Assembly: GCF_900215355.1 (NCBI RefSeq)
Contig: NZ_OBEA01000006.1
Span: forward strand, 1 to 64,000
Reading direction: 5' to 3'
Origin: Pseudooceanicola antarcticus
GTDB taxonomy: Bacteria > Pseudomonadota > Alphaproteobacteria > Rhodobacterales > Rhodobacteraceae
Length of the DNA stretch: 64,000 bases
Below, piece after piece: positions 1 through 64,000 of the stretch. The stretch's first letter is position 1; every line of letters starts with the position of its first letter. The notes under the pieces were generated by a model. That model did not search any database, was not told the DNA's origin, and saw only the letters and a program-made list of their open reading frames with translations. A program made the position numbers and the translations under genes.

Positions 1-2
1 CC

Positions 3-386
3 CTCGTTCATCACGACGAAGGAAGTGCATACGGCCTTACCTTCCCGGATCTACCGGGAGCCTTTGCCGCTGCCGACACCTGGGATGACATTCCCACTGC
101 TGCAGCTGAAGCACTTGACCTTTGGTTCGAAGACCAGCCCGACGTGGCCGGCGCGTCCATCGATGATCTTCGAGCCCGCCCCGACGTAGCTGAAGAGCTG
201 GCGGCCGGCGCTTCGCTGATGCCGGTTCCCTACATCCCGGCTGACACCGCCACGGAACGCGTGAACGTGACCTTGGAGCGGTCACTGCTCCGCGCGATAG
301 ATGAGACCGCGAAGGCAAGGAAGATGACGCGCTCTTCGTTCCTGGCGTCCGCCGCAAGACGCGAGCTTTCAGGCGTCGGCGTTTAG
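3..386 (+). CDS. HicB-family antitoxin, 5' end outside window
   Basis: The frame is open from the first bases of the window to a TAG stop, about 127 residues, so the start lies to the left. The visible N-terminal part (HHDEGSAYGLTFPDLPGAFA, then a region with TAAAEAL) is the HicB fold, a degenerate RNase-H-like domain that binds the HicA mRNA interferase. The C-terminal part (VNVTLERSLLRAIDETAK, then RSSFLASAARREL) is a ribbon-helix-helix DNA-binding segment used for autoregulation. HicA normally lies just upstream of HicB, which would place it outside the window. It lies at the lysis end of the prophage and could be phage cargo or the first host gene. Family assignment is from the sequence; function is inferred. 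Confidence 0.85.
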   Translation, partial: LVHHDEGSAYGLTFPDLPGAFAAADTWDDIPTAAAEALDLWFEDQPDVAGASIDDLRARPDVAEELAAGASLMPVPYIPADTATERVNVTLERSLLRAIDETAKARKMTRSSFLASAARRELSGVGV

Positions 387-391
387 AACTT

Positions 392-430
392 TCGGTATGG
401 CTTTTTGCTCACGGCAACGAGCCATACCGA
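392..430. terminator. Hairpin between hicB and lysis genes
   Basis: A perfect 11-bp stem (TCGGTATGGCT with AGCCATACCGA) encloses a loop with a run of T. It begins 6 bases after the hicB stop and faces the end of the leftward lysis genes, so it probably ends transcription from one or both sides. Confidence 0.6.
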
Positions 431-478
431 TCCCGGATCAGACGAACCCGCCCCCTGGCCATTTACGTCGAGGGGCTT

Positions 479-718
479 TCACCTCCAAGGGCACTCCGCC
501 TCCCATGTCGCGTTGGTCTTCAGATCCCGCCGCAGGTTCCAGGGCGCATTTGCCGCCCGCCAGTCGATCTCGGCCTGGCTGAAGATCCGCATCTCTTCGA
601 CATCGCAGAAGGCCGGGCCGGGAGGTGGCGCCACCACCGCCGGCTCATTCCGAAGGCAGGAGCCAGCGGTCAGGCACAGAACGGCCGAGATCGGAATCGG
701 GAATGCTGTCCACCGCAT
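479..718 (-). CDS. Rz1-like outer-membrane spanin lipoprotein
   Basis: A 79-residue protein with a hydrophobic signal segment (about residues 5-20) ending at a Cys in a weak lipobox (AGSC), followed by a Pro-rich stretch (PAVVAPPPGPAF) as in Rz1-type outer spanins. The C-terminal half (FSQAEIDWRAANAPWNLRRD) is of a kind I recall from other Rhodobacterales phage lysis cassettes. Its first 74 bases overlap the preceding Rz-like gene in another frame, the arrangement known for lambda Rz/Rz1. Expected role: joins with the inner-membrane spanin to fuse the membranes after the endolysin has acted. Assignment rests on size, position and composition rather than on a strong domain. Confidence 0.65.
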   Translation of the reverse strand: MRWTAFPIPISAVLCLTAGSCLRNEPAVVAPPPGPAFCDVEEMRIFSQAEIDWRAANAPWNLRRDLKTNATWEAECPWR

Positions 719-902
719 GGTCGCGCTCCTTGTCGAGGTGAAGATCCGCCACCCGGCCGTTGCAGCCGGTCAGCATGGTGTCGAGGGTCTGCACCCGCGC
801 CTGCAGGCGGTCGACCTTGGCCGAGAGAAGCCAGGCAAGCCCGGCCGCAGCCAGGAAGGCCGCCAGCGCGCCTCCGGCCAGGTAAGGCATCAGGAACCGC
901 AT
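645..902 (-). CDS. Rz-like inner-membrane spanin
   Basis: An 85-residue protein with one N-terminal membrane segment (about residues 5-27, Ala/Leu-rich) and then a coiled-coil-like helix (KVDRLQARVQTLDTM), the i-spanin layout. ATG at 902 is preferred because it forms a TGATG overlap with the stop of the endolysin gene; a GTG one codon upstream is also possible. The Rz1-like gene starts inside it. Family evidence is structural only, as spanins are very divergent. Confidence 0.65.
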   Translation of the reverse strand: MRFLMPYLAGGALAAFLAAAGLAWLLSAKVDRLQARVQTLDTMLTGCNGRVADLHLDKERDHAVDSIPDSDLGRSVPDRWLLPSE

Positions 903-1648
903 CACGCCGCCAGCCCCTGCAGGCAGAGGTCACGCTCGGCCTCGCGCCGCCGCGTCAGTCCGCGCACCGGCTGCAGCCGGCCCTTCATGCGGGCCTTGTT
1001 CCACATCAGCAGCGCATCACAGGCGCCAGCGAGATCTCCGGCCAGCGCACGGCGCGACATCGAGGAGCCACAGAAGGCCCCTGCCCCGATGTTGTACGCG
1101 GCCGAGACAAAGGCCGCGCGGCTCTGCTCCGGCAGCAACTCGGGCAAACAGGGCCGGATGCGCGCCTCGAAGGCGACAACCTCGGCCATGAACATCTCGC
1201 GGCACTCTGCGGCCGTCGCCGTATCGCCCAGCTCGACGCCCTCGGTGTGGCCGGTGCAGATCGTGGGGATGCCGGCGATATCCAGGTAGGCCTTCAGCCG
1301 GGTGCCCTCCCAGGGCTCGATGAAGCTGACTGCCAGGGCGATGACCGCCGCCGCGCCGGTCGCGCCACGACCGAACCAGCTGCGCGGCAGACCAATGCGC
1401 ATGGCGCCATCCTCTTCGACCAGGAAGGCCTCGACCTTCTCCTGGAAGATCACGCGCGCCGGGATCGCCAGCACCGCCAGCAGGCCCGCCAGCAGCGCGA
1501 AGACCGGCGCCGGGATGCCGAGCATGCGGGCATCGAGGAACATCAGGGCGACCGAGCACAGGATCAGCACCGCGCAGGCCAGCATCAGCCAGATCGACCA
1601 GGCGTAGCGCAGGATGCTCTGCCAGTTGGAAAGCAGGCGTAGTTTCAT
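902..1648 (-). CDS. Holin-like domain fused to GH24 endolysin (lysozyme)
   Basis: A 248-residue protein. Residues 1-70 look like a small phage holin-type family (DUF7940-like: NWQSILRYAWSI, two membrane segments at about 18-37 and 46-66). A third hydrophobic segment (about 97-110) leads into a T4-type lysozyme domain with the catalytic pattern Glu-x8-Asp-x5-Thr (E114, D123, T129) in EGTRLKAYLDIAGIPT. It would cleave the glycan strands of murein. The start at 1648 has a GGAGGTT Shine-Dalgarno. An internal ATG (Met83, MRIGLPRSW) has its own GAAGAGG 8 bases upstream and could give a shorter endolysin. In related phages I recall the two parts as separate genes, so this is probably a fusion. The spanin genes follow directly. 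Confidence 0.8.
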   Translation of the reverse strand: MKLRLLSNWQSILRYAWSIWLMLACAVLILCSVALMFLDARMLGIPAPVFALLAGLLAVLAIPARVIFQEKVEAFLVEEDGAMRIGLPRSWFGRGATGAAAVIALAVSFIEPWEGTRLKAYLDIAGIPTICTGHTEGVELGDTATAAECREMFMAEVVAFEARIRPCLPELLPEQSRAAFVSAAYNIGAGAFCGSSMSRRALAGDLAGACDALLMWNKARMKGRLQPVRGLTRRREAERDLCLQGLAA

Positions 1649-1747
1649 GGGAACCTCCAGGAAAGGAAAAGGCCCCGCGCAATGCGCGAGGCCGATGACA
1701 CGAATGCCCGTCTTGAACATCCGAGAGAGCGGCGTCAGAAGGCCGCC

Positions 1748-1957
1748 ATGACCGAGAAGTACTGCAAGATCGACCGCGCCGCCGGCACCTTCACCCTTCA
1801 GCTGGCGACCTGGCACAACACCTATCCGCTGGACACGCTGGAGCGCTGGCGCGATTTCTACGTCGAGCAGCGCAGCATGTTCTCGAAATGCCGCGACACC
1901 TATGACGAGACCATCGCGCTGCTGGAAAATGCCCTTGCGGAGCGCGACGCGCAGTAG
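1748..1957 (+). CDS. Small protein of unknown function, antisense to lysis block
   Basis: A 69-residue ORF, rich in aromatic and charged residues (ATWHNTYPLDTLERWRDFY), with a predicted helical C-terminus. Codons end overwhelmingly in G or C, as in real genes here, and no leftward ORF explains the same stretch. I chose ATG 1748 over the upstream ATG at 1682 because codon usage before 1748 is poor. It is the only rightward gene among the late genes and fills the gap between the endolysin and the XhlA-like gene. I do not recognise a family. It could be a lysogenic (moron) gene or a regulator of lysis. Confidence 0.6.
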   Translation: MTEKYCKIDRAAGTFTLQLATWHNTYPLDTLERWRDFYVEQRSMFSKCRDTYDETIALLENALAERDAQ

Positions 1958-1969
1958 CGCCGCGCCGGA

Positions 1970-2245
1970 TCAAAGCCGGGTCTGCAGCCAGCCGATCAGC
2001 AAGGAGGCCGCGCCGCCGAGTGCCAGCCAGAAGGCCTTGTCGAAGGAGCGGAAGAATGCCCCGCGCCCGATGCTGATCCGCTCCAGCTGTGCGACCTGGC
2101 GCATCAGCTCACGTTGGTCCGCATCATAGCGGTCCATCCGCTTGAAGAGCGTGATCATCTGCTCTTCCATCCGAGCCATGGCGACCACGGCATCGCTCAA
2201 CTTGTCGAGCTTCTCTTCGATCCGCGCGAGGCGGGCTTCATCCAT
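1970..2245 (-). CDS. XhlA-like small membrane protein, lysis cassette
   Basis: A 91-residue protein: residues 1-65 form an amphipathic, coiled-coil-like region (LARIEEKLDKLSDAVVAMAR, later MDRYDADQRELMRQVAQLERI), followed by a single C-terminal membrane segment (WLALGGAASLLIGWL). This is the plan of the XhlA/haemolysin-type accessory holins. Start 2245 has AGGGGA upstream; the ORF is open to 2335, but the extra residues lack bias. It is the first gene of the lysis cassette, upstream of the holin-endolysin fusion, and may assist holin action. Confidence 0.6.
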   Translation of the reverse strand: MDEARLARIEEKLDKLSDAVVAMARMEEQMITLFKRMDRYDADQRELMRQVAQLERISIGRGAFFRSFDKAFWLALGGAASLLIGWLQTRL

Positions 2246-2410
2246 CTGTCCAGTCCCCTGTCGTTTGAGAGTTCCGCCGGCAGCGCTCATTGCACACTCG
2301 GCATAGCGATGCTGGCCGATTTCAGACTGCCCCAATCAAGCCCAGTGCCTGATGCGTGTCGACGCCTCGGTTTCCAATGCCGAGACCGAGATCGAAGTCA
2401 GGATGGGGTG

Positions 2411-3175
2411 TCACGAAACCCTCCAGAACTTGACCACAGAATACAGTTCCGTCTGACCAAGATTGGCTGGGTTAGGGGCAACGATGCTGCCACTGGCGTA
2501 GCCTTGCAGCTCGATGACATCGCCTTCGGCAACGGTGAATTGCCCGGAAACATGCATGTTCGCAGACGGCCCATTCGCGGTAGCCGCAGTGCCTGCACCA
2601 ATCACTGCCGTTGTCATCGCCGTGGCGTTCTGGAGCCTGCAAGCGAAGTGCCTGCTCCCCGTGCTGTTGTTGCGGACATTGCTCCACGCCTCCACCCAAT
2701 ACGTGCCCGCCGCCCCGAATGTCAGAGTGTTGGCGGACAACGTGATATCCAGGTCGTTCTTGTCCTCTGTATTGATATCAAGCTTGGTGAACGCCGAAGT
2801 GTTCCAAGCGTTTCCCGTGACCCCCGCAGGCTCGGTGTATGAGAACTGTGCCTGTGGCACGGCAACTGAGCGCGCGAAAGCTCCGACGCTCTTCTGGCTC
2901 GGCGGGCGCTCCTCGCTGTCGCTGGCGAAGTCGAGTTCATTGAGGACATCCCGAAAGGCCAGGCCACCGAGCGAGTCCTCCAGCGCATCCAGCGCATCGA
3001 GCACGGTCGCCTCATCCTCCAGGAGCCCATTGAGGAAGGTGACCAGGGCGGCCAGCTGCGGTGCCCCGGTCTGGGTAAACCAGGCCATCAGCGCCTCGGC
3101 GCGCGCCGGGAAGGTCGCCGGGTCGGTTTCGCTGGGCAGCAGCCCGGCGTAGGGCGTGAAGTCAGGTACAGGCAT
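2411..3175 (-). CDS. Phage tail fibre / receptor-binding-like protein
   Basis: 254 residues. The N-terminal third (PDFTPYAGLLPSETDPATFP, then GAPQLAALVTFLNGLLE) resembles structural tail proteins of Rhodobacterales phages. The C-terminal half (TFGAAGTYWVEAWSNVR, later SGQFTVAEGDVIELQGYAS) has the alternating pattern of a C1q/TNF-like jelly-roll often seen at fibre tips. Start ATG overlaps the stop of the preceding tail gene as TGATG, so the two are translationally coupled. It is the last tail gene before lysis, where receptor-binding proteins commonly sit. Host recognition is inferred. Confidence 0.6.
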   Translation of the reverse strand: MPVPDFTPYAGLLPSETDPATFPARAEALMAWFTQTGAPQLAALVTFLNGLLEDEATVLDALDALEDSLGGLAFRDVLNELDFASDSEERPPSQKSVGAFARSVAVPQAQFSYTEPAGVTGNAWNTSAFTKLDINTEDKNDLDITLSANTLTFGAAGTYWVEAWSNVRNNSTGSRHFACRLQNATAMTTAVIGAGTAATANGPSANMHVSGQFTVAEGDVIELQGYASGSIVAPNPANLGQTELYSVVKFWRVS

Positions 3176-4128
3176 CAGGCAATCCCCATGATCGTGAAGG
3201 AGTATTCGTATTCGTCGGGCAGATCCTCCAGCCAGCGCACCGGGCCGAGAATGCCGAAGTGGATGCTGGAGGGGCGGAGCTCGGAGCCGATGGTGGCGAC
3301 CAGCGAACCAGACAGGCGGTCGAGCTGCGGCTTGACCTGTTTCCAGAGCGCGTGTGAGGCAACCACCGCATAATCCATCTCGATCCGGGTCGGCCCTTTG
3401 GCCAGGGTCAGCGAGCCGTAGTCGTTGAAGCTGTAGCGGGTGCCACCGACTGACCGGCCCTCGGTACGCTGCGCCATGCCGTCGCCGACAAAGAGCTGGT
3501 CGCCAAGGAAGACCTCTCCCAGGCTGACCTCGGCGCCACTGAGCGCGATCAGGATACGCGCCGTGGTGCCGGGCACCGAGAGATCCACCAGCTTGTCCTG
3601 GAAGCCCTCGAAGGGCTCGGCAAACCATTCCCACCAATTGCTCACCTGGCGCCCGGAAAGGTTGGTCTCGGTGTCCCGAAGCACCGCATCGGCCACGTCG
3701 TAGCAGATCACCCGCGCCGAGGTGGCGACGACCCCGAAGAGAATGAGCGTATCGACCCACGAGATTCCGGGAATGTCGAGGATCACCGGCGTGGTCGCCG
3801 GGTCGATCCCGAGCCCAGGGTCGAGCCAGGGCACAGAGGCGCCGGGATCGTCCGAGGCCACTGTCGGATTGCTGAGTATCCCGTCGAAGGCCGAGAAGGC
3901 ATTCGTGAAGCGGTCGAAGACCCAGCGGGCAGCCAGCGCCGACTGGTCTTCCAGCGTGGGGTCGATACCGAGGTTATCCGCGATCACCGACTGGTAAATC
4001 CGATGCCCCCGGATCACCCGATCATTCAGGGCATAGCTTGTCCCGGCATCCCAGGCAGGCGCCTCATCCTCGACAATCGAGCTTTGCACCTGGTCGAGGT
4101 CAGGCGAGAACTCACGCGCGACATACAT
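3175..4128 (-). CDS. Phage tail-tip / baseplate structural protein
   Basis: 317 residues starting MYVAREFSPDL, one base after the tape-measure stop. Near the N-terminus (about residues 25-55) is a short segment of the carbohydrate-binding/chitin-binding-like type (AWDAGTSYALNDRVIRGHRIYQS), common in phage tail proteins. The rest is beta-rich with no catalytic motif I can recognise. Position directly downstream of the tape measure suggests a distal tail or hub protein. Specific function unknown. Confidence 0.6.
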   Translation of the reverse strand: MYVAREFSPDLDQVQSSIVEDEAPAWDAGTSYALNDRVIRGHRIYQSVIADNLGIDPTLEDQSALAARWVFDRFTNAFSAFDGILSNPTVASDDPGASVPWLDPGLGIDPATTPVILDIPGISWVDTLILFGVVATSARVICYDVADAVLRDTETNLSGRQVSNWWEWFAEPFEGFQDKLVDLSVPGTTARILIALSGAEVSLGEVFLGDQLFVGDGMAQRTEGRSVGGTRYSFNDYGSLTLAKGPTRIEMDYAVVASHALWKQVKPQLDRLSGSLVATIGSELRPSSIHFGILGPVRWLEDLPDEYEYSFTIMGIA

Positions 4129-4129
4129 G

Positions 4130-7100
4130 TCAGCCGATCTCCCGTTCAGGCGGGGTGCCCCAGGCATCCCAGTTTTCCATGAGGCTGACGAGGCGGCGCA
4201 GGGTCGTGGTCTGCGCGGTCCCTCCCTCGGAGAGCTGGCGCAGCGTCCCGCCAAGAGTGACCCCGGCATCGCCCTGCGCCCAGACATCGGCCGAGTAGCC
4301 TCGCGCCTCGGCGATGGCTGCCAGGCGGGCGTCGAACTCGCTGGCATAGAAGCTGCCCAGGTCGGCCGCGCCGCTCAGGCTGTCGATGCCGCCTTCGACC
4401 TTGGCGAAGAGATCCGACAGGGAGAGCAGCGCCGCGTAGGTCTCGCGCCCGGCCTCTGTCATCAGGTCCTGGCTCATCACCAGCTCGCGGAACTGACGCG
4501 CCGTCTCAGGCACGGCCAGCCCCAGGCCTTCAAACTGCGCCTGCAGCGCGTCACTGGCCATCTGGAGCCGCTCGGCATCGCTGAAGAAGCTGTCGGCAAA
4601 GCTCGAGAGATTGCCCGCCAGCGCATCCACGCCGCCGGCGATCCCGGCCAGGTCCTCGGCCGCAAGGGCCATGTCCTCAAAGGTGCCCCGGAAGGCCTGA
4701 CCGAGCGGCTCGATCATCGTCTTGATCGCGGCGAAGACCTCGACCTGGTCGAAGCTGAGCCCCGCGATGGCCTGCGAGATCGCGTCGGCATAGCCAGAGA
4801 ACCAGCCCGCCACGGCCTCCTCGATCTCCGCTTCGGACATGTCGCGGGTGTCGATCTTCTGCATGGCGAAGTCGACGCCCTCGACCATGGCCGAGGTCAC
4901 ATCCAGTCCGGCCTGCCCGAAGGTCTCGCGCACGGCGCCCTGGACCTGCGCCAACTGCGCGCCAAGCACCTCTCGCGCCTCTGCATCGAAGGCGGTCAGG
5001 TTGGTGCTGGTGCGGGAGAAGAGCCCCCAGAAGCTCGTCTTCTTGATGGTCTCGAAGGTGCCACCCGTCAGGTCGCCCCCCTCGACCCCGAGCTGCAGGC
5101 CCGAGCCGACCAGCTTCTTCGAGCTGAAGCCCTTGATCAGACCGACCACCGCCGTCACCGCGCCGATGATCGGCAGCGCAGCCGAGATCGCGCCCCCGAT
5201 GGCACCAAGGCTGGAGACCAGCCCGCCGCCGATCCCGGAGAGCGCCGAAGTCACGCCGCTGAAGGCGCCCTGAAGGCCGCCCCAGATCCCGGCAAAGCCG
5301 CCGCCGCCCTTGCCGAAGGAGGTCGAGAGCAGCCCGCCGAAAGCATCACTGGCCGCCGAGGAGATCCCGGACTTCAGGTTGCCGAAGGCGCCGGCCATGT
5401 CTCCCTTGGCGAGCGAGGACAGAGCGCTGTCAAAGGCACCCTGCAGGCCATAGAGATCCTTGGCCGCGTCCTTGGCGCCGTCCTTCACCTTCTTCATTGC
5501 CTTGCCGCCCGAGCCGCCAAGATCGTCGAAGTCATCGCCCAGGCCCTGCACCGCATCGCTGGTGGTGGTGATCGCCGTGGTGACGCCTTCCGCGCCGTCC
5601 TGGGCTCCCTCGGCAGCCTCTTCGCCTTTGGTCCCCGCATCGGATGTGGCCTCGCCAAGCGCTTTCACCGATGCGAGAGGCGCTTCTGCTCCAGCGGTCA
5701 GATCACTGGCCGCCGTGCGGAAGTCCTCCGCCGCCTGCAGCGCATCCCGAACCGTTCGGTCGAGCCCCTCGACGGGCGCCTTCAGCGCATCCTCGTCAAA
5801 GGCCGCGCCGAAGGCCTCGGACATTTGCGAGCGGGCAACCTCGGCGGCGCCGGCATAGGGGTTCGCAATGCCGCCCAGGTCGACGCTGCCCAGCTCTCCG
5901 AAGGCCGTGTCAATGCCGACCGCCCGCAGGGCCTCGCCGATCTTCATCGTGAAGGCTTCCACGCGCCGGATCGCACCGTTCAGCATCGCCTCAATGCCGT
6001 CGATCATCCGGTTGGCCGTCGAGAAGACGATATCACCCATCACCTGGGGCAGGCTCGACCAGAGCACCTTGATCGCATCGAAGGCGCCCTGGAAGGTATT
6101 CACCGCGCCATTGGCAAAGCCGGTGAAGCGGTCAACGGTGCTCGCCAGCCAGTCCGCCGCATCGGCCCTCAGCTCCTGGAAGGTCGCCGCGATGCTTGCG
6201 CCGACGGCCTGCACCCGCATCTCGATCCGATCCCAGGTCTCCGCCACCACGTCCTTGACCAGGCGCATCAGCTGGCCGAAGCCTCCGACCGCTTCGGCCA
6301 TTCCCTTCACCTTCAGCCCGACATAGACCGCGCCCGCAGCCAGCCCGGCAAAGCCCGCGACCAGCAGGCCGACCGGCGAGGCGATGGCCACCACCACTGG
6401 CAGCAGCGCCGAAGCCGCCGCCGCAAGCCCGCCAAGCGCCAGCAGCGCCGGGCCGAGGGTCGCCGCGACGGCCCCACCGACCACCAGGAAGCGCTTCACC
6501 TCGGGCGACAGGCCCTGGAAGGCCAGCGCCATATCCGAGATCCCGCCCGCGATACCCGCCACCACCGGCATGATGATCGCGCCGACCTGCTCCATGGCAT
6601 CGCCGATATCCATCATCGCCGCCTCGATCTGCCCCGAGGGCAGATTGCGCAGCGCCTCGGCCTGGCCGCCTTACTGCTTTTCCAGCTCGGTCAGCATCAG
6701 CTCCTGGGCGCCGGCGGCATCGCCGACCTCGACCATGGTCTTGATCAGCTTCTTCTGCTCTTCGCTGAAGGATACGCCGACCCGGCTCAGCGCCGTCAGC
6801 CCCTGGGCCGGATCGTTCAGCGCCTTGCCCAGCATCACGGTGGACCCCTGCAGGTCCTGGCCAAGCGCCGCCGACATATCCAGCGCCATCTTCTGCGCGC
6901 GGCTGAAGACATCGCCGGTGACATTGCCGAAGGTCAGCAGGTTCGAGGTGACCTTGCCGAGGATTTCCTCATCTCCGAAGAGCGAATTGCCCTGCAGCTC
7001 GCTGGCTACCTTCTGCAGCTCGGCCGAGGTGAAGCCCGCCGTGGTCCCCATCGAGGCCAGCGCAGCATCCACCTGCGCCACCGCCTGCGCCTGGACCTTC

Positions 7101-7312
7101 TGCAGGTCCATCGACTTCTTGCCGATGGCCACCAAAGGCGCCGTCAGGGCCAGCGACATCCGCCCCCCGATCTTGCGGAAGTCCCGCGCCAGGCCCGAGA
7201 ACTCCTTCTGCATGTTGCGCATGCCACGGGTGGCGTCGCTCATGCCCTTGTGGAACTCGGCCGAGTTCATCCCGAGGTCGATGCGCAGCGCGCCGATCAG
7301 GCCCTTGAACAT
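4130..7312 (-). pseudogene. Tail tape measure protein gene interrupted by in-frame TAA
   Basis: One continuous frame of about 1060 codons codes for a tape measure protein: N-terminal region typical of TMPs (SAEFHKGMSDATRGMRNM, later TAPLVAIGKKSMDLQKVQAQ), hydrophobic Ala/Gly-rich segments, then long helical stretches. At 6671-6673 the frame reads ...LTELEKQ-TAA-GGQAEALRN..., and coding continues in the same frame to 4130. In relatives this point is usually a Phe or Tyr before GG, so TAC or TAT to TAA is a likely single-base change. The upstream piece is 213 residues; the downstream piece could restart at ATG 6616 (828 residues), which has GAGG 5 bases upstream. A tape measure sets tail length and enters the host membrane, so loss would make the phage tail-defective. 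Confidence 0.8.
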
Positions 7313-7315
7313 CTG

Positions 7316-7621
7316 TCAGCTCTTTCTCTTTGCGGATTTGGCCCGGGTCTGCGCGATCCGGCCCTGGAAGTAGGCGCGGATCTCAATGCTCGAGGAGCCG
7401 CGCTTGCGGCGCCCCTCGATGAAGGCATCAGGCTTGGGGAACTTCTTGGGGTCATTGAAGGCGACCAGCATCAGCTGACCGAGGCTGTAGACCTCGCCCC
7501 GGCGCTGGCGCGCCGCCCGTTCCTGCCCGAGAAGCACCCCGGACAGGACAAGGTCGATCTGGCGCAGGGTCAGGTGCCCGAAACGGGCATGATCCTGACC
7601 GGCCGCGACCCACTGGCGCAT
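7316..7621 (-). CDS. Probable second tail assembly chaperone
   Basis: A 101-residue basic protein lying between the first chaperone gene and the tape measure, the usual place of the second tail assembly chaperone (lambda G/GT region). It begins with MRQWVAAGQDHARFGHLTLRQIDLVLSG, whose helical character (LRQIDLVLSGVLLGQ) fits chaperone second products. Its ATG overlaps the TGA of the upstream gene (TGATG), so translation is coupled by re-initiation and not by a visible slippery heptamer. Sequence similarity to a named family is weak; the call is mostly positional. Confidence 0.55.
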   Translation of the reverse strand: MRQWVAAGQDHARFGHLTLRQIDLVLSGVLLGQERAARQRRGEVYSLGQLMLVAFNDPKKFPKPDAFIEGRRKRGSSSIEIRAYFQGRIAQTRAKSAKRKS

Positions 7622-8013
7622 CAGCTCTTGCCAGTCGGTTCCTCGACCTTGCCCGGCGCCGCCTTGCCGGCCTTGCCGCCGTTTCCCGAGCTGTCTTTCG
7701 CCTCCGGGAAGGCAAGGCGGATGGCGGCAGCGATGGCCCCGCCGACCTGGGTCATGCCGCAGGCGTCCAGCACCTCGCCCGCATCACGCATGGTGGTGCC
7801 TTCCTGGTATTCCAGCAGGCCCGCCCAGAGAATGGTGCGCATGACGCGCATCGAGATCCGGCCCTCGCCGGCGCCGGCCAGGGCACCAGCCACCGAGGTG
7901 AAGTCCTTGCCGGTCTCGTCTTCGTAGGCGCACATGGCGTTGGTGGTGAAGGCAAGCTTCCAGCCCTCGCCGCCCGACTTGGGCGCGAGATCCACGTAGT
8001 TCTTCAGGGTCAT
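7621..8013 (-). CDS. Tail assembly chaperone (GTA gp10 / TAC-like)
   Basis: 130 residues, with the pattern of the gene-transfer-agent gp10-type tail assembly chaperones: a beta N-terminus (KLAFTTNAMCAYEDETGKDF) followed by helices (RVMRTILWAGLLEYQEGTT, then MRDAGEVLDACGMTQVGGAI) and a low-complexity Gly/Ala/Lys tail. It follows the tail tube gene and precedes the tape measure, as expected. Its product would coat the tape measure protein during tail assembly. Confidence 0.75.
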   Translation of the reverse strand: MTLKNYVDLAPKSGGEGWKLAFTTNAMCAYEDETGKDFTSVAGALAGAGEGRISMRVMRTILWAGLLEYQEGTTMRDAGEVLDACGMTQVGGAIAAAIRLAFPEAKDSSGNGGKAGKAAPGKVEEPTGKS

Positions 8014-8070
8014 TTCGGTATCCTTTCAACGGCCGCTGCAGCTGCTGCAGGTGGCCCGTCAGGGCGCGGC

Positions 8071-8490
8071 TCAGGCGCCCGCGGTGAACTCGGTTTCGCC
8101 GGTCGTCTTGCCGGAGATGGTGAAGGTTGCATCGGCATCGAGCTGATCGAGGCCAGAGACTTCGACCACGGGCGTGATCATCAGGCAGTCGAAGGTGTCG
8201 CCGTTCTCCAGCGTGATGCGGTAAAAGGTGCCGCCGGCGCGAGCCTCATCGGCCTTCGCGGCGACAAAGCCGGCCCGGTCATAGAGGCAGGAGATCGAAA
8301 GATCGCCCGGCTCGGCGAAGCCCTCGCCGTACTCGTGAATCTTCGAGGGGCTGTCCAGCGTCGTGCGCTGGCGCGTGTTCTTGGTCAGCGTGGGGACGCT
8401 CACCCCCGTGACCTTGGCGACGGGGGTAAAAGTCACGCCGTCCTCGGAGCGTTCGACGCTGCCGCCAAACAGTTCGGTTTCACCGGGCAT
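8071..8490 (-). CDS. Major tail tube protein
   Basis: 139 residues starting MPGETELFGGSVE at ATG 8490 with GGAA upstream; the longer upstream frame lacks coding bias. The sequence is beta-rich with a typical tube-protein N-terminus (SVERSEDGVTFTPVAKVTG, RTTLDSPSKIHEYGEGFAEPGDL) and a C-terminal TFTISGKTTGE. Position between the head-tail joining genes and the chaperones supports the call. It would polymerise into the tail tube. Confidence 0.8.
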   Translation of the reverse strand: MPGETELFGGSVERSEDGVTFTPVAKVTGVSVPTLTKNTRQRTTLDSPSKIHEYGEGFAEPGDLSISCLYDRAGFVAAKADEARAGGTFYRITLENGDTFDCLMITPVVEVSGLDQLDADATFTISGKTTGETEFTAGA

Positions 8491-8509
8491 TGGATTTCCT
8501 TTCTGCCGT

Positions 8510-8965
8510 TCAGGATTTGCGCGCCAGGCGCGCCGCTTTCCGCCGCGCCCGCGCGGCAGCCTTCTCGACCTCGACACGCATGTCGTCGCGGATCTGGTCG
8601 AAGATCTCTTGCTTGGTTTCGTCCCAGGCAGGCCGGGCATGGGGCTGGGCCGCGTGGTTCGCGTTGCCGAACTCCTGCTGGAGCCCCGCCGGGTCAGAGG
8701 TGCCCGCGTACATGAAGACATCGGCCCGCCCTTCGCGCCGGGCCTGCGCGGCCTGGCGCTTCGTCAGCCGGGCGCCGGCACCATAGCTCTCTTCAAGCGC
8801 GCCTGAGGCCCCGCGCGGCGCCAGCGCGTTCGCGCGATCCGCGAAGATCTGCGCCGCCCGCTTCAGGATGCGCCGCACCAGCGACTTGCGCGTGGTGTGC
8901 TTCGGCAGCTCATTGAGAGCGCGCTCCAGCTCATCCCAGCCATGGGTTTTTAGATCGATCTTCAT
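8510..8965 (-). CDS. HK97 gp10-family head-tail joining protein
   Basis: 151 residues with the gp10-like pattern: N-terminal helix (ELERALNELPKHTTRKSLVRRILKR, partly shown), the stretch ADRANALAPRGASGALEESYG, and the short motif QQEFGNANHAAQPHARPAW characteristic of this family. Overlaps the preceding gene by four bases (ATGA). It is expected at the tail terminator / head-tail interface. Confidence 0.85.
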   Translation of the reverse strand: MKIDLKTHGWDELERALNELPKHTTRKSLVRRILKRAAQIFADRANALAPRGASGALEESYGAGARLTKRQAAQARREGRADVFMYAGTSDPAGLQQEFGNANHAAQPHARPAWDETKQEIFDQIRDDMRVEVEKAAARARRKAARLARKS

Positions 8966-9363
8966 GCCGCGTTCCAGCGGATCGACAGGTCAATCGACAT
9001 CCCGAAGAGTGGCCCGAGGTCGCCAAGCCCGCGCCCGTCGAGATCCCGCGAGCCCCTCACGAAGGCACCACGGAAGCGCACTCCCCCGGTCGTGCCCCTG
9101 TAGCCCGAGAGCAGGCTGCGCACTTCCCAGCGAAGCACCTCGGCCTCGCTGGCAGTCTGCGCCCAGGCGTCGACCTGGACTGTGCAGCTCTGGGTTTCCA
9201 CCTCGCCGTCGAGCGTGTAGGTCACCGGCGCGCTGACCATCGTCAGGTTGAGGCAGGGAAAGCCCGCCGCATGGGCCGGCGGTGTGCCCCAGTTGATCCG
9301 GCTGCCGATCCGCGCCTGCAGATCTGGATCGGCCAGCAGCAGAGCCGTCAGAGCCGCCTTCAT
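8962..9363 (-). CDS. DUF3168 tail completion / terminator protein
   Basis: 133 residues from ATG 9363. The pattern KAALTALLLADPDLQARIGS, then INWGTPPAHAAGFPCLNLTM and VQVDAWAQTASEAEVLRWEV is the DUF3168 family, the GTA gp8 type of tail terminator. It is linked by ATGA overlaps to both neighbours (9360-9363 and 8962-8965), so three genes are translated as one coupled unit. Confidence 0.8.
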   Translation of the reverse strand: MKAALTALLLADPDLQARIGSRINWGTPPAHAAGFPCLNLTMVSAPVTYTLDGEVETQSCTVQVDAWAQTASEAEVLRWEVRSLLSGYRGTTGGVRFRGAFVRGSRDLDGRGLGDLGPLFGMSIDLSIRWNAA

Positions 9364-9740
9364 GACAGAGCTCCAGGGGCTGCTCGGGCCGCTGCGAAGG
9401 CAAAGACACCCCGGCGCACCGCATGAGGCCCCCTGCCCACGATGTCCCAGGTCTCGCCCAGCACCTGCAGGCGGTCCGCAAGCGTGATGCTGCGCGCCTG
9501 CGGCGTGTCCAGCACCAGGACGCGCACAGCGGCCACCAGCCCCTCGATCTGCAGCGCCACCTGTTCCTGCGCGCCGAGGTTCTCGACAGCCGCCCAGGAG
9601 CGCCCGATCTCTGACCACTGGTAGGTCGGCTCGTTCAGCGCAGTGCGTCCAGTCTCGACGGACCGCTCGAAGACCACCAGCCGGTCACGCAGCAGCACCT
9701 CGCGCCCGCGCGACAGCGGCGCACCCTGTGACTGGGCCAT
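9360..9740 (-). CDS. Head-tail adaptor / head closure protein
   Basis: 126 residues resembling SPP1 gp16-type head closure proteins: basic N-terminus, beta strands RDRLVVFERSVE, WAAVENLGAQEQVALQIEGL and a terminal LGETWDIVGRGPH strand pair. It lies between the connector and the DUF3168 protein and overlaps the latter by ATGA. It would close the portal channel after packaging. Confidence 0.75.
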   Translation of the reverse strand: MAQSQGAPLSRGREVLLRDRLVVFERSVETGRTALNEPTYQWSEIGRSWAAVENLGAQEQVALQIEGLVAAVRVLVLDTPQARSITLADRLQVLGETWDIVGRGPHAVRRGVFAFAAARAAPGALS

Positions 9741-9741
9741 G

Positions 9742-10308
9742 TCAGAAGAACTCCGTTTGGGCGGGGCGCTGGTAGCGCGCCTGTTTCATCAGATGGCGCG
9801 CACCGTAGCTCGGCCGCGCCACGTCGGGCTGATCAACCGCAATCCCCGCATCGCGCCATTCCTTGGCGATCAGGATGATGGCCTGCTTCAGCCGAGGGTC
9901 GGCCACGTCAGCGCCCACCTCGGCCTCCACCTCAATCACCGCCGGGCCACCGGCGACGGTGCCGAGCGGGAACAGGATCTGCGGCTCATCCTGCAGCATC
10001 CGCAGTCCCAGATCCGGCAGGGCGACGGTGGTTTCACCGTCGCCCTGGATCAGCTTCACGCCGGTGACCTCCGCCACCGGCGCACAGGGGAACCACCAGC
10101 GCAGCAGCCCCGGCCGCGCCGCGAAGGACAGCCGCACCGAGCGCCGCCCGAGCGGGCAATTGGTGCCCGCCTCGACCACCGATTGCGCCGCGCGCAGATA
10201 GCTTTCGATCAGCAGATCCGCCTCGGCATCGGCCTCGATGAAGCCCGTGGCCCTGCGATACTCGGCAACGCTCACCGCGAGCGCAGGTGCTTCCCCGGTC
10301 AGTTGCAT
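9742..10308 (-). CDS. Head-tail connector protein (gp6-like)
   Basis: 188 residues. The N-terminal half, SVAEYRRATGFIEADAEADL then LIESYLRAAQSVVEAGTNCP, is the helical gp6-like connector fold; the C-terminus (DPRLKQAIILIAKEWRDAG) is the conserved final helix. It ends one base before the start of the adaptor gene. Expected to form the ring beneath the portal. Confidence 0.8.
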   Translation of the reverse strand: MQLTGEAPALAVSVAEYRRATGFIEADAEADLLIESYLRAAQSVVEAGTNCPLGRRSVRLSFAARPGLLRWWFPCAPVAEVTGVKLIQGDGETTVALPDLGLRMLQDEPQILFPLGTVAGGPAVIEVEAEVGADVADPRLKQAIILIAKEWRDAGIAVDQPDVARPSYGARHLMKQARYQRPAQTEFF

Positions 10309-10317
10309 CGGCCCGCC

Positions 10318-10659
10318 TTACTTCTTGGCAGCGGTCTTGGCGCCCTGCGCAGGCGGAATGCCGGCGTCGGACTTGGCCGAGGTGGTGGCTCCACCCGCTT
10401 CCTTCTCGGCCAGAGCGGCCTCGCGGGCGTCGAGCTCGGCGGCCCGCGCCTCCATCTCGGCCTTGAGGGTCTGCGCTTCGGCCAGGGCCTGCGCGGCCTC
10501 GGACGCCTCGGTTGCCTTGGCCGAGGTCGTCTTCGGTGCCTGGTAGGCGACCGCCAGGCCAGAGGCGATGTACTGGGCCGCCCGCTGCGGCAGGAAGCCT
10601 GCGGTTTCGCCGGGATTGTAGCGGCCGACGTGTTTCTTGAACGTCACGGGAGTGAGCAT
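10318..10659 (-). CDS. Phage protein of unknown function downstream of capsid
   Basis: 113 residues from ATG 10659 (GGAG about 10 bases upstream). A short N-terminal part (VTFKKHVGRYNPGETAGFLP, AAQYIASGLAVAY) is followed by an Ala/Glu/Lys-rich helical segment (EAAQALAEAQTLKAEMEARA) and a low-complexity tail. An upstream ATG at 10704 is possible. Proteins with the first motif are common beside Rhodobacterales phage capsid genes, but I know no function. Confidence 0.6.
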   Translation of the reverse strand: MLTPVTFKKHVGRYNPGETAGFLPQRAAQYIASGLAVAYQAPKTTSAKATEASEAAQALAEAQTLKAEMEARAAELDAREAALAEKEAGGATTSAKSDAGIPPAQGAKTAAKK

Positions 10660-10718
10660 CTCGGGGTCTCCAATGTCAGAGGGAAAGGGCTGCACCGGGG
10701 TCATCCCGGCGCAGGGGA

Positions 10719-12047
10719 TCAGGCCGCCTGCAGCGACCAGTCGGCAGCGTTGAAGCCCGCGATGGCCTCGTCATGCTCGGGCGCGAAGTCGTGCTCGGCG
10801 ATGGCCCGGAACAGGGTCAGGTCGCGCTGGAAGGCCGACTGCGTGTCGCCGCTGGTATCCACGAAGGAGGCCTCGGTGGATTGCGCCAGGCGCAGATCGC
10901 CACCCTCGCCGATCATCATCTCCGCGAAGTCGGCGAAGTAGATCTCGGTCTCGTTGCTGCCCGCGCCGAGGTTGTTCGGCACCTGCGAGGTCGTGTAGAC
11001 GGGGAAGCCCTTCAGCGTGCCGGCGCGCTCGATCTCGGGATAGAGCGTGTTGCCGTTGGCATCGCGCAGGCTCGACAGGAAGGCCTTGGCGCTGGCGCGC
11101 ATGATCCAGCCGCCCGAGGTCATCGAGACATTGGCATCCTCGACCAGGGCAATGCAGCGGCGCAGCGCGGTATCGGCCGCCATGGCCGTTGCGGCAACGG
11201 GACCGGCATCCCAGTTCGCCACCGGCGCCCAGTAGCGCAGGCCCTTCGGCAGATCGCCCGAGCCGTCATTGCGCAGGAAGGCCAGGTCCTCGCGCAGCGC
11301 CATGACCTTCAGCATGTCGTCGCGGATCATCTGGGCACCGCCGAGCGTCGCGCGCATCAGCAGCGTGTTGGAGACCGGCACCAGCGAGCTGAGCTTCTTC
11401 AGCTTGGTGTCGATCTTGTCGAAGCTCGGCTCGCTCTCGACAATCGGGTCGATCTCGCCGCCGTAGCTGGCGGTCGCGCCGCCGGTCTGCTTGGCATGGC
11501 GCAGCTCGCCCGCCGACATCGGCACGGTGCGCGCACCGGCCTTGCGCACCACCACGCGCGGACGCAGCAGGGTGATGATCTGGCTGGCCAGCGGACGCGG
11601 CACAAGCACGCCGCCCGCGCTTTCCGTGGTCGAGTCCAGGGTGGCGCCGATGCCGGAATGGCCTTCGCGCTCCAGCATCGCCACAGCGCGATCCTTGTCA
11701 CCCCGGCTCGCCGCCAGGGCCAGCGCCATGAAGCCGACCTCGACACCCTGGTGCTCGGGGTTCTGCGCCTGTGCAGGGACCGAACCGGTCGGGGCTGCGG
11801 GGGTGCCGGGCTGCTGCGCATCACCGGTGGCGGCAGCAGACTGGGCGGCCTCGACCGCCTCGGCGCGCTTCACCTTCTTGTCGGCCGCCTGGAACTCGGT
11901 TTCGGCGCCGTCGAATTCGGTCTGAGCCGCGGCCAGGGCGGTCTCGTCGGGGCTCTCGGCCCCGTCCAGCTCGGACAGCTTGTCGGCCGCCAGCTTCATC
12001 TTGTCAGCCGCGGCCTTCCGGGCGCGGCGCAGGTCGTCGAGGTTCAT
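10719..12047 (-). CDS. HK97-family major capsid protein
   Basis: 442 residues. Residues 1-70 are a coiled-coil delta domain (DDLRRARKAAADKMKLAADK, AAQTEFDGAETEFQAADKKV) that serves as built-in scaffold and is normally removed by the prohead protease. A Pro/Ala/Gln linker (about 75-100) precedes the capsid fold: GGVLVPRPLASQIITLLRPR, VPMSAGELRHAKQTGGATAS, VSNTLLMRA, and the C-terminal ALREDLAFLRNDGSGDLPKG to EHDFAPEHDEAIAGF. The protease gene lies directly upstream, which fits maturation by cleavage. Confidence 0.92.
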   Translation of the reverse strand: MNLDDLRRARKAAADKMKLAADKLSELDGAESPDETALAAAQTEFDGAETEFQAADKKVKRAEAVEAAQSAAATGDAQQPGTPAAPTGSVPAQAQNPEHQGVEVGFMALALAASRGDKDRAVAMLEREGHSGIGATLDSTTESAGGVLVPRPLASQIITLLRPRVVVRKAGARTVPMSAGELRHAKQTGGATASYGGEIDPIVESEPSFDKIDTKLKKLSSLVPVSNTLLMRATLGGAQMIRDDMLKVMALREDLAFLRNDGSGDLPKGLRYWAPVANWDAGPVAATAMAADTALRRCIALVEDANVSMTSGGWIMRASAKAFLSSLRDANGNTLYPEIERAGTLKGFPVYTTSQVPNNLGAGSNETEIYFADFAEMMIGEGGDLRLAQSTEASFVDTSGDTQSAFQRDLTLFRAIAEHDFAPEHDEAIAGFNAADWSLQAA

Positions 12048-12140
12048 GGATCTTCTCCTTGGGGATGCTGCACGCGCGCAGCGGTTCAGCCCCGGCCGCG
12101 ACCTGCGGCGGGGATCTCAGGGTTTCCGAGAGTGTCGGGA

Positions 12141-13061
12141 TCAGCTCAGGGCAGATGCCTGGGCTGCGAGAGCCAGCGCCGAAGCGCCGCGGCTGCGGGC
12201 GCTGCGCGCCTTGCGCGGTGCCGGCGCATAGGTGCCGAGGATGCGGGTATAGAAGGCGCGCCGGGTCTCGACCTGGTCGGCCAACCCGCGCGAGATCGCC
12301 TCGGCACCGTCAAAGAGAGCGCCGCCGTCGCGGGGATCATCCGAGACGCTGGCCCGGCTGCGCAGGTCCTCCACGCTCATGCCCCGGCCCGCCGCCGCGG
12401 CTTCATGGAAGCGCGTCTCGGCCTCGGCCAGGCTGCGCTCCAGCTCGGCCTTGCCTTCCTCGGTCGAAGGGTCGGGCCATTTTGCGCGGGCATGGGGTGA
12501 GGTGAACTCGAAGAGCTGCAGGCCGGTGCCCGCCCCCGGCTGGACGAAGGCCCCGGTCATCAGCCCGGCCCCGATGCTGCCCAGCTCGGCGCCCGGCGCC
12601 ACCGAGATCTCGCGTGCCTGGCTGGCGAGCCAGAAGCCCGCGCTGGCGGCCAGCGGATCTACCAGCGCATGCACCGGCTTCACCTTGTCCAATTCGGCGA
12701 TGGCAGCCGCCGCCCCGGCACAGCCAAGGACCGCGCCGCCTGGCGTGTCGAGTTCCAGCACCACCGCCGAGACCGCCTCGTCGCTCGCCAGCTGCTCGCA
12801 GGTCTCGATCAGCCCGCGATAGGTGGCCCAGCCGAACCAGCGTTCCAGCACCGCGGAATTGGGCGTCAGCACACCACGCACTGGCACTACCGCCACGCTG
12901 CGCTCCACCGCGAAGCGCTCGACGGCGGAGGCCACCGGGCCGCGCGCCTCGTCATCCTCCATCGCCTGCGGCATCGGATGTTCCAGCAGCCACCGCGCGG
13001 CGGGTTCGTGCAGCGCCATGATGCTGCCGCCCAGCAGGGCGCGAAGGGTCGGTCGGCTCAT
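12141..13061 (-). CDS. S49-family prohead protease (SppA/ClpP-like)
   Basis: 306 residues with the S49 signature: VVPVRGVLTPN (about 58-68), SAVVLELDTPGGAVLGC (about 98-114) and the catalytic Ser140 in PLAASAGFWLASQA. It would process the capsid delta domain. The C-terminal part (Ala/Arg-rich, after about 255) may be a removable or scaffold-like tail. Start overlaps the portal stop by four bases (ATGA). Confidence 0.9.
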   Translation of the reverse strand: MSRPTLRALLGGSIMALHEPAARWLLEHPMPQAMEDDEARGPVASAVERFAVERSVAVVPVRGVLTPNSAVLERWFGWATYRGLIETCEQLASDEAVSAVVLELDTPGGAVLGCAGAAAAIAELDKVKPVHALVDPLAASAGFWLASQAREISVAPGAELGSIGAGLMTGAFVQPGAGTGLQLFEFTSPHARAKWPDPSTEEGKAELERSLAEAETRFHEAAAAGRGMSVEDLRSRASVSDDPRDGGALFDGAEAISRGLADQVETRRAFYTRILGTYAPAPRKARSARSRGASALALAAQASALS

Positions 13062-14344
13062 TCCTCGGTCTCCTTGTCCTTTGTCGGGTTCTCGTCACGG
13101 GTCATGTTCGACGGCGGATAGATCGCGTCGCCGCCCGCCACGTCGCCCAAGCCCTCTTCCCGGCGCGCCTCGTTCAGCGACATCCAGGGGCCACCCACGG
13201 CCTTGTTGAGCGCCTCGTAGCGCTCCTTCGTCGTCGCCCGCAGCAGGGCGTCGAAGTTGTGGCGCAGGAAGAGCCCCCGGCGCCGCTCGGCCTCGGTCAG
13301 CAGACCAAGGGCCAGCTGGGTCTCGATGAAGCTGCCCCAGTGGCTGAGGCAGTCCGAACGGTAGTCGATGGCCTGCTGCTGGCCATTCGCCTTCACCCCA
13401 TGCTCCAGCATCTGGAGCTTGGAGGGCGGCATCCGGTAGGTCGCGGCAATCTGCTCGCGGTCGAACTTGCGGCTCTCCAGCAGCTGCTGATCGGCGGCCG
13501 AGAGATCCAGCCGCTTGATCTCGTCATCCGGGCCGATCACCGGAATGCCGTTGTCGCCCTCGTCGCGCAGTGCCCGGCGCAGGCGTTCCCGCTGGCGCTG
13601 GTAGTTCTCTTCGTCTGCGTCGAAGGCCTGGATCTTGGCATAGGCCTTCATCGAGGTGCCCGAGGCCGAGCGCGCCGCCGCCTCCTGCCCGGCCAGGGCA
13701 ATGCCGAAGCTCTCGGCCGCAACCGAGATCGGGCTACGCCCGGTCCAGCCGTCCTCGGACATGTAGCGCAGGTGGACCATGGTGCGGCCCGGAGAACGGC
13801 GTCGGATTCCTGCCCCGTCCTCGAAGTCGTAGAACCGCGCCCGCCCGTTGCGCAGCACGCTGCAGAAGTCGGGATGCACCCAGTCGATCATGGTCAGCTC
13901 GCCGGCCCCGTCGCGGGGCGCATAGGCAAAGGCGGTGCCGCGCAGCGCGAAGGCGTAGGTCATGGCAAAGCGCGTCACCATGGCGGTGACGCCCTCCGAG
14001 GCCTCGACGTTCAGCAGGTGGCCGGCGGCATGCTCGCGCACCCGCACCTCGCGGCCTTCGCCGTCGCGCTGCCAGACCTGCAGAGGCAGCTTGGCAAGGT
14101 CGCCCGCGATGATCGTGCAGCAGGCGGTGACGGTGGCATGGCGCTGCGCCATCACCGGCGTCACGCGAGGCAGTGCCGTCACGCGGCTGCCCGAGCCGTT
14201 GAAGCCGATATCGTACATCCAGGCCTCGGGCTGCGCCGTACCGCTGGTGGCGACCGGCGCGGCGGCGCTGATCACCGGCTCGGAACGCGCCGCCGGGACA
14301 GGATCGTCCCGAAGGCTGCGCGTCAGTGCTGCCAGAATACTCAT
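13058..14344 (-). CDS. Phage portal protein (HK97 family)
   Basis: 428 residues with the portal core: VTACCTIIAGDLAKLPLQVW, HAAGHLLNVEASEGVTAMVT, YMSEDGWTGRSPISVAAESF and LSAADQQLLESRKFDREQIA-AATYRMPPSK-type segments (the last reads EQIAATYRMPPSKLQMLEHG). Forms the dodecameric DNA channel at one capsid vertex. Coupled by ATGA overlaps to terminase upstream and protease downstream. Confidence 0.93.
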   Translation of the reverse strand: MSILAALTRSLRDDPVPAARSEPVISAAAPVATSGTAQPEAWMYDIGFNGSGSRVTALPRVTPVMAQRHATVTACCTIIAGDLAKLPLQVWQRDGEGREVRVREHAAGHLLNVEASEGVTAMVTRFAMTYAFALRGTAFAYAPRDGAGELTMIDWVHPDFCSVLRNGRARFYDFEDGAGIRRRSPGRTMVHLRYMSEDGWTGRSPISVAAESFGIALAGQEAAARSASGTSMKAYAKIQAFDADEENYQRQRERLRRALRDEGDNGIPVIGPDDEIKRLDLSAADQQLLESRKFDREQIAATYRMPPSKLQMLEHGVKANGQQQAIDYRSDCLSHWGSFIETQLALGLLTEAERRRGLFLRHNFDALLRATTKERYEALNKAVGGPWMSLNEARREEGLGDVAGGDAIYPPSNMTRDENPTKDKETEE

Positions 14345-16008
14345 ATCACCTCGATCTCCCGGTGTTTCGTCTTGCCCTTGCCGGCCACGGCCCGGCCGAC
14401 CGCCATGATCATCGCCACCGCCGCGTCGATCCGGCCCGTGCTCTTCTTCTTGTTCGGCTTCACGTTCTCCGAGGCGTCCTCGTCGCGGTGGACGTTGCCG
14501 ACCTGCCAGGCCAGCACCGGGTTGCCGCCGTGGCGGATGCGGTTCTGCGCCACAAGCTCCTCCACCCGCTTCATCGGGTTGGACATGCTGGCGAAGCCCT
14601 GGCGGTGCTCGACCATCGGGAAGCCGTCCTTCTCCAGCCGCTCGGCCAGGTACTTCATGCCCCAGGGGTCATAGGCGACCTCCTGGATGTCGAGGTGCTT
14701 GCGCAGCCAGTGCAGCCGCGCCCGGATCTCTTCCTCGTCAACCGATCCGCCCTTGCAGATCTCCAGCCAGCCGGTCTGCTGCCAGCCGACATATTCCCGC
14801 TTCTCGGTCTGGGCGCGGTGGATGAAGCCCCGCGGCCCCTCGGGCAGGAAGGTATAGGCGAAGACGTGGATCTGCTCCCCTTCCGGGATCGCCACCACGA
14901 TTGCCGTGGTGTCGACCTTGTTCGACAGGTCGAGCCCAACCCAGGCGCGCCGGCCCCGGAAAGCGCTGATATCCTGCGGCGCCGCCGCGCGGCCCTGGTC
15001 CCAGACATCCCTGGCAATCCAGGTCTCGGCACCCTCGGTCCAGAGGTTCAGGTGGAACCGCCGGAAGTTCGGCATCTTGGCCGCGATGATCTGCGCCAGC
15101 TTCGCCGCCGCTTCGATCTCCGCCCGCGGCTTCGACACGTCCAGGTTCGGGTTGCCCTTGGCCCAGCTCACCGGGTCCATCGGATCGCAGTCGACCGGCG
15201 GCTCGGCCACGTAGGCGAAGAAGCGATCATCCTGCACGTCGCCGCGCAGCACGCTTTCGGCATAGTCGCGCAGCTCGCCGCAGAGCGAGGCCCGGTCATG
15301 GCCCGCCGTGGTGATCACCCAGTCGATGGGCTGGGTCCGCGCGATCATCGATTCCGTGATCGTCTCGGCCAGCTCTCGGTCGGTCCAGCGGTGCATCTCG
15401 TCCCGCGCGAGGAAGTGCGGGTTGATCCCGTCCGAGCTGTTCCCGTCCCGCGACAGGCAGGCGATCAATCCGTCGGTGTGCGGGTTCTCGATCTGGGTCC
15501 GGTAGACATCCATGCCCCGGCTCAGCACCGGCGAATGCTTGATCATCCGCTTGATGCCCCGGAACAGCAGCCCCGCCTGGTCCCGTGTCGTCGCCGCGCA
15601 ATAGGCCTGCGGCGCCGCCTCGCCATCCAGCAGCTGCGAGAACAGCATCGGCACCGCCGTGTCGGTGGTCTTGCCGTTCTTCTTGCCCACCTGGTGATAG
15701 GTGTTGCGGAACCGGCGCAACCCGCCCTCGCGCTTCCAGCCGAAGACCGATCCCATACGGAAGACCTGCCAGGGCTGCAGCTCGAAGGCCTTGCCCGCCA
15801 GCGCCCCCTCGGTGTGCCGCAGGATCTTGGCGAAGTTCAGAATCCGGTCGGCGCCCTCAGGATCGAAGTACAACCCCCGCTCGGTGCCGGTCTCCAGATC
15901 CGAGAGGTGCCGCGCGCAGGCCATGGTGACGAGCTCGCCGGCCACGACCCGCCCCTCGACCACGTCGCGGGCGTAGGCCGTGACCGGATGGTCGTCAGGA
16001 TGCACCAC
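14341..16008 (-). CDS. Terminase large subunit
   Basis: 555 residues. The ATPase has a Walker A-like VGKKNGKT (residues 107-114) and Walker B with acidic pair in FLARDEMHRW (D203, E204); the nuclease domain has an acidic residue in WVGLDLSNKVDTTAIVV (D360). It drives DNA packaging and cuts the concatemer. Upstream ATG-initiated extension lies inside the small-subunit gene and lacks coding character; GTG 16008 (or the next codon, 16005) has GAAGG 9 bases upstream and overlaps the small-subunit end by 11-14 bases. Confidence 0.92.
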   Translation of the reverse strand: MVHPDDHPVTAYARDVVEGRVVAGELVTMACARHLSDLETGTERGLYFDPEGADRILNFAKILRHTEGALAGKAFELQPWQVFRMGSVFGWKREGGLRRFRNTYHQVGKKNGKTTDTAVPMLFSQLLDGEAAPQAYCAATTRDQAGLLFRGIKRMIKHSPVLSRGMDVYRTQIENPHTDGLIACLSRDGNSSDGINPHFLARDEMHRWTDRELAETITESMIARTQPIDWVITTAGHDRASLCGELRDYAESVLRGDVQDDRFFAYVAEPPVDCDPMDPVSWAKGNPNLDVSKPRAEIEAAAKLAQIIAAKMPNFRRFHLNLWTEGAETWIARDVWDQGRAAAPQDISAFRGRRAWVGLDLSNKVDTTAIVVAIPEGEQIHVFAYTFLPEGPRGFIHRAQTEKREYVGWQQTGWLEICKGGSVDEEEIRARLHWLRKHLDIQEVAYDPWGMKYLAERLEKDGFPMVEHRQGFASMSNPMKRVEELVAQNRIRHGGNPVLAWQVGNVHRDEDASENVKPNKKKSTGRIDAAVAMIMAVGRAVAGKGKTKHREIEVI

Positions 16009-16438
16009 CGCGCATCGCCTTCTCCAGCTCCTCCAGGAAAGAGCCCTGGCCGCCATTGCCGAGGCGCGCTTCATCTACCGGCGACATGCCATAGAGCGCG
16101 CCGATCCTCTGCATCGTGGCCAGCGCGTCCTGGCGCTGCCCCCAGGCGGCCCGCTTCTTTTCCTGCAAACCGTTGCGGGTCTTCACCTCGTAGTAATTGC
16201 CAGTAAGCGCCAGCTCGCCGCTGAAGCGGATGAAGTCCCCGACCGCCACGCAATAGGCGGCAAAGAGATCTTCATGATGCGGCTCCAGCCGGTTCTTGGC
16301 GATCATCACCGGCGCCAGGTGTTCCCAGGCTTCGACCGCCTCGGGATGCGGGAACCACTCGGGCGCCGGCGGTGTCGGGCGATAGGTGTCGCCCTTCATC
16401 GGCACCACGTTGTCGAGGGTCGGCTTCTTCCCTTTCAT
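15995..16438 (-). CDS. Terminase small subunit, P27 family
   Basis: 147 residues with the P27 pattern: PTPPAPEWFPHPEAVEAWEH, then LEPHHEDLFAAYCVAVGDFI, and RQDALATMQRIGALYGMSPV near the end. It recognises the packaging site and loads the large subunit. Overlaps the large-subunit start. The HNH endonuclease gene upstream is the usual partner in cos-type HK97-like phages. Confidence 0.9.
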   Translation of the reverse strand: MKGKKPTLDNVVPMKGDTYRPTPPAPEWFPHPEAVEAWEHLAPVMIAKNRLEPHHEDLFAAYCVAVGDFIRFSGELALTGNYYEVKTRNGLQEKKRAAWGQRQDALATMQRIGALYGMSPVDEARLGNGGQGSFLEELEKAMRGGAS

Positions 16439-16535
16439 CCTACCCTCCTTTCAGTTGGGCTTTTTTTCTCAATTAGGCGCGCACGAAAACGTCGGTCCCC
16501 TCACCGGTCAGGGTGATTGGGCGCTGATTTTCGAC
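16439..16535. other. Candidate cos/packaging region
   Basis: Non-coding gap between the HNH and small terminase genes, where cos usually lies in HNH/P27 phages. It holds a poly-T stretch (near 16460) and, just at the HNH 3' end, an inverted repeat ACCCCCTGGGGGT (about 16536-16548). Placement is by analogy; the cut site itself cannot be read from sequence. Confidence 0.35.
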
Positions 16536-16925
16536 CTACCCCCTGGGGGTGCGGTGAAAGACCTCGCCGGCCGTCTTGCGCGAGTGGCAGGGCTTGCAGA
16601 GCGGCTGCCAGTTCGACCGATCCCAGAACTTCGCCCGATCACCACGGTGCGGCTCGACGTGATCGACCTCGCGCGCCGGCACGACGAGCCCCAGCTCGGC
16701 GCAATGCGCGCAAAGCGGATGCTTCGCCAGGAAGCCCTTCGCCGCCCGCTGCCAGGCAGCGGAGCGATAGAGCCGCCGGTTCGCCTGCGCCTCTTCGCTC
16801 TGCTGAGCCGCCGCCTTCCGCGCCGCGATCTTCTCCTGCCGGATCGCCTCATGCGTCTGGCAATGCGAAAGCCCCGCCTCGGCCAACTCTTCGCAGCCGA
16901 AAGCGACGCAGATCTTGCGCGGCAT
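16536..16925 (-). CDS. HNH endonuclease
   Basis: 129 residues. The C-terminal HNH motif reads VDHVEPHRGDRAKFWDRSNW then QPLCKPCHSRKT, with the CxxC pairs (HPLCAHC and CKPCH) that bind structural zinc. A Cys/His pattern at the N-terminus (ICVAFGCEELAEAGLSHCQT) suggests a second small zinc site. In HK97-like phages this enzyme stimulates terminase cleavage at cos, and its position beside TerS agrees. Confidence 0.92.
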   Translation of the reverse strand: MPRKICVAFGCEELAEAGLSHCQTHEAIRQEKIAARKAAAQQSEEAQANRRLYRSAAWQRAAKGFLAKHPLCAHCAELGLVVPAREVDHVEPHRGDRAKFWDRSNWQPLCKPCHSRKTAGEVFHRTPRG

Positions 16926-16953
16926 GGGAAACCTCGATGTCAGGAAACGAAAA

Positions 16954-16983
16954 CGCCCGGCAGCTGGTGATCAGCTCCGGGCG
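16954..16983 (-). terminator. Rho-independent terminator after lipoprotein gene
   Basis: Stem CGCCCGG/CCGGGCG with a further AGCTG-type pairing inside, followed on the leftward strand by GTTTTCGTTT. It lies between the lipoprotein gene and HNH and would separate the lysogenic gene from the late operon. Confidence 0.7.
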
Positions 16984-17066
16984 CAAATGGGTCGAGTGCA
17001 TTGATGCAAGAGGTTTAGGATTTCGTCAAGAAAAAATCCTACGCACCTTTAGTGTTATTGCCGAAG

Positions 17067-17399
17067 TCAGGAACACCCCTTAGCAGCTTGGGCGCGATCA
17101 ATCGACTGAAGCTTTCCTTTTGCGATTGCAATCATAGCTTCCTGATCATTGCCAGACATCGAAGACACCGGCAACCCGAGCAAGAAAACACCCCAGGCAT
17201 CTCCGTTCGCAGCGGATTGCTGTTTTGCCGAGAGGTTTGCGAGTTCTTGAGTGATCTTAAGCTCTTCAGCAGCAAGAGACCGGCACGAGGCAGAGCGGTA
17301 TGCGTCATCCGACATTTCAACCGCGGCGATTTGATCCGGCTTTTTCGCGCAAGCTGTGAGAGCAAGCACCGAGAGCGTGGCAAGAGTAATGAAGCGCAT
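17067..17399 (-). CDS. Small lipoprotein, likely prophage moron
   Basis: 110 residues: signal peptide MRFITLATLSVLALTAC with a clear lipobox (LTAC), then a helical domain (CRSLAAEELKITQELANLSA) and the segment GDAWGVFLLGLPVSSMSGND, with a final Cys. Start ATG 17399 places the lipobox at the proper distance; the upstream ATG does not. Similar lipoproteins are frequent in Rhodobacterales genomes and prophages, function unknown to me. It has a private promoter region and terminator and is visibly AT-richer than its neighbours, the usual marks of a gene expressed in the lysogen. Superinfection exclusion is one possibility only. Confidence 0.7.
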   Translation of the reverse strand: MRFITLATLSVLALTACAKKPDQIAAVEMSDDAYRSASCRSLAAEELKITQELANLSAKQQSAANGDAWGVFLLGLPVSSMSGNDQEAMIAIAKGKLQSIDRAQAAKGCS

Positions 17400-17459
17400 T
17401 GTTCGTTCCAAATGTTGTGACAATCAGCGCCCAAGAAAAGCTCAGTTCAGCCACCGGGA

Positions 17460-17481
17460 GAATACATAGGAATTCGTATTC
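17460..17481 (-). promoter_or_regulatory. Operator-like inverted repeat upstream of lipoprotein gene
   Basis: Arms GAATAC and GTATTC separated by 10 bases in an AT-rich gap (17400-17512), about 60-80 bases before the lipoprotein start. Suitable for a dimeric repressor or activator; the binding protein is unknown. Confidence 0.35.
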
Positions 17482-17512
17482 TAATGCCTGTGATCAAAAA
17501 ACACCGAACATG

Positions 17513-18172
17513 TTATGCGACCAGCGTCTTGCTCCAAGGTGAGTGCGACGGCATCCACTCGGAAACCTGATGACCCGTCAGCCCGCCATAGACCCGGAAC
17601 GTATCCCGCAGCTCCCTCAGCGCAGACCACCACAGCAGATACGCCCGCCGCGCCCGCGCCTCGTCGCGCGGATGGTTCTCGATAGTGATCGGGCACCAGC
17701 GCGCCTCGACCTCGCGGTCCTTGCCGCGGCTGCGATAACGCACCAGGCCGCAGCGTTCCGTCTCGGCGAAGCGCCCGTGCTTCGTTTCACGCCACCCACG
17801 GGGCCGCACACGTGGCGCGGCGCCAGCACCCCAGCCATGATGCTGCCCCGCCCGCGCCAGCTCGGCGATGGTCAGCGCCATGCGGCGCCCACCCACGCCC
17901 TCCGGCAGCTGCGCCAGCGCATCCGCCACGGCCTCGGCATCCGGGTGCGGATCCGAGCGTCCGCCGCCATCGACACGGCACCCTAGCTTGGCGCGCTCGA
18001 TCATCACCCACTCCATGCCGAAGCCCGGCAGCTGGCCCGGCATCGAGGCCCGCACCTGGTCGAACTCGATGGAGACCTTCTCGCGCTGGAAGGCCCATTC
18101 GATCAGCTCCAGGATCGAGACCTCCTTCACGCCGACCGGCTGCGCCGGCGTCATCCGCATCATCATGGTCAT
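17513..18172 (-). CDS. Phage early protein of unknown function
   Basis: 219 residues. A Met-rich start (MTMMMRMTPAQ) is followed by SILELIEWAFQREKVSIEFD, a basic central part (GWRETKHGRFAETERCGLV-RYRSRGK type) and a helical C-terminus (ARRAYLLWWSALRELRDTFR). Its ATG overlaps the upstream stop (ATGA). It is the last gene of the early leftward block. I recognise no domain; the basic region suggests nucleic-acid contact. Confidence 0.6.
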   Translation of the reverse strand: MTMMMRMTPAQPVGVKEVSILELIEWAFQREKVSIEFDQVRASMPGQLPGFGMEWVMIERAKLGCRVDGGGRSDPHPDAEAVADALAQLPEGVGGRRMALTIAELARAGQHHGWGAGAAPRVRPRGWRETKHGRFAETERCGLVRYRSRGKDREVEARWCPITIENHPRDEARARRAYLLWWSALRELRDTFRVYGGLTGHQVSEWMPSHSPWSKTLVA

Positions 18173-18765
18173 GCCGCGTTTCCCTTCTCCATGCCGAGCC
18201 GCACCAGCTCGCGCGCCGCGGCCTCATGCGCCTGCCAGGCCAGCAGCCATTCGCGGTCAACCGCATCGACCGGTAGGCCGAGCCCGAGCCGCTCCTTCAG
18301 CCGGGCCGCGCGCGACTGCCCTGCCCCGCCCCGATCCGCGACAATGCGGCGCTCCTGGGCGTTCAGCGGCGGGCGATGCTTGGCCAGCCACCAGCGGTAT
18401 TCCTCGACAAGCCGCCCCTCGGCCAGCGCATGCCGCCCCGCCTCGCTGCCGAACCAGGACGCAAGGCCTGGCATTTCCTCCAGCGGTCGGGGCTGGGCGA
18501 TCTGCGCCAAGGCGACGAAACCCGCATGGGTCGGCCAGAAGTCGCGGGCCTTGCCCTCGCCCTTGGTGCGCATCGCCTCGAAGAGCCGGCGCAGGTTCTC
18601 GTCGCTCATGTAGGCCAGGTCATCCGCCAGGCGGTCGAGCCGCTTGCGCGCTTCATCGGGATCGGTGCCGCGCTGGAACCGGAAACCGATGGCCTCCAGC
18701 GGCTCCAGCAGCACACGCCGCACCCGGTCGCGCTTGGTTTCGGAGCCCTCTCCCTCAGTCCGCAT
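18169..18765 (-). CDS. Phage early protein of unknown function, possible replication partner
   Basis: 198 residues from ATG 18765. Largely helical: VRRVLLEPLEAIGFRFQRG, DEARKRLDRLADDLAYMSDE, LRRLFEAMRTKGEGKARDFW, then a basic C-terminal part. It lies two genes after the replication initiator, where a helicase loader (lambda P position) would be expected, but no AAA or loader motif is visible. Function is not assigned. Confidence 0.6.
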   Translation of the reverse strand: MRTEGEGSETKRDRVRRVLLEPLEAIGFRFQRGTDPDEARKRLDRLADDLAYMSDENLRRLFEAMRTKGEGKARDFWPTHAGFVALAQIAQPRPLEEMPGLASWFGSEAGRHALAEGRLVEEYRWWLAKHRPPLNAQERRIVADRGGAGQSRAARLKERLGLGLPVDAVDREWLLAWQAHEAAARELVRLGMEKGNAA

Positions 18766-19069
18766 CGCTATCGCCCCGCTCGCTTTCCCGAGGCATTCCG
18801 TCTTCGGCCCCGCAATGCCGCATCGCCTGCAGCGTCTCCTCGACAAGCTGTTGCAGGCATTCCACGTCCGAGAAGGTCATCACGAAGTCCATCGTGCGCC
18901 CCTTGAAGCTGACACGCACGTCGGTGGTTCCGAAGCACTCACCGGTGCCATGCCACCCACTGCCCAGCATCCAGATGAAGCCGCACGGCGGCGCCAGAGG
19001 CAGATGATCAGGATCATCCGGCAATTGCCCGACGAAGGACACGGTTTGATTGGTCACGTGGCTGCTCAT
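18755..19069 (-). CDS. Small phage protein of unknown function
   Basis: 104 residues, with a beta-like middle (DVRVSFKGRTMDFVMTFSDV) followed by a helix (CLQQLVEETLQAMRHC) and an acidic tail. It starts 13 bases after the initiator stop and overlaps the next gene by 11 bases. The core looks like a small ligand- or protein-binding fold, but I do not recognise it. Confidence 0.55.
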   Translation of the reverse strand: MSSHVTNQTVSFVGQLPDDPDHLPLAPPCGFIWMLGSGWHGTGECFGTTDVRVSFKGRTMDFVMTFSDVECLQQLVEETLQAMRHCGAEDGMPRESERGDSDAD

Positions 19070-19082
19070 CGCAATTCCTTTC

Positions 19083-19751
19083 TCAGAAAAGTCCCGACCG
19101 CTGCCGCTCGTCCGGCGTCAGCAGTTCCGCGTTTCGGATGTGGTCCTGCACCCAGGGCTTGAGCTCTCGCAGCGCGTCCTGGCGGCCTTCCCGGAACACC
19201 CGGATTGCCCGTTCCGCCTCGGCCACTACGAGGGGATTTTTCGACCCCTCGCGCGCGGCGCGCGGGTTAATTACAGGTTCTTTACAGGTTACCTCTCCAG
19301 TGGGCTGGAGACGGCTCCCCGCTGAAATTGGAGACGGATCGGCCCTCAAATTGGAGACGGCTCCGTCTCCAGTTTCTGGAGACCGCTTGCCCTGTTTCCC
19401 GCCTCCAGTTCTTGGAGACGGCTTTGCACCTGCCCCGCCTCCAGATGCTGGAGACGGCTCCTTGGCCGCGCCCAGCTCGAAGCCCAGCACGTAGCGGGTC
19501 GGTTTCTGGCGCCGCGTCCGCCCGTCGCGTTCCTGGTGCCGGGCGATCAGGCCCTTGGCCTCCAGCCCGTTCAGCGCGTTGTTCAGCGTCCCGTTCGAGA
19601 TCCCGCAGCAGTCGATCAGGTAGGCCTGCGTCGGGAAGCACCCCTGCGAGGGGTTGTGACAATCGCAGAGGTGGAAGAGCACCCGGAATTCGCTGTTGGT
19701 CAGCGCCTTCGCCGGGATGCTCGACAACCAGTTGGTGGCCTTGTGGCTCAT
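19083..19751 (-). CDS. Phage replication initiator (lambda O-like organisation)
   Basis: 222 residues from ATG 19751. Residues 1-92 are a winged helix-turn-helix (ALTNSEFRVLFHLCDC, TQAYLIDCCGISNGTLNNAL, NGLEAKGLIARHQERDGRTR). Residues about 95-155 are a low-complexity Ser/Pro/Gly linker with repeated SP-x-(S/T)-G units. A helical C-terminus (NPLVVAEAERAIRVFREGRQ, ELKPWVQDHIRNAELL) follows. The DNA coding for the linker holds six iteron-like repeats, as in lambda O, so the protein probably binds the origin within its own gene and recruits a helicase or loader by the C-terminus. The early genes follow directly. Confidence 0.75.
   Translation of the reverse strand: MSHKATNWLSSIPAKALTNSEFRVLFHLCDCHNPSQGCFPTQAYLIDCCGISNGTLNNALNGLEAKGLIARHQERDGRTRRQKPTRYVLGFELGAAKEPSPASGGGAGAKPSPRTGGGKQGKRSPETGDGAVSNLRADPSPISAGSRLQPTGEVTCKEPVINPRAAREGSKNPLVVAEAERAIRVFREGRQDALRELKPWVQDHIRNAELLTPDERQRSGLF
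19265..19290. other. AT-rich element beside iterons (candidate unwinding region)
   Basis: An AT-rich island, unusual for this GC-rich phage, with two direct copies of TTACAGGTT (19271-19279 and 19282-19290) 11 bases apart. It abuts the iteron array on one side, as the AT-rich unwinding element does at lambda ori. Confidence 0.5.
19293..19461. repeat. Iteron array inside the initiator gene (candidate phage origin)
   Basis: Six copies of (C/T)TGGAGAC(G/C)G begin at 19305, 19328, 19351, 19376, 19412 and 19448, so spacings are 23, 23, 25, 36 and 36 bases. Four of them extend to dyads of the form CTCCAG-N3/4-CTGGAG (for example TCTCCAGTTTCTGGAGA at 19365-19381). They encode the Ser/Pro/Gly linker of the initiator. 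Confidence 0.75.
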
Positions 19752-19846
19752 TCTGCTCTCCTGGGTGCAAGGCACCGTTCGCAGCCGACCAGGTCGACTC
19801 CGTCTTCAAGTTCCATTGTTCAGAGGCCCGGATCTGCCCGGGCCAC

Positions 19847-20158
19847 TCAGGTCCGCGCGTTGCGCGCGATACGTTCCAGCCGCTTCAGCTCGGCTTCATG
19901 CGCCGCCTCGACAGAGCCATAGACGCCCAACAGTGACCGCAGCTCGCGGCAGGGTCCCGTCCCATGGGCCGCGCAGGCGCAATGCCCGCGCCCGAGGCGC
20001 CGGCAGAGCGTATGCACGTTCTCGTCCGAGGTCGGGCGACCCCGGCTGTCATCGGAAAAGGGGCGCGGAGGGCCGGGAGGAGAAGGGCCCTCCGCGCCAG
20101 TGCCCCGATGCGCACAGACCTGCGCACCAGGGTGGGGAGATTTCGCGGGACGCCTCAT
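19847..20158 (-). CDS. Small Cys/His-rich phage protein
   Basis: 103 residues. The first third is Pro/Gly-rich and basic; the middle has a Cys/His cluster (HTLCRRLGRGHCACAAHGTG then PCRELRSLLG), possibly a zinc site; a helix (AHEAELKRLERIARNAR) ends it. Start ATG 20158 overlaps the stop of the CII-like gene (ATGA). Function unknown; a zinc-binding regulator or host-interaction protein is possible. Confidence 0.5.
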   Translation of the reverse strand: MRRPAKSPHPGAQVCAHRGTGAEGPSPPGPPRPFSDDSRGRPTSDENVHTLCRRLGRGHCACAAHGTGPCRELRSLLGVYGSVEAAHEAELKRLERIARNART

Positions 20159-20616
20159 GCTGCCCCCCTTCGTTCCTGGATCATGGCGCGGGCGCGCAGC
20201 AGCGCTTCGACCGCCTCGGCGATCTCGCGCTCTGCTGCTTCGCAGGCGTCGGCACTGGCCATCTCGGCGGCGCGTAGGGCGGCCGCCTGAGCCTCGCCGC
20301 ATTCCTTGGCGACCGTGCCGCAATGCGCGAAGAGGCTGGTGACACCAGCAGGCACTTCGACCGGCTGGAAAACCCCGCCGCCGAGGCGCGCGAAATGCTG
20401 GGCAATCGGCACCGCCGCAGCGGGGCGCATCCGGCCGAGGCGATGAAGGTAGTTCACCCCCAGCCCGCCAGGTCGCGCTTCGCTCATCTCGGCGCCGTAG
20501 GAGATCGTCGATCCCCGCACCCCGAGCAGCTCCGCGATTTCCTCATTGGTGTGCCCCGAGGCGCGGTAGCTCGACTGCACCGCTTCCTGGATCGTGCCGT
20601 AAGGGTGGTTACGCAT
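20155..20616 (-). CDS. CII-like phage regulator
   Basis: 153 residues from ATG 20616, which has a GGGGGG ribosome site upstream. N-terminal helix-turn-helix (TIQEAVQSSYRASGHTNEEI, AELLGVRGSTISYGAEMSEA) of the CII/Cro type, then a helical region (AVPIAQHFARLGGGVFQPVE) and an Ala/Glu-rich coiled-coil-like C-terminus (AAEREIAEAVEALLRARAMI). It is the second gene of the leftward early operon after the Cro-like gene, the lambda cro-cII order. Presumed transcriptional regulator of the lysis-lysogeny choice. Confidence 0.6.
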   Translation of the reverse strand: MRNHPYGTIQEAVQSSYRASGHTNEEIAELLGVRGSTISYGAEMSEARPGGLGVNYLHRLGRMRPAAAVPIAQHFARLGGGVFQPVEVPAGVTSLFAHCGTVAKECGEAQAAALRAAEMASADACEAAEREIAEAVEALLRARAMIQERRGAA

Positions 20617-20926
20617 GTGAATGCCCCCCTGCCCGTTTAGCTGGAGGAGAGGCAGGCCGAGCCATATTCTCCCTACTGCAGACCTCAGAAGGCAGACCCT
20701 GTGCGGCGGCCTGAGAAGCCGCCACATTGCAGAGGTCATCAGCCGTAAGAGCTATCTGCCTCTTGTCGGCTGCTGCGAGTATGGAGACGAAGAACTCAGC
20801 GCGAATTTTGCCGCTCGGAAGCGCCCACTTGTGAACACGGGCCAGAGACACGCCAAGGTCACTCGCGAAACAGGATCGCGACGGCCACAAAGAAATCAGT
20901 TCACGGAACGAAGTCAGCTCGGTCAT
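20609..20926 (-). CDS. Cro-like regulator
   Basis: 105 residues from ATG 20926 (a longer form from 21004 is possible). The N-terminus TELTSFRELISLWPSRSCFA-SDLGVSLARVHKWA is a Cro/CI-type helix-turn-helix family I recall from Rhodobacterales prophages; the C-terminal part is Ala/Ser/Pro-rich. It is the first leftward gene, divergent from the XRE repressor, so it is expected to be the early-lytic Cro equivalent. It overlaps the CII-like start by eight bases. Confidence 0.65.
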   Translation of the reverse strand: MTELTSFRELISLWPSRSCFASDLGVSLARVHKWALPSGKIRAEFFVSILAAADKRQIALTADDLCNVAASQAAAQGLPSEVCSRENMARPASPPAKRAGGHSHA

Positions 20927-20938
20927 AGGCTCAGGTAA

Positions 20939-20952
20939 TGGACGATTCTCCC
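20939..20952. promoter_or_regulatory. Candidate repressor operator O1
   Basis: TGGACGATTCTCCC, between the divergent cro-like and repressor genes. It matches a second site at 21492 in 12 of 14 positions, and lies within a wider dyad GACGA-N9-TCGTC (20941-20959). Confidence 0.5.
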
Positions 20953-21042
20953 ATTCGTCAAGAGCGGAAGCTTCTTCAATGGAAGAATTTCCCATATCCG
21001 GCATCATGCGCAGACAGCCACAGCCCGCCGGGAGCAAGCGCC

Positions 21043-21312
21043 ATGAAGACCATCGACCCAATCGCAGTAGGCGAGCGCCTTGCGCGCCTGCGCGACTACC
21101 ACGGGATCAATCAGGGCGACTTCGCAGACTCCGTCAACATCGACCGCTCGAGCTACTCCAAGATCGAGCGCGGCACCAAGGCCCTAAAGGCGGACATGGC
21201 CTTTGCAATTGCAGAACGATGGGGCGTCAGCATGGACTTCCTTTACCGCGGGCGCCTTGATGACTTGCCGCACAAGATGGCGGAGAGCTTCATCAGCAAC
21301 CGCACCAACTGA
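21043..21312 (+). CDS. XRE-family prophage repressor (short)
   Basis: 89 residues from ATG 21043 (GGGAGC upstream); the upstream in-frame extension lacks bias. The protein is almost only a helix-turn-helix (ERLARLRDYHGINQGDFADS, IDRSSYSKIERGTKALKADM, AFAIAERWGVSMDFLYRG). There is no LexA-like peptidase domain, so induction by self-cleavage is not expected. It is transcribed away from the Cro-like gene and is the best candidate for the immunity repressor, although the small size also fits a secondary regulator. Confidence 0.75.
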   Translation: MKTIDPIAVGERLARLRDYHGINQGDFADSVNIDRSSYSKIERGTKALKADMAFAIAERWGVSMDFLYRGRLDDLPHKMAESFISNRTN

Positions 21313-21460
21313 AGCCTGTAGGCCTTATCTATCGAGACCCCCAGAACTCCCGCCGCCCAAAACAGCACCCTCTCCTCCAGGTCATATTCTTCCGGCATCC
21401 CCCACCCCAGAACAAATTAGGAACGGGGCCCACTCTCCGCCCTAGCTGACGCGAATGCAA

Positions 21461-21513
21461 TAGACGTTTTGTCCATTTTCAATATTGACTATGGACGTTT
21501 CTTCCTTTTTCAT
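21461..21513 (+). promoter_or_regulatory. Candidate operators O2 and O3 with promoter for the ParB-integrase operon
   Basis: O2 TAGACGTTTTGTCC (21461-21474) and O3 TGGACGTTTCTTCC (21492-21505) lie 31 bases apart, three helical turns, and resemble O1. A possible promoter has -35 TTGACT (21485-21490) and -10 TTTCAT (21508-21513) with a 17-base spacer that contains O3, so a bound repressor would block it. Promoter strength is only moderate by eye. The rest of the gap 21313-21542 shows nothing else. Confidence 0.45.
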
Positions 21514-21542
21514 GACCCCCATCAACCCGATGGAGGCATCAC

Positions 21543-21755
21543 ATGCTCACACCAGACCAAAGCGCGCGGATCATGGCCAACTGGGCCAACCGCAAGGCCG
21601 CGAAGGGCCACCCGATTGCGCCTGAGCGGCTCGCCCGCCTGAACCCGCAGCACCTGTCCCGCCCCGCCAGCGCAGAGATGGCCGAGGTCATCCAGATCGC
21701 CGGGCGCGTTCGGCTGAAGGTGCGCGAGATCATCGCGCGGGAAGGCCTCGCATGA
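21543..21755 (+). CDS. Small phage protein, first gene of ParB-integrase operon
   Basis: 70 residues, basic and helical (DQSARIMANWANRKAAKGHP; EVIQIAGRVRLKVREIIARE). ATG 21543 has GGAGG upstream (GATGGAGGCATCAC). Its stop overlaps the next start (ATGA). No family recognised. Confidence 0.65.
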   Translation: MLTPDQSARIMANWANRKAAKGHPIAPERLARLNPQHLSRPASAEMAEVIQIAGRVRLKVREIIAREGLA

Positions 21756-21895
21756 GCGCGCTCAGCCTCGGGAGCTTGCCCTACCTCGCTGCAATTGCAA
21801 CGGGCTGGGCGCTAGCCACTGCCTCGCTGGTCTGGCTGGCAGGCGCCCCCTTCCATCCGACAACGCCGATCACCCTGCAGGAGACCGCGAAATGA
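21752..21895 (+). CDS. Very small membrane protein (47 residues)
   Basis: A 47-residue ORF linked by ATGA overlaps on both sides (21752-21755 and 21892-21895), strong evidence that it is translated. One membrane segment (LPYLAAIATGWALATASLVW, about residues 9-28) followed by a short polar tail. Function unknown; such miniproteins can tether or tune neighbours. Confidence 0.6.
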   Translation: MSALSLGSLPYLAAIATGWALATASLVWLAGAPFHPTTPITLQETAK

Positions 21896-23724
21896 CCGAC
21901 CTGTCGCAGACCATCCGCATGGTCCCGCTCGACCAGCTTTTCCTGCACCCTATGAACCCGCGCCAGCAGGTGCCCGACGAGGACATCGCCGCCATGGCGC
22001 AGTCGCTGGCCTCTGCCGGGCTGCTGCAGAACCTCTGCGGCATCGAGGAGGACGGCCGCATCGGCATCGTCGCCGGCGGCCGCCGCCTGCGCGGGCTCAA
22101 GCTGCTGGCTTCGCAGGGCTGGGAACCGCGCGGCCTCGCCGATCCCATCGACCCTGTGCCGGTGCAGATCACCCGTGATCCTGCCGAAGCCCGCGCCTGG
22201 GCGCTGGCCGAGAACGTCACCCATAGCGCGCTGCACCCAGCCGAAGAGATCCGCGCCTATGGCGAGCAGGCCACCCACGGGGTGCCGGTCGAGACCATCG
22301 CCCGCGCCTTCGGCAAGACCGAGCGCCACGTGCGCCAGCGCCTCAAGCTGGCCGGGCTCGCGGCCCCGGTGCTGGACCTGCTGGCCGCCGACAAGATCGG
22401 TCTCTCCGCCGCCGAGGCGCTCTGCCTCTCCGAGGACCCTGCCCGCCAGACCGCCATGGCCGAGACCGCCGCGGCGCGCGGCCTGAGCGCCGCACAGATC
22501 CGGGGCGAACTGAAGGGCGCTTCGATCCCCGCCAGCGACCGCCGCGCCATCTTCCTGGGGCTGGCCGAATACGAGGTCGAAGGCGGCACCGTCGCGCGTG
22601 ACCTCTTCACCGACGATGCCTTCCTTGAGGACGCCGCGCTGCTGGAAAGGCTCTGGTCTGCCAAGCTGGAACGCGAGGCGGCCCGGATCGGCGAGGAGGA
22701 AGGCTGGAGCTGGCTCGAGGTGAGCCAGGACAGCTACACACCGTGGAGCCTGATCGACAAGCTGGAGCGCCTCTGGCCCGAGCCGGTAGAGCTGCCCGAG
22801 GGCGATGCCGCGGAGCTGGACCGACTGCAGGCCCTCCACCCCGAAGAGCGCTCCGCAGCGCAGACCGCGCGAATGCAGGATCTGACCCGCCGCGCCGCAG
22901 GCGACTTCAGCGACGACCAACGCGAGAGCGGCGGGATCATCGCCTACGTCAATTCCGGCGGCGAGCTGACCATCGACCGCGCCTGGCGCAAGCCCGAGCG
23001 CAAGAGGGCCAAGGATGGCCAGAGCGAAGGCCCCGGTCGGGACAAGCCCGCCCTGCCCCAGAATGCCGTCGAGGATCTGCGCCGCATCGGCCATGCCGCC
23101 CTGCAGGTCGCGCTGATCGACCAGACCGAGCTGCTGCTCGATCTCTTCGCCTGGCAATGCGAAGCCCGCCTGCCAAGCTGGGGCGGCGCGCTCGGGATCT
23201 CCTTGGCCGAGCCGATGATCCGGCCCGACAAAGACAGCGGCTTCCACCATGACGCCCGCTTACCCGACCTCTCGCCCGACACCAGCGCGGCGCGCGACTG
23301 GGACGCCTTCACCGCCTTTCGCGCGAAGGGCAAGAAGCACCGCAATCAGGTCCTCGCGCGTTCACTCGCCCGCACGGCCAACGGCCCGAGCAACGGCCCG
23401 CTGGCCGAGATCCTGGCGCAGCACGTCGATGCGCAGCGCATGGTCCGCAAGATCTGGACGCCCGACGCGGCGAACTACTTCGGCCGCGTCCGCCCCGACC
23501 TGCAGGTGGCGATCTGGGAAGAGCTGACCGGCGCCGAGGGCGACGAGCTCAAGCGCTTCACCGACCTGAAGAAAGGCGAGCGCGCCAAGGAGCTGGAGGC
23601 GCTCTTCGCAGACGCCAGCGTCCAGGAGGCCCTCGGCCTCTCGCGCGAGCAGGTGAAGGCTATCGACGCCTGGTTGCCGGCAGAGCTGCGCGGCACTCCT
23701 ATGCCGACCACGCAGGAGGCCTAG
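21892..23724 (+). CDS. ParB/Spo0J-like nuclease-domain protein
   Basis: 610 residues. Residues 10-110 form a ParB N-terminal (CTPase/nuclease-like) domain with IVAGGRRLRGLK (the GxRRxxA box, about 59-70) and ENVTHSALHPAEEIRAY, followed by a helix-turn-helix (IARAFGKTERHVRQRLKLAG). The long C-terminal half (about 230-610) is unrelated to chromosomal ParB and acidic. No ParA gene is beside it. In phages and mobile elements such proteins may bind or cut DNA, or counter host systems; partition is only one possibility. It is coupled by ATGA to the small membrane protein. Confidence 0.8.
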   Translation: MTDLSQTIRMVPLDQLFLHPMNPRQQVPDEDIAAMAQSLASAGLLQNLCGIEEDGRIGIVAGGRRLRGLKLLASQGWEPRGLADPIDPVPVQITRDPAEARAWALAENVTHSALHPAEEIRAYGEQATHGVPVETIARAFGKTERHVRQRLKLAGLAAPVLDLLAADKIGLSAAEALCLSEDPARQTAMAETAAARGLSAAQIRGELKGASIPASDRRAIFLGLAEYEVEGGTVARDLFTDDAFLEDAALLERLWSAKLEREAARIGEEEGWSWLEVSQDSYTPWSLIDKLERLWPEPVELPEGDAAELDRLQALHPEERSAAQTARMQDLTRRAAGDFSDDQRESGGIIAYVNSGGELTIDRAWRKPERKRAKDGQSEGPGRDKPALPQNAVEDLRRIGHAALQVALIDQTELLLDLFAWQCEARLPSWGGALGISLAEPMIRPDKDSGFHHDARLPDLSPDTSAARDWDAFTAFRAKGKKHRNQVLARSLARTANGPSNGPLAEILAQHVDAQRMVRKIWTPDAANYFGRVRPDLQVAIWEELTGAEGDELKRFTDLKKGERAKELEALFADASVQEALGLSREQVKAIDAWLPAELRGTPMPTTQEA

Positions 23725-23726
23725 AT

Positions 23727-23921
23727 ATGGCGCGCGCGAAACCCTCAGCCGCTGCGGTCAGAAATGTCCTCGACGCGATGATCGCGCGCGGCCTGCAACC
23801 CGGCTCGGTCCAGGTCGCCGCCGATGGCAGCTTCTCGGTCGAGACCCTGAAACCGCGTGACCGGCCGGCGCCGGTCGCGCAGGGAGAGCCCCGGAAATTC
23901 GGCCAGGCACGGGCTGACTGA
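23727..23921 (+). CDS. Small integrase-linked protein
   Basis: 64 residues: helix AAAVRNVLDAMIARGLQPGS, a strand pair VQVAADGSFSVETLKP, then a basic disordered tail. It starts two bases after the ParB-like stop and its stop overlaps the integrase start as TGATG. Small genes of this pattern often sit before Rhodobacterales phage integrases. An excisionase-like role is conceivable but there is no clear winged-helix motif. Confidence 0.6.
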   Translation: MARAKPSAAAVRNVLDAMIARGLQPGSVQVAADGSFSVETLKPRDRPAPVAQGEPRKFGQARAD

Positions 23922-25000
23922 TGAAGGTGAAGTTTCCCGGCTATGTGCCGGAAAAGTTGCGGTCGGGCGAGATACGGCACCGTGTCCGCGTCGAGGGTAA
24001 CCCGAAGAAGCGTATCCGCATCCCGGTCGGCCCCGACGACCCCACCTTCACCGAGCACTACTACGCCGCCCGTGCCGGCCAGGTCGTGGAAACAGAGCCG
24101 CTCAAGCCGGTGGTGCGCCACTCTCTCGACGAACTGGTGCGCGACTACCTGATCTGGCTGGAAGCGCAGGTGCAGGCAGGCAACGCCTCCCCCATGACCC
24201 TCAAGCAGCGCCGTAGCCTCTTTGGCAAGGTCTGCGAGATGAAGGACCCCGAAGGTGAGCGCATGGGCGACCTGCACCATGACCTGCCCCCGGCCGGCAT
24301 CCACCACATCATCGACCAGTGGGGCGAGGCCACCGCCCAGGCAGACAACTCCCGCAAGGCGCTCAGTGCCGCATACAGGTGGGCAATCACGCGCGGCCGC
24401 GCGACACGCAACCCCTGCACCGGCATCGCGCGCGTACACCGCAGCCGTGGCGGCGCCGTGCCCTGGAGCACCAGCGACGTACGCGCCTTCCTAGATGCCC
24501 ACCCAGAAGGGACCACCGCCCGCCGCTGGCTCTTCCTGGCCATGTTCACGGCTTGCCGGATCTCCGATGTCCGCATCCTTGGTCGGCAGCACGAGGTGAT
24601 CCGCGATGGCGTGGTGTTCCTGGACTGGCAGCCGCAGAAGAAGGGCTCAGCATTCGTCTCCGTCCCTATCGCGCCCCAGCTTCTGACCGAGCTGCGCGCA
24701 ACCGAGGACGAAGGTGCGACCTATATCCTGAGCGAACACGGCCGGCCCTACCGCTCGACCGCGGCACTGCACCAGCGCATCCGTAGGTGGGTTGATACGG
24801 CTGGCCTGGAGAACAGAAGCCAGCACGGGCTGCGCAAGGCCATGGGCGAGATCCTGGCCGAGGCCGGCGCCACGCAACACCAGATCATGGCGGTGATGGC
24901 GCACACGCAGCCAGCGACTTCGGCGATCTATACGCACCGCGCGGACCGGCGCCGAATGGCTGCTGCAGCCATGCAGGCGATCAAAGGGTTCTCTCTTTAA
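23921..25000 (+). CDS. int: Tyrosine recombinase integrase
   Basis: 359 residues. N-terminal arm-binding part, a core-binding domain (about 65-170, SLDELVRDYLIWLEAQVQAG), and a catalytic domain with Arg213 (TACRISDV), a Lys in the beta-hairpin (QPQKKGS, about 240), His302-x-x-Arg305 (SQHGLRK), His328 (AHTQPATS) and the nucleophile Tyr337 (AIYTH). It performs site-specific integration and excision. It is the last gene of the rightward operon, so its expression is tied to that operon's promoter. Confidence 0.95.
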   Translation: MKVKFPGYVPEKLRSGEIRHRVRVEGNPKKRIRIPVGPDDPTFTEHYYAARAGQVVETEPLKPVVRHSLDELVRDYLIWLEAQVQAGNASPMTLKQRRSLFGKVCEMKDPEGERMGDLHHDLPPAGIHHIIDQWGEATAQADNSRKALSAAYRWAITRGRATRNPCTGIARVHRSRGGAVPWSTSDVRAFLDAHPEGTTARRWLFLAMFTACRISDVRILGRQHEVIRDGVVFLDWQPQKKGSAFVSVPIAPQLLTELRATEDEGATYILSEHGRPYRSTAALHQRIRRWVDTAGLENRSQHGLRKAMGEILAEAGATQHQIMAVMAHTQPATSAIYTHRADRRRMAAAAMQAIKGFSL

Positions 25001-25275
25001 GCGTCCGCTGCTTCCGAATCTGACATTCATCGAACTTCCTGCTCGTGGCCAATAGGCGCAGGGAGTTGCCGTTCGAGCGGCAGCACCAGGATGGCGGCTT
25101 AGCGCAGGAACCGGACACGCCCGGCGGGCTGTCTTAAGCCGCACCGCTAGGCGCTTCCGGCCCTTGGCCGTCATTCATGCGAAGGGAGGCGAACGGCAGG
25201 TCTGAGCCCAGACTCACCGATGCTGCGGGGCGCGCGAATGTCGGCTTTCGTCCGGCGCGTCGCACCATGATGGAG
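25001..25275. other. Non-coding stretch after integrase (possible att region, gene remnants)
   Basis: No credible ORF. Around 25174-25260 the text resembles a decayed coding stretch (reads NGRSEPRLTDAAGRANVGF in one frame), as often seen beside mobile DNA. A phage attachment site is expected near the integrase end, but I cannot identify its core. Confidence 0.35.
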
Positions 25276-26127
25276 TTAGTCAGCTTCCACCAAGTCACTC
25301 CGGGCATCGCGGATGATCATCCACGACGAATGCAGGAAAAGCCCCGCGATCGCGAACGCGACGATCAGGTCGGGCCATGCACTGCCAAGCCACGCGACCA
25401 GCCCGGCGGCGATGACCACGGCGAGGTTGCCGATGGCGTCGTTGCGAGAGAACAGCCAGACGGCTCGCATATTGGCATCACCCTTGCGGTGCTTTAGCAG
25501 CGGCAGCACCGCGAGGATGTTTACGATCAGCGCACCTACCGCGAAGGCTCCCATCAACCCGGCTTCTGGCGTGGTCTGGTTGAGGACACGCCAGAGCGTG
25601 CTGCCGACAACGCCAAGGCCCAGAAGGCCCAGAAACACGCCTTGGATCATCGCCGACCGCGCCCGCCATGTCAGGCTCCAGCCGATGGCGAGCAGGCCCA
25701 GAAACGTGATCGCACCATCGCCCAGAAAATCGAGCGCGTCTGCCTTCAGCGCCTGCGAACCGGACAAGAACCCGCCGAACATTTCGACCACGCCGTATCC
25801 GAGATTGAGCGCGACCACGATCCAGAGCGCGCGGCGATAGCTCGGGTCCTTGTAGGCCGGATCGGACGATGTATCGCCGTCCTCGATCTTCTCGAAACCG
25901 TAGCCGGTCGCGTCGAGCGCGGGCCGCACTTTCGGCAGATCGCCGTCCGCGATCCGCAATGTCATGATGTGGGTGGCGGCGGACACCTTCACGTCGCCTT
26001 CGGCCACGCCCGCAGACCGGGCCGCGCGCTCGATCTCGGCGGCATCTTTCGCGCAGTCCATGCCTTGCACCCGCATTCGGATCGGGGAGGAGGCTGTCGC
26101 CAACTTGCTGTTATCGGGCTGGCTCAT
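25276..26127 (-). CDS. Cation diffusion facilitator with N-terminal HMA-like domain
   Basis: 283 residues. Residues 15-85 form a heavy-metal-associated (HMA) domain with GMDCAKDAAEIERAA; the second Cys of the usual CxxC is replaced (C25-A-K-D). Six membrane segments of a cation diffusion facilitator follow, with acidic site KADALDFLGDGA in TM2 and FSRNDAIGNLAVV in TM5. It would export a divalent metal ion in exchange for protons. It is divergent from an ArsR-family regulator, suggesting metal-induced expression. It lies between integrase and the tRNA, so may be cargo. Confidence 0.85.
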   Translation of the reverse strand: MSQPDNSKLATASSPIRMRVQGMDCAKDAAEIERAARSAGVAEGDVKVSAATHIMTLRIADGDLPKVRPALDATGYGFEKIEDGDTSSDPAYKDPSYRRALWIVVALNLGYGVVEMFGGFLSGSQALKADALDFLGDGAITFLGLLAIGWSLTWRARSAMIQGVFLGLLGLGVVGSTLWRVLNQTTPEAGLMGAFAVGALIVNILAVLPLLKHRKGDANMRAVWLFSRNDAIGNLAVVIAAGLVAWLGSAWPDLIVAFAIAGLFLHSSWMIIRDARSDLVEAD

Positions 26128-26173
26128 GTGCGATCCTTTTTGTGGTGGCGGGCGAAAAGGTACGCTGCTAACG

Positions 26174-26191
26174 TATCAGTGGATAATGATA
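26174..26191. promoter_or_regulatory. ArsR-type operator between the divergent metal genes
   Basis: Perfect arms TATCA-N8-TGATA in the gap between the exporter and regulator genes, touching the regulator's ATG. Size and form fit the 12-2-12-like imperfect dyads bound by ArsR/SmtB repressors. Confidence 0.5.
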
Positions 26192-26541
26192 TGACAGCGC
26201 AAAACATTCAAGACGATCTTTCGGCACCCGATACACTGGATCTGCGGGCAAAGCTCTTCCGGGGCCTAAGCGATCCCAGCCGTCTGACGATCCTCGATGC
26301 GCTGGTGTCGGACGAACGCAACGTGCAGGAAATCGTCGGGCATACGGGTTTGGGTCAGCCCAACGTCTCGAACCATCTGCGCTGTCTGCTGGAATGCGGG
26401 CTGGTCAGTCGCCGCAGCAAAGGCCGCTTCGTTCGGTATCGTCTGGCGGACAGGCGGGTCGCCGATCTCATCCGTGATGCAGATCAGCTACTTGCCTCGA
26501 CAGCCAACGGAGTTGATGCCTGCCAAAGCTATACGGACTAA
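26191..26541 (+). CDS. ArsR/SmtB-family metal-responsive repressor
   Basis: 116 residues from ATG 26191; the long upstream extension is antisense to the exporter. Winged helix-turn-helix with ARSR pattern LFRGLSDPSRLTILDALVSD, ERNVQEIVGHTGLGQPNVSN-HLRCLLECGLVSRRSKGR. Cys residues in the recognition-helix region (LRCLLECGL) and near the C-terminus (DACQSYTD) resemble the CmtR/CadC-type metal sites. Likely represses the divergent cation exporter until metal binds. Overlap of the operator with its own start suggests autoregulation. Confidence 0.85.
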   Translation: MTAQNIQDDLSAPDTLDLRAKLFRGLSDPSRLTILDALVSDERNVQEIVGHTGLGQPNVSNHLRCLLECGLVSRRSKGRFVRYRLADRRVADLIRDADQLLASTANGVDACQSYTD

Positions 26542-27008
26542 CCGGCGCGACCTGCTGCAATGTCCTATCGGTGCGCCAAACCTGAAGCAGCCATCTGCGC
26601 ATCCGCAGCGAATGCACCCTTTGTCCCGCTGAGGAGACCTTGCTCCAACTCGCAGCGAAGATCCGGTTCCCGCCCTTTCTTTCCGGACCTGGAGAGATGC
26701 TGCGCCCGGAAGGAATGTCGCGGAAGGGCTGACTCCGGTCATTCGCTGCACCATGCACTAGCGTCCGCTTTGAGCTGACCTACGACCGAATCGACATCTG
26801 CTTTGAGCGCCCGTCCGCAGTTTGCCGACCATCTGCGAAACTCCCAGGCCATGGCACGGGTGCCATTTTCCCACTGCGGTGATCCCCTGGGACGGCCCCA
26901 AAACAGCGAGCCGCCGCCACCCGGCTTGGCCCAAAAGTGTCCCACGCCCAAAATCCGTGGGACAAATTTGGGAATTTATTGTTTCTTTTCAAAGGCCGTT
27001 CAGGGAAG
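26542..27008. other. Non-coding accessory stretch before tRNA-Leu
   Basis: 467 bases without a credible gene. Short frames such as one reading CAKPEAAICASAANAPFVPL look like decayed coding sequence. The only clear structure is the hairpin at 26939-26963. Confidence 0.4.
26939..26963 (-). terminator. Possible terminator downstream of tRNA-Leu
   Basis: GTCCCACG and CGTGGGAC form a perfect 8-bp stem about 46 bases beyond the tRNA 3' end, on the tRNA strand, followed by ACTTTTGGG. Probably ends the tRNA transcript. Confidence 0.5.
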
Positions 27009-27094
27009 TGGTGCCCCGCCCCGGACTCGAACCGGGACGACCGTTAAGCCGTCGGATTTTGAATCCGATGCGTCTACCATTCCGCCAGCGGGGC
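27009..27094 (-). tRNA. tRNA-Leu, anticodon CAA
   Basis: Complete cloverleaf on the minus strand: acceptor GCCCCGC pairs with GCGGGGC, discriminator A and encoded CCA (27009-27011). Anticodon arm TCGGA-TTCAAAA-TCCGA gives CAA (plus-strand 27059-27061); a long variable arm and GGTTCGAGTCC T-arm are present. It is the nearest tRNA to the integrase and a candidate integration target for the mobile DNA on its 3' side. Confidence 0.95.
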
Positions 27095-27356
27095 AACGCG
27101 AAAATTCCTACTGGCAAGTCGGGACATCGTCAATCTGCTGATTGGCCCTGTCCGCGCGCAGGGCACGGCCGAGGCGCTTCGAGACAGCCGACACGCCCTG
27201 CCCTGGCAGCGCCCTGGACCTAGGGCCACGACACATAGGGTTGAGCGCCTTGAAAAAGCGGCACTTTCCGGCTGAAAGAGCATCAAATCTCTCGACCGAA
27301 GCCCACGAGAGGATTAGTCAGTTGGCCAAAGTCTTTTCAATATTCCCGGTCGTGTC

Positions 27357-27872
27357 ATGTTCCTTATCTATTTCCTTGTCATCGCCGCCGTGCTGCGGAT
27401 CGGCAGCCTGATCATCTCGATGCGCAACGAGGCCCGGCTGCGCGCCGGTGGCGGGGTCGAGCACCATGCCGGCACCACCCGGCTGCTGGCCATCGCCCAT
27501 GTGGCCTTCTACGTGCTGGCCTTCGTCGAGGGGATCTCGCGGCATCCGGCTCTGGACTGGGTCTCGCTTGCCGGGCTGGTGATCTACGCCGGCGCCATGC
27601 TGGCGCTGGTCTGGGTGATCTGCCAGCTGGGCCAGCTCTGGACGGTGAAGCTGATGATCGCCAAGGACCACGAGCTGGTCACCGGCTCGCTCTTTGCCCG
27701 GCTGCGCCATCCCAACTACTTCCTGAACATCATCCCCGAGCTCCTGGGCTTTGCACTGGTGATGCATGCCTGGTCGACGCTGGTCATCGGCCTGCCGCTC
27801 TATGCCATCATCCTGCGGCGCCGGATCTCCCAGGAAGAGCGTATCATGCGGGCGCATTTCGCAGGCTACTAG
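27357..27872 (+). CDS. Isoprenylcysteine carboxyl methyltransferase-family membrane protein
   Basis: 171 residues with about four to five membrane segments and the ICMT-type C-terminal motif ARLRHPNYFLNIIPELLGF, then RRRISQEERIMRAHF. In bacteria members of this family methylate small or lipid substrates and the true substrate is usually unknown. The gene stands alone, convergent with the GntR gene three bases away. ATG 27357 has no strong Shine-Dalgarno, so the start is less certain. Confidence 0.75.
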   Translation: MFLIYFLVIAAVLRIGSLIISMRNEARLRAGGGVEHHAGTTRLLAIAHVAFYVLAFVEGISRHPALDWVSLAGLVIYAGAMLALVWVICQLGQLWTVKLMIAKDHELVTGSLFARLRHPNYFLNIIPELLGFALVMHAWSTLVIGLPLYAIILRRRISQEERIMRAHFAGY

Positions 27873-27875
27873 GGC

Positions 27876-28604
27876 CTATTCCGCCGGGGTGGCCGAGGTC
27901 CTCTCGCGCCCGTCGCGGATCACCTTTCGCATCGCCTCTTCGGCCAGCTCCGGCAGGCCGCTGGCGATGGCGCGGGCGATGGCACGGTGATTGCCGGCCA
28001 CATCGGCGCGGGTGGTGGGGAAGTTCTCTTCCTTTTCCATCAGGAAGAGCGAGTAGAGCGCGGTCTGCACCATGTCGCCGAGCGAGCGCAGGAAGCGGTT
28101 GCCCGAGATGCGCAGCACCTGCTTGTGGAACTCGTAGTCCGCCACGGCGAAATCGGCGCGGCTCTTGGCGGCTTCCATCTCGTCGCAGAGGGCAAAGAGC
28201 TGATCGCATTCCAGCTGGTTGGCCTGGCGCGCGGCGCGGGCGGCGGCGGCGGGCTCGAAGATCAGGCGGATCTCGAAGAGCTCGTCGTAGAAGCGCCCCG
28301 GAGACTTCACCGCCGAGTGCCAGCGCAGCACGTCCTCGTCGAACATGTTCCAGTCGTCGGGGTGGCGCACATGGGTGCCCACCTTGGCCTTCGACTGGAT
28401 CAGCCCCTTGGCCGCCAGGGTCTTCTTGGCCTCGCGCACCACGGTGCGCGAGACGTCGAACATTTCACAAAGGTCGGGATCGAGCGGGATCATCGTCTCG
28501 GCCGGGTATTCCCCCGCCACCACCGCGCGCCCGAGCTGCTCGACCACGAAGCTGGTATGGTTCGAGGTCCGCGCCCGCCGGGCGTCGGCCGAGACGACTG
28601 TCAT
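27876..28604 (-). CDS. GntR/FadR-family transcriptional regulator
   Basis: 242 residues from ATG 28604, which overlaps the permease stop (ATGA 28601-28604). N-terminal winged helix (IPLDPDLCEMFDVSRTVVRE, AKKTLAAKGLIQSKAKVGTH) and C-terminal FCD domain with the metal-site histidines in YEFHKQVLRISGNRFL and AGNHRAIARAIASG. As the last gene of the ytf-like operon it probably senses the imported sugar or a product and controls the operon through the palindromes upstream of the binding-protein gene. Confidence 0.88.
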   Translation of the reverse strand: MTVVSADARRARTSNHTSFVVEQLGRAVVAGEYPAETMIPLDPDLCEMFDVSRTVVREAKKTLAAKGLIQSKAKVGTHVRHPDDWNMFDEDVLRWHSAVKSPGRFYDELFEIRLIFEPAAAARAARQANQLECDQLFALCDEMEAAKSRADFAVADYEFHKQVLRISGNRFLRSLGDMVQTALYSLFLMEKEENFPTTRADVAGNHRAIARAIASGLPELAEEAMRKVIRDGRERTSATPAE

Positions 28605-29593
28605 GACGGCGTGGCGGAGCCAGTCCGAACTCTCTTTCGGCTTGTCGTGGCCCAAGTCAGTCCCTTTTGCAGCAGGATGAATGCAAAGAGCAGAGCTCCG
28701 ATGACAATCTTAGTCCACCAGCTCGACAATGTCCCGTCGAAGACGATGTACGTCTGGATCAGACCCATGATCAGGATACCAAAGAAGGTGCCCGCAACGA
28801 AGCCGTATCCGCCGGACAGAAGCGTGCCGCCGATGACCACCGCCGCGATGGCGTCCAGCTCGACCCCCACGGTGGCCAGCGAGTAGCCCGCCGAGGTGTA
28901 GAGCGAGAAGACGATCCCCGAGAGCCCGGCCAGCCCGCCCGAAATGGCGTAGATCGACACGGTGGTGCGTGCCAGCGGCACCCCCATCAGGCGCGAGGTG
29001 GCGACGCCGCCGCCCAAGGCATAGACGTTCTGGCCCAGCTTGGTGCGGTGCAGCACCAGGGCGCCGGCGATGAAGGCCAGCAGCATGATGGCGCCGATCA
29101 GGCGGAAGCGGCCTCCGCCCGGTGCCTTGTAGTAGATCGACTGCAGGAAGTCGTAGAACTCATGCTCGATCGGCACGCTGTCGGTGGACAGCACGTAGGC
29201 CGCGCCACGGGCGAAGAACATGCCGGCCAGGGTGACGATGAAGGGCGGCATCTCCAGGTAGTGGATCACCGCCCCCATGGCCGCGCCGAAGGCGGTGGTC
29301 AGCACCAGCACCATGGCGAAGGCGGTCAGCGGATGGATCGAGGTATCGCGCAGCACCACGGCCAGGAAGACCCCGGTGAAGGCGATGACCGAGCCGACCG
29401 AGAGGTCGATACCGCCCGACAAGATGACGAAGGTCATCCCGACCGCGACGATGCCCAGGAAGGCGTTGTCGGTCAGCAGGTTGGCGACGACACGGGTCGA
29501 GAACATCGCCGGGTATTGCGCCGTGCAAAGCGCATAGGCCAGCACGAAGGTCAGCAGGGTGACCAGCAGCGGCAGATGGGTCGAGCGGATCAC
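28601..29593 (-). CDS. yjfF: Sugar ABC transporter permease, YjfF-like
   Basis: 330 residues, eight to ten hydrophobic segments, RbsC/BPD_transp_2 family: GGIDLSVGSVIAFTGV (about 60-75) and the cytoplasmic loop GVATSRLMGVPLARTTVSIY, AIAAVVIGGTLLSGGYGFVA. Pairs with the upstream permease. Start overlaps its stop by four bases. Gene order binding protein - ATPase - permease - permease matches ytfQ-ytfR-ytfT-yjfF, which imports galactofuranose in E. coli; the exact sugar here is inferred. Confidence 0.82.
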   Translation of the reverse strand: MIRSTHLPLLVTLLTFVLAYALCTAQYPAMFSTRVVANLLTDNAFLGIVAVGMTFVILSGGIDLSVGSVIAFTGVFLAVVLRDTSIHPLTAFAMVLVLTTAFGAAMGAVIHYLEMPPFIVTLAGMFFARGAAYVLSTDSVPIEHEFYDFLQSIYYKAPGGGRFRLIGAIMLLAFIAGALVLHRTKLGQNVYALGGGVATSRLMGVPLARTTVSIYAISGGLAGLSGIVFSLYTSAGYSLATVGVELDAIAAVVIGGTLLSGGYGFVAGTFFGILIMGLIQTYIVFDGTLSSWWTKIVIGALLFAFILLQKGLTWATTSRKRVRTGSATPS

Positions 29594-30645
29594 TGGGCAT
29601 CCTCCTTGGGCGTCAGTACGGGCCGCGAAGAGCTCTTCTCGGGTTGGACATGCAGGCTCGAGGCCCGCAGCATGTAGATCAGGTGGCCGACCTTGGGCGA
29701 CTGGATGACCAGGATCGCCAGGATCAGCACCGACTTGATGATCAGGTTGAACTCGGGCGGCATGCCCGAGAGCAGGATCAGCGAGTTGACCGACTGGATG
29801 ATCAGCGCGCCCAGGAGCGAGGCGAGGATCGAGAACCGCCCGCCCAGCAGGGAGTTGCCGCCGATGACCACGGCGAGGATGGCGTCAAGCTCCAGCCAGA
29901 GGCCTGCGTTGTTGGCATCCGCCCCCTTGATGTCGGCGGCGACGATGACACCAGCCAGCGCGGCGCAGAAGCCGGTCATGGCGTAGACGCAGATCAGCAG
30001 CACGCGGGAGTTGATGCCCGCCAGCCGCGACGAGGCCTCGTTGATGCCGATGGCCTCGATCAGCATGCCGAGGGCCGTGCGGCGCACCGCGAAGATGGCC
30101 CCTGCCCCGAGCGCGATCCAGATCAGGATCGGGGTCGGGATGCCGACGATGGTGCCTGCGCCGAGGCGGATCAGGCCGGGGTCGATGAAGGTCAGGATGG
30201 TGCCCTCGGTGATCAGCTGCGCGATCCCGCGACCGGCCACCATCAGCACCAGCGTGGCGACGATGGGCTGGATGCGCAGCACCGCCACCAGGAAGCCGTT
30301 CCACAGCCCGCAGAGCGAACCGACGGCCAGGGCGCCGATGAGCGCGGTGGTCCAGTGGTGCCCCTCGCTGACCAGCGAGGCGGCGGTGGCGCCCGCGATG
30401 GCCATGACCGCACCGACCGAGAGGTCGATGCCGCGCGTGGCGATGACCAGGGTCATGCCGATGCACAGCAGCGCCACCGGCGCGCCGCGATTCAGCACGT
30501 CGATCAGGTTGCCGAAGACTCGGCCGTTGTGGATCTCGATGTTCAGGAAGCCGGGAAAGACCGCGACATTGAAGGCAAGCACGACGCCGAGGATGATCAG
30601 CTGCGGCAGGATGCGCTTGAAGACGGACGGGGTGGTGGCGGACAT
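29590..30645 (-). CDS. ytfT: Sugar ABC transporter permease, YtfT-like
   Basis: 351 residues of the RbsC type: IATRGIDLSVGAVMAIAGAT, GLWNGFLVAVLRIQPIVATL, GINEASSRLAGINSRVLLIC and ELDAILAVVIGGNSLLGGRF. Forms the membrane channel with the second permease. Its start touches the ATPase stop. A Pro/Ser-rich C-terminal tail (HVQPEKSSSRPVLTP) is longer than in E. coli. Confidence 0.83.
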   Translation of the reverse strand: MSATTPSVFKRILPQLIILGVVLAFNVAVFPGFLNIEIHNGRVFGNLIDVLNRGAPVALLCIGMTLVIATRGIDLSVGAVMAIAGATAASLVSEGHHWTTALIGALAVGSLCGLWNGFLVAVLRIQPIVATLVLMVAGRGIAQLITEGTILTFIDPGLIRLGAGTIVGIPTPILIWIALGAGAIFAVRRTALGMLIEAIGINEASSRLAGINSRVLLICVYAMTGFCAALAGVIVAADIKGADANNAGLWLELDAILAVVIGGNSLLGGRFSILASLLGALIIQSVNSLILLSGMPPEFNLIIKSVLILAILVIQSPKVGHLIYMLRASSLHVQPEKSSSRPVLTPKEDAQ

Positions 30646-32165
30646 CAGGCTGTTGCCTCCTTGGCGGGCTCTTCGGCGGCGATGGCGCGGATGATGTTGG
30701 ACGGGGTGATCTGGTCTCCGGTCAGCTCGCCGACCTGGCGGCGATCCCGCAGCACCACCACGCGGGTGGAATAGGCCACGAGCTCTTCCATCTCCGACGA
30801 GGCGACCAGCAGCGCCATGCCCTCTTCGCGCAGCCGCTCGATCAGGGCGATGATTTCGGCATGGGCGCCGACGTCGATGCCTCGGGTGGGTTCATCGAGG
30901 ATCAGCAGGTCGGGTTGCGTCGCCAGCCAGCGCGCCAGCAGCGCCTTTTGCTGGTTGCCGCCCGAGAGCAGCCGGATGGGCATGTCGAGACTGGCCAGAC
31001 GGATATCCAGCGCACGCACGTAGTGCTCGGCGATCTCGTTGACGCGGGCGCGGGGCAACGGCCTGATCCAGCCCTGCCGGGCCTGCAGCGCCAGGATGAT
31101 ATTGTCGCGCACCGACAGGTCGCCGACGATCCCTTCCGTCTTGCGATCCTCGGGACAGAGGGCGAAACGATGGGTGATCGCATCACGCGGGCGATTGATG
31201 CGGATCTCCCGCCCCCGCTTCGAGATCTTCCCCTGATCGCCCTGCACCGCACCGAAGACAAGGTTCGCCGTCTCGGTCCGGCCCGAGCCCAGAAGGCCCG
31301 CAAGGCCCACGACCTCTCCCTCGTGCAGGGTCAGGTTGAAGGGTTCGACCATGCCGCGCTTGCCCAGGTCCTCGATCTCGACCAGCACCTCGCCGGCATG
31401 ACCGCCCTTGCGCTCCTGCACCTTCTCTTCCAACTGGCGGCCCAGCATCAGGGTGACGATGTCATTGGAGCTGACCTTGCGCAGGTCACGCTCGCCCACC
31501 ACCTGGCCGTTGCGCAGCACGGTGGCGCGGTCCGAAATCTCGAAGACCTGGTCGAGGAAGTGGGTGATGAAGACCACCGCCAGCCCGCGCTCCTTCAGCT
31601 TGCGGATGACAGAGAAGACCAGTTGCACCTCCTCGCGGTCGAGCGAGGCGGTCGGCTCGTCCAGGATCAGCACCTTGCCCGACATCTCGACGGCGCGGGC
31701 GATGGCGATGACCTGTTGCACTGCAACGGAATAAGAGGTCAGCGGCTCGGCCGGGTCGATGTCCAGGCCATAGTCCAGCAGCACGTCGCGGGCGGCGCGG
31801 TTCATCGCGCGCCGGCGCAGCAGGCCGCCGCGGGTGATCTGGCGACCGAGGAAGAGGTTCTCTGCCACGGTCATGTTCGGCAGCAGGTTGACCTCCTGGT
31901 AGACCGTGCCGATGCCGAGCGCCTGGCTTTCATTGGTCGAGGCCGGGTCGACTTCGACGCCCTCCAGCTCGATCTTGCCGCCATCGCGGCGATAGGCGCC
32001 GGTGAGGCATTTGATCAGCGTGGACTTGCCCGCGCCGTTTTCGCCCAGAAGCGCGTGAACCTCGCCGGGGAGCAGCTTCAGCTCGACCTCGTCCAGGGCC
32101 ACGGCGCCGGGAAAGAATTTGGAAATCCCGCTGGCATGAAGCAGCGGGCGGATATCATCTGGCAT
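30645..32165 (-). CDS. ytfR: Sugar ABC transporter double ATPase, YtfR-like
   Basis: 506 residues, two ABC domains. First: Walker A GENGAGKST (about 40-48), Walker B/D-loop LILDEPTASLDREE. Second: degenerate Walker A GLLGSGRTE, signature LSGGNQQKALLARWL and LDEPTRGIDVGAHAEI, the monosaccharide-importer type in which the second site is weak. Energises import through the two permeases. It is separated from the binding-protein gene by two hairpins, one terminator-like. Confidence 0.88.
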   Translation of the reverse strand: MPDDIRPLLHASGISKFFPGAVALDEVELKLLPGEVHALLGENGAGKSTLIKCLTGAYRRDGGKIELEGVEVDPASTNESQALGIGTVYQEVNLLPNMTVAENLFLGRQITRGGLLRRRAMNRAARDVLLDYGLDIDPAEPLTSYSVAVQQVIAIARAVEMSGKVLILDEPTASLDREEVQLVFSVIRKLKERGLAVVFITHFLDQVFEISDRATVLRNGQVVGERDLRKVSSNDIVTLMLGRQLEEKVQERKGGHAGEVLVEIEDLGKRGMVEPFNLTLHEGEVVGLAGLLGSGRTETANLVFGAVQGDQGKISKRGREIRINRPRDAITHRFALCPEDRKTEGIVGDLSVRDNIILALQARQGWIRPLPRARVNEIAEHYVRALDIRLASLDMPIRLLSGGNQQKALLARWLATQPDLLILDEPTRGIDVGAHAEIIALIERLREEGMALLVASSEMEELVAYSTRVVVLRDRRQVGELTGDQITPSNIIRAIAAEEPAKEATA

Positions 32166-32202
32166 TTCGTCAACTCGTGTTGGGCCGCCCGAGGGTGAAA
32201 AA

Positions 32203-32232
32203 GCTGCCCGACATCATGACCTGCCGGGCAGC
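32203..32232 (-). terminator. Internal Rho-independent terminator between ytfQ and ytfR
   Basis: Stem GCTGCCCG/CGGGCAGC followed on the leftward strand by CTTTTTCACC. Placed inside the operon, it should end part of the transcripts after the binding-protein gene. Confidence 0.65.
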
Positions 32233-32240
32233 TACCGTCA

Positions 32241-32266
32241 GGTCCCGGAGCCCTTCCTCCGGGACC
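32241..32266 (-). promoter_or_regulatory. Strong hairpin just after ytfQ
   Basis: Perfect 10-bp stem GGTCCCGGAG/CTCCGGGACC with a 6-base loop, about 10 bases after the binding-protein stop and lacking a T run. Typical of hairpins that protect the binding-protein mRNA from 3' exonucleases. Confidence 0.6.
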
Positions 32267-32275
32267 CGCCGGGGA

Positions 32276-33229
32276 TCAGTAGCCCAGATCCTTTTTCATC
32301 TCGTAGACTGCCTGGTTGTCGTCATCGGCAGTATAGAGCTTGCTTTCGGTCTGAATCCACTTCGGCGGCATGGTGCCATCGGCGAAGTAGGCTTCCAGGG
32401 CGTCCAGGGCCGGGCCCGCCATGTTCGGCGTCAGCTCGATCGTGGCGTTCATCTCGCCCTGGGCAATGGCCAGGTGCGCATCCGGCACGGCGTCGATGGC
32501 GACGATCAGGATGTCCTCACCGGGGTTCAGACCGGCTTCCTTGATCGCCTGGATCGCACCGACGGCCATGTCGTCGTTATGGGCATAGAGCGCGCAGATG
32601 TTCTCTCCGCCCTCGGCCTTCAGGAAGCTCTCCATGACGACCTTGCCTTGGGACCGGGTGAAATCGCCGGTCTGGCTGCGGACGATTTCAAGGTTGTCGT
32701 GGCCGCTGATGGCGTTCTCGAAACCGGTCTTGCGGTCGATGGCCGGCGACGAGCCGGTTGTGCCCTGAAGCTCGACGATGCGGCAGTCCTCCCCAGCCAC
32801 CTCATCGACCAGCCACTGACCGGCAACGCTGCCCTCGTGAACGAGGTCAGAGGTGACGGCGGTCAGGTACAGGTCATCTGCGGCATCGACCGTCCGGTCG
32901 AGCAGCACGACGGGGATCTCGGCATCCTGGGCTTCTTCCAGGACCTGGTCCCAGCCGGTAGCGACGACCGGAGCCAGCAGGATCGCGTCAACGCCCTGGG
33001 CGATGAAGCTGCGCAGGGCCTTGATCTGGTTTTCCTGCTTCTGCTGGGCATCGGCGAATTTCAGGTCGATGCCACGGGATTCCGCTTCCTGCTTGGTGAC
33101 CGTGGTCTCGGCAGCACGCCAGCCGGATTCCGATCCGATCTGGGAAAAGCCGATGGTCATGTCAGCCGCCATCCCGGCGACAGGCAAAAGCGATACGGCG
33201 CTCGCAAGGAGCGTGGTTCTAAGTTTCAT
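32276..33229 (-). CDS. ytfQ: Periplasmic sugar-binding protein, YtfQ-like
   Basis: 317 residues with a Sec signal (KLRTTLLASAVSLLPVAGMA, cleavage near residue 21) and the periplasmic-binding-protein type I fold: TIGFSQIGSESGWRAAETTV (the GSESxWR start is typical of YtfQ), GVDAILLAPVVATGWDQVLE, IPVVLLDRTVDAADDLY, LVAIDAVPDAHLAIAQGEMN-type end. Ligand by analogy is a furanose sugar. Shine-Dalgarno GGGAGG precedes the start. First gene of the operon. Confidence 0.87.
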   Translation of the reverse strand: MKLRTTLLASAVSLLPVAGMAADMTIGFSQIGSESGWRAAETTVTKQEAESRGIDLKFADAQQKQENQIKALRSFIAQGVDAILLAPVVATGWDQVLEEAQDAEIPVVLLDRTVDAADDLYLTAVTSDLVHEGSVAGQWLVDEVAGEDCRIVELQGTTGSSPAIDRKTGFENAISGHDNLEIVRSQTGDFTRSQGKVVMESFLKAEGGENICALYAHNDDMAVGAIQAIKEAGLNPGEDILIVAIDAVPDAHLAIAQGEMNATIELTPNMAGPALDALEAYFADGTMPPKWIQTESKLYTADDDNQAVYEMKKDLGY

Positions 33230-33242
33230 GATTTCCTCCCTT

Positions 33243-33259
33243 CGAACAAAGCATGTTCG
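33243..33259. promoter_or_regulatory. Palindrome in the ytfQ leader
   Basis: CGAACA-N5-TGTTCG, perfect 6-bp arms, 14 bases upstream of the ytfQ start and beside its ribosome site. Could be an operator or an mRNA hairpin affecting initiation. Confidence 0.4.
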
Positions 33260-33267
33260 TGAAAATC

Positions 33268-33296
33268 ATTAAGTATGACTTATTTGATTCTGTAAA
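33268..33296 (-). promoter_or_regulatory. Candidate ytf operon promoter with GntR operator
   Basis: Leftward -35 TTTACA (33291-33296), 17-base spacer, -10 CTTAAT (33268-33273). A palindrome TAAGT-ATG-ACTTA (33270-33282) overlaps the -10 and spacer, the expected place and size for the GntR/FadR regulator encoded at the operon's end. Confidence 0.5.
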
Positions 33297-33589
33297 GCCG
33301 TAAGTTAATCACGCGATTTCAGATACTTAGAAATTCACGCCCGCGTGAGGACTCGGGGAGGAGCCCGCTTTCTGCGCCGCAGAAACGGTGGAATCGGGCC
33401 CGGAAACGAGCCGCGATTGACGCCGGTCAGCGTCGCCACTCTAGAGGGTGAGAGGGGGTGAGCAAAGCCAGACTTGGGTCGCAGCGCTGCCCCGATGCCT
33501 GCCCGGATGACTGGCGCTGGTGTCTGGCCGGGCCAGCCTGGGTCCCTGACGCGGCGCCGGGACAGGCGCCGCGGGGCTTGGTTGGGGAC
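33297..33589. other. Intergenic region between ytf and BMP-type operons
   Basis: No gene seen. It holds a perfect 17-base palindrome TTTCTGCGCCGCAGAAA (33369-33385), a shorter one TCACGC-CC-GCGTGA (33335-33348), and a hairpin GCGGCGCC-N6-GGCGCCGC (33551-33572) 18 bases beyond the end of the next leftward operon, probably its terminator though no T run follows. Confidence 0.5.
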
Positions 33590-34531
33590 CTAGCGCTCGC
33601 CCCGCCGGTATGGCTGCATCAGCGCCTGGGGCACCCGCGCCCGGCGCGCCATGAGGATCAGCGCCAGGATCGACAGCAGGTAGGGCAGCATCAGGAAGAG
33701 CTGGTAGGGCACCCCATCAACCACCGTCTGCAGCCGCAGCTGGAAGGCGTCGAAGAAGGCGAAGAGCAGCGCGCCCAGAAGCGCCCGCGCGGGCTTCCAC
33801 GAGGCAAAGACCACCAGCGCAACGCAGATCCAGCCCCGGCCCTGCACCATGGTCGGGAAGAAGCTGTTGAAGGCCGCCAGCGTCAGGAAGGCTCCGCCCA
33901 TGGCCATCAGTGCCGAGCCGCCCATGATCGCGCCGATACGCAGCAGGATCGGGTCGATGCCCTGGGCGTCGGCGGCATGGGGGTTCTCTCCGGTCATCCG
34001 CAGGGCCAGGCCAAGCGGCGTTCGGTAAAGCCCCCAGGCCAGCAGCACCACCAGCGCGAGCGCCAGGTAGGTGGGCGGGGTCTGGCTGAAGAGCACCTGC
34101 CCCACGAAGGGGATATCCGACAGGCCGGGGATCTCGATCGGCCGGAAGGGCTCGACCGTGGGCGGGGACGAGGCCGTCGGCACCGCCAGGCGGAAGATGT
34201 AATAGGACAGGCTCGAGGCGAAGAGCGTGATGCCCAGACCGGTGACATGCTGGCTGAGGCCAAGCGGCACCGTCATCAGCGCATGCAGCAGGCCGAAGAG
34301 CGCCCCGGCGGCGGCGGCGGCCAGCATGCCGGTCCAGAGGTCTCCGCCAGAGTAGACCGTCAGCCAGCCGACCATGGCGCCGAAGGTCATGATGCCCTCG
34401 ATGCCGAGGTTCAGCACGCCGACCCGTTCGCAAAGCAGCACGCCGAGGGTACCGAAGATCAGCGGCGTGGCGATGCGCAGCACCGCTTCCCACATGCCGA
34501 TGGAAGAGAGGATATCGAGAAGAGTGCTCAT
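33590..34531 (-). CDS. BMP-type nucleoside ABC transporter permease (second)
   Basis: 313 residues from ATG 34531 (overlaps the previous stop, ATGA). Eight or so membrane helices with the family pattern IATPLIFGTLGVLLCERVGV, LNLGIEGIMTFGAMVGWLTV and the loop ADAQGIDPILLRIGAIMGGS. Similar to YufQ/NupQ permeases of nucleoside importers. Last gene of the cluster. Confidence 0.83.
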   Translation of the reverse strand: MSTLLDILSSIGMWEAVLRIATPLIFGTLGVLLCERVGVLNLGIEGIMTFGAMVGWLTVYSGGDLWTGMLAAAAAGALFGLLHALMTVPLGLSQHVTGLGITLFASSLSYYIFRLAVPTASSPPTVEPFRPIEIPGLSDIPFVGQVLFSQTPPTYLALALVVLLAWGLYRTPLGLALRMTGENPHAADAQGIDPILLRIGAIMGGSALMAMGGAFLTLAAFNSFFPTMVQGRGWICVALVVFASWKPARALLGALLFAFFDAFQLRLQTVVDGVPYQLFLMLPYLLSILALILMARRARVPQALMQPYRRGER

Positions 34532-35580
34532 TTGCGGATCCTGTACTGGGTCAGGAAGATCGCCACCAACATGGTCAGCAGCGACAGGGCGACGGTGACA
34601 TCGGCGATATAGCTGGGGATGCCCAGGGCGCGCGACATGCTGTCGGCGCCGACGAACATCACCGCCGAGAAGAGCGCGGCGGCGATCACGCCGAGGGCCG
34701 AGAGATTGGCCAGCATGGCGATGATGATGCCCGAGTAGCCATAGTTCGGCGAGAGATCGGTGCTGACGTAGCCCTTCACCCCCATGACCTCGATGGCGCC
34801 GGCAAGACCCGCCATCCCGCCCGAGAGGCAGGCCACCATGATCAGCGTCCGGCCAAGCGGCACACCGGCGAAAGAGGCGGCGCGCGGGTTCAGACCGGCG
34901 GCGCGGGCGCGCATGCCGAAGACCGTGCGCGACTGGATCCACCAGACCGTCACCGCCATCACGACGGCGATGACGAGACCGGCGTGCAGGCGGGTGCGCT
35001 CTAGCAGCTTCGGCAGCAAGGCGCTGTCGGGCACCGGCACCGATTGCGGCCAGCCGAAGGCCAGCGGGTCCTTCATCGGTCCCTCGATCATCAGCGAGAC
35101 GAAGAGCACGGCGACGAAGTTGAGAAGCAGCGTGGTGACCACCTCGTCGACGCCGAATTTCAGCCGCAGACCGAGTGGCAGCAGCAGCAGCACCATCCCC
35201 GCCACGGCCCCGGCGATGAGGCAGAACAGGATGGCCAGCGGCGCGGGCAGAGCGGCGATCGCCGGGATCATGCCGAAGGCCGCCACGGCCAGGGCGCCCA
35301 TGTAGAACTGCCCCTCGCCGCCGATGTTCCAGAGCCGCGCGCGGAAGGCCACGGCGGCGGCCAGGCCCGTCAGGATCAGCGGTGTCGCCCGTGTCAGCAT
35401 CTCCGAGAAGCCAAGGCGCGATCCAAGCGCGCCCTTCAGGATCAGCCGGTAGGCCTCAAGCGGGTTGGCGCCCGCGATGGCAATCAGCACGCCTGCGCCC
35501 AGAAGCGCGGCCAGGATCGCCACCAGCGGCGCGGCCAGGGTCAACCCGCGGGAGGGGTGGTCTCGTCTCTCAAAGCGCAT
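34528..35580 (-). CDS. BMP-type nucleoside ABC transporter permease (first)
   Basis: 350 residues, YufP/NupP type: LSALGVIAAALFSAVMFVGA near the end, RATPLILTGLAAAVAFRARL-WNIGGEGQFYMGALA in the first third, and the loop AAGLNPRAASFAGVPLGRTL. The NIGGEGQ box is characteristic of this importer class. Start overlaps the ATPase end by 11 bases. Confidence 0.85.
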   Translation of the reverse strand: MRFERRDHPSRGLTLAAPLVAILAALLGAGVLIAIAGANPLEAYRLILKGALGSRLGFSEMLTRATPLILTGLAAAVAFRARLWNIGGEGQFYMGALAVAAFGMIPAIAALPAPLAILFCLIAGAVAGMVLLLLPLGLRLKFGVDEVVTTLLLNFVAVLFVSLMIEGPMKDPLAFGWPQSVPVPDSALLPKLLERTRLHAGLVIAVVMAVTVWWIQSRTVFGMRARAAGLNPRAASFAGVPLGRTLIMVACLSGGMAGLAGAIEVMGVKGYVSTDLSPNYGYSGIIIAMLANLSALGVIAAALFSAVMFVGADSMSRALGIPSYIADVTVALSLLTMLVAIFLTQYRIRK

Positions 35581-37105
35581 TGTCGCCCTCGATCTTCTCG
35601 GCGGCGGACCAGTCGCCCGCCATCATCAGCCCCAGAAGCTGGGAATTGGCCTTCTCGGCCGGGATCGCGGGCGACAGCCGCCCGTTCACGATGGCGCAGA
35701 TCCGATCCGACAGCGCCATGACCTCGTCCAGGTCCTCAGAGATCAGCAGCACGCCAGCCCCCCGGCCACGGGCCTCGAGGAGGCGCTCATGAACGCCCGC
35801 GATGGCGCCCTCGTCCAGCCCCCGGCTGGGCTGCGCCGCCACCAGGATCTTCGGCCCCGCGTTCAGCACCCGGCCCAGGATCAGCTTTTGCATGTTGCCC
35901 CCAGACAAGAGCCGGATACGGCCGTCTATGCTGGCGCCCCTCACGTCGTAGGTGTCTATGATAGCTTGCGTTTCCGCCCGCGCCGCGCCCCGTTTCACCA
36001 CGCCGCCCTTCGAGAATTCGGGCGACCAGATCCGCTCCAGCACCGCGTTTTCCCAGGTCGCCATGTCGCCGATGGAGCCTTCCGCATTGCGATCCTCGGG
36101 GATGCGTCCGATGCCCGAAGCGATGGCATGGGGCACGTCGAAGCGGGTCACCTCCTGCCCCTCGACCAGCAGCGCGCCGGCGTCCGGGGCATGCAGGCCC
36201 GAGACCACGCCTGCCAGCGTCGTCTGGCCGTTGCCCGACACGCCGATCACGCCCAGGGTCTCATTGGCATGCAGGCGGAAGTTGACGGATTTCAGCGAGG
36301 CCCCGCCGCGCCCGCCGAGGCTGAGATCGACAGCCTCAAGCAGCACCGCACCGGGCGTCGCCGGGGGCCGCTCGGGACGTTTCACGGCACGGCCCACCAT
36401 CAGCTCGGCCAGTTCCTCTTTCGAGGTCTCGGCCGTCCGCCGTTCGGCCACTACCTTGCCGCGCCGCAAGACCACGACCCGGTCCGAGGCCGACATGACC
36501 TCTCCTAGCTTGTGAGAGATGAAGATCAGCGAAAGCCCCTTGGCGGCCATGTCCTTCAGCGTGGCAAAGAGGCCCTCGGCCTCTTGCGCAGTCAGCACCG
36601 CCGTGGGTTCATCGAGGATCAGGATGCGGGCGTCATTGTAGAGCGCCTTCAGGATCTCGACCCGCTGGCATTCACCGACGGAGAGATCCGAGACGCGGGC
36701 GTCCGGATCGACCTTCAGGCCAAAGCGTTCGGACAGCTCGACCAGGCGCTTGCGCCCCGCACGCCGGTCCGAGCGCAGCTTCCACAGGCTCTCGGTTCCC
36801 GTCATCACGTTGTCGAGCACCGTCAGGTTCGGGGCCAGCGCGAAATGCTGATGCACCATGCCGACGCCCGCCTTGATCGCGGCACGGGACTTGCCGGGCG
36901 GCAGCTCGGCCCCCTCGACCTTCACCGTGCCCTCATCGGCAGTGTAATGGCCGAAGAGGATCGACATCAGCGTCGTCTTCCCGGCGCCGTTTTCCCCCAG
37001 CAGGGCAACGATTTCGCCACGGTCGAGATGCAGCGAGACATCCTCGTTCGCGGTGACGGCGCCGAAGCGCTTGGTGATCCCGTCAAGTTCAAGGACGCGG
37101 GTCAT
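35570..37105 (-). CDS. BMP-type nucleoside ABC transporter double ATPase
   Basis: 511 residues, two ABC domains. First: GENGAGKTT (about 37-45), signature LSVGECQRVEILKAL, LILDEPTAVLTAQE. Second: degenerate GVSGNGQTT, signature LSGGNMQKLILGRVL and AAQPSRGLDEGAI. This is the YufO/NupO class. Couples by ATGA to the amidase upstream, so the enzyme and transporter are made together. Confidence 0.88.
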   Translation of the reverse strand: MTRVLELDGITKRFGAVTANEDVSLHLDRGEIVALLGENGAGKTTLMSILFGHYTADEGTVKVEGAELPPGKSRAAIKAGVGMVHQHFALAPNLTVLDNVMTGTESLWKLRSDRRAGRKRLVELSERFGLKVDPDARVSDLSVGECQRVEILKALYNDARILILDEPTAVLTAQEAEGLFATLKDMAAKGLSLIFISHKLGEVMSASDRVVVLRRGKVVAERRTAETSKEELAELMVGRAVKRPERPPATPGAVLLEAVDLSLGGRGGASLKSVNFRLHANETLGVIGVSGNGQTTLAGVVSGLHAPDAGALLVEGQEVTRFDVPHAIASGIGRIPEDRNAEGSIGDMATWENAVLERIWSPEFSKGGVVKRGAARAETQAIIDTYDVRGASIDGRIRLLSGGNMQKLILGRVLNAGPKILVAAQPSRGLDEGAIAGVHERLLEARGRGAGVLLISEDLDEVMALSDRICAIVNGRLSPAIPAEKANSQLLGLMMAGDWSAAEKIEGDNAL

Positions 37106-38478
37106 GCTTGGCCTCCGAAGAGTGGAATGGGGTGGGTCCAGCGGTGCTCGGCCTCAAGGGCCGCACCAAGCGTCAGCAGGCGCAGATCGCCGCCCATGGG
37201 CGCGATGAGCTGGACGGGAAGCGGCAGCCCCTCATGGGCACCGAAAGGCAGCGTCAGCGCCGGGGCGCCGGTGATGTTGGCCAGGGCCGCATAGGGCGCG
37301 AGCGCGTCCATGCGGGCCAGCTGGGTCTCGGGCTCGGCGTGGTCCGTGGGGAAGCTGCCGAGCGGCGGCGGCGCGGTCGAGAGCATGGGGGTCAGCAGCA
37401 CGTCGCAGCTCTCGAAGATCTGCCAGAGCGCATGGGCCGCCCCTGCCCCGGCCTCGGTCGCCTGCCACAGGTCCACGGCGGCAAGCGCCGCGCCGCGTTC
37501 CGCGAAGGCGCGGGTCAGCGGCTCGAACTGCGCGGGGTCCAGACCGGCGTGAACCAGCGTGGCCAGGTTGGCCGAGACGATGCGATCGAAGGCGCGGGCG
37601 CAGGTCTTGCGGAGAGGCGCCAGCGCCTGCGCGTCGATCTGGACGATACGATGACCGAGGGTCTCAAGCACCCGCGCGGCGGCCTCGACGGCCTCGGCCC
37701 GCTCGGGCGCGATCTTTGCATCGCCGGTGACGAGGCCGATGGTAAAAGCTCCCTCGGCAGGCAGCTGCGCCGGGTCCGGGAAAGGTCCGCGCGCATGTCC
37801 CGTCAGGCAGGGCCAGAGCGCCTGCGCATCGCGGATGCTGCGGGTCACGGCGAACTCGGTGGCGATGCCGCCCAGGTGGTTGCCGAAGCCCGGCCCGCCC
37901 GGAATGGCCCCGCGCGAAGGCTTCAGCCCGACCAGCCCGCAGGCCGCCGCGGGCACCCGGATCGAGCCCCCCGCATCCGTCGCATGGGCCAGCGGCACGA
38001 TCCCCGCCGCCACGGCAGCCGCAGAGCCACCAGACGAGCCGCCCGCAGAGAGCGCGGGGTTCAGGGGATTGCGGCAGATCGGACCGACGGCAGGTTCAGA
38101 GGAGAGCGACAGGCCGAACTCCGGCACCGTCGTCGCGCCGAAGGGGCGGAACCCGGCGGCCCGGAAGCGCTGCGCCAGATCGCTGTCGGCTGCGCCCTTC
38201 TTGCGCGCCAGCGCGGCGGACCCGGCCCGCATGGGGATACCGGCGAAGGGGCCGCCCAGGTCCTTGACCAGCAGGGGGACCCCCGCGAAGGGGCCGGCCT
38301 CGGCCGCTGCAGGTTCGGCCTCGCTCAGCCAGCAGACAGCGCCCAGGTCGGCGCAGGCACGGGCACGGGCACGGGCCTGCGACATGGCTCCGGCGGGCGA
38401 GATCGCGCCTGCGGCCAGCGCGGCGGCGAGGCCGGTGGCATCATCAGGCATGGCGAGGGCGGCGGGGCTGTCAGGCAC
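37102..38478 (-). CDS. Amidase-signature family hydrolase
   Basis: 458 residues with the Ser-cisSer-Lys triad: Lys in VPLLVKDLGGPFAGIPMRAG, the Gly/Ser loop SAGGSSGGSAAAVAAGIVPL and the nucleophile segment ATDAGGSIRVPAAACGLVGL. These enzymes split C-N amide bonds of small compounds, or form GatCAB; no GatB/C is here and it sits inside a transporter operon, so catabolic amide or ureide cleavage is more likely. Overlaps the ATPase start by four bases. Confidence 0.85.
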   Translation of the reverse strand: MPDSPAALAMPDDATGLAAALAAGAISPAGAMSQARARARACADLGAVCWLSEAEPAAAEAGPFAGVPLLVKDLGGPFAGIPMRAGSAALARKKGAADSDLAQRFRAAGFRPFGATTVPEFGLSLSSEPAVGPICRNPLNPALSAGGSSGGSAAAVAAGIVPLAHATDAGGSIRVPAAACGLVGLKPSRGAIPGGPGFGNHLGGIATEFAVTRSIRDAQALWPCLTGHARGPFPDPAQLPAEGAFTIGLVTGDAKIAPERAEAVEAAARVLETLGHRIVQIDAQALAPLRKTCARAFDRIVSANLATLVHAGLDPAQFEPLTRAFAERGAALAAVDLWQATEAGAGAAHALWQIFESCDVLLTPMLSTAPPPLGSFPTDHAEPETQLARMDALAPYAALANITGAPALTLPFGAHEGLPLPVQLIAPMGGDLRLLTLGAALEAEHRWTHPIPLFGGQA

Positions 38479-38558
38479 GGGGCGCGGTCCCGAAAGGAGA
38501 TACAGAAAGTCCCGCCCGATTACCGGGCGGGACAGGATTTCACAAGCGTCAGAGCAGC

Positions 38559-39551
38559 TTACTCGGGCTCGTCGAAGTTGCGCGGCACCTCGAATTCACC
38601 CGCGATGATGGCTTCGCGGGTTTCCAGCATGGCCTTCACGGCCGCCTCGGGCGCAACGCCTTCGACATAGTTGATGTCGTTGCCGCCGTCCTTCATCAGG
38701 CTGAGCGGGGTGTAGTTCTTGCCCGTGGGGTTGCCTGCGGTGGCATCGGCCAGCGCGGCATCCAGCAGCGGACGGAAGGACCACAGCGCATTGGCAAAGA
38801 CGGTCTCGGGGTATCGCGGCGTGTAGTCGATCATCGAACCGATGGCCTTGATGCCTCGCTCCTGCGCCGCGTCGGCGGTGCCGATACGCTCGCCGAAGAG
38901 GATATCCGCACCCGAGTCGATCAGCGCCAGGCCAGCTTCGCGGGCCTTGGGCGGATCGAAGAAGGTGCCGATGAAGCTGGTCAGGTGCTTGGCCTCGGGG
39001 TTCACCGACTTCACGCCATCGGCGAAGCCGTTGATCAGCATGTTGACCTCGGGGATCGGGATCGCCCCGACCGAGCCGACCACGCCGGTTTCGGTCATGG
39101 CGCCGGCCAGCATGCCGGCAAGGTAGGCCGCTTCCCAGTTCCAGGTGCCGAAGACGCCAAAGTTGTCGCCTGCCGCCTCGCCGGAAGAGCCCAGCAGGAA
39201 GGAGGTGTCGGGATAGTCGCCCGCCACGGTGCGCGCCTCGCGCTCGACCGCATAGGCTTCGCCGACGATCAGCACGTTGCCGGCTTCGGCATATTCACGC
39301 ATGGCGCGCGGGTAATCGGTGCCCGAGACGCCTTCCGAGAAGGTGTATTCGATCACGCCTTCCTCGTCGGCTGCGACCATGGCGGCGTGCAGGACCGAGT
39401 TCCAGGCGTTTTCGACCGGGCTGGCGTGGATGCCCGCGACCTTCACAGGCGCGCCTTGCGCACGCAGGATCGAGGGGGCGAAGAGGGTCGAGGCGCCAAG
39501 CGCGGCGCCGGTGCCAAGCAGGCGGCGGCGGTTGATGAGAAGTTTCGTCAC
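38559..39551 (-). CDS. BMP-family substrate-binding lipoprotein-like protein (Tat signal)
   Basis: 330 residues. The N-terminus NRRRLLGTGAALGASTLFAP is a twin-arginine signal, unusual for the mostly Sec/lipoprotein BMP family. The BMP (Med/PnrA-like) fold follows: HASPVENAWNSVLHAAMVAA, VLIVGEAYAVEREARTVAGD, GVFGTWNWEAAYLAGMLAGA, GADILFGERIGTADAAQERG. Binds purine- or pyrimidine-type ligands in known relatives. Second gene after the deaminase. Confidence 0.87.
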   Translation of the reverse strand: MTKLLINRRRLLGTGAALGASTLFAPSILRAQGAPVKVAGIHASPVENAWNSVLHAAMVAADEEGVIEYTFSEGVSGTDYPRAMREYAEAGNVLIVGEAYAVEREARTVAGDYPDTSFLLGSSGEAAGDNFGVFGTWNWEAAYLAGMLAGAMTETGVVGSVGAIPIPEVNMLINGFADGVKSVNPEAKHLTSFIGTFFDPPKAREAGLALIDSGADILFGERIGTADAAQERGIKAIGSMIDYTPRYPETVFANALWSFRPLLDAALADATAGNPTGKNYTPLSLMKDGGNDINYVEGVAPEAAVKAMLETREAIIAGEFEVPRNFDEPE

Positions 39552-39717
39552 AGGAAGTCTCCCTTGTCGTTCCGGGTTGTCCGGGGTGTTTCGTGGGCCG
39601 GTGCGGCCATGCCTCCATGTCGGCTACGCGGGCCGGTGCAAGTCAAGCGCCAGCGCTTTCCATACGCCCGCGCTCCGACACTCCCCCGAGGCTCTGCCCT
39701 GTAATTGGGCAAATATC

Positions 39718-39731
39718 TGACCATCTGGTCA
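39718..39731. promoter_or_regulatory. Palindrome between deaminase and binding-protein genes
   Basis: TGACC-ATCT-GGTCA, perfect 5-bp arms, overlapping the deaminase stop codon and a TTGACC box on the leftward strand that could be a -35. A plausible operator for a separate promoter of the transporter genes; the gap 39552-39728 shows no ORF. Confidence 0.4.
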
Positions 39732-41021
39732 AGTTGCATGTTGCGGCGCGTAGTCGGCGGGGTTGACCGTTCCGGGCCGCCCCGCAAGCGACAGCCGCGA
39801 GACCTCGGGCGCGGTCTCCGACACCAGCTTGCCACGGCGCCAGACCTTCAGACGGTTCGGGCGCAGGCGGATCGCCTCGGCGGCGTCGCGGGCCTGCAGC
39901 AGCACCAGGTCGGCGTTGCAGCCCTTGGCCAGGCCGTAGCCCTCGAGCCCCATGATCTTCGCGGAGTTGGTCGTAACCATCTGGAAAAGCTGCTTCTTGT
40001 CCTCGCCAGAGCCAAGCTGAGTGGCATGCAGCGCCATATGCGCCACGTCCAGCAGATCGCCCGAGCCCATGGAGTACCAAGGATCCAGCACGCAGTCCTG
40101 GCCGAAGCCCACGGTGATGCCGGCCTCCAGCAGCTCGGGGATGCGGGTCAGGCCGCGGCGCTTGGGGTAGGTATCGTGGCGGCCCTGCAGCATGATGTTG
40201 ATCAGCGGATTGGGGATCGCGGCCAGTTCGGCCTCGGCCATCAGCGGGATCAGCTTCGAGACATAGTAATTGTCCATCGAATGCATCGAGGTCAGGTGGC
40301 TGCCGGCCACCCTGCCCTGCAAGCCGAAGCGCACGGTCTGCGCGGCCAGGGTCTCGACATGGCGCGACAGCGGGTCGTCGGTCTCGTCGCAATGCATGTC
40401 GACGCGCAGGCCCCGGTCGGCGGCGATGCGGCAGAGCGCTTCGACCGAGCGGGCGCCGTCCTCCATGGTACGCTCGAAATGCGGGATGCCGCCGACGATG
40501 TCGACGCCCATGTCCAGCGCGCGGACAAGCGCCTCGGCCGCCTCGGGGCAGCGGTAGAAGCCGTCCTGCGGGAAGGCCACCAGTTGCAGGTCAATATAGG
40601 GGGCGACGATCTCGCGCACTTCCAGCAGCGCCTCGGCGGTGACAAGGCGGGGGTCCGACACGTCCACATGGCTGCGCACCGCCAGCAGGCCCTTCGAGAC
40701 CGCCAGGTCACAGTAGCGCACGGCGCGGTCTATCAGTGCCTCCTTGGTCAGCGTCGGCCGCAGCTCGCCCCAGAGGGAGATGCCTTCCAGCAGCGTCCCC
40801 GAGATATTCATTCGGGGCAGACCCAGCGACAGGGTCGCGTCCATGTGGAAATGCGGATCGACGAAGGGCGGCGTGATCAGTTGGCCTTCCGCGTCGATCA
40901 CTTCGCCGGCTTCGGCGGTGATCCCGGGCGCCACCTCGGCGATCTTGCCATCCTTCACGGCGATATCGACACCTGCGGTACCGTCGGGAAGATTGGCGTT
41001 GCGGATGAGAAGATCGAACAT
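39729..41021 (-). CDS. Cytosine deaminase-like amidohydrolase (CodA family)
   Basis: 430 residues from ATG 41021, close to the 427 of E. coli CodA and collinear with it: metal ligands in DPHFHMDAT (H-x-H), NISGTLLEGISLWGEL, VRSHVDVSDPRLVTAEALLE, VAFPQDGFYRCPEA, MHCDETDDP, ASHLTSMHS, LQGRHDTYPKRRGLTRI, and the catalytic Asp in FGQDCVLDPWYSMG. CodA has FGHDDVFDPWY there, so the residue after the catalytic Asp is Cys rather than Asp, a position known in CodA to change substrate preference. It deaminates a nucleobase-like ring; cytosine itself is uncertain. First gene of the BMP-transporter cluster. Confidence 0.83.
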   Translation of the reverse strand: MFDLLIRNANLPDGTAGVDIAVKDGKIAEVAPGITAEAGEVIDAEGQLITPPFVDPHFHMDATLSLGLPRMNISGTLLEGISLWGELRPTLTKEALIDRAVRYCDLAVSKGLLAVRSHVDVSDPRLVTAEALLEVREIVAPYIDLQLVAFPQDGFYRCPEAAEALVRALDMGVDIVGGIPHFERTMEDGARSVEALCRIAADRGLRVDMHCDETDDPLSRHVETLAAQTVRFGLQGRVAGSHLTSMHSMDNYYVSKLIPLMAEAELAAIPNPLINIMLQGRHDTYPKRRGLTRIPELLEAGITVGFGQDCVLDPWYSMGSGDLLDVAHMALHATQLGSGEDKKQLFQMVTTNSAKIMGLEGYGLAKGCNADLVLLQARDAAEAIRLRPNRLKVWRRGKLVSETAPEVSRLSLAGRPGTVNPADYAPQHAT

Positions 41022-41147
41022 GGGGCGCTCCTGAATCGCTTTCACCAAAGGTTAGGCGTCAGGTAACCGCATGTCACGGCAAAGGAAATCCGAATGTCTC
41101 TGCCAAGGCATCCGGCCGGGCCGCTTTGCCCGACAAAGCGACGGCCA

Positions 41148-41174
41148 GGGGCCCCGAAGCATGCTCCGGGGCCC
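41148..41174 (-). terminator. Hairpin terminator after the oligopeptide operon
   Basis: GGGCCCCG-a-AGCATGCT-c-CGGGGCCC forms a long GC-rich stem 8 bases beyond the ATPase stop. No clear T run follows, so termination may need Rho. Confidence 0.5.
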
Positions 41175-41181
41175 TCGGGTC

Positions 41182-42987
<1,806 letters not shown>

Positions 42988-42988
42988 G

Positions 42989-43918
42989 TCAGCGGTCCTT
43001 CGGGTCGAGTGCGTCACGCAGGCCATCGCCGATGAAGAACATCGTGATGATGATGGTGACGTAGAAGAAGAGCGGGAACAGCAGCTGCCAGAGCGTGCCG
43101 TAGTTCATCGTCCCCGCCCCCTCGGCGATCAGACGCCCGAGCGAGGTCATGGGTTCCGAGATCCCGAGGCCCAGGAACGAGATGAAGCTTTCGGCCAGGA
43201 TCATCTCGGGCACCAGCAGCGAGGCATAGACGATCACCACGCCGATCAGGTTCGGCAGGATGTGGCGGAAGATAATGCCGGTCTCGCTGACGCCGCCAGC
43301 CCGGGCGGCCTCGATGAACTCGCGCGTCTTCAGGGTCAGGGTCTGGCCCCGCACGATGCGGCTCATGGTCAGCCAGCTGACCGCGCCGAGCGCCACGAAG
43401 AGCGTCACGAAGCTGCGGCCCGCGATGACCAGGATCAGGATCAGCACCAGGGTCAGCGGGATCGCCAGCATGATATCGACGAAGCGCATCATGAAACTGT
43501 CCAGCCGCCCGCCGTAGTAGCCGGCGATGACGCCCCAGGCCGTGCCCACGATCAGCGCCATGCCGGCACCGATCAGCCCGACCAGCAGCGAGGTCTGGGT
43601 GGCCTGGATGGTGCGCGCGAAGAGGTCGCGGCCCAGCTCGTCGAGGCCGAAGTAGTGGCCCGTCTCGAGAGAGGGCGCCCCCATCCCCTTGATGTCGCCC
43701 ATGCGGGTCCAGTCGATCTCTTCGTTGCTGTACTGCGCGAAGAGCGGGCCGAAGACGACGAAGGCGATGATCAGCGCCAGCACCACGACCGAGGCCATGG
43801 CGGCCTTGTTGCGAAGGAAGCGATCCATCGCGTCGCGGAACAGCGAACGGCCCCGGATCGCGTTGAAATCGGTGATGTCGGCGGCAAGCTCGGCCGCCTT
43901 TTCAGATTTTCCGAACAT
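42989..43918 (-). CDS. oppC: Oligopeptide ABC transporter permease, OppC-like
   Basis: 309 residues. Cytoplasmic N-terminus with [20 protein letters not shown] typical of OppC, six membrane segments, and the EAA loop [44 protein letters not shown] is the DppC/OppC periplasmic box. Start 43918 chosen since the upstream codons lack bias. Confidence 0.9.
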
Positions 43919-43925
43919 GGCAGCC

Positions 43926-44849
43926 TCAGTAGCGGATCTTGGGATCGAACCACGCATAGGCGAGGTCGGTCAGAAGGTTCACGATGACGGTCAGCGCGCC
44001 GTAGAGGATGGTGACCCCCAGCAGGACGGCATAGTCGCGGGTAAGGGCCGAGCTGACGTAGCTCGCACCAAGTCCCCCGGTCGAGAAGTACATGTCGACG
44101 AAGACCGAGCCGGTCAGCACGTAGACGAAGACCGGACCGAGGTAGCTGACGACGGGCAGCAGCGTCGGCTTCATCGCGTGGCGCCAGATGATGGCGCGGG
44201 TCGGCAGGCCCTTGGCGCGGGCGGTGCGGATGAAGTTGGAATTCATGATCTCCAGCATCGAGGATCGGGTGATCCGGGCGATATTGCCCATGTAGGAGGT
44301 CGAGAGCGCGATCACGGGCATGATCAGGTACTGCCACTGACCGCCATTCCAGCCGCCGCCAGGCAGGATGCCGAGCCACAGGGTGAAGGTCAGGATCAGG
44401 ATCGGGCCCATGATGAAGTTCGGCAGGGCCTGGGCGGCAATGCCGAGCGAGACGGCAATATAGTCGATCCAGGTGTTGTGACGGATGGCGGCGGCAATGC
44501 CGAGCGCGATGCCGACCACGGAGGCGGCAAGGAACGACAGGCTGCCATAGGTCAGCGAAATCGGGAAACCATGGGCGATGATATCGTTCACGCTGCGATC
44601 CTTCTGCACGAAGGAGGGACCGAAATCGAAGTGCACCACGATGTTGTAAAGATAATCCCAGAGCTGCTTCCACAGCGGCTGGTCGAGCCCGTACTGGGCC
44701 TGGATATTCGCCAGAACGGCCGGCGGCAGCGGACGTTCAGAGGTAAAGGGGCCGCCCGGTGCGGTGTGCATCAGGAAGAAGGAGGCGACCACCAGTAACA
44801 GGATGGTGGGAACCGCGACCAGCAGTCGGCGCGCGACATATGCGAGCAT
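43926..44849 (-). CDS. oppB: Oligopeptide ABC transporter permease, OppB-like
   Basis: 307 residues with the OppB N-terminus MLAYVARRLLVAVPTILLLV, periplasmic PGGPFTSERPLPPAVLANIQ, and the EAA loop FIRTARAKGLPTRAIIWRHA; six membrane segments. Makes the channel with OppC. Follows the binding protein by 82 bases. Confidence 0.9.
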   Translation of the reverse strand: MLAYVARRLLVAVPTILLLVVASFFLMHTAPGGPFTSERPLPPAVLANIQAQYGLDQPLWKQLWDYLYNIVVHFDFGPSFVQKDRSVNDIIAHGFPISLTYGSLSFLAASVVGIALGIAAAIRHNTWIDYIAVSLGIAAQALPNFIMGPILILTFTLWLGILPGGGWNGGQWQYLIMPVIALSTSYMGNIARITRSSMLEIMNSNFIRTARAKGLPTRAIIWRHAMKPTLLPVVSYLGPVFVYVLTGSVFVDMYFSTGGLGASYVSSALTRDYAVLLGVTILYGALTVIVNLLTDLAYAWFDPKIRY

Positions 44850-44931
44850 TGGAATGTACCGGAATTGGGATGGCCCCCGACTGCGCCATTTGCATGACGA
44901 AGCCGAGGGCCAAACGGGTTAACACACGAGT

Positions 44932-46554
44932 TTACTCGGCGAGCTTGTACAGGTTCTTCGAGTACCAGTTCTGCTCGACGTTATCGACGGGCCAGTTGCC
45001 GACGTCGCTGTCCATCATGTAGACGCCCGCGTAGTGGTAGATCGGGATCACCGGGGTTTCCTCGGCGATGATCTCTTCCGCGCGGGTGTAGAGCGGCGTG
45101 GTGTCCTCGGCGGTCTTCGCGTCGGTGATCAGCTGATCGTACTCGGCGTTCGAGAACTTGCCGTCGTTGTAGCCCGAGGGGGTGGTGATCAGGTCGAGGA
45201 AGGTCGAGGCCTCGTTGTAGTCACCACACCAGGCGCCACGTGCCAGGTCGAAGTTCTGGTTGCCGCGCTCTTCGAGGAAGACCTTCCACTCCATGTTGGC
45301 GAGGGTGGCTTCGACGCCCAGCTTCTGCTTCCACATCTGGCTGAGAACCACGGCGACCTTCTCGTGGGCTTCCGAGGTGTTGTAGACCATCTCGAAGGAC
45401 AGCGGGTTGTCGGCACCGTAGCCTGCTTCGGCCAGCAGTTCCTTGGCCTTCGCGTCACGCTCGGCCTGGGTCATGTTGACCATGTCCGAGGACGGCGGGG
45501 TGAAACCGGCAACGGCTTCCGGGGTGAAGCTGTAGGCTTCGGGCTGACCACCGGCCATCACGTTCTCGGTGATGATCTTGCGGTCGACGGCCAGCGACAG
45601 GGCCTTGCGCACCATCGGATCCTTGAAGGCCTCGGGGCCCGAGTCCGACAGGTTGAAGGTGTAGTAGTAGTTGCACAGGCGCGGGAAGGAGATCGCCTCG
45701 TCGGGGTATTCTTCCTTCAGGCGCGGGTACTGGCCTGCGGGCACGTCGGTGCGGTCCAGTTCACCGGCGAGGTAACGGGTCAGGGCCACGTTCTCGTCGT
45801 TGATGATCAGGCCGACGGTCTTGTCGAGGATGGTGTTCTCGTTGTCCCAATAGGTCTCGTTGCGCTCGCGCACGATACGCTCGCCGGGCTTGTACTCGGT
45901 CAGCACATAGGCACCGTTCGAGACGATGTTCTCGGGCTTGGTCCACTCTGCACCGAACTCCTCGATCACCTTCTGGGGCGCCGGGAAGGTGGTGGAGTGG
46001 GTGGTCATCTGCGGGAAGTAGGGCAGCGGGGTGGTCAGCTTGACGACCAGGGTGTGGTCATCGGGAGCCGAGACGCCCAGCTCTTCCGGGGCCAGGTCGC
46101 CGGCGATGACTTCCGAGGCGTTCTCGATCGACATCAGCTCGACGAACCACTGGTAGGGAGAGGCGGTCGCGGGATCCGCGGCACGGCGCCAGCCGAAGAC
46201 GAAGTCGCCGGCGACAACCGGATCACCGTTCGACCAGACCGCATTGTCACGCAGGGTGAAGGTGTAGGTCATCTTGTCGTCGGAGAGCTCGTAGCCGGTG
46301 GCCACGCCGGGCACCAGGTTGCCGTCTTCGTCCTGGTTCATCAGGCCTTCGAAGAGGTCACGCACCACGTTTGCGCCGTCCACGTCTTCAACGATCTGCG
46401 GATCGAAGGAGCTGACGTCGTCCAGCAGACGGTAGGTGAAGGTCTGGTCGGCAGCCAGTTCCTGGCCGGTTTCGGGATGGGTGGCAGCTTGCACACCCGA
46501 CAGGGCCGTCCCCGACAGCAGGGCCGCAATGGCCAGCTTGGTGATGGGTTTCAT
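44932..46554 (-). CDS. oppA: Oligopeptide-binding periplasmic protein, OppA-like
   Basis: 540 residues with a Sec signal (KLAIAALLSGTALSGVQA, cleaved near residue 23) and SBP family 5 features: TFTLRDNAVWSNGDPVVAGD, FVFGWRRAADPATASPYQWF, SLAVDRKIITENVMAGGQPE, and a C-terminus YHYAGVYMMDSDVGNWPVDN that resembles OppA/MppA. GAGGAGAGG precedes the start. Captures peptides for the OppBC-DF complex. Confidence 0.9.
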   Translation of the reverse strand: MKPITKLAIAALLSGTALSGVQAATHPETGQELAADQTFTYRLLDDVSSFDPQIVEDVDGANVVRDLFEGLMNQDEDGNLVPGVATGYELSDDKMTYTFTLRDNAVWSNGDPVVAGDFVFGWRRAADPATASPYQWFVELMSIENASEVIAGDLAPEELGVSAPDDHTLVVKLTTPLPYFPQMTTHSTTFPAPQKVIEEFGAEWTKPENIVSNGAYVLTEYKPGERIVRERNETYWDNENTILDKTVGLIINDENVALTRYLAGELDRTDVPAGQYPRLKEEYPDEAISFPRLCNYYYTFNLSDSGPEAFKDPMVRKALSLAVDRKIITENVMAGGQPEAYSFTPEAVAGFTPPSSDMVNMTQAERDAKAKELLAEAGYGADNPLSFEMVYNTSEAHEKVAVVLSQMWKQKLGVEATLANMEWKVFLEERGNQNFDLARGAWCGDYNEASTFLDLITTPSGYNDGKFSNAEYDQLITDAKTAEDTTPLYTRAEEIIAEETPVIPIYHYAGVYMMDSDVGNWPVDNVEQNWYSKNLYKLAE

Positions 46555-46683
46555 GTTTCCTCTCCTCATTTATCAAGGCTTTTCCACGTCACGGGCACAT
46601 GCCAGACGCGCTGGCGCTTCCCCGGCCACGCGACGGAATTGCGGCAGCCTAATGTCCGCAGGGGCGGGTTCAAGCAATTCTGA

Positions 46684-46713
46684 AATGCCCTCGCGGAATG
46701 CCGCGAGGGCATT
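46684..46713. promoter_or_regulatory. Perfect 13-bp hairpin upstream of oppA
   Basis: AATGCCCTCGCGG / CCGCGAGGGCATT with a 4-base loop, 130 bases before the oppA start. No T run on either side. It may be an attenuator, a processing site in a long leader, or a terminator relic. Confidence 0.45.
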
Positions 46714-47180
46714 GGCAGAGTTCCGCCTACGGCCATCTGACGCCAAGTAACGTCACACTTGCAAAATACCGCGTCGTCAGCAAGAGCCGCGACGCTGCGT
46801 CAACCCCAGGTTGCCGGTCCGACCGAGGGGCGACCGCATAGGGCGCGGCAGCTGACCAATCGCGCGCCCCGAGACCCTGTGCCGCAAGGGCAAAGAACCC
46901 GCTTTTGCGTTAACAGTGCGTAAATAGGCCTGTTCACAGGTCCTAGAATCGCCATCATTTATCCCTATCGCTCCGATAAGCGTTGTAGTGCAGCGGAACC
47001 AGTTTTGACGTTATTCATTCGATCGGAATCCTCAGGAATGCTCGAGCAGTCCCAACGGATCACACTCTCTCCCGACCAGCGAGCCATCGCGCCTGACGCC
47101 TGTCCACGCCACGTTGACCTTTACGGAACCCTCACAGGGACGGCGCTCTGCCCGACCGCCCCCCGCCGGAGGAGATCCGC
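46714..47180. other. Long non-coding region between oppA and sensor kinase
   Basis: No convincing gene. AT-rich part near 46900-47030 (for example TTTTGCGTTAACAGTGCGTAA, truncated here, and GTTTTGACGTTATTCATT) probably holds the divergent promoters. A GGAGGAG ribosome site ends the region at the kinase start. Confidence 0.4.
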
Positions 47181-49781
47181 ATGGAGCTGATGCACATCTT
47201 CGAGACTGACCAGCACCATCTGGTCCAGCTTGGCGCCATCTTGCTGGCGATCCTCGCGCTGTTGATCCAGGGCCGCGCCTATCGCGCCCGTGGCCGCCGG
47301 ATGACCCAGCTGGCCCAGGACCTGCAGGAATCGCAGCGCATCGCCCGCATCGGCACCGTCCGCTGGGACTTCCAGCAGGACCGCGTGGAATGGACCGACG
47401 AATATGCCCGCCTGCTGGCCCTGCCCTTCGGCGGCCACATGACCGGGGGCGAGTTCCAGGCCATGCTGCTGCCCGAATACGAAGACCAGGTGGTCGAGAG
47501 CGAACGCACCGCCATTGCCACCTCCGCCAAGACCGGCAAGCCGGCCCGGCGCGAGATCGTCTACAAGGTGCGGGCCCGCGACGGGCGCATCATCGACATC
47601 TCTGCGGTTTCCGAGCTCATGGCCGACCGCGACGGGAGACCGCTCTACCTGATCTCGACCATCCGCGACGTGACCGACGAGCTGGCGCAACAGGCCAAGC
47701 TGGCCGAAAGCGAGCACAACCTCGCCGCCGCCCTGCGCGTGGCCGACCTGCACTGGCTGCGCCAGGAGCACCCCACGGGCAAGGTCACCTGGTCGAACGG
47801 CATGAACCGCCTTCTGGGCCGCCCAGACGACGCCCCGCCCCTGCTGCTGCGCCACTACATCGACCGCGATGACTTCCGCCTGCTCTCTGAACGCTTCGAG
47901 AAGCAGCGCGACGAGGGCGTCGGGCGCGGCAAGGTCAATCACACCACCACGCTGAAGCTGAAGCGTACCGATGACAGCAACCTCTATGCGCGCGCCTATT
48001 TCGAGGCGACCCTGGATGAGGACCGCGAGCTCGAAAGCATCCGTGCCGTCTTCCGCGATGTCTCGGAAGAGGTCGCCCAGGAGGCCAAGCTGCATGAGGC
48101 CGTGGAAGCGGCCCAGATGGCAAACCGCTCGAAGAGCGAATTCCTGGCGGTGATCAGCCACGAGCTGCGCACGCCGCTCAACGGGGTCCTGGGCATGCTG
48201 GGCGCGCTGGAGGACGGCAACCTCGCGGGCGAACCCCTTGAGCAGGTCAAGGTCGCGCGCCGCAGCGCCAATGACCTTCTGGTCATCCTCAACGACATCC
48301 TGGACGCCTCGAAGATCGAAGCGGGCCGGATGCAGATCGAGGAAGAGAACTTCGAGCTCGAGGGGCTGGTGGATTCGGTCATCCACCTCTACGGCCGCCA
48401 GGCCCAGGAGAAGGGTATCGAGCTGGAAGGCCGGATCGACGCGGGCCTGCCCGCCTGGGTCAGGGCCGACGCGGGCCGGGTGCGCCAGATCCTGTCCAAC
48501 CTGATCAGCAATGCCATCAAGTTCACCAGCGAGGGCAGCGTCGTGCTCTCCATCGGCGCCAGCCCGAATTCCACGCCCGAGCGGCTGGAGCTGCGGCTCT
48601 CGGTGCGGGACACCGGCGCCGGCATCCCCGAGGAATACCATTCGCGCGTTTTCGGCCGCTTTGAACAGCTCGGCGCCTCCTACTCGAACCGCATGGCGGG
48701 CACCGGGCTGGGCCTGTCGATCAGCCTGCGCCTGGCAGAGCTCATGGGCGGCAAGATGGACTTCACCAGCCGCGAGAACGCGGGCTCCTGCTTCTGGCTC
48801 GACCTGCCCGTCGAGGCCACCGAGGCCGTCGACCGCAAGGAAGACCCCGAGGACCAGCAGATCGAGCTGCCGCGCATGCGCATCCTCGTCGCCGAGGACA
48901 ACAGCACCAACCAGCTCGTCATCCGCTCGATGCTGGACCGCATGGGCCAGAACGTCGACCTGGTGGTCAATGGCGCCGAGGCCGTGCAGGCGGTGCGCGA
49001 CTTCGACTACGACATCGTGCTGATGGATGTCTCGATGCCGGTGCTCGACGGCACCGGCGCCACCCGCCAGATCCGCGCCCTGCCCAGCCGGGGCCGCCCC
49101 TTGCCCATCCTGGGTCTCACCGCCCATGCCGGTGCCGATCAGCACGAGTTCTACCTGGAGACCGGCTTCGACGAGGTGCTGACCAAACCCATCACCGCGC
49201 ATCAGCTGGCCGCTGCGCTCTATCGCTGGATTCCCGCTGAGCTCTCCTCGGAGCCCGGCACCGTGATCGAGCCGACATCCTCGCCGACGCAGCGCGCGCC
49301 CGAGCCCCTGCCCCCGGCGCCCGGTCAGCTCGAGGTCGCCAAGGCCTCTGCCGAGATCTCGGGCGCGGTGGATTTCGTCGATTCAGCGGCCTTCCGGGCA
49401 CGGCTGGTGTCGCTGAACGAAGAGTTCAGCGGCGGGCTGACCGAGAAGATGCTGCAAGCCACCCGGCGCGACGTGGACCGTCATATCGGCCTGCTGAAGA
49501 CCCAGCTTGCCGCCACGCCGGAGACCGCCGACAACACCGCTCTGGCCCGCAGCTTCCATTCGCTCGTCGGCATCTTCTCGACGCTCGGGTGCGAGACGAT
49601 GACCACCCAGTGCCGGCTGCTGGAATCCCTGCCCGACCCCCATGGCGAGGCGCCCACGCTGATCAAGGATCTGCTGGAGCAATTGCAGGCCATGCGGCGC
49701 GAGATCACGACCCTGACCAGGGACGAGGCCGAGGCCGCAGGCGACTCCGGGGCCGACAAGGGCAGCCGTCAGCCGGCCTGA
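47181..49781 (+). CDS. Hybrid sensor histidine kinase with receiver and HPt domains
   Basis: 866 residues: one N-terminal membrane segment (about 15-30), two PAS-like domains (about 45-165 and 185-305), HisKA with phospho-acceptor His327 (SHELRTPLNG), HATPase with N box NLISNAIKFT and DTGAGIPEEY, then LGLSISLRLAELMGG. A receiver domain (about 565-690, ILVAEDNSTNQLV) has the phospho-acceptor Asp616 (VLMDVSMP). A C-terminal HPt-like domain has His793 in RSFHSLVGIFSTLG. This makes a full intramolecular phosphorelay. The periplasmic part is almost absent, so PAS domains probably sense a cytoplasmic signal. No response-regulator partner is adjacent. Confidence 0.92.
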   Translation: MELMHIFETDQHHLVQLGAILLAILALLIQGRAYRARGRRMTQLAQDLQESQRIARIGTVRWDFQQDRVEWTDEYARLLALPFGGHMTGGEFQAMLLPEYEDQVVESERTAIATSAKTGKPARREIVYKVRARDGRIIDISAVSELMADRDGRPLYLISTIRDVTDELAQQAKLAESEHNLAAALRVADLHWLRQEHPTGKVTWSNGMNRLLGRPDDAPPLLLRHYIDRDDFRLLSERFEKQRDEGVGRGKVNHTTTLKLKRTDDSNLYARAYFEATLDEDRELESIRAVFRDVSEEVAQEAKLHEAVEAAQMANRSKSEFLAVISHELRTPLNGVLGMLGALEDGNLAGEPLEQVKVARRSANDLLVILNDILDASKIEAGRMQIEEENFELEGLVDSVIHLYGRQAQEKGIELEGRIDAGLPAWVRADAGRVRQILSNLISNAIKFTSEGSVVLSIGASPNSTPERLELRLSVRDTGAGIPEEYHSRVFGRFEQLGASYSNRMAGTGLGLSISLRLAELMGGKMDFTSRENAGSCFWLDLPVEATEAVDRKEDPEDQQIELPRMRILVAEDNSTNQLVIRSMLDRMGQNVDLVVNGAEAVQAVRDFDYDIVLMDVSMPVLDGTGATRQIRALPSRGRPLPILGLTAHAGADQHEFYLETGFDEVLTKPITAHQLAAALYRWIPAELSSEPGTVIEPTSSPTQRAPEPLPPAPGQLEVAKASAEISGAVDFVDSAAFRARLVSLNEEFSGGLTEKMLQATRRDVDRHIGLLKTQLAATPETADNTALARSFHSLVGIFSTLGCETMTTQCRLLESLPDPHGEAPTLIKDLLEQLQAMRREITTLTRDEAEAAGDSGADKGSRQPA

Positions 49782-50692
49782 TCGCTGCTTGCGCCGCCGG
49801 CGCGCGCGCTGCGGCCCAGCTGGCGATACTCGGCCACCAGGTGATCGAAGACGGCACGCACCCTGGGCAGCTTGGCCAGGTTCTCATGGGTGACGATCCA
49901 GGTGGGCAGCCGCGCCAGCTCGAGACCCGGCAACACCCGGACCAGGCCCGGATCCCGATCACCGACCGGAACCTGGGTGGCGGCGATGCCGCAGCCCGCC
50001 CGCGCGGCGGCCAGCTGCGCCGGGTGGCTGTCGGTGACCAGCGAGAAATCCGCCGATTCACCCATCCCCAGCCCCGCCGCCAGGGCAAGATCGCCCGCGC
50101 TGCGGTCCGGGCCGATGGTGTCGTGCTGCTTCAGCTCCTCGGCGTTCTGCGGCGTGCCGCGCCGTGCCAGGTAATCCGGCGAGGCGAAGAACCCCAGAGA
50201 TATCTCGGCCACCTTGCGGGCCACCAGGGCCGCCTGCCGCGGCTCGACGGTGCGCACCGCCACGTCGACCTCCTGCGACAGGAGATCGGCGGGCCGGTTG
50301 CTTAGCTCCAGCTCGATGCGCAGGGCCGGAGCCTTCCTGCGCAGCCGCGCCAGCATCGGCGGAACCACCTCCATGCCCATCATGTCCGGCACGCTGATCC
50401 GCACACTTCCCGCCACCTCCTCTGCCGGGCCCGAGGCCTGACGGATGAACAGCTGAGAGGCCATGGCCATGGCGCGCGCCGGTGCGCGCAGGGCCTCGGC
50501 CGCGCTGGTCGGGGTCAGACCATTGACGGACCGCGTGAAAAGCACCGTGCCCAGGTCCCGCTCGAGCCCTTCGAGCCGGGCGCGGACCGTGGGATGCGAC
50601 AGGCCAAGACGACGGGCGGCGCCTGACAGGCTGCCCTCTTCCAGCACGGCGAGGAAGATGCGCTGATCTTCCCAGGAGACAGGTTTGCTCAT
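49769..50692 (-). CDS. LysR-family regulator, divergent from NAD-epimerase gene
   Basis: 307 residues; HTH in FLAVLEEGSLSGAARRLGLS-HPTVRARLEGLERDLG, then an effector domain (VRISVPDMMGMEVVPPMLAR). Of the CrgA/AaeR-like subgroup by pattern. Its 3' end overlaps the sensor-kinase end by 13 bases (tail to tail). It is divergent from the NAD(P)-binding protein gene, which is its likely target; the shared gap is 50693-50786. Confidence 0.88.
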   Translation of the reverse strand: MSKPVSWEDQRIFLAVLEEGSLSGAARRLGLSHPTVRARLEGLERDLGTVLFTRSVNGLTPTSAAEALRAPARAMAMASQLFIRQASGPAEEVAGSVRISVPDMMGMEVVPPMLARLRRKAPALRIELELSNRPADLLSQEVDVAVRTVEPRQAALVARKVAEISLGFFASPDYLARRGTPQNAEELKQHDTIGPDRSAGDLALAAGLGMGESADFSLVTDSHPAQLAAARAGCGIAATQVPVGDRDPGLVRVLPGLELARLPTWIVTHENLAKLPRVRAVFDHLVAEYRQLGRSARAGGASSDQAG

Positions 50693-50786
50693 AACTTTCT
50701 TTCTATCAAATGTAGGCGTTCTGGCAATTCCCTTTCATGCGGGCCGGGCGCAGTCTCTGCCCACCCCCTACGGAAAGGATCGGAAG

Positions 50787-51764
50787 ATGACGAAGAAGAT
50801 CGCACTTGTCCTGGGCGCCACCGGCGGTGTCGGCAGCGCCATTGCCCGAGCGCTCCTGCGCCATGGCTGGACCGTTCGCGGCATGGCAAGGAACCTCGAG
50901 ACCGCCCGCGCGCGCGGCCTTGCGGGGGTCGACTGGCTGAGAGGTGACGCGATGCAGGCACAGGATGTGGCCCGCGCCGCCGAGGGGGTGGCGCTGATCG
51001 TCCACGCTGTGAACCCGCCCAACTACCGGAACTGGGACAAGCTGGTGCTGCCGATGATCGACAACACCATCGCCGCCGCCCGCGCCAATGGCGCCCGCAT
51101 CATGCTCCCCGGCACGATCTACAATTTCGATCCCGCCGAGGTCAGCCTGATCCGCTCCGACAGCCCGCAACGCCCGCGCTCGGTGAAGGGGCGCATCCGG
51201 GTGAAGCTGGAAGAGCGCCTGCGGGCGGCTTCGGCCAATGTCCCGGTGCTGATCCTGCGAGCGGGGGATTTCTACGGTCCCGACGCGCGCTCGAGCTGGC
51301 TGTCGGAGGCCATGGTGCAGAAGGGCAAGCCGGTGAAGCGCATCATCAATCCGGCCCGCACCTGCCATACATGGGCCTATCTGCCCGACCTGGCAGAGGC
51401 CACGGCCCGGCTGCTGGAAGTGCCCGAGAGACTATCGGATTTCGAGGTGCTGCAATTCTCGGGCTACGACGATCCCGACGGGCAGCAGATGGCCCAGGCC
51501 CTGCAGCGGGTCGTGGGCCACAAGGTCCCGGTCTGGCGCTTCCCCTGGTGGGTGGTGAAGCTGGTGGCGCCCTTCTGGCGCTTTGGCCGCGAGATGGCAG
51601 AGGTGGCGCCCCATTGGCACACGCCCATGCGGCTCGACAACAGCCGGCTGGAGGTCCTCATCGGACCGGAACCCAGGACCGCGCTGGACGACAGCCTGCG
51701 CGCCAGCCTCATCGACATGGGCTGCCTGCGGCCCGAAACCCTGCCCGCACCGCAGGCGGCCTGA
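50787..51764 (+). CDS. NAD(P)-binding epimerase/reductase-like protein
   Basis: 325 residues from ATG 50787 (AAGGATCGG upstream). Rossmann motif LVLGATGGVGSAIARALLRH (about 7-26), a nucleotide-binding strand VALIVHAVNPPNY, and an atypical SDR core: GTIYNFDP stands where YxxxK would be, so the catalytic pair may be altered. C-terminus (RVVGHKVPVWRFPWWVVKLV) resembles NmrA/epimerase proteins. Substrate unknown; expression probably controlled by the divergent LysR. Confidence 0.8.
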   Translation: MTKKIALVLGATGGVGSAIARALLRHGWTVRGMARNLETARARGLAGVDWLRGDAMQAQDVARAAEGVALIVHAVNPPNYRNWDKLVLPMIDNTIAAARANGARIMLPGTIYNFDPAEVSLIRSDSPQRPRSVKGRIRVKLEERLRAASANVPVLILRAGDFYGPDARSSWLSEAMVQKGKPVKRIINPARTCHTWAYLPDLAEATARLLEVPERLSDFEVLQFSGYDDPDGQQMAQALQRVVGHKVPVWRFPWWVVKLVAPFWRFGREMAEVAPHWHTPMRLDNSRLEVLIGPEPRTALDDSLRASLIDMGCLRPETLPAPQAA

Positions 51765-51774
51765 GCGCGGCCAC

Positions 51775-52716
51775 TCAGCCTCCGGCCCCCAGCTCGCGCA
51801 GGTGGTCGCAGACCTGGGCGCGCCAACCGGCGCGGAAGCGCTCGGCCAGCCGTGAGAGCGGCCGGTGCACCGGGGTATAGATGGCATAGCTGTAGGCGAT
51901 CGGCTCGATCAGTGGCCGGAACACCACGCGCGGCGGTCCCTTGTGGATCGCCGCCTCGGTCACCGCGGTCAGCGGATCGACCAGCGACAGGCATTGCCCC
52001 GCCGCGACGAAATGCAGAAGCGGCACGAAGAACTGGCATTGCACCACCTGCGGGCATTGCGCCCCCGCCGCCTCGAGCGCCGCCGTGACCCGCGTCGTCA
52101 GCGGGTGCCCGCCCGAGAGCACCCCAAAGCGCTCTCCGTCCAGATCCGCCAGGGACAGCCTGTCGCGCGCCGCCAGCGGGTGGTTCACCGGCAAAGCGCA
52201 CAGACATTGGGCAGGGATGACATCCTCGTCGAACAAACGCGCGTTCCCGGTGCCTTCCTGGAAGTCTCCGAAGCCGAAGTCGATGGACTGGCTGCCGGCC
52301 AGCTGGCGGATCTGCGGCGAGGTCCGCGTGGCCAGCGAGACGGTGATTCCAGCCGCCCCGCCCGCCTGCGGCCCGATCTCTCGGGACAGGAATTCCGGCA
52401 TCAGATGCGAGGCCGGGCCCGGCATGGTGGCCAGGTTCAGATGGCCCGTGCGCGCCTCCGAGAGCGCCTGCATCGTCCCGGTGATCCCCTCCAGCCTGCC
52501 GATGATTTCCTCAGCCTCGTCAAAGAGATAATGCGCCTCCGGCACGGGCACCATCTGCCGCCCCTCGCGCTGGAAGAGCTTCAAGCCCAGGCTCTCTTCC
52601 AATGACTTGATCGCCAGGCTGACGGCGGGCTGGGATCGGTTCAGGTTGCGCGCCGCCTGGCTGAGAGAGGCCGATTTCATCACCTCCCTGAAGGCGGTCA
52701 GCTGGGTCAGGTTCAT
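51775..52716 (-). CDS. LysR-family regulator of the TAXI-TRAP operon
   Basis: 313 residues from ATG 52716 (GGGGG upstream). HTH LTAFREVMKSASLSQAARNL-NRSQPAVSLAIKSLEESLG, effector domain TGHLNLATMPGPASHLMPEF onward. Divergent from the TRAP binding-protein gene, so it is the probable activator. Ends 10 bases from the NAD-epimerase stop. Confidence 0.88.
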   Translation of the reverse strand: MNLTQLTAFREVMKSASLSQAARNLNRSQPAVSLAIKSLEESLGLKLFQREGRQMVPVPEAHYLFDEAEEIIGRLEGITGTMQALSEARTGHLNLATMPGPASHLMPEFLSREIGPQAGGAAGITVSLATRTSPQIRQLAGSQSIDFGFGDFQEGTGNARLFDEDVIPAQCLCALPVNHPLAARDRLSLADLDGERFGVLSGGHPLTTRVTAALEAAGAQCPQVVQCQFFVPLLHFVAAGQCLSLVDPLTAVTEAAIHKGPPRVVFRPLIEPIAYSYAIYTPVHRPLSRLAERFRAGWRAQVCDHLRELGAGG

Positions 52717-52739
52717 CGGTTCCCCCGCGGCAAGTCCAT

Positions 52740-52805
52740 TTTCGGAACTTATGGATACCAAAGAAATTCAAATTTGTATTTATGAATTCAGGGGGTATCG
52801 GTGTT
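52740..52805. promoter_or_regulatory. AT-rich control region between LysR and TRAP genes
   Basis: AT-rich within a GC-rich setting, with the palindrome CAAATTTG and flanking ATACC...GGTAT and AATTC...GAATT repeats (about 52754-52799). Suited to a tetrameric LysR regulator and the divergent promoters. Confidence 0.45.
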
Positions 52806-52844
52806 TTCACCAACAACAAGAACCTCGACAGGGAGCACAATCCA

Positions 52845-53864
52845 ATGACCTTCACCTCCAAGCTTACCGGCGCGCTGCTCGGCGCGGCCCTGGCCCTGGC
52901 GGCCGGGACCGCGGCCCAAGCGCAAAACCCGACCTTCTTCCGCATCGGCACCGGCGGCGCCGGCGGCACCTATTTCCCCATTGGTGGCACCATCGCCAAC
53001 GCCATCTCGGCCCCTCCCGGCTCGCGTCCCTGCGACGAGGGCGGCCAGTGCGGCGTGCCCGGCCTGATCGCCATCGCCCAATCCACCACCGCTTCGGTCT
53101 TCAACGCCGCCGCCGTGCAGAACGGTGAGCTCGAGGCCGGCATGGCCGCCGCAGACGTGGTGCGCGCCATGTACATGGGCACCGGCAAGTTCGAGGGCAA
53201 AGCGCATCCCAAGCTGCGCGTCATCGCCAACCTCTACCCCGAGGACCTGCACCTGGTGCTGCCCGAGGGCGCCTCGATCGACAGCCTTGCGGATCTCGAA
53301 GGCAAGCGCGTCGGCATCGCACAGGCCGGTTCCGGCACCCAGGTGGCCGTGCTGCAGATGCTCGAGAAGTGGGGCGTGACCCGCGACAACATGGACGAGG
53401 CAGAGCTCAACAACTCCCAGTCCGCCGAGCGCCTGGCCGATGGTCAGCTTGATGGCTACTTCTACGCCGCCGGCTGGCCCGTCGCCGCCATGGTCCAGCT
53501 GGCCTCGACCAAGGGCATGGAGCTGCACAGCTTCACCGAAGAGGACCTGGCCACCATCAACGAAGCCGTCCCCGCATATATCCCCTCGAAGATCCCGGCC
53601 AATGTCTATGAAGGCATCGACTACGACGTGCTGACCCCCGCCGTCTCGGCGCTGCTGGTCGTCTCCTCGGACCTGGATGAAGAACTGGTCTACGGCATCA
53701 CCAAGGCGATGTGGAACGCGAACAGCCGCAAGCTGCTGGACAATGGCCACGCCAAGGGCAAGCAGATCACCCTTGAGACCGCGCTTGACGGCCTGGAGGC
53801 GCTCGGTGTGCCGATGCACCCCGGTGCCGAGGCCTTCTACAAGGAAGCGGGGATGCTGGAGTAA
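52845..53864 (+). CDS. TAXI-family TRAP transporter substrate-binding protein
   Basis: 339 residues with a Sec signal (LTGALLGAALALAAGTAAQA) and the TAXI pattern FFRIGTGGAGGTYFPIGGTI at the N-terminus, QSTTASVFNAAAVQNGELEA, LRVIANLYPEDLHLVLPEGA, LADLEGKRVGIAQAGSGTQV and NNSQSAERLADGQLDGYFYA. A Cys pair (PCDEGGQCG) is present as in many TAXI proteins. It delivers substrate to the fused permease encoded next. Confidence 0.92.
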   Translation: MTFTSKLTGALLGAALALAAGTAAQAQNPTFFRIGTGGAGGTYFPIGGTIANAISAPPGSRPCDEGGQCGVPGLIAIAQSTTASVFNAAAVQNGELEAGMAAADVVRAMYMGTGKFEGKAHPKLRVIANLYPEDLHLVLPEGASIDSLADLEGKRVGIAQAGSGTQVAVLQMLEKWGVTRDNMDEAELNNSQSAERLADGQLDGYFYAAGWPVAAMVQLASTKGMELHSFTEEDLATINEAVPAYIPSKIPANVYEGIDYDVLTPAVSALLVVSSDLDEELVYGITKAMWNANSRKLLDNGHAKGKQITLETALDGLEALGVPMHPGAEAFYKEAGMLE

Positions 53865-53880
53865 TCCTCCCCCTTCTCCT

Positions 53881-53914
53881 GCCGGGCCGCATGCTCCCCC
53901 TTTCGCGGCCCGGC
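53881..53914 (+). promoter_or_regulatory. Strong hairpin after the TRAP binding-protein gene
   Basis: GCCGGGCCGC/GCGGCCCGGC, a 10-bp stem with a 14-base loop, 17 bases after the stop; a second weaker hairpin GGGGCCTG/CAGGCCCC lies at 53936-53961. No T run, so mRNA protection or partial termination is likely. Confidence 0.55.
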
Positions 53915-53984
53915 ACAAGAATGACCCCGAAGACCGGGGCCTGTCGCCACAGGCAGGCCCCTCACTATTTCAGGAGACGACCCG

Positions 53985-56192
53985 ATGCAGGCATCCGGCG
54001 ACACGCTGAGCGCGGAAGAGCTGCGCGAGATCGAACGCAAGTACGACGAGGGCGCCGCCACCCGCGCCGTCCCCCCCGCAATGGCCCTGGTGCTGAAGGT
54101 GGTGGCGCTGAGCTTCGCGGTCTACCACTTCCTCACCGCAGGCTTCGGCCTGCCGGCCGATCACTGGCACATGGGCTGGCACCTGGCCGGGCTCTTCATC
54201 CTGATCTACGCCTATTTCCCCATTTTCCACAGCAAGGGCGCCTATGACCTGAAGGTCAGCCGGTTCCGCGTCGGCAATGTGCCGATCCCCGACCTGGTGC
54301 TGATGGCGCTCGGCGTCGCGGCGGCGCTCTACCTGCCCTTCGCCTGGCGCGGGATCGCCTGGATGGGGGTCGAGGAACAGACCTTCCGCATGGGCAATCC
54401 CAACACCTGGGACATGGTCTTCGGCATCATCCTGATCGGCACCGTGCTGGACCTGGCGCGCCGCACCCTGGGCTGGATCCTGCCCGCCATCATCTGCGTC
54501 TTCATGGCCTATGCGCTGTTCGGGCCCGTTTTCCCCGGCCTGCTGCAACACCCCGGCGTGAAGTTCCGCACCTTCGTTTCCTCGATGTACTTCCCCTCGG
54601 AAGGCATCTTCGGCGTCACCCTCTGGGTCACCGCCACCATCGTCTTCCACTTCGTGCTCTTCGGCGTCGTGGCGCAGCGCACCGGCCTCGGCAAGCTCTT
54701 CATCGACAATGCGACGATCCTCGCCGGCCGCTATCGCGGGGGCCCGGCCAAGGTCTCGGTCGTGTCCTCGGCCTTCTTCGGCACGATCTCGGGCAGCTCG
54801 GTGGCCAACACCGTCTCAACCGGCGCGCTGACGATCCCCAACATGAAGCGCCTGGGCTATCCCGGTCACTTCGCGGGCGGGGTCGAGGCAGCCTCTTCCG
54901 CCGGGGGCCAGATCACCCCGCCGATCATGGGCGCTGCCGCCTTCATCATGGCCGAGTTCCTGGAGCTGCCCTACACCACCATCGTCATCGCGGCGATCTT
55001 CCCGGCGATGCTGCACTACCTCGGCGTCTTCACCGTGGTCCACCTGATGGCCCGCAAGCTGGGTCTCGAGGGCCTTCCCAAGGACGCCCTGCCCCGCCTC
55101 AAGGCGGTCTGGGCCGAGGGCTGGGCCAATCTCCTGCCGCTCGTCGGCATGCTGGCAGTGCTCTTCTCGGGATACACGCCCTACATGTCGGCCTTCTGCG
55201 GCATCTCGCTGGCACTGGTCGCGGGCATGGCGCGCTGGCGCAACCCGCTGACGCTGGTCTACCCGGCGGCCTTCCTGGGCTATGTGCTATGGAAATTCGC
55301 AGGCGGCGGCTTCGATCCGGTGATTGCCGCGCTGCTGAGCGCGGCCACCCTGCTGGCCTGCCTCAGCCCGCAGCCCCGCATCACCCTGCCCGAGATGTCG
55401 GAAACCCTTGAAACGGGAGTGAAATACGCCCTGGCCGTCGGCGCCGCCTCGGCCGCCGTCGGCATCGTCGTCGGTGTCATCAACACCACCGGCATCGGCT
55501 TCCGCCTGGGCTTCATGGTGACCTCGGGCGCCGCCACCATGGCCGAGAACCTGCATACGCTGATCTCCATCGGCGGATGGGAGCTGGCCTCGATCCCCGA
55601 TCTGACGCTCTTCCTGTCGCTGATCCTGATCGCGCTGGCCTGTATCCTGATGGGCGCGGGCATCCCGACCACGGCGCTTTACATCATGCTGGTCTCGGTC
55701 GCGCAGCCGGCGCTGGCGCAACTGGGCATCCCGCCGCTCGCCAGCCACCTCTTCGTGCTCTACTACGGCGTCGTGGCCGAGATCACGCCCCCGGTCTGCA
55801 CCTCGGCCTATGCGGCCTCGGCCATTGCCAACTCCAACCCCTTCCGCACCGGGGTCTCGGCCTTCACGCTGGGTCTGGGCAAGGTCGTGGCCCCGATGGC
55901 CTTCGTCTATGCGCCGGTGCTGCTCTTCACCGCCACCACCTTCGAGCCGCTGTTCTTCGCCTATGCCGCCGCCTCGGCCATCGCGGGCGTCTTCGCGCTG
56001 TCGGTCGCCGTGGTCGGCATGTGGAAGGTGGCGGTTCCGGTCTGGGGCCGGGTGCTGCTGGCCCTCGCCGGCCTCGTCTTCATCGCCCCGGACTGGAGCA
56101 CCGATCTCATCGCCGTTGCGATCTGCCTGCCGGTGGTCCTGCAGCAGTTTCTGGGCCTGCGCCGAGGCGCGGTCCAGGAGGCCGGAGCCTGA
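53985..56192 (+). CDS. TRAP transporter fused permease (4TM + 12TM)
   Basis: 735 residues with about 18 hydrophobic segments: the small (DctQ-like) part fused to the large DctM-like part, as always in TAXI systems. Conserved box VSSAFFGTISGSSVANTVST then GALTIPNMKRLGYPGHFAGG, VEAASSAGGQITPPIMGAAA, and near the end LASHLFVLYYGVVAEITPPV, the transport-core motifs. Uses ion gradients to move the substrate captured by the TAXI protein. Shine-Dalgarno AGGAGA precedes the start. Confidence 0.93.
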   Translation: MQASGDTLSAEELREIERKYDEGAATRAVPPAMALVLKVVALSFAVYHFLTAGFGLPADHWHMGWHLAGLFILIYAYFPIFHSKGAYDLKVSRFRVGNVPIPDLVLMALGVAAALYLPFAWRGIAWMGVEEQTFRMGNPNTWDMVFGIILIGTVLDLARRTLGWILPAIICVFMAYALFGPVFPGLLQHPGVKFRTFVSSMYFPSEGIFGVTLWVTATIVFHFVLFGVVAQRTGLGKLFIDNATILAGRYRGGPAKVSVVSSAFFGTISGSSVANTVSTGALTIPNMKRLGYPGHFAGGVEAASSAGGQITPPIMGAAAFIMAEFLELPYTTIVIAAIFPAMLHYLGVFTVVHLMARKLGLEGLPKDALPRLKAVWAEGWANLLPLVGMLAVLFSGYTPYMSAFCGISLALVAGMARWRNPLTLVYPAAFLGYVLWKFAGGGFDPVIAALLSAATLLACLSPQPRITLPEMSETLETGVKYALAVGAASAAVGIVVGVINTTGIGFRLGFMVTSGAATMAENLHTLISIGGWELASIPDLTLFLSLILIALACILMGAGIPTTALYIMLVSVAQPALAQLGIPPLASHLFVLYYGVVAEITPPVCTSAYAASAIANSNPFRTGVSAFTLGLGKVVAPMAFVYAPVLLFTATTFEPLFFAYAAASAIAGVFALSVAVVGMWKVAVPVWGRVLLALAGLVFIAPDWSTDLIAVAICLPVVLQQFLGLRRGAVQEAGA

Positions 56193-56195
56193 ACC

Positions 56196-57437
56196 ATGAA
56201 GCACGACATCCTGATCATCGGCGGCGGTATCGTCGGCATTTGCTGCGCCGTCTCGGCCCTGGCGCGGGGGCTCAAGGTCCACATGGTGGAGCCCGGAGAG
56301 CCCGGCCAGCAGACCTCGGCGGGGAACGCGGGCATCATCTCTCCCTGGTCCATCGCGCCGCAGGCCACGCCGGGCATCTGGAAGAAGATCCCCGGACTGC
56401 TGATGTCCCCGGCCCGGCCCCTCAGCATCCGGCCCGGTGTCTGGCCGCAGATGCTGGGCTGGGGCACGCGCTTCCTGGCCAATAGCGGCAACGCCCGGTT
56501 CCGCGCCCTGTCGCAGGCCATGGCACCGCTGAATGCCCCCTGCATTTCCCTTTTCCGTCAGCACCTTGCCGCTGCCGGAGAGAACAGCGACCTGGTCACC
56601 GACAGCTATTATGTCCATGTCTTCCGCGACGCCGCCAAGGCCAATCTGAAGGACCTGGAATACAGCGTGCGGCGCGAGGCCGGCGCGGATATCACGCTCA
56701 TCGGCCCGGCCGAGCTGAAGGCCCTCGAGCCCGCGCTCGGCCCAGGCTTCGAGGCCGCGATCGTGATCCGGGGACAGGCACGGGCGCGCTCTCCGGGACG
56801 GCTCGGCCAGGTGCTGGCGGGCCATGCCGAACGCGAGGGGATGCAACTGACCCGCGCCAGGGTGCAGGAGCTTCGGCGCCAGGAGACCGGATGGCGGGTC
56901 GAGACCGAGGCCGGTCCGATCGAGGCCGGGAACGTCGTGATGGCGGCCGGGGCCTGGTCGGGAGAGCTCCTGCGCGGCATCATCTCGAAGCTGCCGATGG
57001 TCTCGGAGCGGGGCTATCACGGGGAATTCCCCCAGGCCGGGCTGGAGCTCAATCACTCGGTAATGGATGTCGAGAACAAGGTGGTGGCCAGTTCGATGGA
57101 AACCGGGGTGAGAATCGCCGGCACCGCAGAGTTCGCCGCCATTGACGCCCGCCCCGATCCGAAACGCGAGGCGCTCTTCAAGGCGCAGGCGCGGGCGCTC
57201 TGCCCCGATATCGGGCTTGGCGACATGCGGCTGTGGATGGGGCGGAGGCCCTCGCTGCCCGACAGCCTGCCCGCGCTCGGCCCGGTCAGGGGCCAGCCCG
57301 GCCTCTACGCGGCCTTCGGACATTCGCACTATGGTCTGATGATGGCCCCGAAGACAGGCGAGATCATTGCCGATCTGCTGTCAGGGCGCGATCCGGGGCT
57401 GGATCTGGCGCCCTATGACCCGCTTCGCTTCAGTTGA
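56196..57437 (+). CDS. FAD-dependent oxidoreductase, DadA/DAO family
   Basis: 413 residues. FAD-binding GGGIVGICCAVSALARGLKV (residues about 9-28), second motif QTSAGNAGIISPWSIAP typical of DadA-type D-amino-acid dehydrogenases, and the C-terminal FAD box LYAAFGHSHYGLMMAPKTGE. Starts three bases after the permease stop, so it probably oxidises the compound the TRAP transporter imports; a D-amino acid or an N-methyl or cyclic amino acid is plausible. Confidence 0.88.
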   Translation: MKHDILIIGGGIVGICCAVSALARGLKVHMVEPGEPGQQTSAGNAGIISPWSIAPQATPGIWKKIPGLLMSPARPLSIRPGVWPQMLGWGTRFLANSGNARFRALSQAMAPLNAPCISLFRQHLAAAGENSDLVTDSYYVHVFRDAAKANLKDLEYSVRREAGADITLIGPAELKALEPALGPGFEAAIVIRGQARARSPGRLGQVLAGHAEREGMQLTRARVQELRRQETGWRVETEAGPIEAGNVVMAAGAWSGELLRGIISKLPMVSERGYHGEFPQAGLELNHSVMDVENKVVASSMETGVRIAGTAEFAAIDARPDPKREALFKAQARALCPDIGLGDMRLWMGRRPSLPDSLPALGPVRGQPGLYAAFGHSHYGLMMAPKTGEIIADLLSGRDPGLDLAPYDPLRFS

Positions 57438-57494
57438 AGCGGGGCGCGAGCCTGCCCCTTTCCGTGAGTGGAAACCTTTGATCCGGTGCGGATC

Positions 57495-57752
57495 TTATGC
57501 GGCGCAGGCGCTTGCGACGGTCTCGGCCTGAGCGTCGACCATGTGCTGCGGCAGGCGAGCGATGCCACCGCGACGGGCCAGGGCCTGGCGCAGGGAGTAG
57601 ACGCCGGACTGGTCCAGCACGCGACGTGCGGAGCGAGCGGAGCCCGAGGTCTGAGCGGGCGCTTCGGAGAGCTGCTGCATGGCCTCGTCGACGGCGGCGT
57701 TCAGCATGTCCAGGGTCACGGTACGGTTCCGGGTGGCTTTTGCTTTGCGCAT
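57495..57752 (-). CDS. Small conserved-looking protein of unknown function
   Basis: 85 residues from ATG 57752, with AGGAG upstream. Basic start (RKAKATRNRTVTLDMLNAAV), helical segment (DEAMQQLSEAPAQTSGSARS), then RVLDQSGVYSLRQALARRGG. No membrane segment. It stands alone, convergent with the DadA-like gene and divergent from the YqaA-like gene. I do not recognise it. Confidence 0.6.
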   Translation of the reverse strand: MRKAKATRNRTVTLDMLNAAVDEAMQQLSEAPAQTSGSARSARRVLDQSGVYSLRQALARRGGIARLPQHMVDAQAETVASACAA

Positions 57753-58063
57753 CTTCGTTGCTCCTGTTGTCGGCCCTTGGGCACTTGTGAGTGTCGGGCT
57801 GTCTGTGTCGCCCTGTTGACCTTGTTTTAGCACCAGTTGACGTGCCGGGCAGGGGCGCAACAGGAGAACAATGGGAAAGTTCGGACAGGTTCCTATCCCT
57901 TCGGATAGGTCGACCTGCCCCCATGGCGGCAAAGCCTTCCCGCCCGGCCGCGCCAGAGGCGGGGATTCCACCTGCGCAGCTTGACCACACCTTGGGTGCA
58001 TGGTCTCTGGGCGAGAGTCGCAGGACCCGCATTTAGCCGACAATCATTTCAAAGGATTCTCTC
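57753..58063. other. Divergent intergenic region with hairpin
   Basis: Contains CCTATCC-CTTC-GGATAGG inside outer arms CAGGT/ACCTG (57886-57917) and TTGACC/TTGACG boxes (near 57812 and 57837) that could be promoter parts. No gene seen. Confidence 0.4.
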
Positions 58064-58642
58064 GTGATCAGACGCCTTTATGACTGGACCATCCGCATGG
58101 CGGATCATCCTCATGCCCTTTGGGTTCTGGCGCTCGTGGCCTTCGCGGAATCCTCCTTCTTCCCCATCCCGCCGGATCTGCTGATGATTCCGATGATCAT
58201 CGCGCGCCCCTCGCGGGCCTTCACCATCGCCGCTGTCGCCATGGCGGCCTCGGTCGCAGGCGGCATGGCGGGCTATGCCATCGGCGCCTTCGCCTTCGAC
58301 GCCATCGGCCAGCCCATCCTCGAGAGCATGGGCAAGGGCCACGCTATGGAAGAGTTCAACCAGCGCTTCAACGATGCGGGCTTCTGGGCGGTGCTGGGGG
58401 CGGGCGTGACCCCCTTCCCCTACAAGGTGATCACCATCATGTCGGGCTGGACCGGCATGCCGCTGGCCACCTTCGTGGTCACCTCCATCGTCGCGCGCGG
58501 CCTGCGTTTCTACATCATCGCAATCCTGCTGTGGAAATTCGGCTCACCCGTTCGTGACTTCATCGAAAAGCGCCTTGGTCTTGTCTTCACTGTGTTTTTC
58601 GCCATTCTGCTCGCCGGTTTCCTGGTGGTGAGATATCTATGA
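58064..58642 (+). CDS. YqaA/DedA-family membrane protein
   Basis: 192 residues with about five membrane segments. SNARE-associated (DedA-type) features: VAFAESSFFPIPPDLLMIPM, a central amphipathic stretch, and GAGVTPFPYKVITIMSGWTG. Members act in membrane lipid or polyprenyl-phosphate handling. Its stop overlaps the DsbB start (ATGA), and the YqaA-DsbB pairing occurs in other alphaproteobacteria as far as I recall. Confidence 0.8.
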   Translation: MIRRLYDWTIRMADHPHALWVLALVAFAESSFFPIPPDLLMIPMIIARPSRAFTIAAVAMAASVAGGMAGYAIGAFAFDAIGQPILESMGKGHAMEEFNQRFNDAGFWAVLGAGVTPFPYKVITIMSGWTGMPLATFVVTSIVARGLRFYIIAILLWKFGSPVRDFIEKRLGLVFTVFFAILLAGFLVVRYL

Positions 58643-59097
58643 CCTTCCGACTGAAGACGGCCCTGGCCGGTGCCGGTTCCGCAGCGCTCCTGCTGGGCGC
58701 CCTGGGCTCTCAGTTCATCGGCGGGCTGGCGCCCTGCCACCTCTGCCTGCTGCAACGCTGGCCGCACCTGGCCGCGATCGTGATCGCCGGGGCGGCGGTG
58801 GCGACGGGGCAGCGCCTGCTGGCCCTGCTGGGCGCTCTGGCCGCCGCAGTGACCGCGGGCATCGGGATCTACCACACCGGCGTCGAGCGCGACATCTTCG
58901 AGGGCCCCACCTCCTGCACCTCCTCCAGCACAGGCTCGGTCAGTGCCGACCAGCTCTTCGACCAGATCATGGCCGCGCCGCTGATCCGCTGCGACGAGGT
59001 GGCCTTCGAGTTCCTGGGCCTCTCCATGGCGAGCTGGAACGCGGTGCTGTCGCTGGGACTGGTGGCGGTCTGGCTCTGGGCCTACCTGCGCGACTGA
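58639..59097 (+). CDS. dsbB: Disulfide bond formation protein B
   Basis: 152 residues, four membrane segments. First periplasmic loop has C33-H-L-C36 (APCHLCLLQRWPH, with the Arg used for quinone binding); the second loop has C93 (GPTSCTSS) and C118 (PLIRCDE), matching DsbB's two Cys pairs. Re-oxidises DsbA and passes electrons to quinone. Coupled to the YqaA-like gene. Confidence 0.9.
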   Translation: MTFRLKTALAGAGSAALLLGALGSQFIGGLAPCHLCLLQRWPHLAAIVIAGAAVATGQRLLALLGALAAAVTAGIGIYHTGVERDIFEGPTSCTSSSTGSVSADQLFDQIMAAPLIRCDEVAFEFLGLSMASWNAVLSLGLVAVWLWAYLRD

Positions 59098-59230
59098 TCA
59101 CCACCGCCTGACGGCAGGGGCGGAAGGGGGTTGGCACCCACCCTGACCCGAGGCGACGCTCCGCGACGGATTTTCTTGCCCGTCATTCCGCGACATGGAA
59201 AGCTTCGGTCAAACAACCGAGGGCGGGTCA

Positions 59231-60763
59231 GTGACCGAAGACAACAGCATTTTCGTGGGCGGCGCAGAGCTGCCGCAATGGCTCAACCTCAAGCGGGCGA
59301 ACCGGCACGGGCTGGTGGCGGGCGCCACGGGCACCGGCAAGACGGTAACCCTGCAGATCCTTTGCGAGGGCCTCTCGGCCCAGGGCGTGCCGGTCTTCGT
59401 GGCCGATGTGAAGGGCGACCTCTCGGGCCTCAGCCAGCCGGGCACCTCGAAGGATTTCCTGGAGAAGCGCGCCGCCACCATCGGCTTTGACGACTACGCC
59501 TACGAGGCCTGCCCGGTGATCTTCTGGGATGTCTTCGGGAAGCAGGGCCACCCGGTGCGCTCGACCATCTCGGAAATGGGCCCGACGCTGCTCGCCCGCC
59601 TGCTGGAGCTGAACGACACCCAGGAGGGCGTCCTGTTCGTCGCCTTCGAGGTGGCCGACGACCAGGGGCTGATGCTGCTGGATATTGACGACCTGCGCGC
59701 CATGCTGACCTACCTGGGCGAGAATGCCGCCGAGATCCGCAAGGAATACGGCAATGTCTCTGCGGCCTCCATTGGCGCCATCCAGCGCCGCCTGCTGAAG
59801 CTTCAGGCCGCGGGGGCCGAACAGTTCTTCGGAGAACCCGCCCTTGAGCTGGCCGATTTCATGCGCACCACCCGCGACGGGCGCGGCTACGTGAACATCC
59901 TTGCCGCTGATGACCTGATCCTGTCGCCCGGCGTCTACGGCACCGTGCTGCTCTGGCTGCTCTCCGAGCTCTTCGAGGAGCTGCCCGAGGTCGGCGACCC
60001 CGAGAAACCCCGGCTGGTCTTCTTCTTCGACGAGGCGCACCTGCTGTTCGACGATGCCCCCAAGGCGCTGCTGGAACGCTTGGGCCAGGTGGTGCGGCTG
60101 ATCCGCTCGAAGGGGGTGGGCGTCTACTTTGTCACCCAGAACCCGCAGGATGTGCCGGACGAGGTGCTGGGCCAGCTGGGCAACCGGGTGCAGCATGCGC
60201 TGCGCGCCTATACGCCGAGGGACGCCAAGGCCGTGCGCACCGCCGCCCAGACCTTCCGCCAGAACCCCGAGCTGGACACGGAAACCGTGATCACCGAGCT
60301 GGGCGTGGGCGAGGCGCTGACCTCTTTCCTCGATGCCAAGGGCGTGCCGGGGATCGTCCAGCGCACGCTGATCCGCCCGCCCTCTTCCCGGCTGGGTCCG
60401 GTGACCGAGGCCGAGCGGCGCGGGGTGATGAACATCAGCCCCGTCGCGGGCCAATACGACAAAGCCGTCGATCGCGACTCCGCCCATGAGATCCTGACCC
60501 GCCGGGCCGAGGAGATGGCGCGCAAGCGAGAAGAAGAAGAAGCCCGCGAGGCCGAGGAAAAGGAAGAGGCCGCCCGTGCCAAGCGCGAGGCCCGCGAGGC
60601 CAGAACCGCGCGCAGCTATTCCATGCCCCGCACCCGCCGTCGCCGCAGCTCGAACCGCCAGAGCATCGGCGAGGCCGCGGCCAAGTCCATCGTGCGCGCG
60701 GTCTCGACCCAGGTCGGCCGGGCCCTGGTGCGCGGTCTCCTGGGCAGCCTCAGCCGCCGCTAG
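59231..60763 (+). CDS. HerA/YjgR-like ATPase (DUF853)
   Basis: 510 residues from GTG 59231 (alternative ATG 59195). The YjgR-type N-terminus [20 protein letters not shown] holds Walker A (GATGTGKT); [20 protein letters not shown] is the strand after it; Walker B is [20 protein letters not shown]; arginine/sensor region [20 protein letters not shown]. The C-terminus has a Glu/Lys-Arg-rich coiled coil (about 430-475) and a basic helix. Start choice follows the family's short N-terminus. Function in cells is not settled; it is not linked to a NurA nuclease here. Confidence 0.88.
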
Positions 60764-60772
60764 ACAGAAAAA

Positions 60773-60794
60773 GAGGGAGGGTTTCCCCTCCCTC
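60773..60794 (-). terminator. Rho-independent terminator of nrdJ
   Basis: GAGGGAGG-N6-CCTCCCTC followed on the leftward strand by TTTTTCTGTC; 124 bases beyond the nrdJ stop and 10 bases beyond the YjgR-like stop, so it may serve both converging genes. Confidence 0.75.
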
Positions 60795-60917
60795 AGTCTG
60801 TTCAGCCGGGCTCTCTCTGCTGACTGCTCTCGATATCTGCCTGCCCCGGCTGCCGTGCCATCCCGACACGTCCCTCGGGCGGGGCCCTGAGGCCCCTGCC
60901 CCTGTCACTGTCCAAGA

Positions 60918-63900
60918 TCAGCTGCAGCCGGAGGTGCCGCCGCAGGTGTTGCACTTCATGCAGGTGCCGTTGCGCACCAGCGTGTAGTTGCCGCATTCGC
61001 CGCAGGCCTCGCCCTCGTAGCCCTGGATCTTGGCCTTGGTGCGCGCATCCATGGTGCTGACACCGGCAGAGATCGCCACGCTGGAGGTGCTGACCGAAGC
61101 CGCCACGCTGCCCGAGGCCGCCGGGCTGGCGGAGGCCTGGGGTGCCACGGCGCCCGAGCTTCCCTCGCCGCCCCGCATCACCAGCAGCTCTTGCGGCAGG
61201 CGCTTGCGCAGGTAGCCCGTGGAAGAGATCTGCTTCAGAACTTCCAGGGACTTGGTCGCGGCGGTCTCGCTCATCTCCTTGATATTGCTGACACCTTCCT
61301 CTTCGCCACGGCCTACGTCGTCGAAGGACGCGCCCTGCGGCTTCACATGGGCCAAGTCGGTACGGTCCAGGTAGGACACGGCCAGTTCGCGGAAGATGTA
61401 GTCGAGGATCGAGGTCGCGTTCTTGATCGTCTCGTTGCCCTGCACCATGCCGGCCGGCTCGAACTTGGTGAAGGTGAAGGCGTCGACGAACTCTTCCAGC
61501 GGCACGCCGTACTGAAGACCGACCGAGACCGCGATGGCGAAGTTGTTCATCATCGCGCGGAAGCCGGCGCCTTCCTTGTGCATGTCGATGAAGATCTCGC
61601 CAAGCGAGCCGTCCTCGTATTCGCCCGTCCGCAGATAAACCTTGTGACCGCCGACGCTGGCCTTCTGGGTGTAGCCCTTGCGGCGCATCGGCATCTTCTC
61701 GCGGCCGCGCTCGACCTCCTTGATGATCACCTTCTCGATGATCTTCTCGGCCAGCACCGCGGCCTTCTCCTGGGTCGAGCCGCTTTCCAGCACCTCGGCC
61801 GCCTCGTCGTCATCCTCGACCAGGGCCGCTGCCAGCGGCTGGCTCAGCTTCGAGCCGTCGCGGTAGAGCGCATTGGCCTTGACGCCCAGGGACCAGCTCA
61901 GCTCGTAGGCGGCCTTGCAGTCCTCGATGGTGGCATCGTTGGGCATGTTGATGGTCTTCGAGATCGCACCCGAGATGAACGACTGCGCCGCCGCCATCAT
62001 TTTGATGTGGCTGTCGACCGAGAGGAAGCGCTTGCCCTTCTTGCCGCAGGGGTTGGCGCAATCGAAGATCGCGTAGTGCTCTTCCTTCAGGAAGGGCGCG
62101 CCTTCCAGCGTCATTGTCCCGCAGACGTGGTCGTTGGCGGCGTCGATCTCGGCCTTGGTGAAGCCCAGGTGACGCAGCATGTCGAAGCTGGGATCGTTCA
62201 GCTTGGCCGCCGGGATGCCCAGGGTCTTGGTGCAGAACTCTTCGCCAAGCGTCCACTGGTTGAAGACGAAGCGGATGTCGAAGGCCGACTTCAGCGCCCC
62301 GTTCACCTTCTTCAGCTCTTCGGGGCCGAAGCCATGGCCGACCAGCGAGGTGGTGTTGATGCCGGGGCAATTGCCGAGGCTGGCGTGACCCACGGCATAA
62401 GAGACGATCTCTTCGACCTGCGAGGGGCTGTAGCCCAGCTTGGCCAGTGCCGCGGGAACCGAGCGGTTGATGATCTTGAAGTAGCCGCCACCGGCCAGCT
62501 TCTTGAACTTCACCAGGGCGAAGTCGGGCTCGATGCCGGTGGTGTCGCAGTCCATGACCAGGCCGATGGTGCCCGTGGGGGCGATCACGCTGGTCTGCGC
62601 GTTGCGGTAGCCATGCTGTTCGCCAAGGCGCACGGCCTCGTCCCAGCTGGCCATGGCCAGCTTCACCAGATCCTGGTCGGGGCAGTTGCCCAGATCCAGC
62701 GGCACCGGCTTGACCGCAAGCTTCTCGTAGCCCTCGGTCGCGCCATAGGCGGCGTTGCGGTGGTTGCGCATGACGCGCAGCATATGCTTGGCGTTGCGCT
62801 CGTAGCCCGAGAAGGCACCCAGCTCACCGGCCATCTCGGCGGAGGTGGCATAGGCGACGCCGGTCATGATCGCGGTCAGCGCGGCGCCAAGGGCGCGGCC
62901 CTCGTCGCTGTCGTATCCGTAGCCCATGTTCATCAGCAGGCCGCCGATGTTGGCATAGCCCAGGCCCAGGGTGCGGAAGTCATAGGAGAGCTGGGCGATT
63001 TCCTTCGAGGGGAACTGCGCCATGGTCACCGAGATCTCCAGCGTCACCGTCCAGAGACGGGTGGCGTGGATGTAATCCTCGGCCTGGAACTTGCCGTCCT
63101 TGAGGAAGGTCAGCAGGTTCATCGAAGCCAGGTTACAGGCGGTGTCGTCCAGGAACATGTACTCGGAACAGGGGTTCGAGCCACGGATCTCGCCATCTTC
63201 CGGGCAGGTGTGCCAGGCGTTGACGGTGTCATGGAACTGGATGCCCGGATCGGCACAGGCCCAGGCGGCATGGCCGATGTCTTCCCAAAGGTCGCGCGCC
63301 TTGATGGTCTTGGCGACCGAGCCGTCGGTGCGGTTGATCAGCGCCCAGTCGTCATCGTTGCGCACCGCTTCGAGGTAGGCATCGGTGACCCGGACAGAGT
63401 TATTCGAATTTTGCCCAGAAACCGAGGCATAGGCTTCGGAATCCCAGTCGGTATCATAGGTCGGAAACTCGATGCTGCTATAGCCCTGGCGCGCGTAGTC
63501 CAGCACGCGCTTGATGTAGGTCTCGGGGATGGAGGATTTCTTTGCCTCGCGCACCGCCTTCTTCAGGCCTGCATTCGCGGCGGGGTCGTAGGCGTCAGCC
63601 TCGGCCCCGTCCCATTGCCGGATCGCCGCGAAGATGTCGTTCAGCTTGGCCTCGTGCATCTTGGAACCGGCAACGATGGAGGCAACCTTCTGTTCCTCCT
63701 TCACTTTCCAGTTGATGTATTCCTGCACGTCGGGGTGATCGGCATCAACGATGACCATCTTGGCCGCGCGCCGGGTGGTGCCCCCGGACTTGATCGCGCC
63801 GGCCGCCCGGTCGCCGATCTTCAGGAAGCCCATGAGGCCCGACGACTTGCCGCCGCCCGACAGCCGCTCGCCCTCGGCACGCAGGGACGAGAAGTTGGTG

Positions 63901-64000
63901 CCGGTGCCGGAGCCGTACTTGAACAGGCGCGCTTCACGCACCCAGAGATCCATGATCCCGCCTTCCGAGACCAGGTCATCCTTCACCGACTGGATGAAGC
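60918..64000 (-). CDS. nrdJ: Class II (B12-dependent) ribonucleotide reductase, N-terminus outside window
   Basis: About 1027 residues visible; the frame is open to the window edge, so the N-terminus is missing. NrdJ features: [40 protein letters not shown], active-site region [20 protein letters not shown] (Cys of the NPCSE box), [30 protein letters not shown] and a Cys-rich C-terminus ([20 protein letters not shown], then GGTSGCS) that carries redox cysteines. It makes deoxyribonucleotides with adenosylcobalamin, so no oxygen-dependent cofactor is required. A cobalamin riboswitch, if any, would be beyond the right edge. Confidence 0.95.

Follow-up and report, generated by a model that had tools for sequence, protein, structure and literature searches.

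A predicted temperate-phage replication origin within the coding DNA of its own initiator, and covariation of the initiator with the origin repeats

Introduction

Replication origins located inside the gene of their own initiator are already known from phages lambda and phi80, from RepA_N plasmids and from pPR9. In lambda, four iterons spaced 20, 24 and 23 nt lie within gene O, an A-rich stretch adjoins them on the C-terminal side, and gene P follows O. Gene 15 of phi80 contains four annotated gp15 binding sites, 20, 21 and 21 nt apart, and gp15 is a relative of lambda O (37% identical over 99%). In a study of Stx phages, iterons were altered without change to the O protein (PMC7466680, available text).

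In staphylococcal plasmids of the RepA_N type, such as pSK41, the Rep boxes lie within rep, in DNA coding for the linker of a protein with a winged-helix N-terminal domain, and the C-terminal domain of pSK41 Rep binds DnaG primase (PMC5703833, in the portion available). According to the same portion, the N-terminal domain of pPR9 Rep is phage-like and of family PF13730, replacing the RepA_N domain together with the origin, and the pPR9 mini-replicon is functional; by this description it is the nearest functional precedent for the locus studied here. Two further in-gene origins come from alphaproteobacteria. For gene 4 of Bartonella run-off replication, which is phage-derived and lies upstream of a helicase gene, a lambda-like in-gene origin was proposed from palindromes and a GC dip (PMC3610622, accessible part). 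In repC of repABC plasmids, oriV lies inside the gene, and silent changes to an A+T-rich stretch caused its loss (PMC3155836, accessible part).

The stretch of Pseudooceanicola antarcticus DNA analysed here, 64,000 nt in length, is referred to as the window. No description of an origin or of a recognition code in the family of the window initiator was found in the literature searched, and the terms 'iteron' and 'origin of replication' were absent from the main texts, as available, of the Rhodobacter and alphaproteobacterial phage papers PMC8601537 and PMC10783043.

Results

Initiator gene and protein

The gene and its domains were assigned as follows.

19083-19751, minus strand: initiator gene P0001, 222 aa (open reading frame with Pfam and PHROG matches)
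19476-19751, minus strand: N-terminal winged-helix domain, residues 1-92 (AlphaFold2 model and the 37-member alignment A1)
19557-19595, minus strand: predicted recognition helix, residues 53-65 (AlphaFold2 model and covariation)
19593-19595 and 19578-19580, minus strand: covarying positions on the recognition helix, residue 53 (Asn) and residue 58 (Asn)
19095-19235, minus strand: C-terminal helical domain, residues 173-219 (pLDDT)

P0001 was matched by the Pfam family PF13730 (HTH_36) at 6.9e-10, with 39 bits against a curated cut-off of 25, and by phrog_270, labelled 'replication initiation protein', at 7.5e-14. Further PHROG matches were phrog_391, phrog_345 and phrog_678, all labelled 'replication initiation O-like', and PF13730 matched all 37 members of A1 at E up to 1. 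The AlphaFold2 model of P0001 showed a confident winged helix at residues 1-90 (ten-residue mean pLDDT 90-98) and a confident helical domain at residues 171-220 (means 94-97). Between them, the means at residues 91-170 were 41-64, with segments below 50 at 97-136 and 143-156. The repeats and AT-rich units described below correspond to about residues 98 to 162, within this low-confidence stretch, which is rich in Gly, Ser and Pro. The claim of the initial annotation that the repeats encode a flexible linker between the winged helix and the C-terminal domain was supported by the predicted disorder. As the repeats would encode no more than a flexible linker, one set of bases can serve DNA and protein alike.

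The fold search with P0001 returned many kinds of winged-helix proteins (best Z 9.7), including entries named 'Structure of initiator' (Z 8.7) and 'Structure of Rep-DNA complex' (Z 8.6), and a putative replication protein O ranked twelfth among the viral models. The entries 4pql, 4pt7 and 5kbj, which we take to be RepA_N-type proteins, were also close folds (Z 8.6-8.9); PF06970, the RepA_N family, was not one of the 12 that Pfam listed for P0001 with E up to 1. The RP-C family PF03428 reached 12.1 bits with the window domain, below its cut-off of 24.4, and matched 24 of the 37 A1 members at E up to 1 (best 2.9e-5).

The plan had been described as that of lambda O/ori with a different protein and different repeats, and both parts of this description held against the annotation and sequence of lambda. 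In both, iterons inside the gene are followed on its C-terminal side by an AT-rich stretch. The window differs in having six repeats spaced 36, 36, 25, 23 and 23 nt with another core, and AACCNGTAA units in place of the A-rich stretch of lambda. Lambda O belongs to Phage_rep_O (PF04492), whereas P0001 belongs to HTH_36; P0001 gave no match to PF04492 at E up to 1 or to TIGR01610 at E up to 0.01, while lambda O matched both. At the same time, phrog_345 and phrog_678 matched both the N-terminal part of lambda O and the family of the window initiator. In profile comparison by hhalign, A1 reached a probability of 79.5% and an E of 1.5e-5 (for a single pair) against eight O-type domains, and 0.6% against lambda O alone, so that the relation was visible only with the eight domains together. 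On the initial question of deep ancestry or convergence, these results suggested, on the level of sequence profiles, that lambda O and the window family share a winged-helix ancestor; as winged helices are widespread, this is kept as a suggestion.

Phi80 gp15 is like the window in its in-gene binding sites and unlike it in its kinship to lambda O and in their spacing. The Bartonella gene 4 resembles the window gene, by description, in being alphaproteobacterial and phage-derived, and differs in that its region was present in all Bartonella genomes examined there, in contrast to mobile prophages (PMC3610622, same part). The repC gene is likewise alphaproteobacterial and, unlike the window gene, has no iterons in the part of PMC3155836 available.

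Repeat array and AT-rich element

The array and its flank comprise the features below; iterons are numbered in gene order.

19290-19459, inside the initiator gene: whole array of six ordered repeats, of which four have a second half-site
19435-19457, minus strand: iteron 1, full dyad
19399-19421, minus strand: iteron 2, full dyad
19363-19385, minus strand: iteron 3, full dyad
19351-19360, minus strand: iteron 4, mainly a half-site
19328-19337, minus strand: iteron 5, mainly a half-site
19290-19314, minus strand: iteron 6, dyad with a 4-nt centre, adjoining the AT-rich element
19265-19291, minus strand: AT-rich element, probable unwinding element, with a pair of 11-nt units (in gene direction AACCTGTAA) and a counterpart in relatives
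19249-19264, no strand assigned: GC-rich near-palindrome, in gene direction beyond the AT-rich element, from the sequence

On the plus strand, direct repeats start at 19305, 19328, 19351, 19376, 19412 and 19448, spaced 23, 23, 25, 36 and 36 nt; in gene direction they read as six copies of CCGTCTCCA/G (one with CGGTCTCCA). Six repeats with one core at ordered spacing had been reported initially. The spacing was confirmed, but the exact core occurred in only five of the six on the plus strand: the copy at 19376 reads TGGAGACCG, and an inverted copy at 19363-19371 supplies the sixth exact core. Dyad symmetry in most of the repeats was found as claimed, with a second half-site in four, the copies at 19328 and 19351 being mainly half-sites. 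The AT-rich element was likewise present, as TTACAGGTT at 19271-19279 and 19282-19290, 11 nt apart.

The core TGGAGACGG was found six times in the window, all within 19306-19457, against 0.82 expected, and six copies were reached in none of 100 shuffles. The repeats were also compared with 200 permutations of the synonymous codons of the gene. Six exact copies of CCGTCTCCA stood against a permutation mean of 2.0 and a largest value of 4. The best 12-mer gave 5 copies with at most one mismatch (permutation largest 3) and 9 with at most two (largest 7); the best 10-mer with at most one mismatch gave 9 against a largest of 8, a thin margin in this one of four word settings. The repeat starts modulo 3 were 0, 2, 1, 2, 2 and 2. 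As all three reading frames are used, the repeats are a feature of the DNA, and the same DNA words encode different peptides. Genome-wide, the 10-mer CTGGAGACGG was not enriched (17 copies versus 74 for the reversed pattern). The TTACAGGTT pair alone was not beyond chance in the window (three with one mismatch versus 1.41 expected; 13 of 100 shuffles reached three); its equivalent recurred in relatives.

Array and flank in relatives

Viral and genome contigs and whole genomes were scanned for relatives. The first set comprised 147 distinct N-terminal domains including that of the window, of which 143 had enough sequence (four genes below 430 nt were dropped). Each gene was searched for three similar 11-mers at 22-24-nt spacing and compared with 100 synonymous permutations, a geometry test against which pure word counting was weaker. 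The array exceeded all 100 permutations in 122 of the 143 domains, the window included, and did not do so in 21. The best spacing was 23-23 in 148 of 187 genes, and the in-register triplets occupied all three frames in 108 of 119. A copy preceding the triplet was found in 109 cases, 25 nt upstream in 54 and 37 nt upstream in 44. A protein linker kept in relatives with the DNA repeats lost had been named initially as one outcome against an origin; the opposite was obtained, with the copies placed in all three frames.

After the last repeat copy, mean AT content in relatives rose to 0.57 and 0.56 in two 20-nt bins, most other bins being at 0.30-0.45, and a low-AT bin lay at the same distance as the GC-rich near-palindrome of the window. 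The pattern AACCN(N)TAA, of the AACCNGTAA type, was picked after inspection of the relatives; with it, at least two units after the array were counted in 132 of 183 genes, one in 32 and none in 19, a mean of 1.75 per gene versus 0.08 in permutations. The units were 12 nt apart in 142 pairs and 11 nt apart in 10, the window being an 11-nt case.

Several variants of the gene were observed. The N-terminal domain of the initiator also occurred as a truncated copy of 109 aa, at L067 (1175-1504) and at L203 (a 330-nt gene from 2675). At L067 there is a 4-nt overlap between this copy and the start of a complete initiator gene. The single repeat pair of the truncated copy was not beyond chance, and the copy is possibly a regulator or a remnant. 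Initiators of 213-215 aa at L052-L061 have a related N-terminal domain with an SRGSVIKH helix; in this group, represented by L055, L057 and L060, no array exceeded the permutations and none of the three class cores of the geometry-free test below was present. In the far relatives L341, L342, L348 and L353, three similar 11-mers of quite different sequence were found at 22-24-nt spacing. By this geometry alone, in-gene origins may reach beyond the family of the window initiator.

Recognition helix and repeat sequence

Coevolving repeats in relatives had been put forward as a check, and when it was run, the recognition helix and the repeats covaried with no exception among in-register arrays. 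The rule was that Arg at residue 53 accompanies G at base 5 of the half-site and any other residue C, while Arg at residue 58 accompanies T at base 8 and any other residue C. It was read from the first set, which contains the window's own gene, after 5 of 124 arrays that were out of register had been set aside. In the 119 in register, Arg-53 occurred with G in 77/77 and non-Arg with C in 42/42; Arg-58 occurred with T in 18/18 and non-Arg with C in 101/101. In every relative, the register template leaves base 5 a choice of C or G and base 8 a choice of C or T; this restricts other bases but does not favour the rule.

A second set of 75 further distinct domains was looked at after the rule was fixed. 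Arrays were present in 61 of them and 14 had no geometry hit; of the arrays, 24 were out of register and 37 in register, and all 37 satisfied both parts of the rule. Thirty-six of these 37 were fetched after the rule was recorded, and the remaining one, L367, had been fetched earlier and left unread till then. Sixteen of them were below 85% identical to any first-set domain, the remainder being close relatives. At 70% identity, all 156 in-register domains formed 34 clusters, with zero exceptions. In a geometry-free test covering all 218 domains, the class A, B and C cores of each linker were counted on both strands, giving 175 right, 0 wrong, 2 ties and 41 undecided. A fourth helix type (e.g. 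DERSVRR), with ACCGGACA repeats in most, made up 23 of the undecided.

The fourth helix type was seen in L095, L238 and L245 and in 20 later-fetched domains (in the range L450-L471, and L481). Its repeat ACCGGACA reads TGTCCGGT on the other strand and so resembles an inverted half-site of the Arg-53 class. In the linkers of L035, L039 and L043 the two half-sites look unlike, one being GACTCC and the other, on the opposite strand, GTGTCC; the two ties were L035 and L039.

On the best tree, residue 53 changed five times and residue 58 six times, always in agreement with the rule. Well-supported branches left two independent pairs for residue 53 and one for residue 58, too few for a sign test on independent pairs to reach 0.05. 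The covariation between initiator and origin is unusually clean, and the secure independent evolutionary events behind it are few.

Downstream genes and a second element

The neighbourhood of the initiator contains the following genes.

18755-19069, minus strand: 104-aa open reading frame between the initiator and P0002
18169-18765, minus strand: P0002 (198 aa), putative partner of helicase-loader type for the initiator (gene pairing and structural match)
23921-25000, plus strand: phage integrase (PF00589 at 2.6e-14; phrog_1 at 4.8e-34)

The integrase gene suggests that the element is a prophage. A 610-aa ParB-like protein, whose best match is the function-unknown family phrog_7783, is encoded at 21892-23724 on the plus strand. 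The 104-aa reading frame had no Pfam match at E up to 1 and only two PHROG matches, at E 0.14 and 0.4. In NCBIfam, no family exceeded its cut-off for either P0001 or P0002.

Of the 39 initiators shorter than 240 aa, 24 had a relative of P0002 at most 900 nt downstream, versus 1 of the 171 longer ones; eight genes were left out of this count. All 137 initiators of at least 300 aa were without a P0002-like gene downstream. The P0002 model had a mean pLDDT of 87.7. In the fold search, lambda P headed the 151 aligned chains (75 residues at Z 6.7 and rmsd 2.8), a match below the trust level of the tool, for which Z below 8 may be a common arrangement; AAA-protein domains followed from Z 5.9, a difference of less than 1 and a tie by the rule of the tool. 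Profile comparison gave no sequence relation of P0002 to lambda P, and a Foldseek search of the model against BFVD returned 0 matches at E up to 0.001. From the gene pairing and this one middling structural match, a role of P0002 as helicase loader is plausible.

Longer initiators (e.g. L107, 3496-3876) carry an extra conserved domain, A8, with a PGWWQG motif, between the AT-rich units and the C-terminal end. Sequence tests found no relation of A8 to the P0002 family or to lambda O.

A related replication module was found in a second element of the same genome (L367 3227-3997, G000:C2). Its counterpart of P0002 was 76% identical and the next gene 63%, as opposed to 34% for the initiator over residues 1-152. 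The L367 initiator has Arg at residue 53 and 11 class B cores, with no class A or C core; the window repeats are class A. Given the conserved partner beside a divergent initiator and array, the domain and its array seem to be exchanged as a unit.

Discussion

A replication origin inside the initiator gene, as proposed by the initial annotation, was well supported in silico by the PHROG matches, by the recurrence of arrays, their geometry and AT-rich units, by the linker and by the covariation. We consider it highly likely that this stretch is the theta origin of a temperate phage, located within the coding DNA of its own initiator and working in the manner of lambda O/ori. As an in-gene phage origin it is very probably functional. 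Winged-helix dimers of the initiator would read the inverted half-sites of each repeat, and residues 53 and 58 of the recognition helix would choose half-site bases 5 and 8. The bound array would then strain the adjoining AT-rich AACCNGTAA repeats and lead to their opening. The C-terminal helical domain, proposed here as a putative contact site for a partner protein, would recruit that partner, probably the product of 18169-18765, which would deliver the host replicative helicase and thereby start theta replication.

The repeats might instead be operators, and the helix-turn-helix protein a transcription factor of its own operon and no initiator. The winged-helix domain does resemble MarR/SlyA-type regulators in sequence and fold, 14 of the 16 phage records with a relative say helix-turn-helix protein or putative transcriptional regulator, and the covariation indicates specific binding and is silent on its outcome. 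However, the first array copy lies at a median of nt 297 of the gene (119 genes), well inside it and away from the gene start, the window has no exact core copies outside the array, and AT-rich tandem units come after the array. The PHROG labels are those of replication initiation, for which pPR9 provides a PF13730 precedent (PMC5703833, available portion). On balance, an operator role is very improbable.

The sites could also serve only the control of the initiator, through copy number or incompatibility, with the true origin elsewhere in the prophage, and we regard this as very improbable. Iterons in plasmids titrate initiators. Lambda is blocked by extra copies of the lambda origin (PMC4488673, accessible portion), and GC skew as an origin marker showed no switch at 19.3 kb, with negative values throughout the 2-kb bins between 1 and 29 kb. 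Against this, recurring AT-rich tandem units lie next to the repeats, in the order seen in lambda ori, and the window holds no second cluster of exact cores. That the DNA repeats only reflect repeated peptides of a low-complexity linker, as its Gly, Ser and Pro content and the narrowly passed word test might hint, is next to negligible, since copies in all three frames largely refute it, 23 nt is no multiple of a codon, and synonymous permutations failed to reproduce the arrays in the 122 domains named above.

Under the preferred reading, the gene is initiator plus origin at once, and it would mark the predicted start of replication for many phages and prophages from Rhodobacterales and related bacteria; the nearest named relatives of the window initiator were from Rhodobacterales. 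A sequence search with lambda O gave no solved structure, so the contacts proposed here may serve beyond the family of the window initiator. A joint change of specificity by initiator and origin can be tested directly in this family, since it requires several repeats to change along with two residues and natural variants of at least three classes exist. Probably, residues 53 and 58 set bases 5 and 8 of the repeats as a readable code, and the N-terminal domain with its array moves as an exchangeable specificity module, with the effect that the origins of elements with a shared downstream partner in one cell would not cross-react. The window element (class A repeats) and L367 (class B) would then be a natural case of non-cross-reacting origins beside a shared partner.
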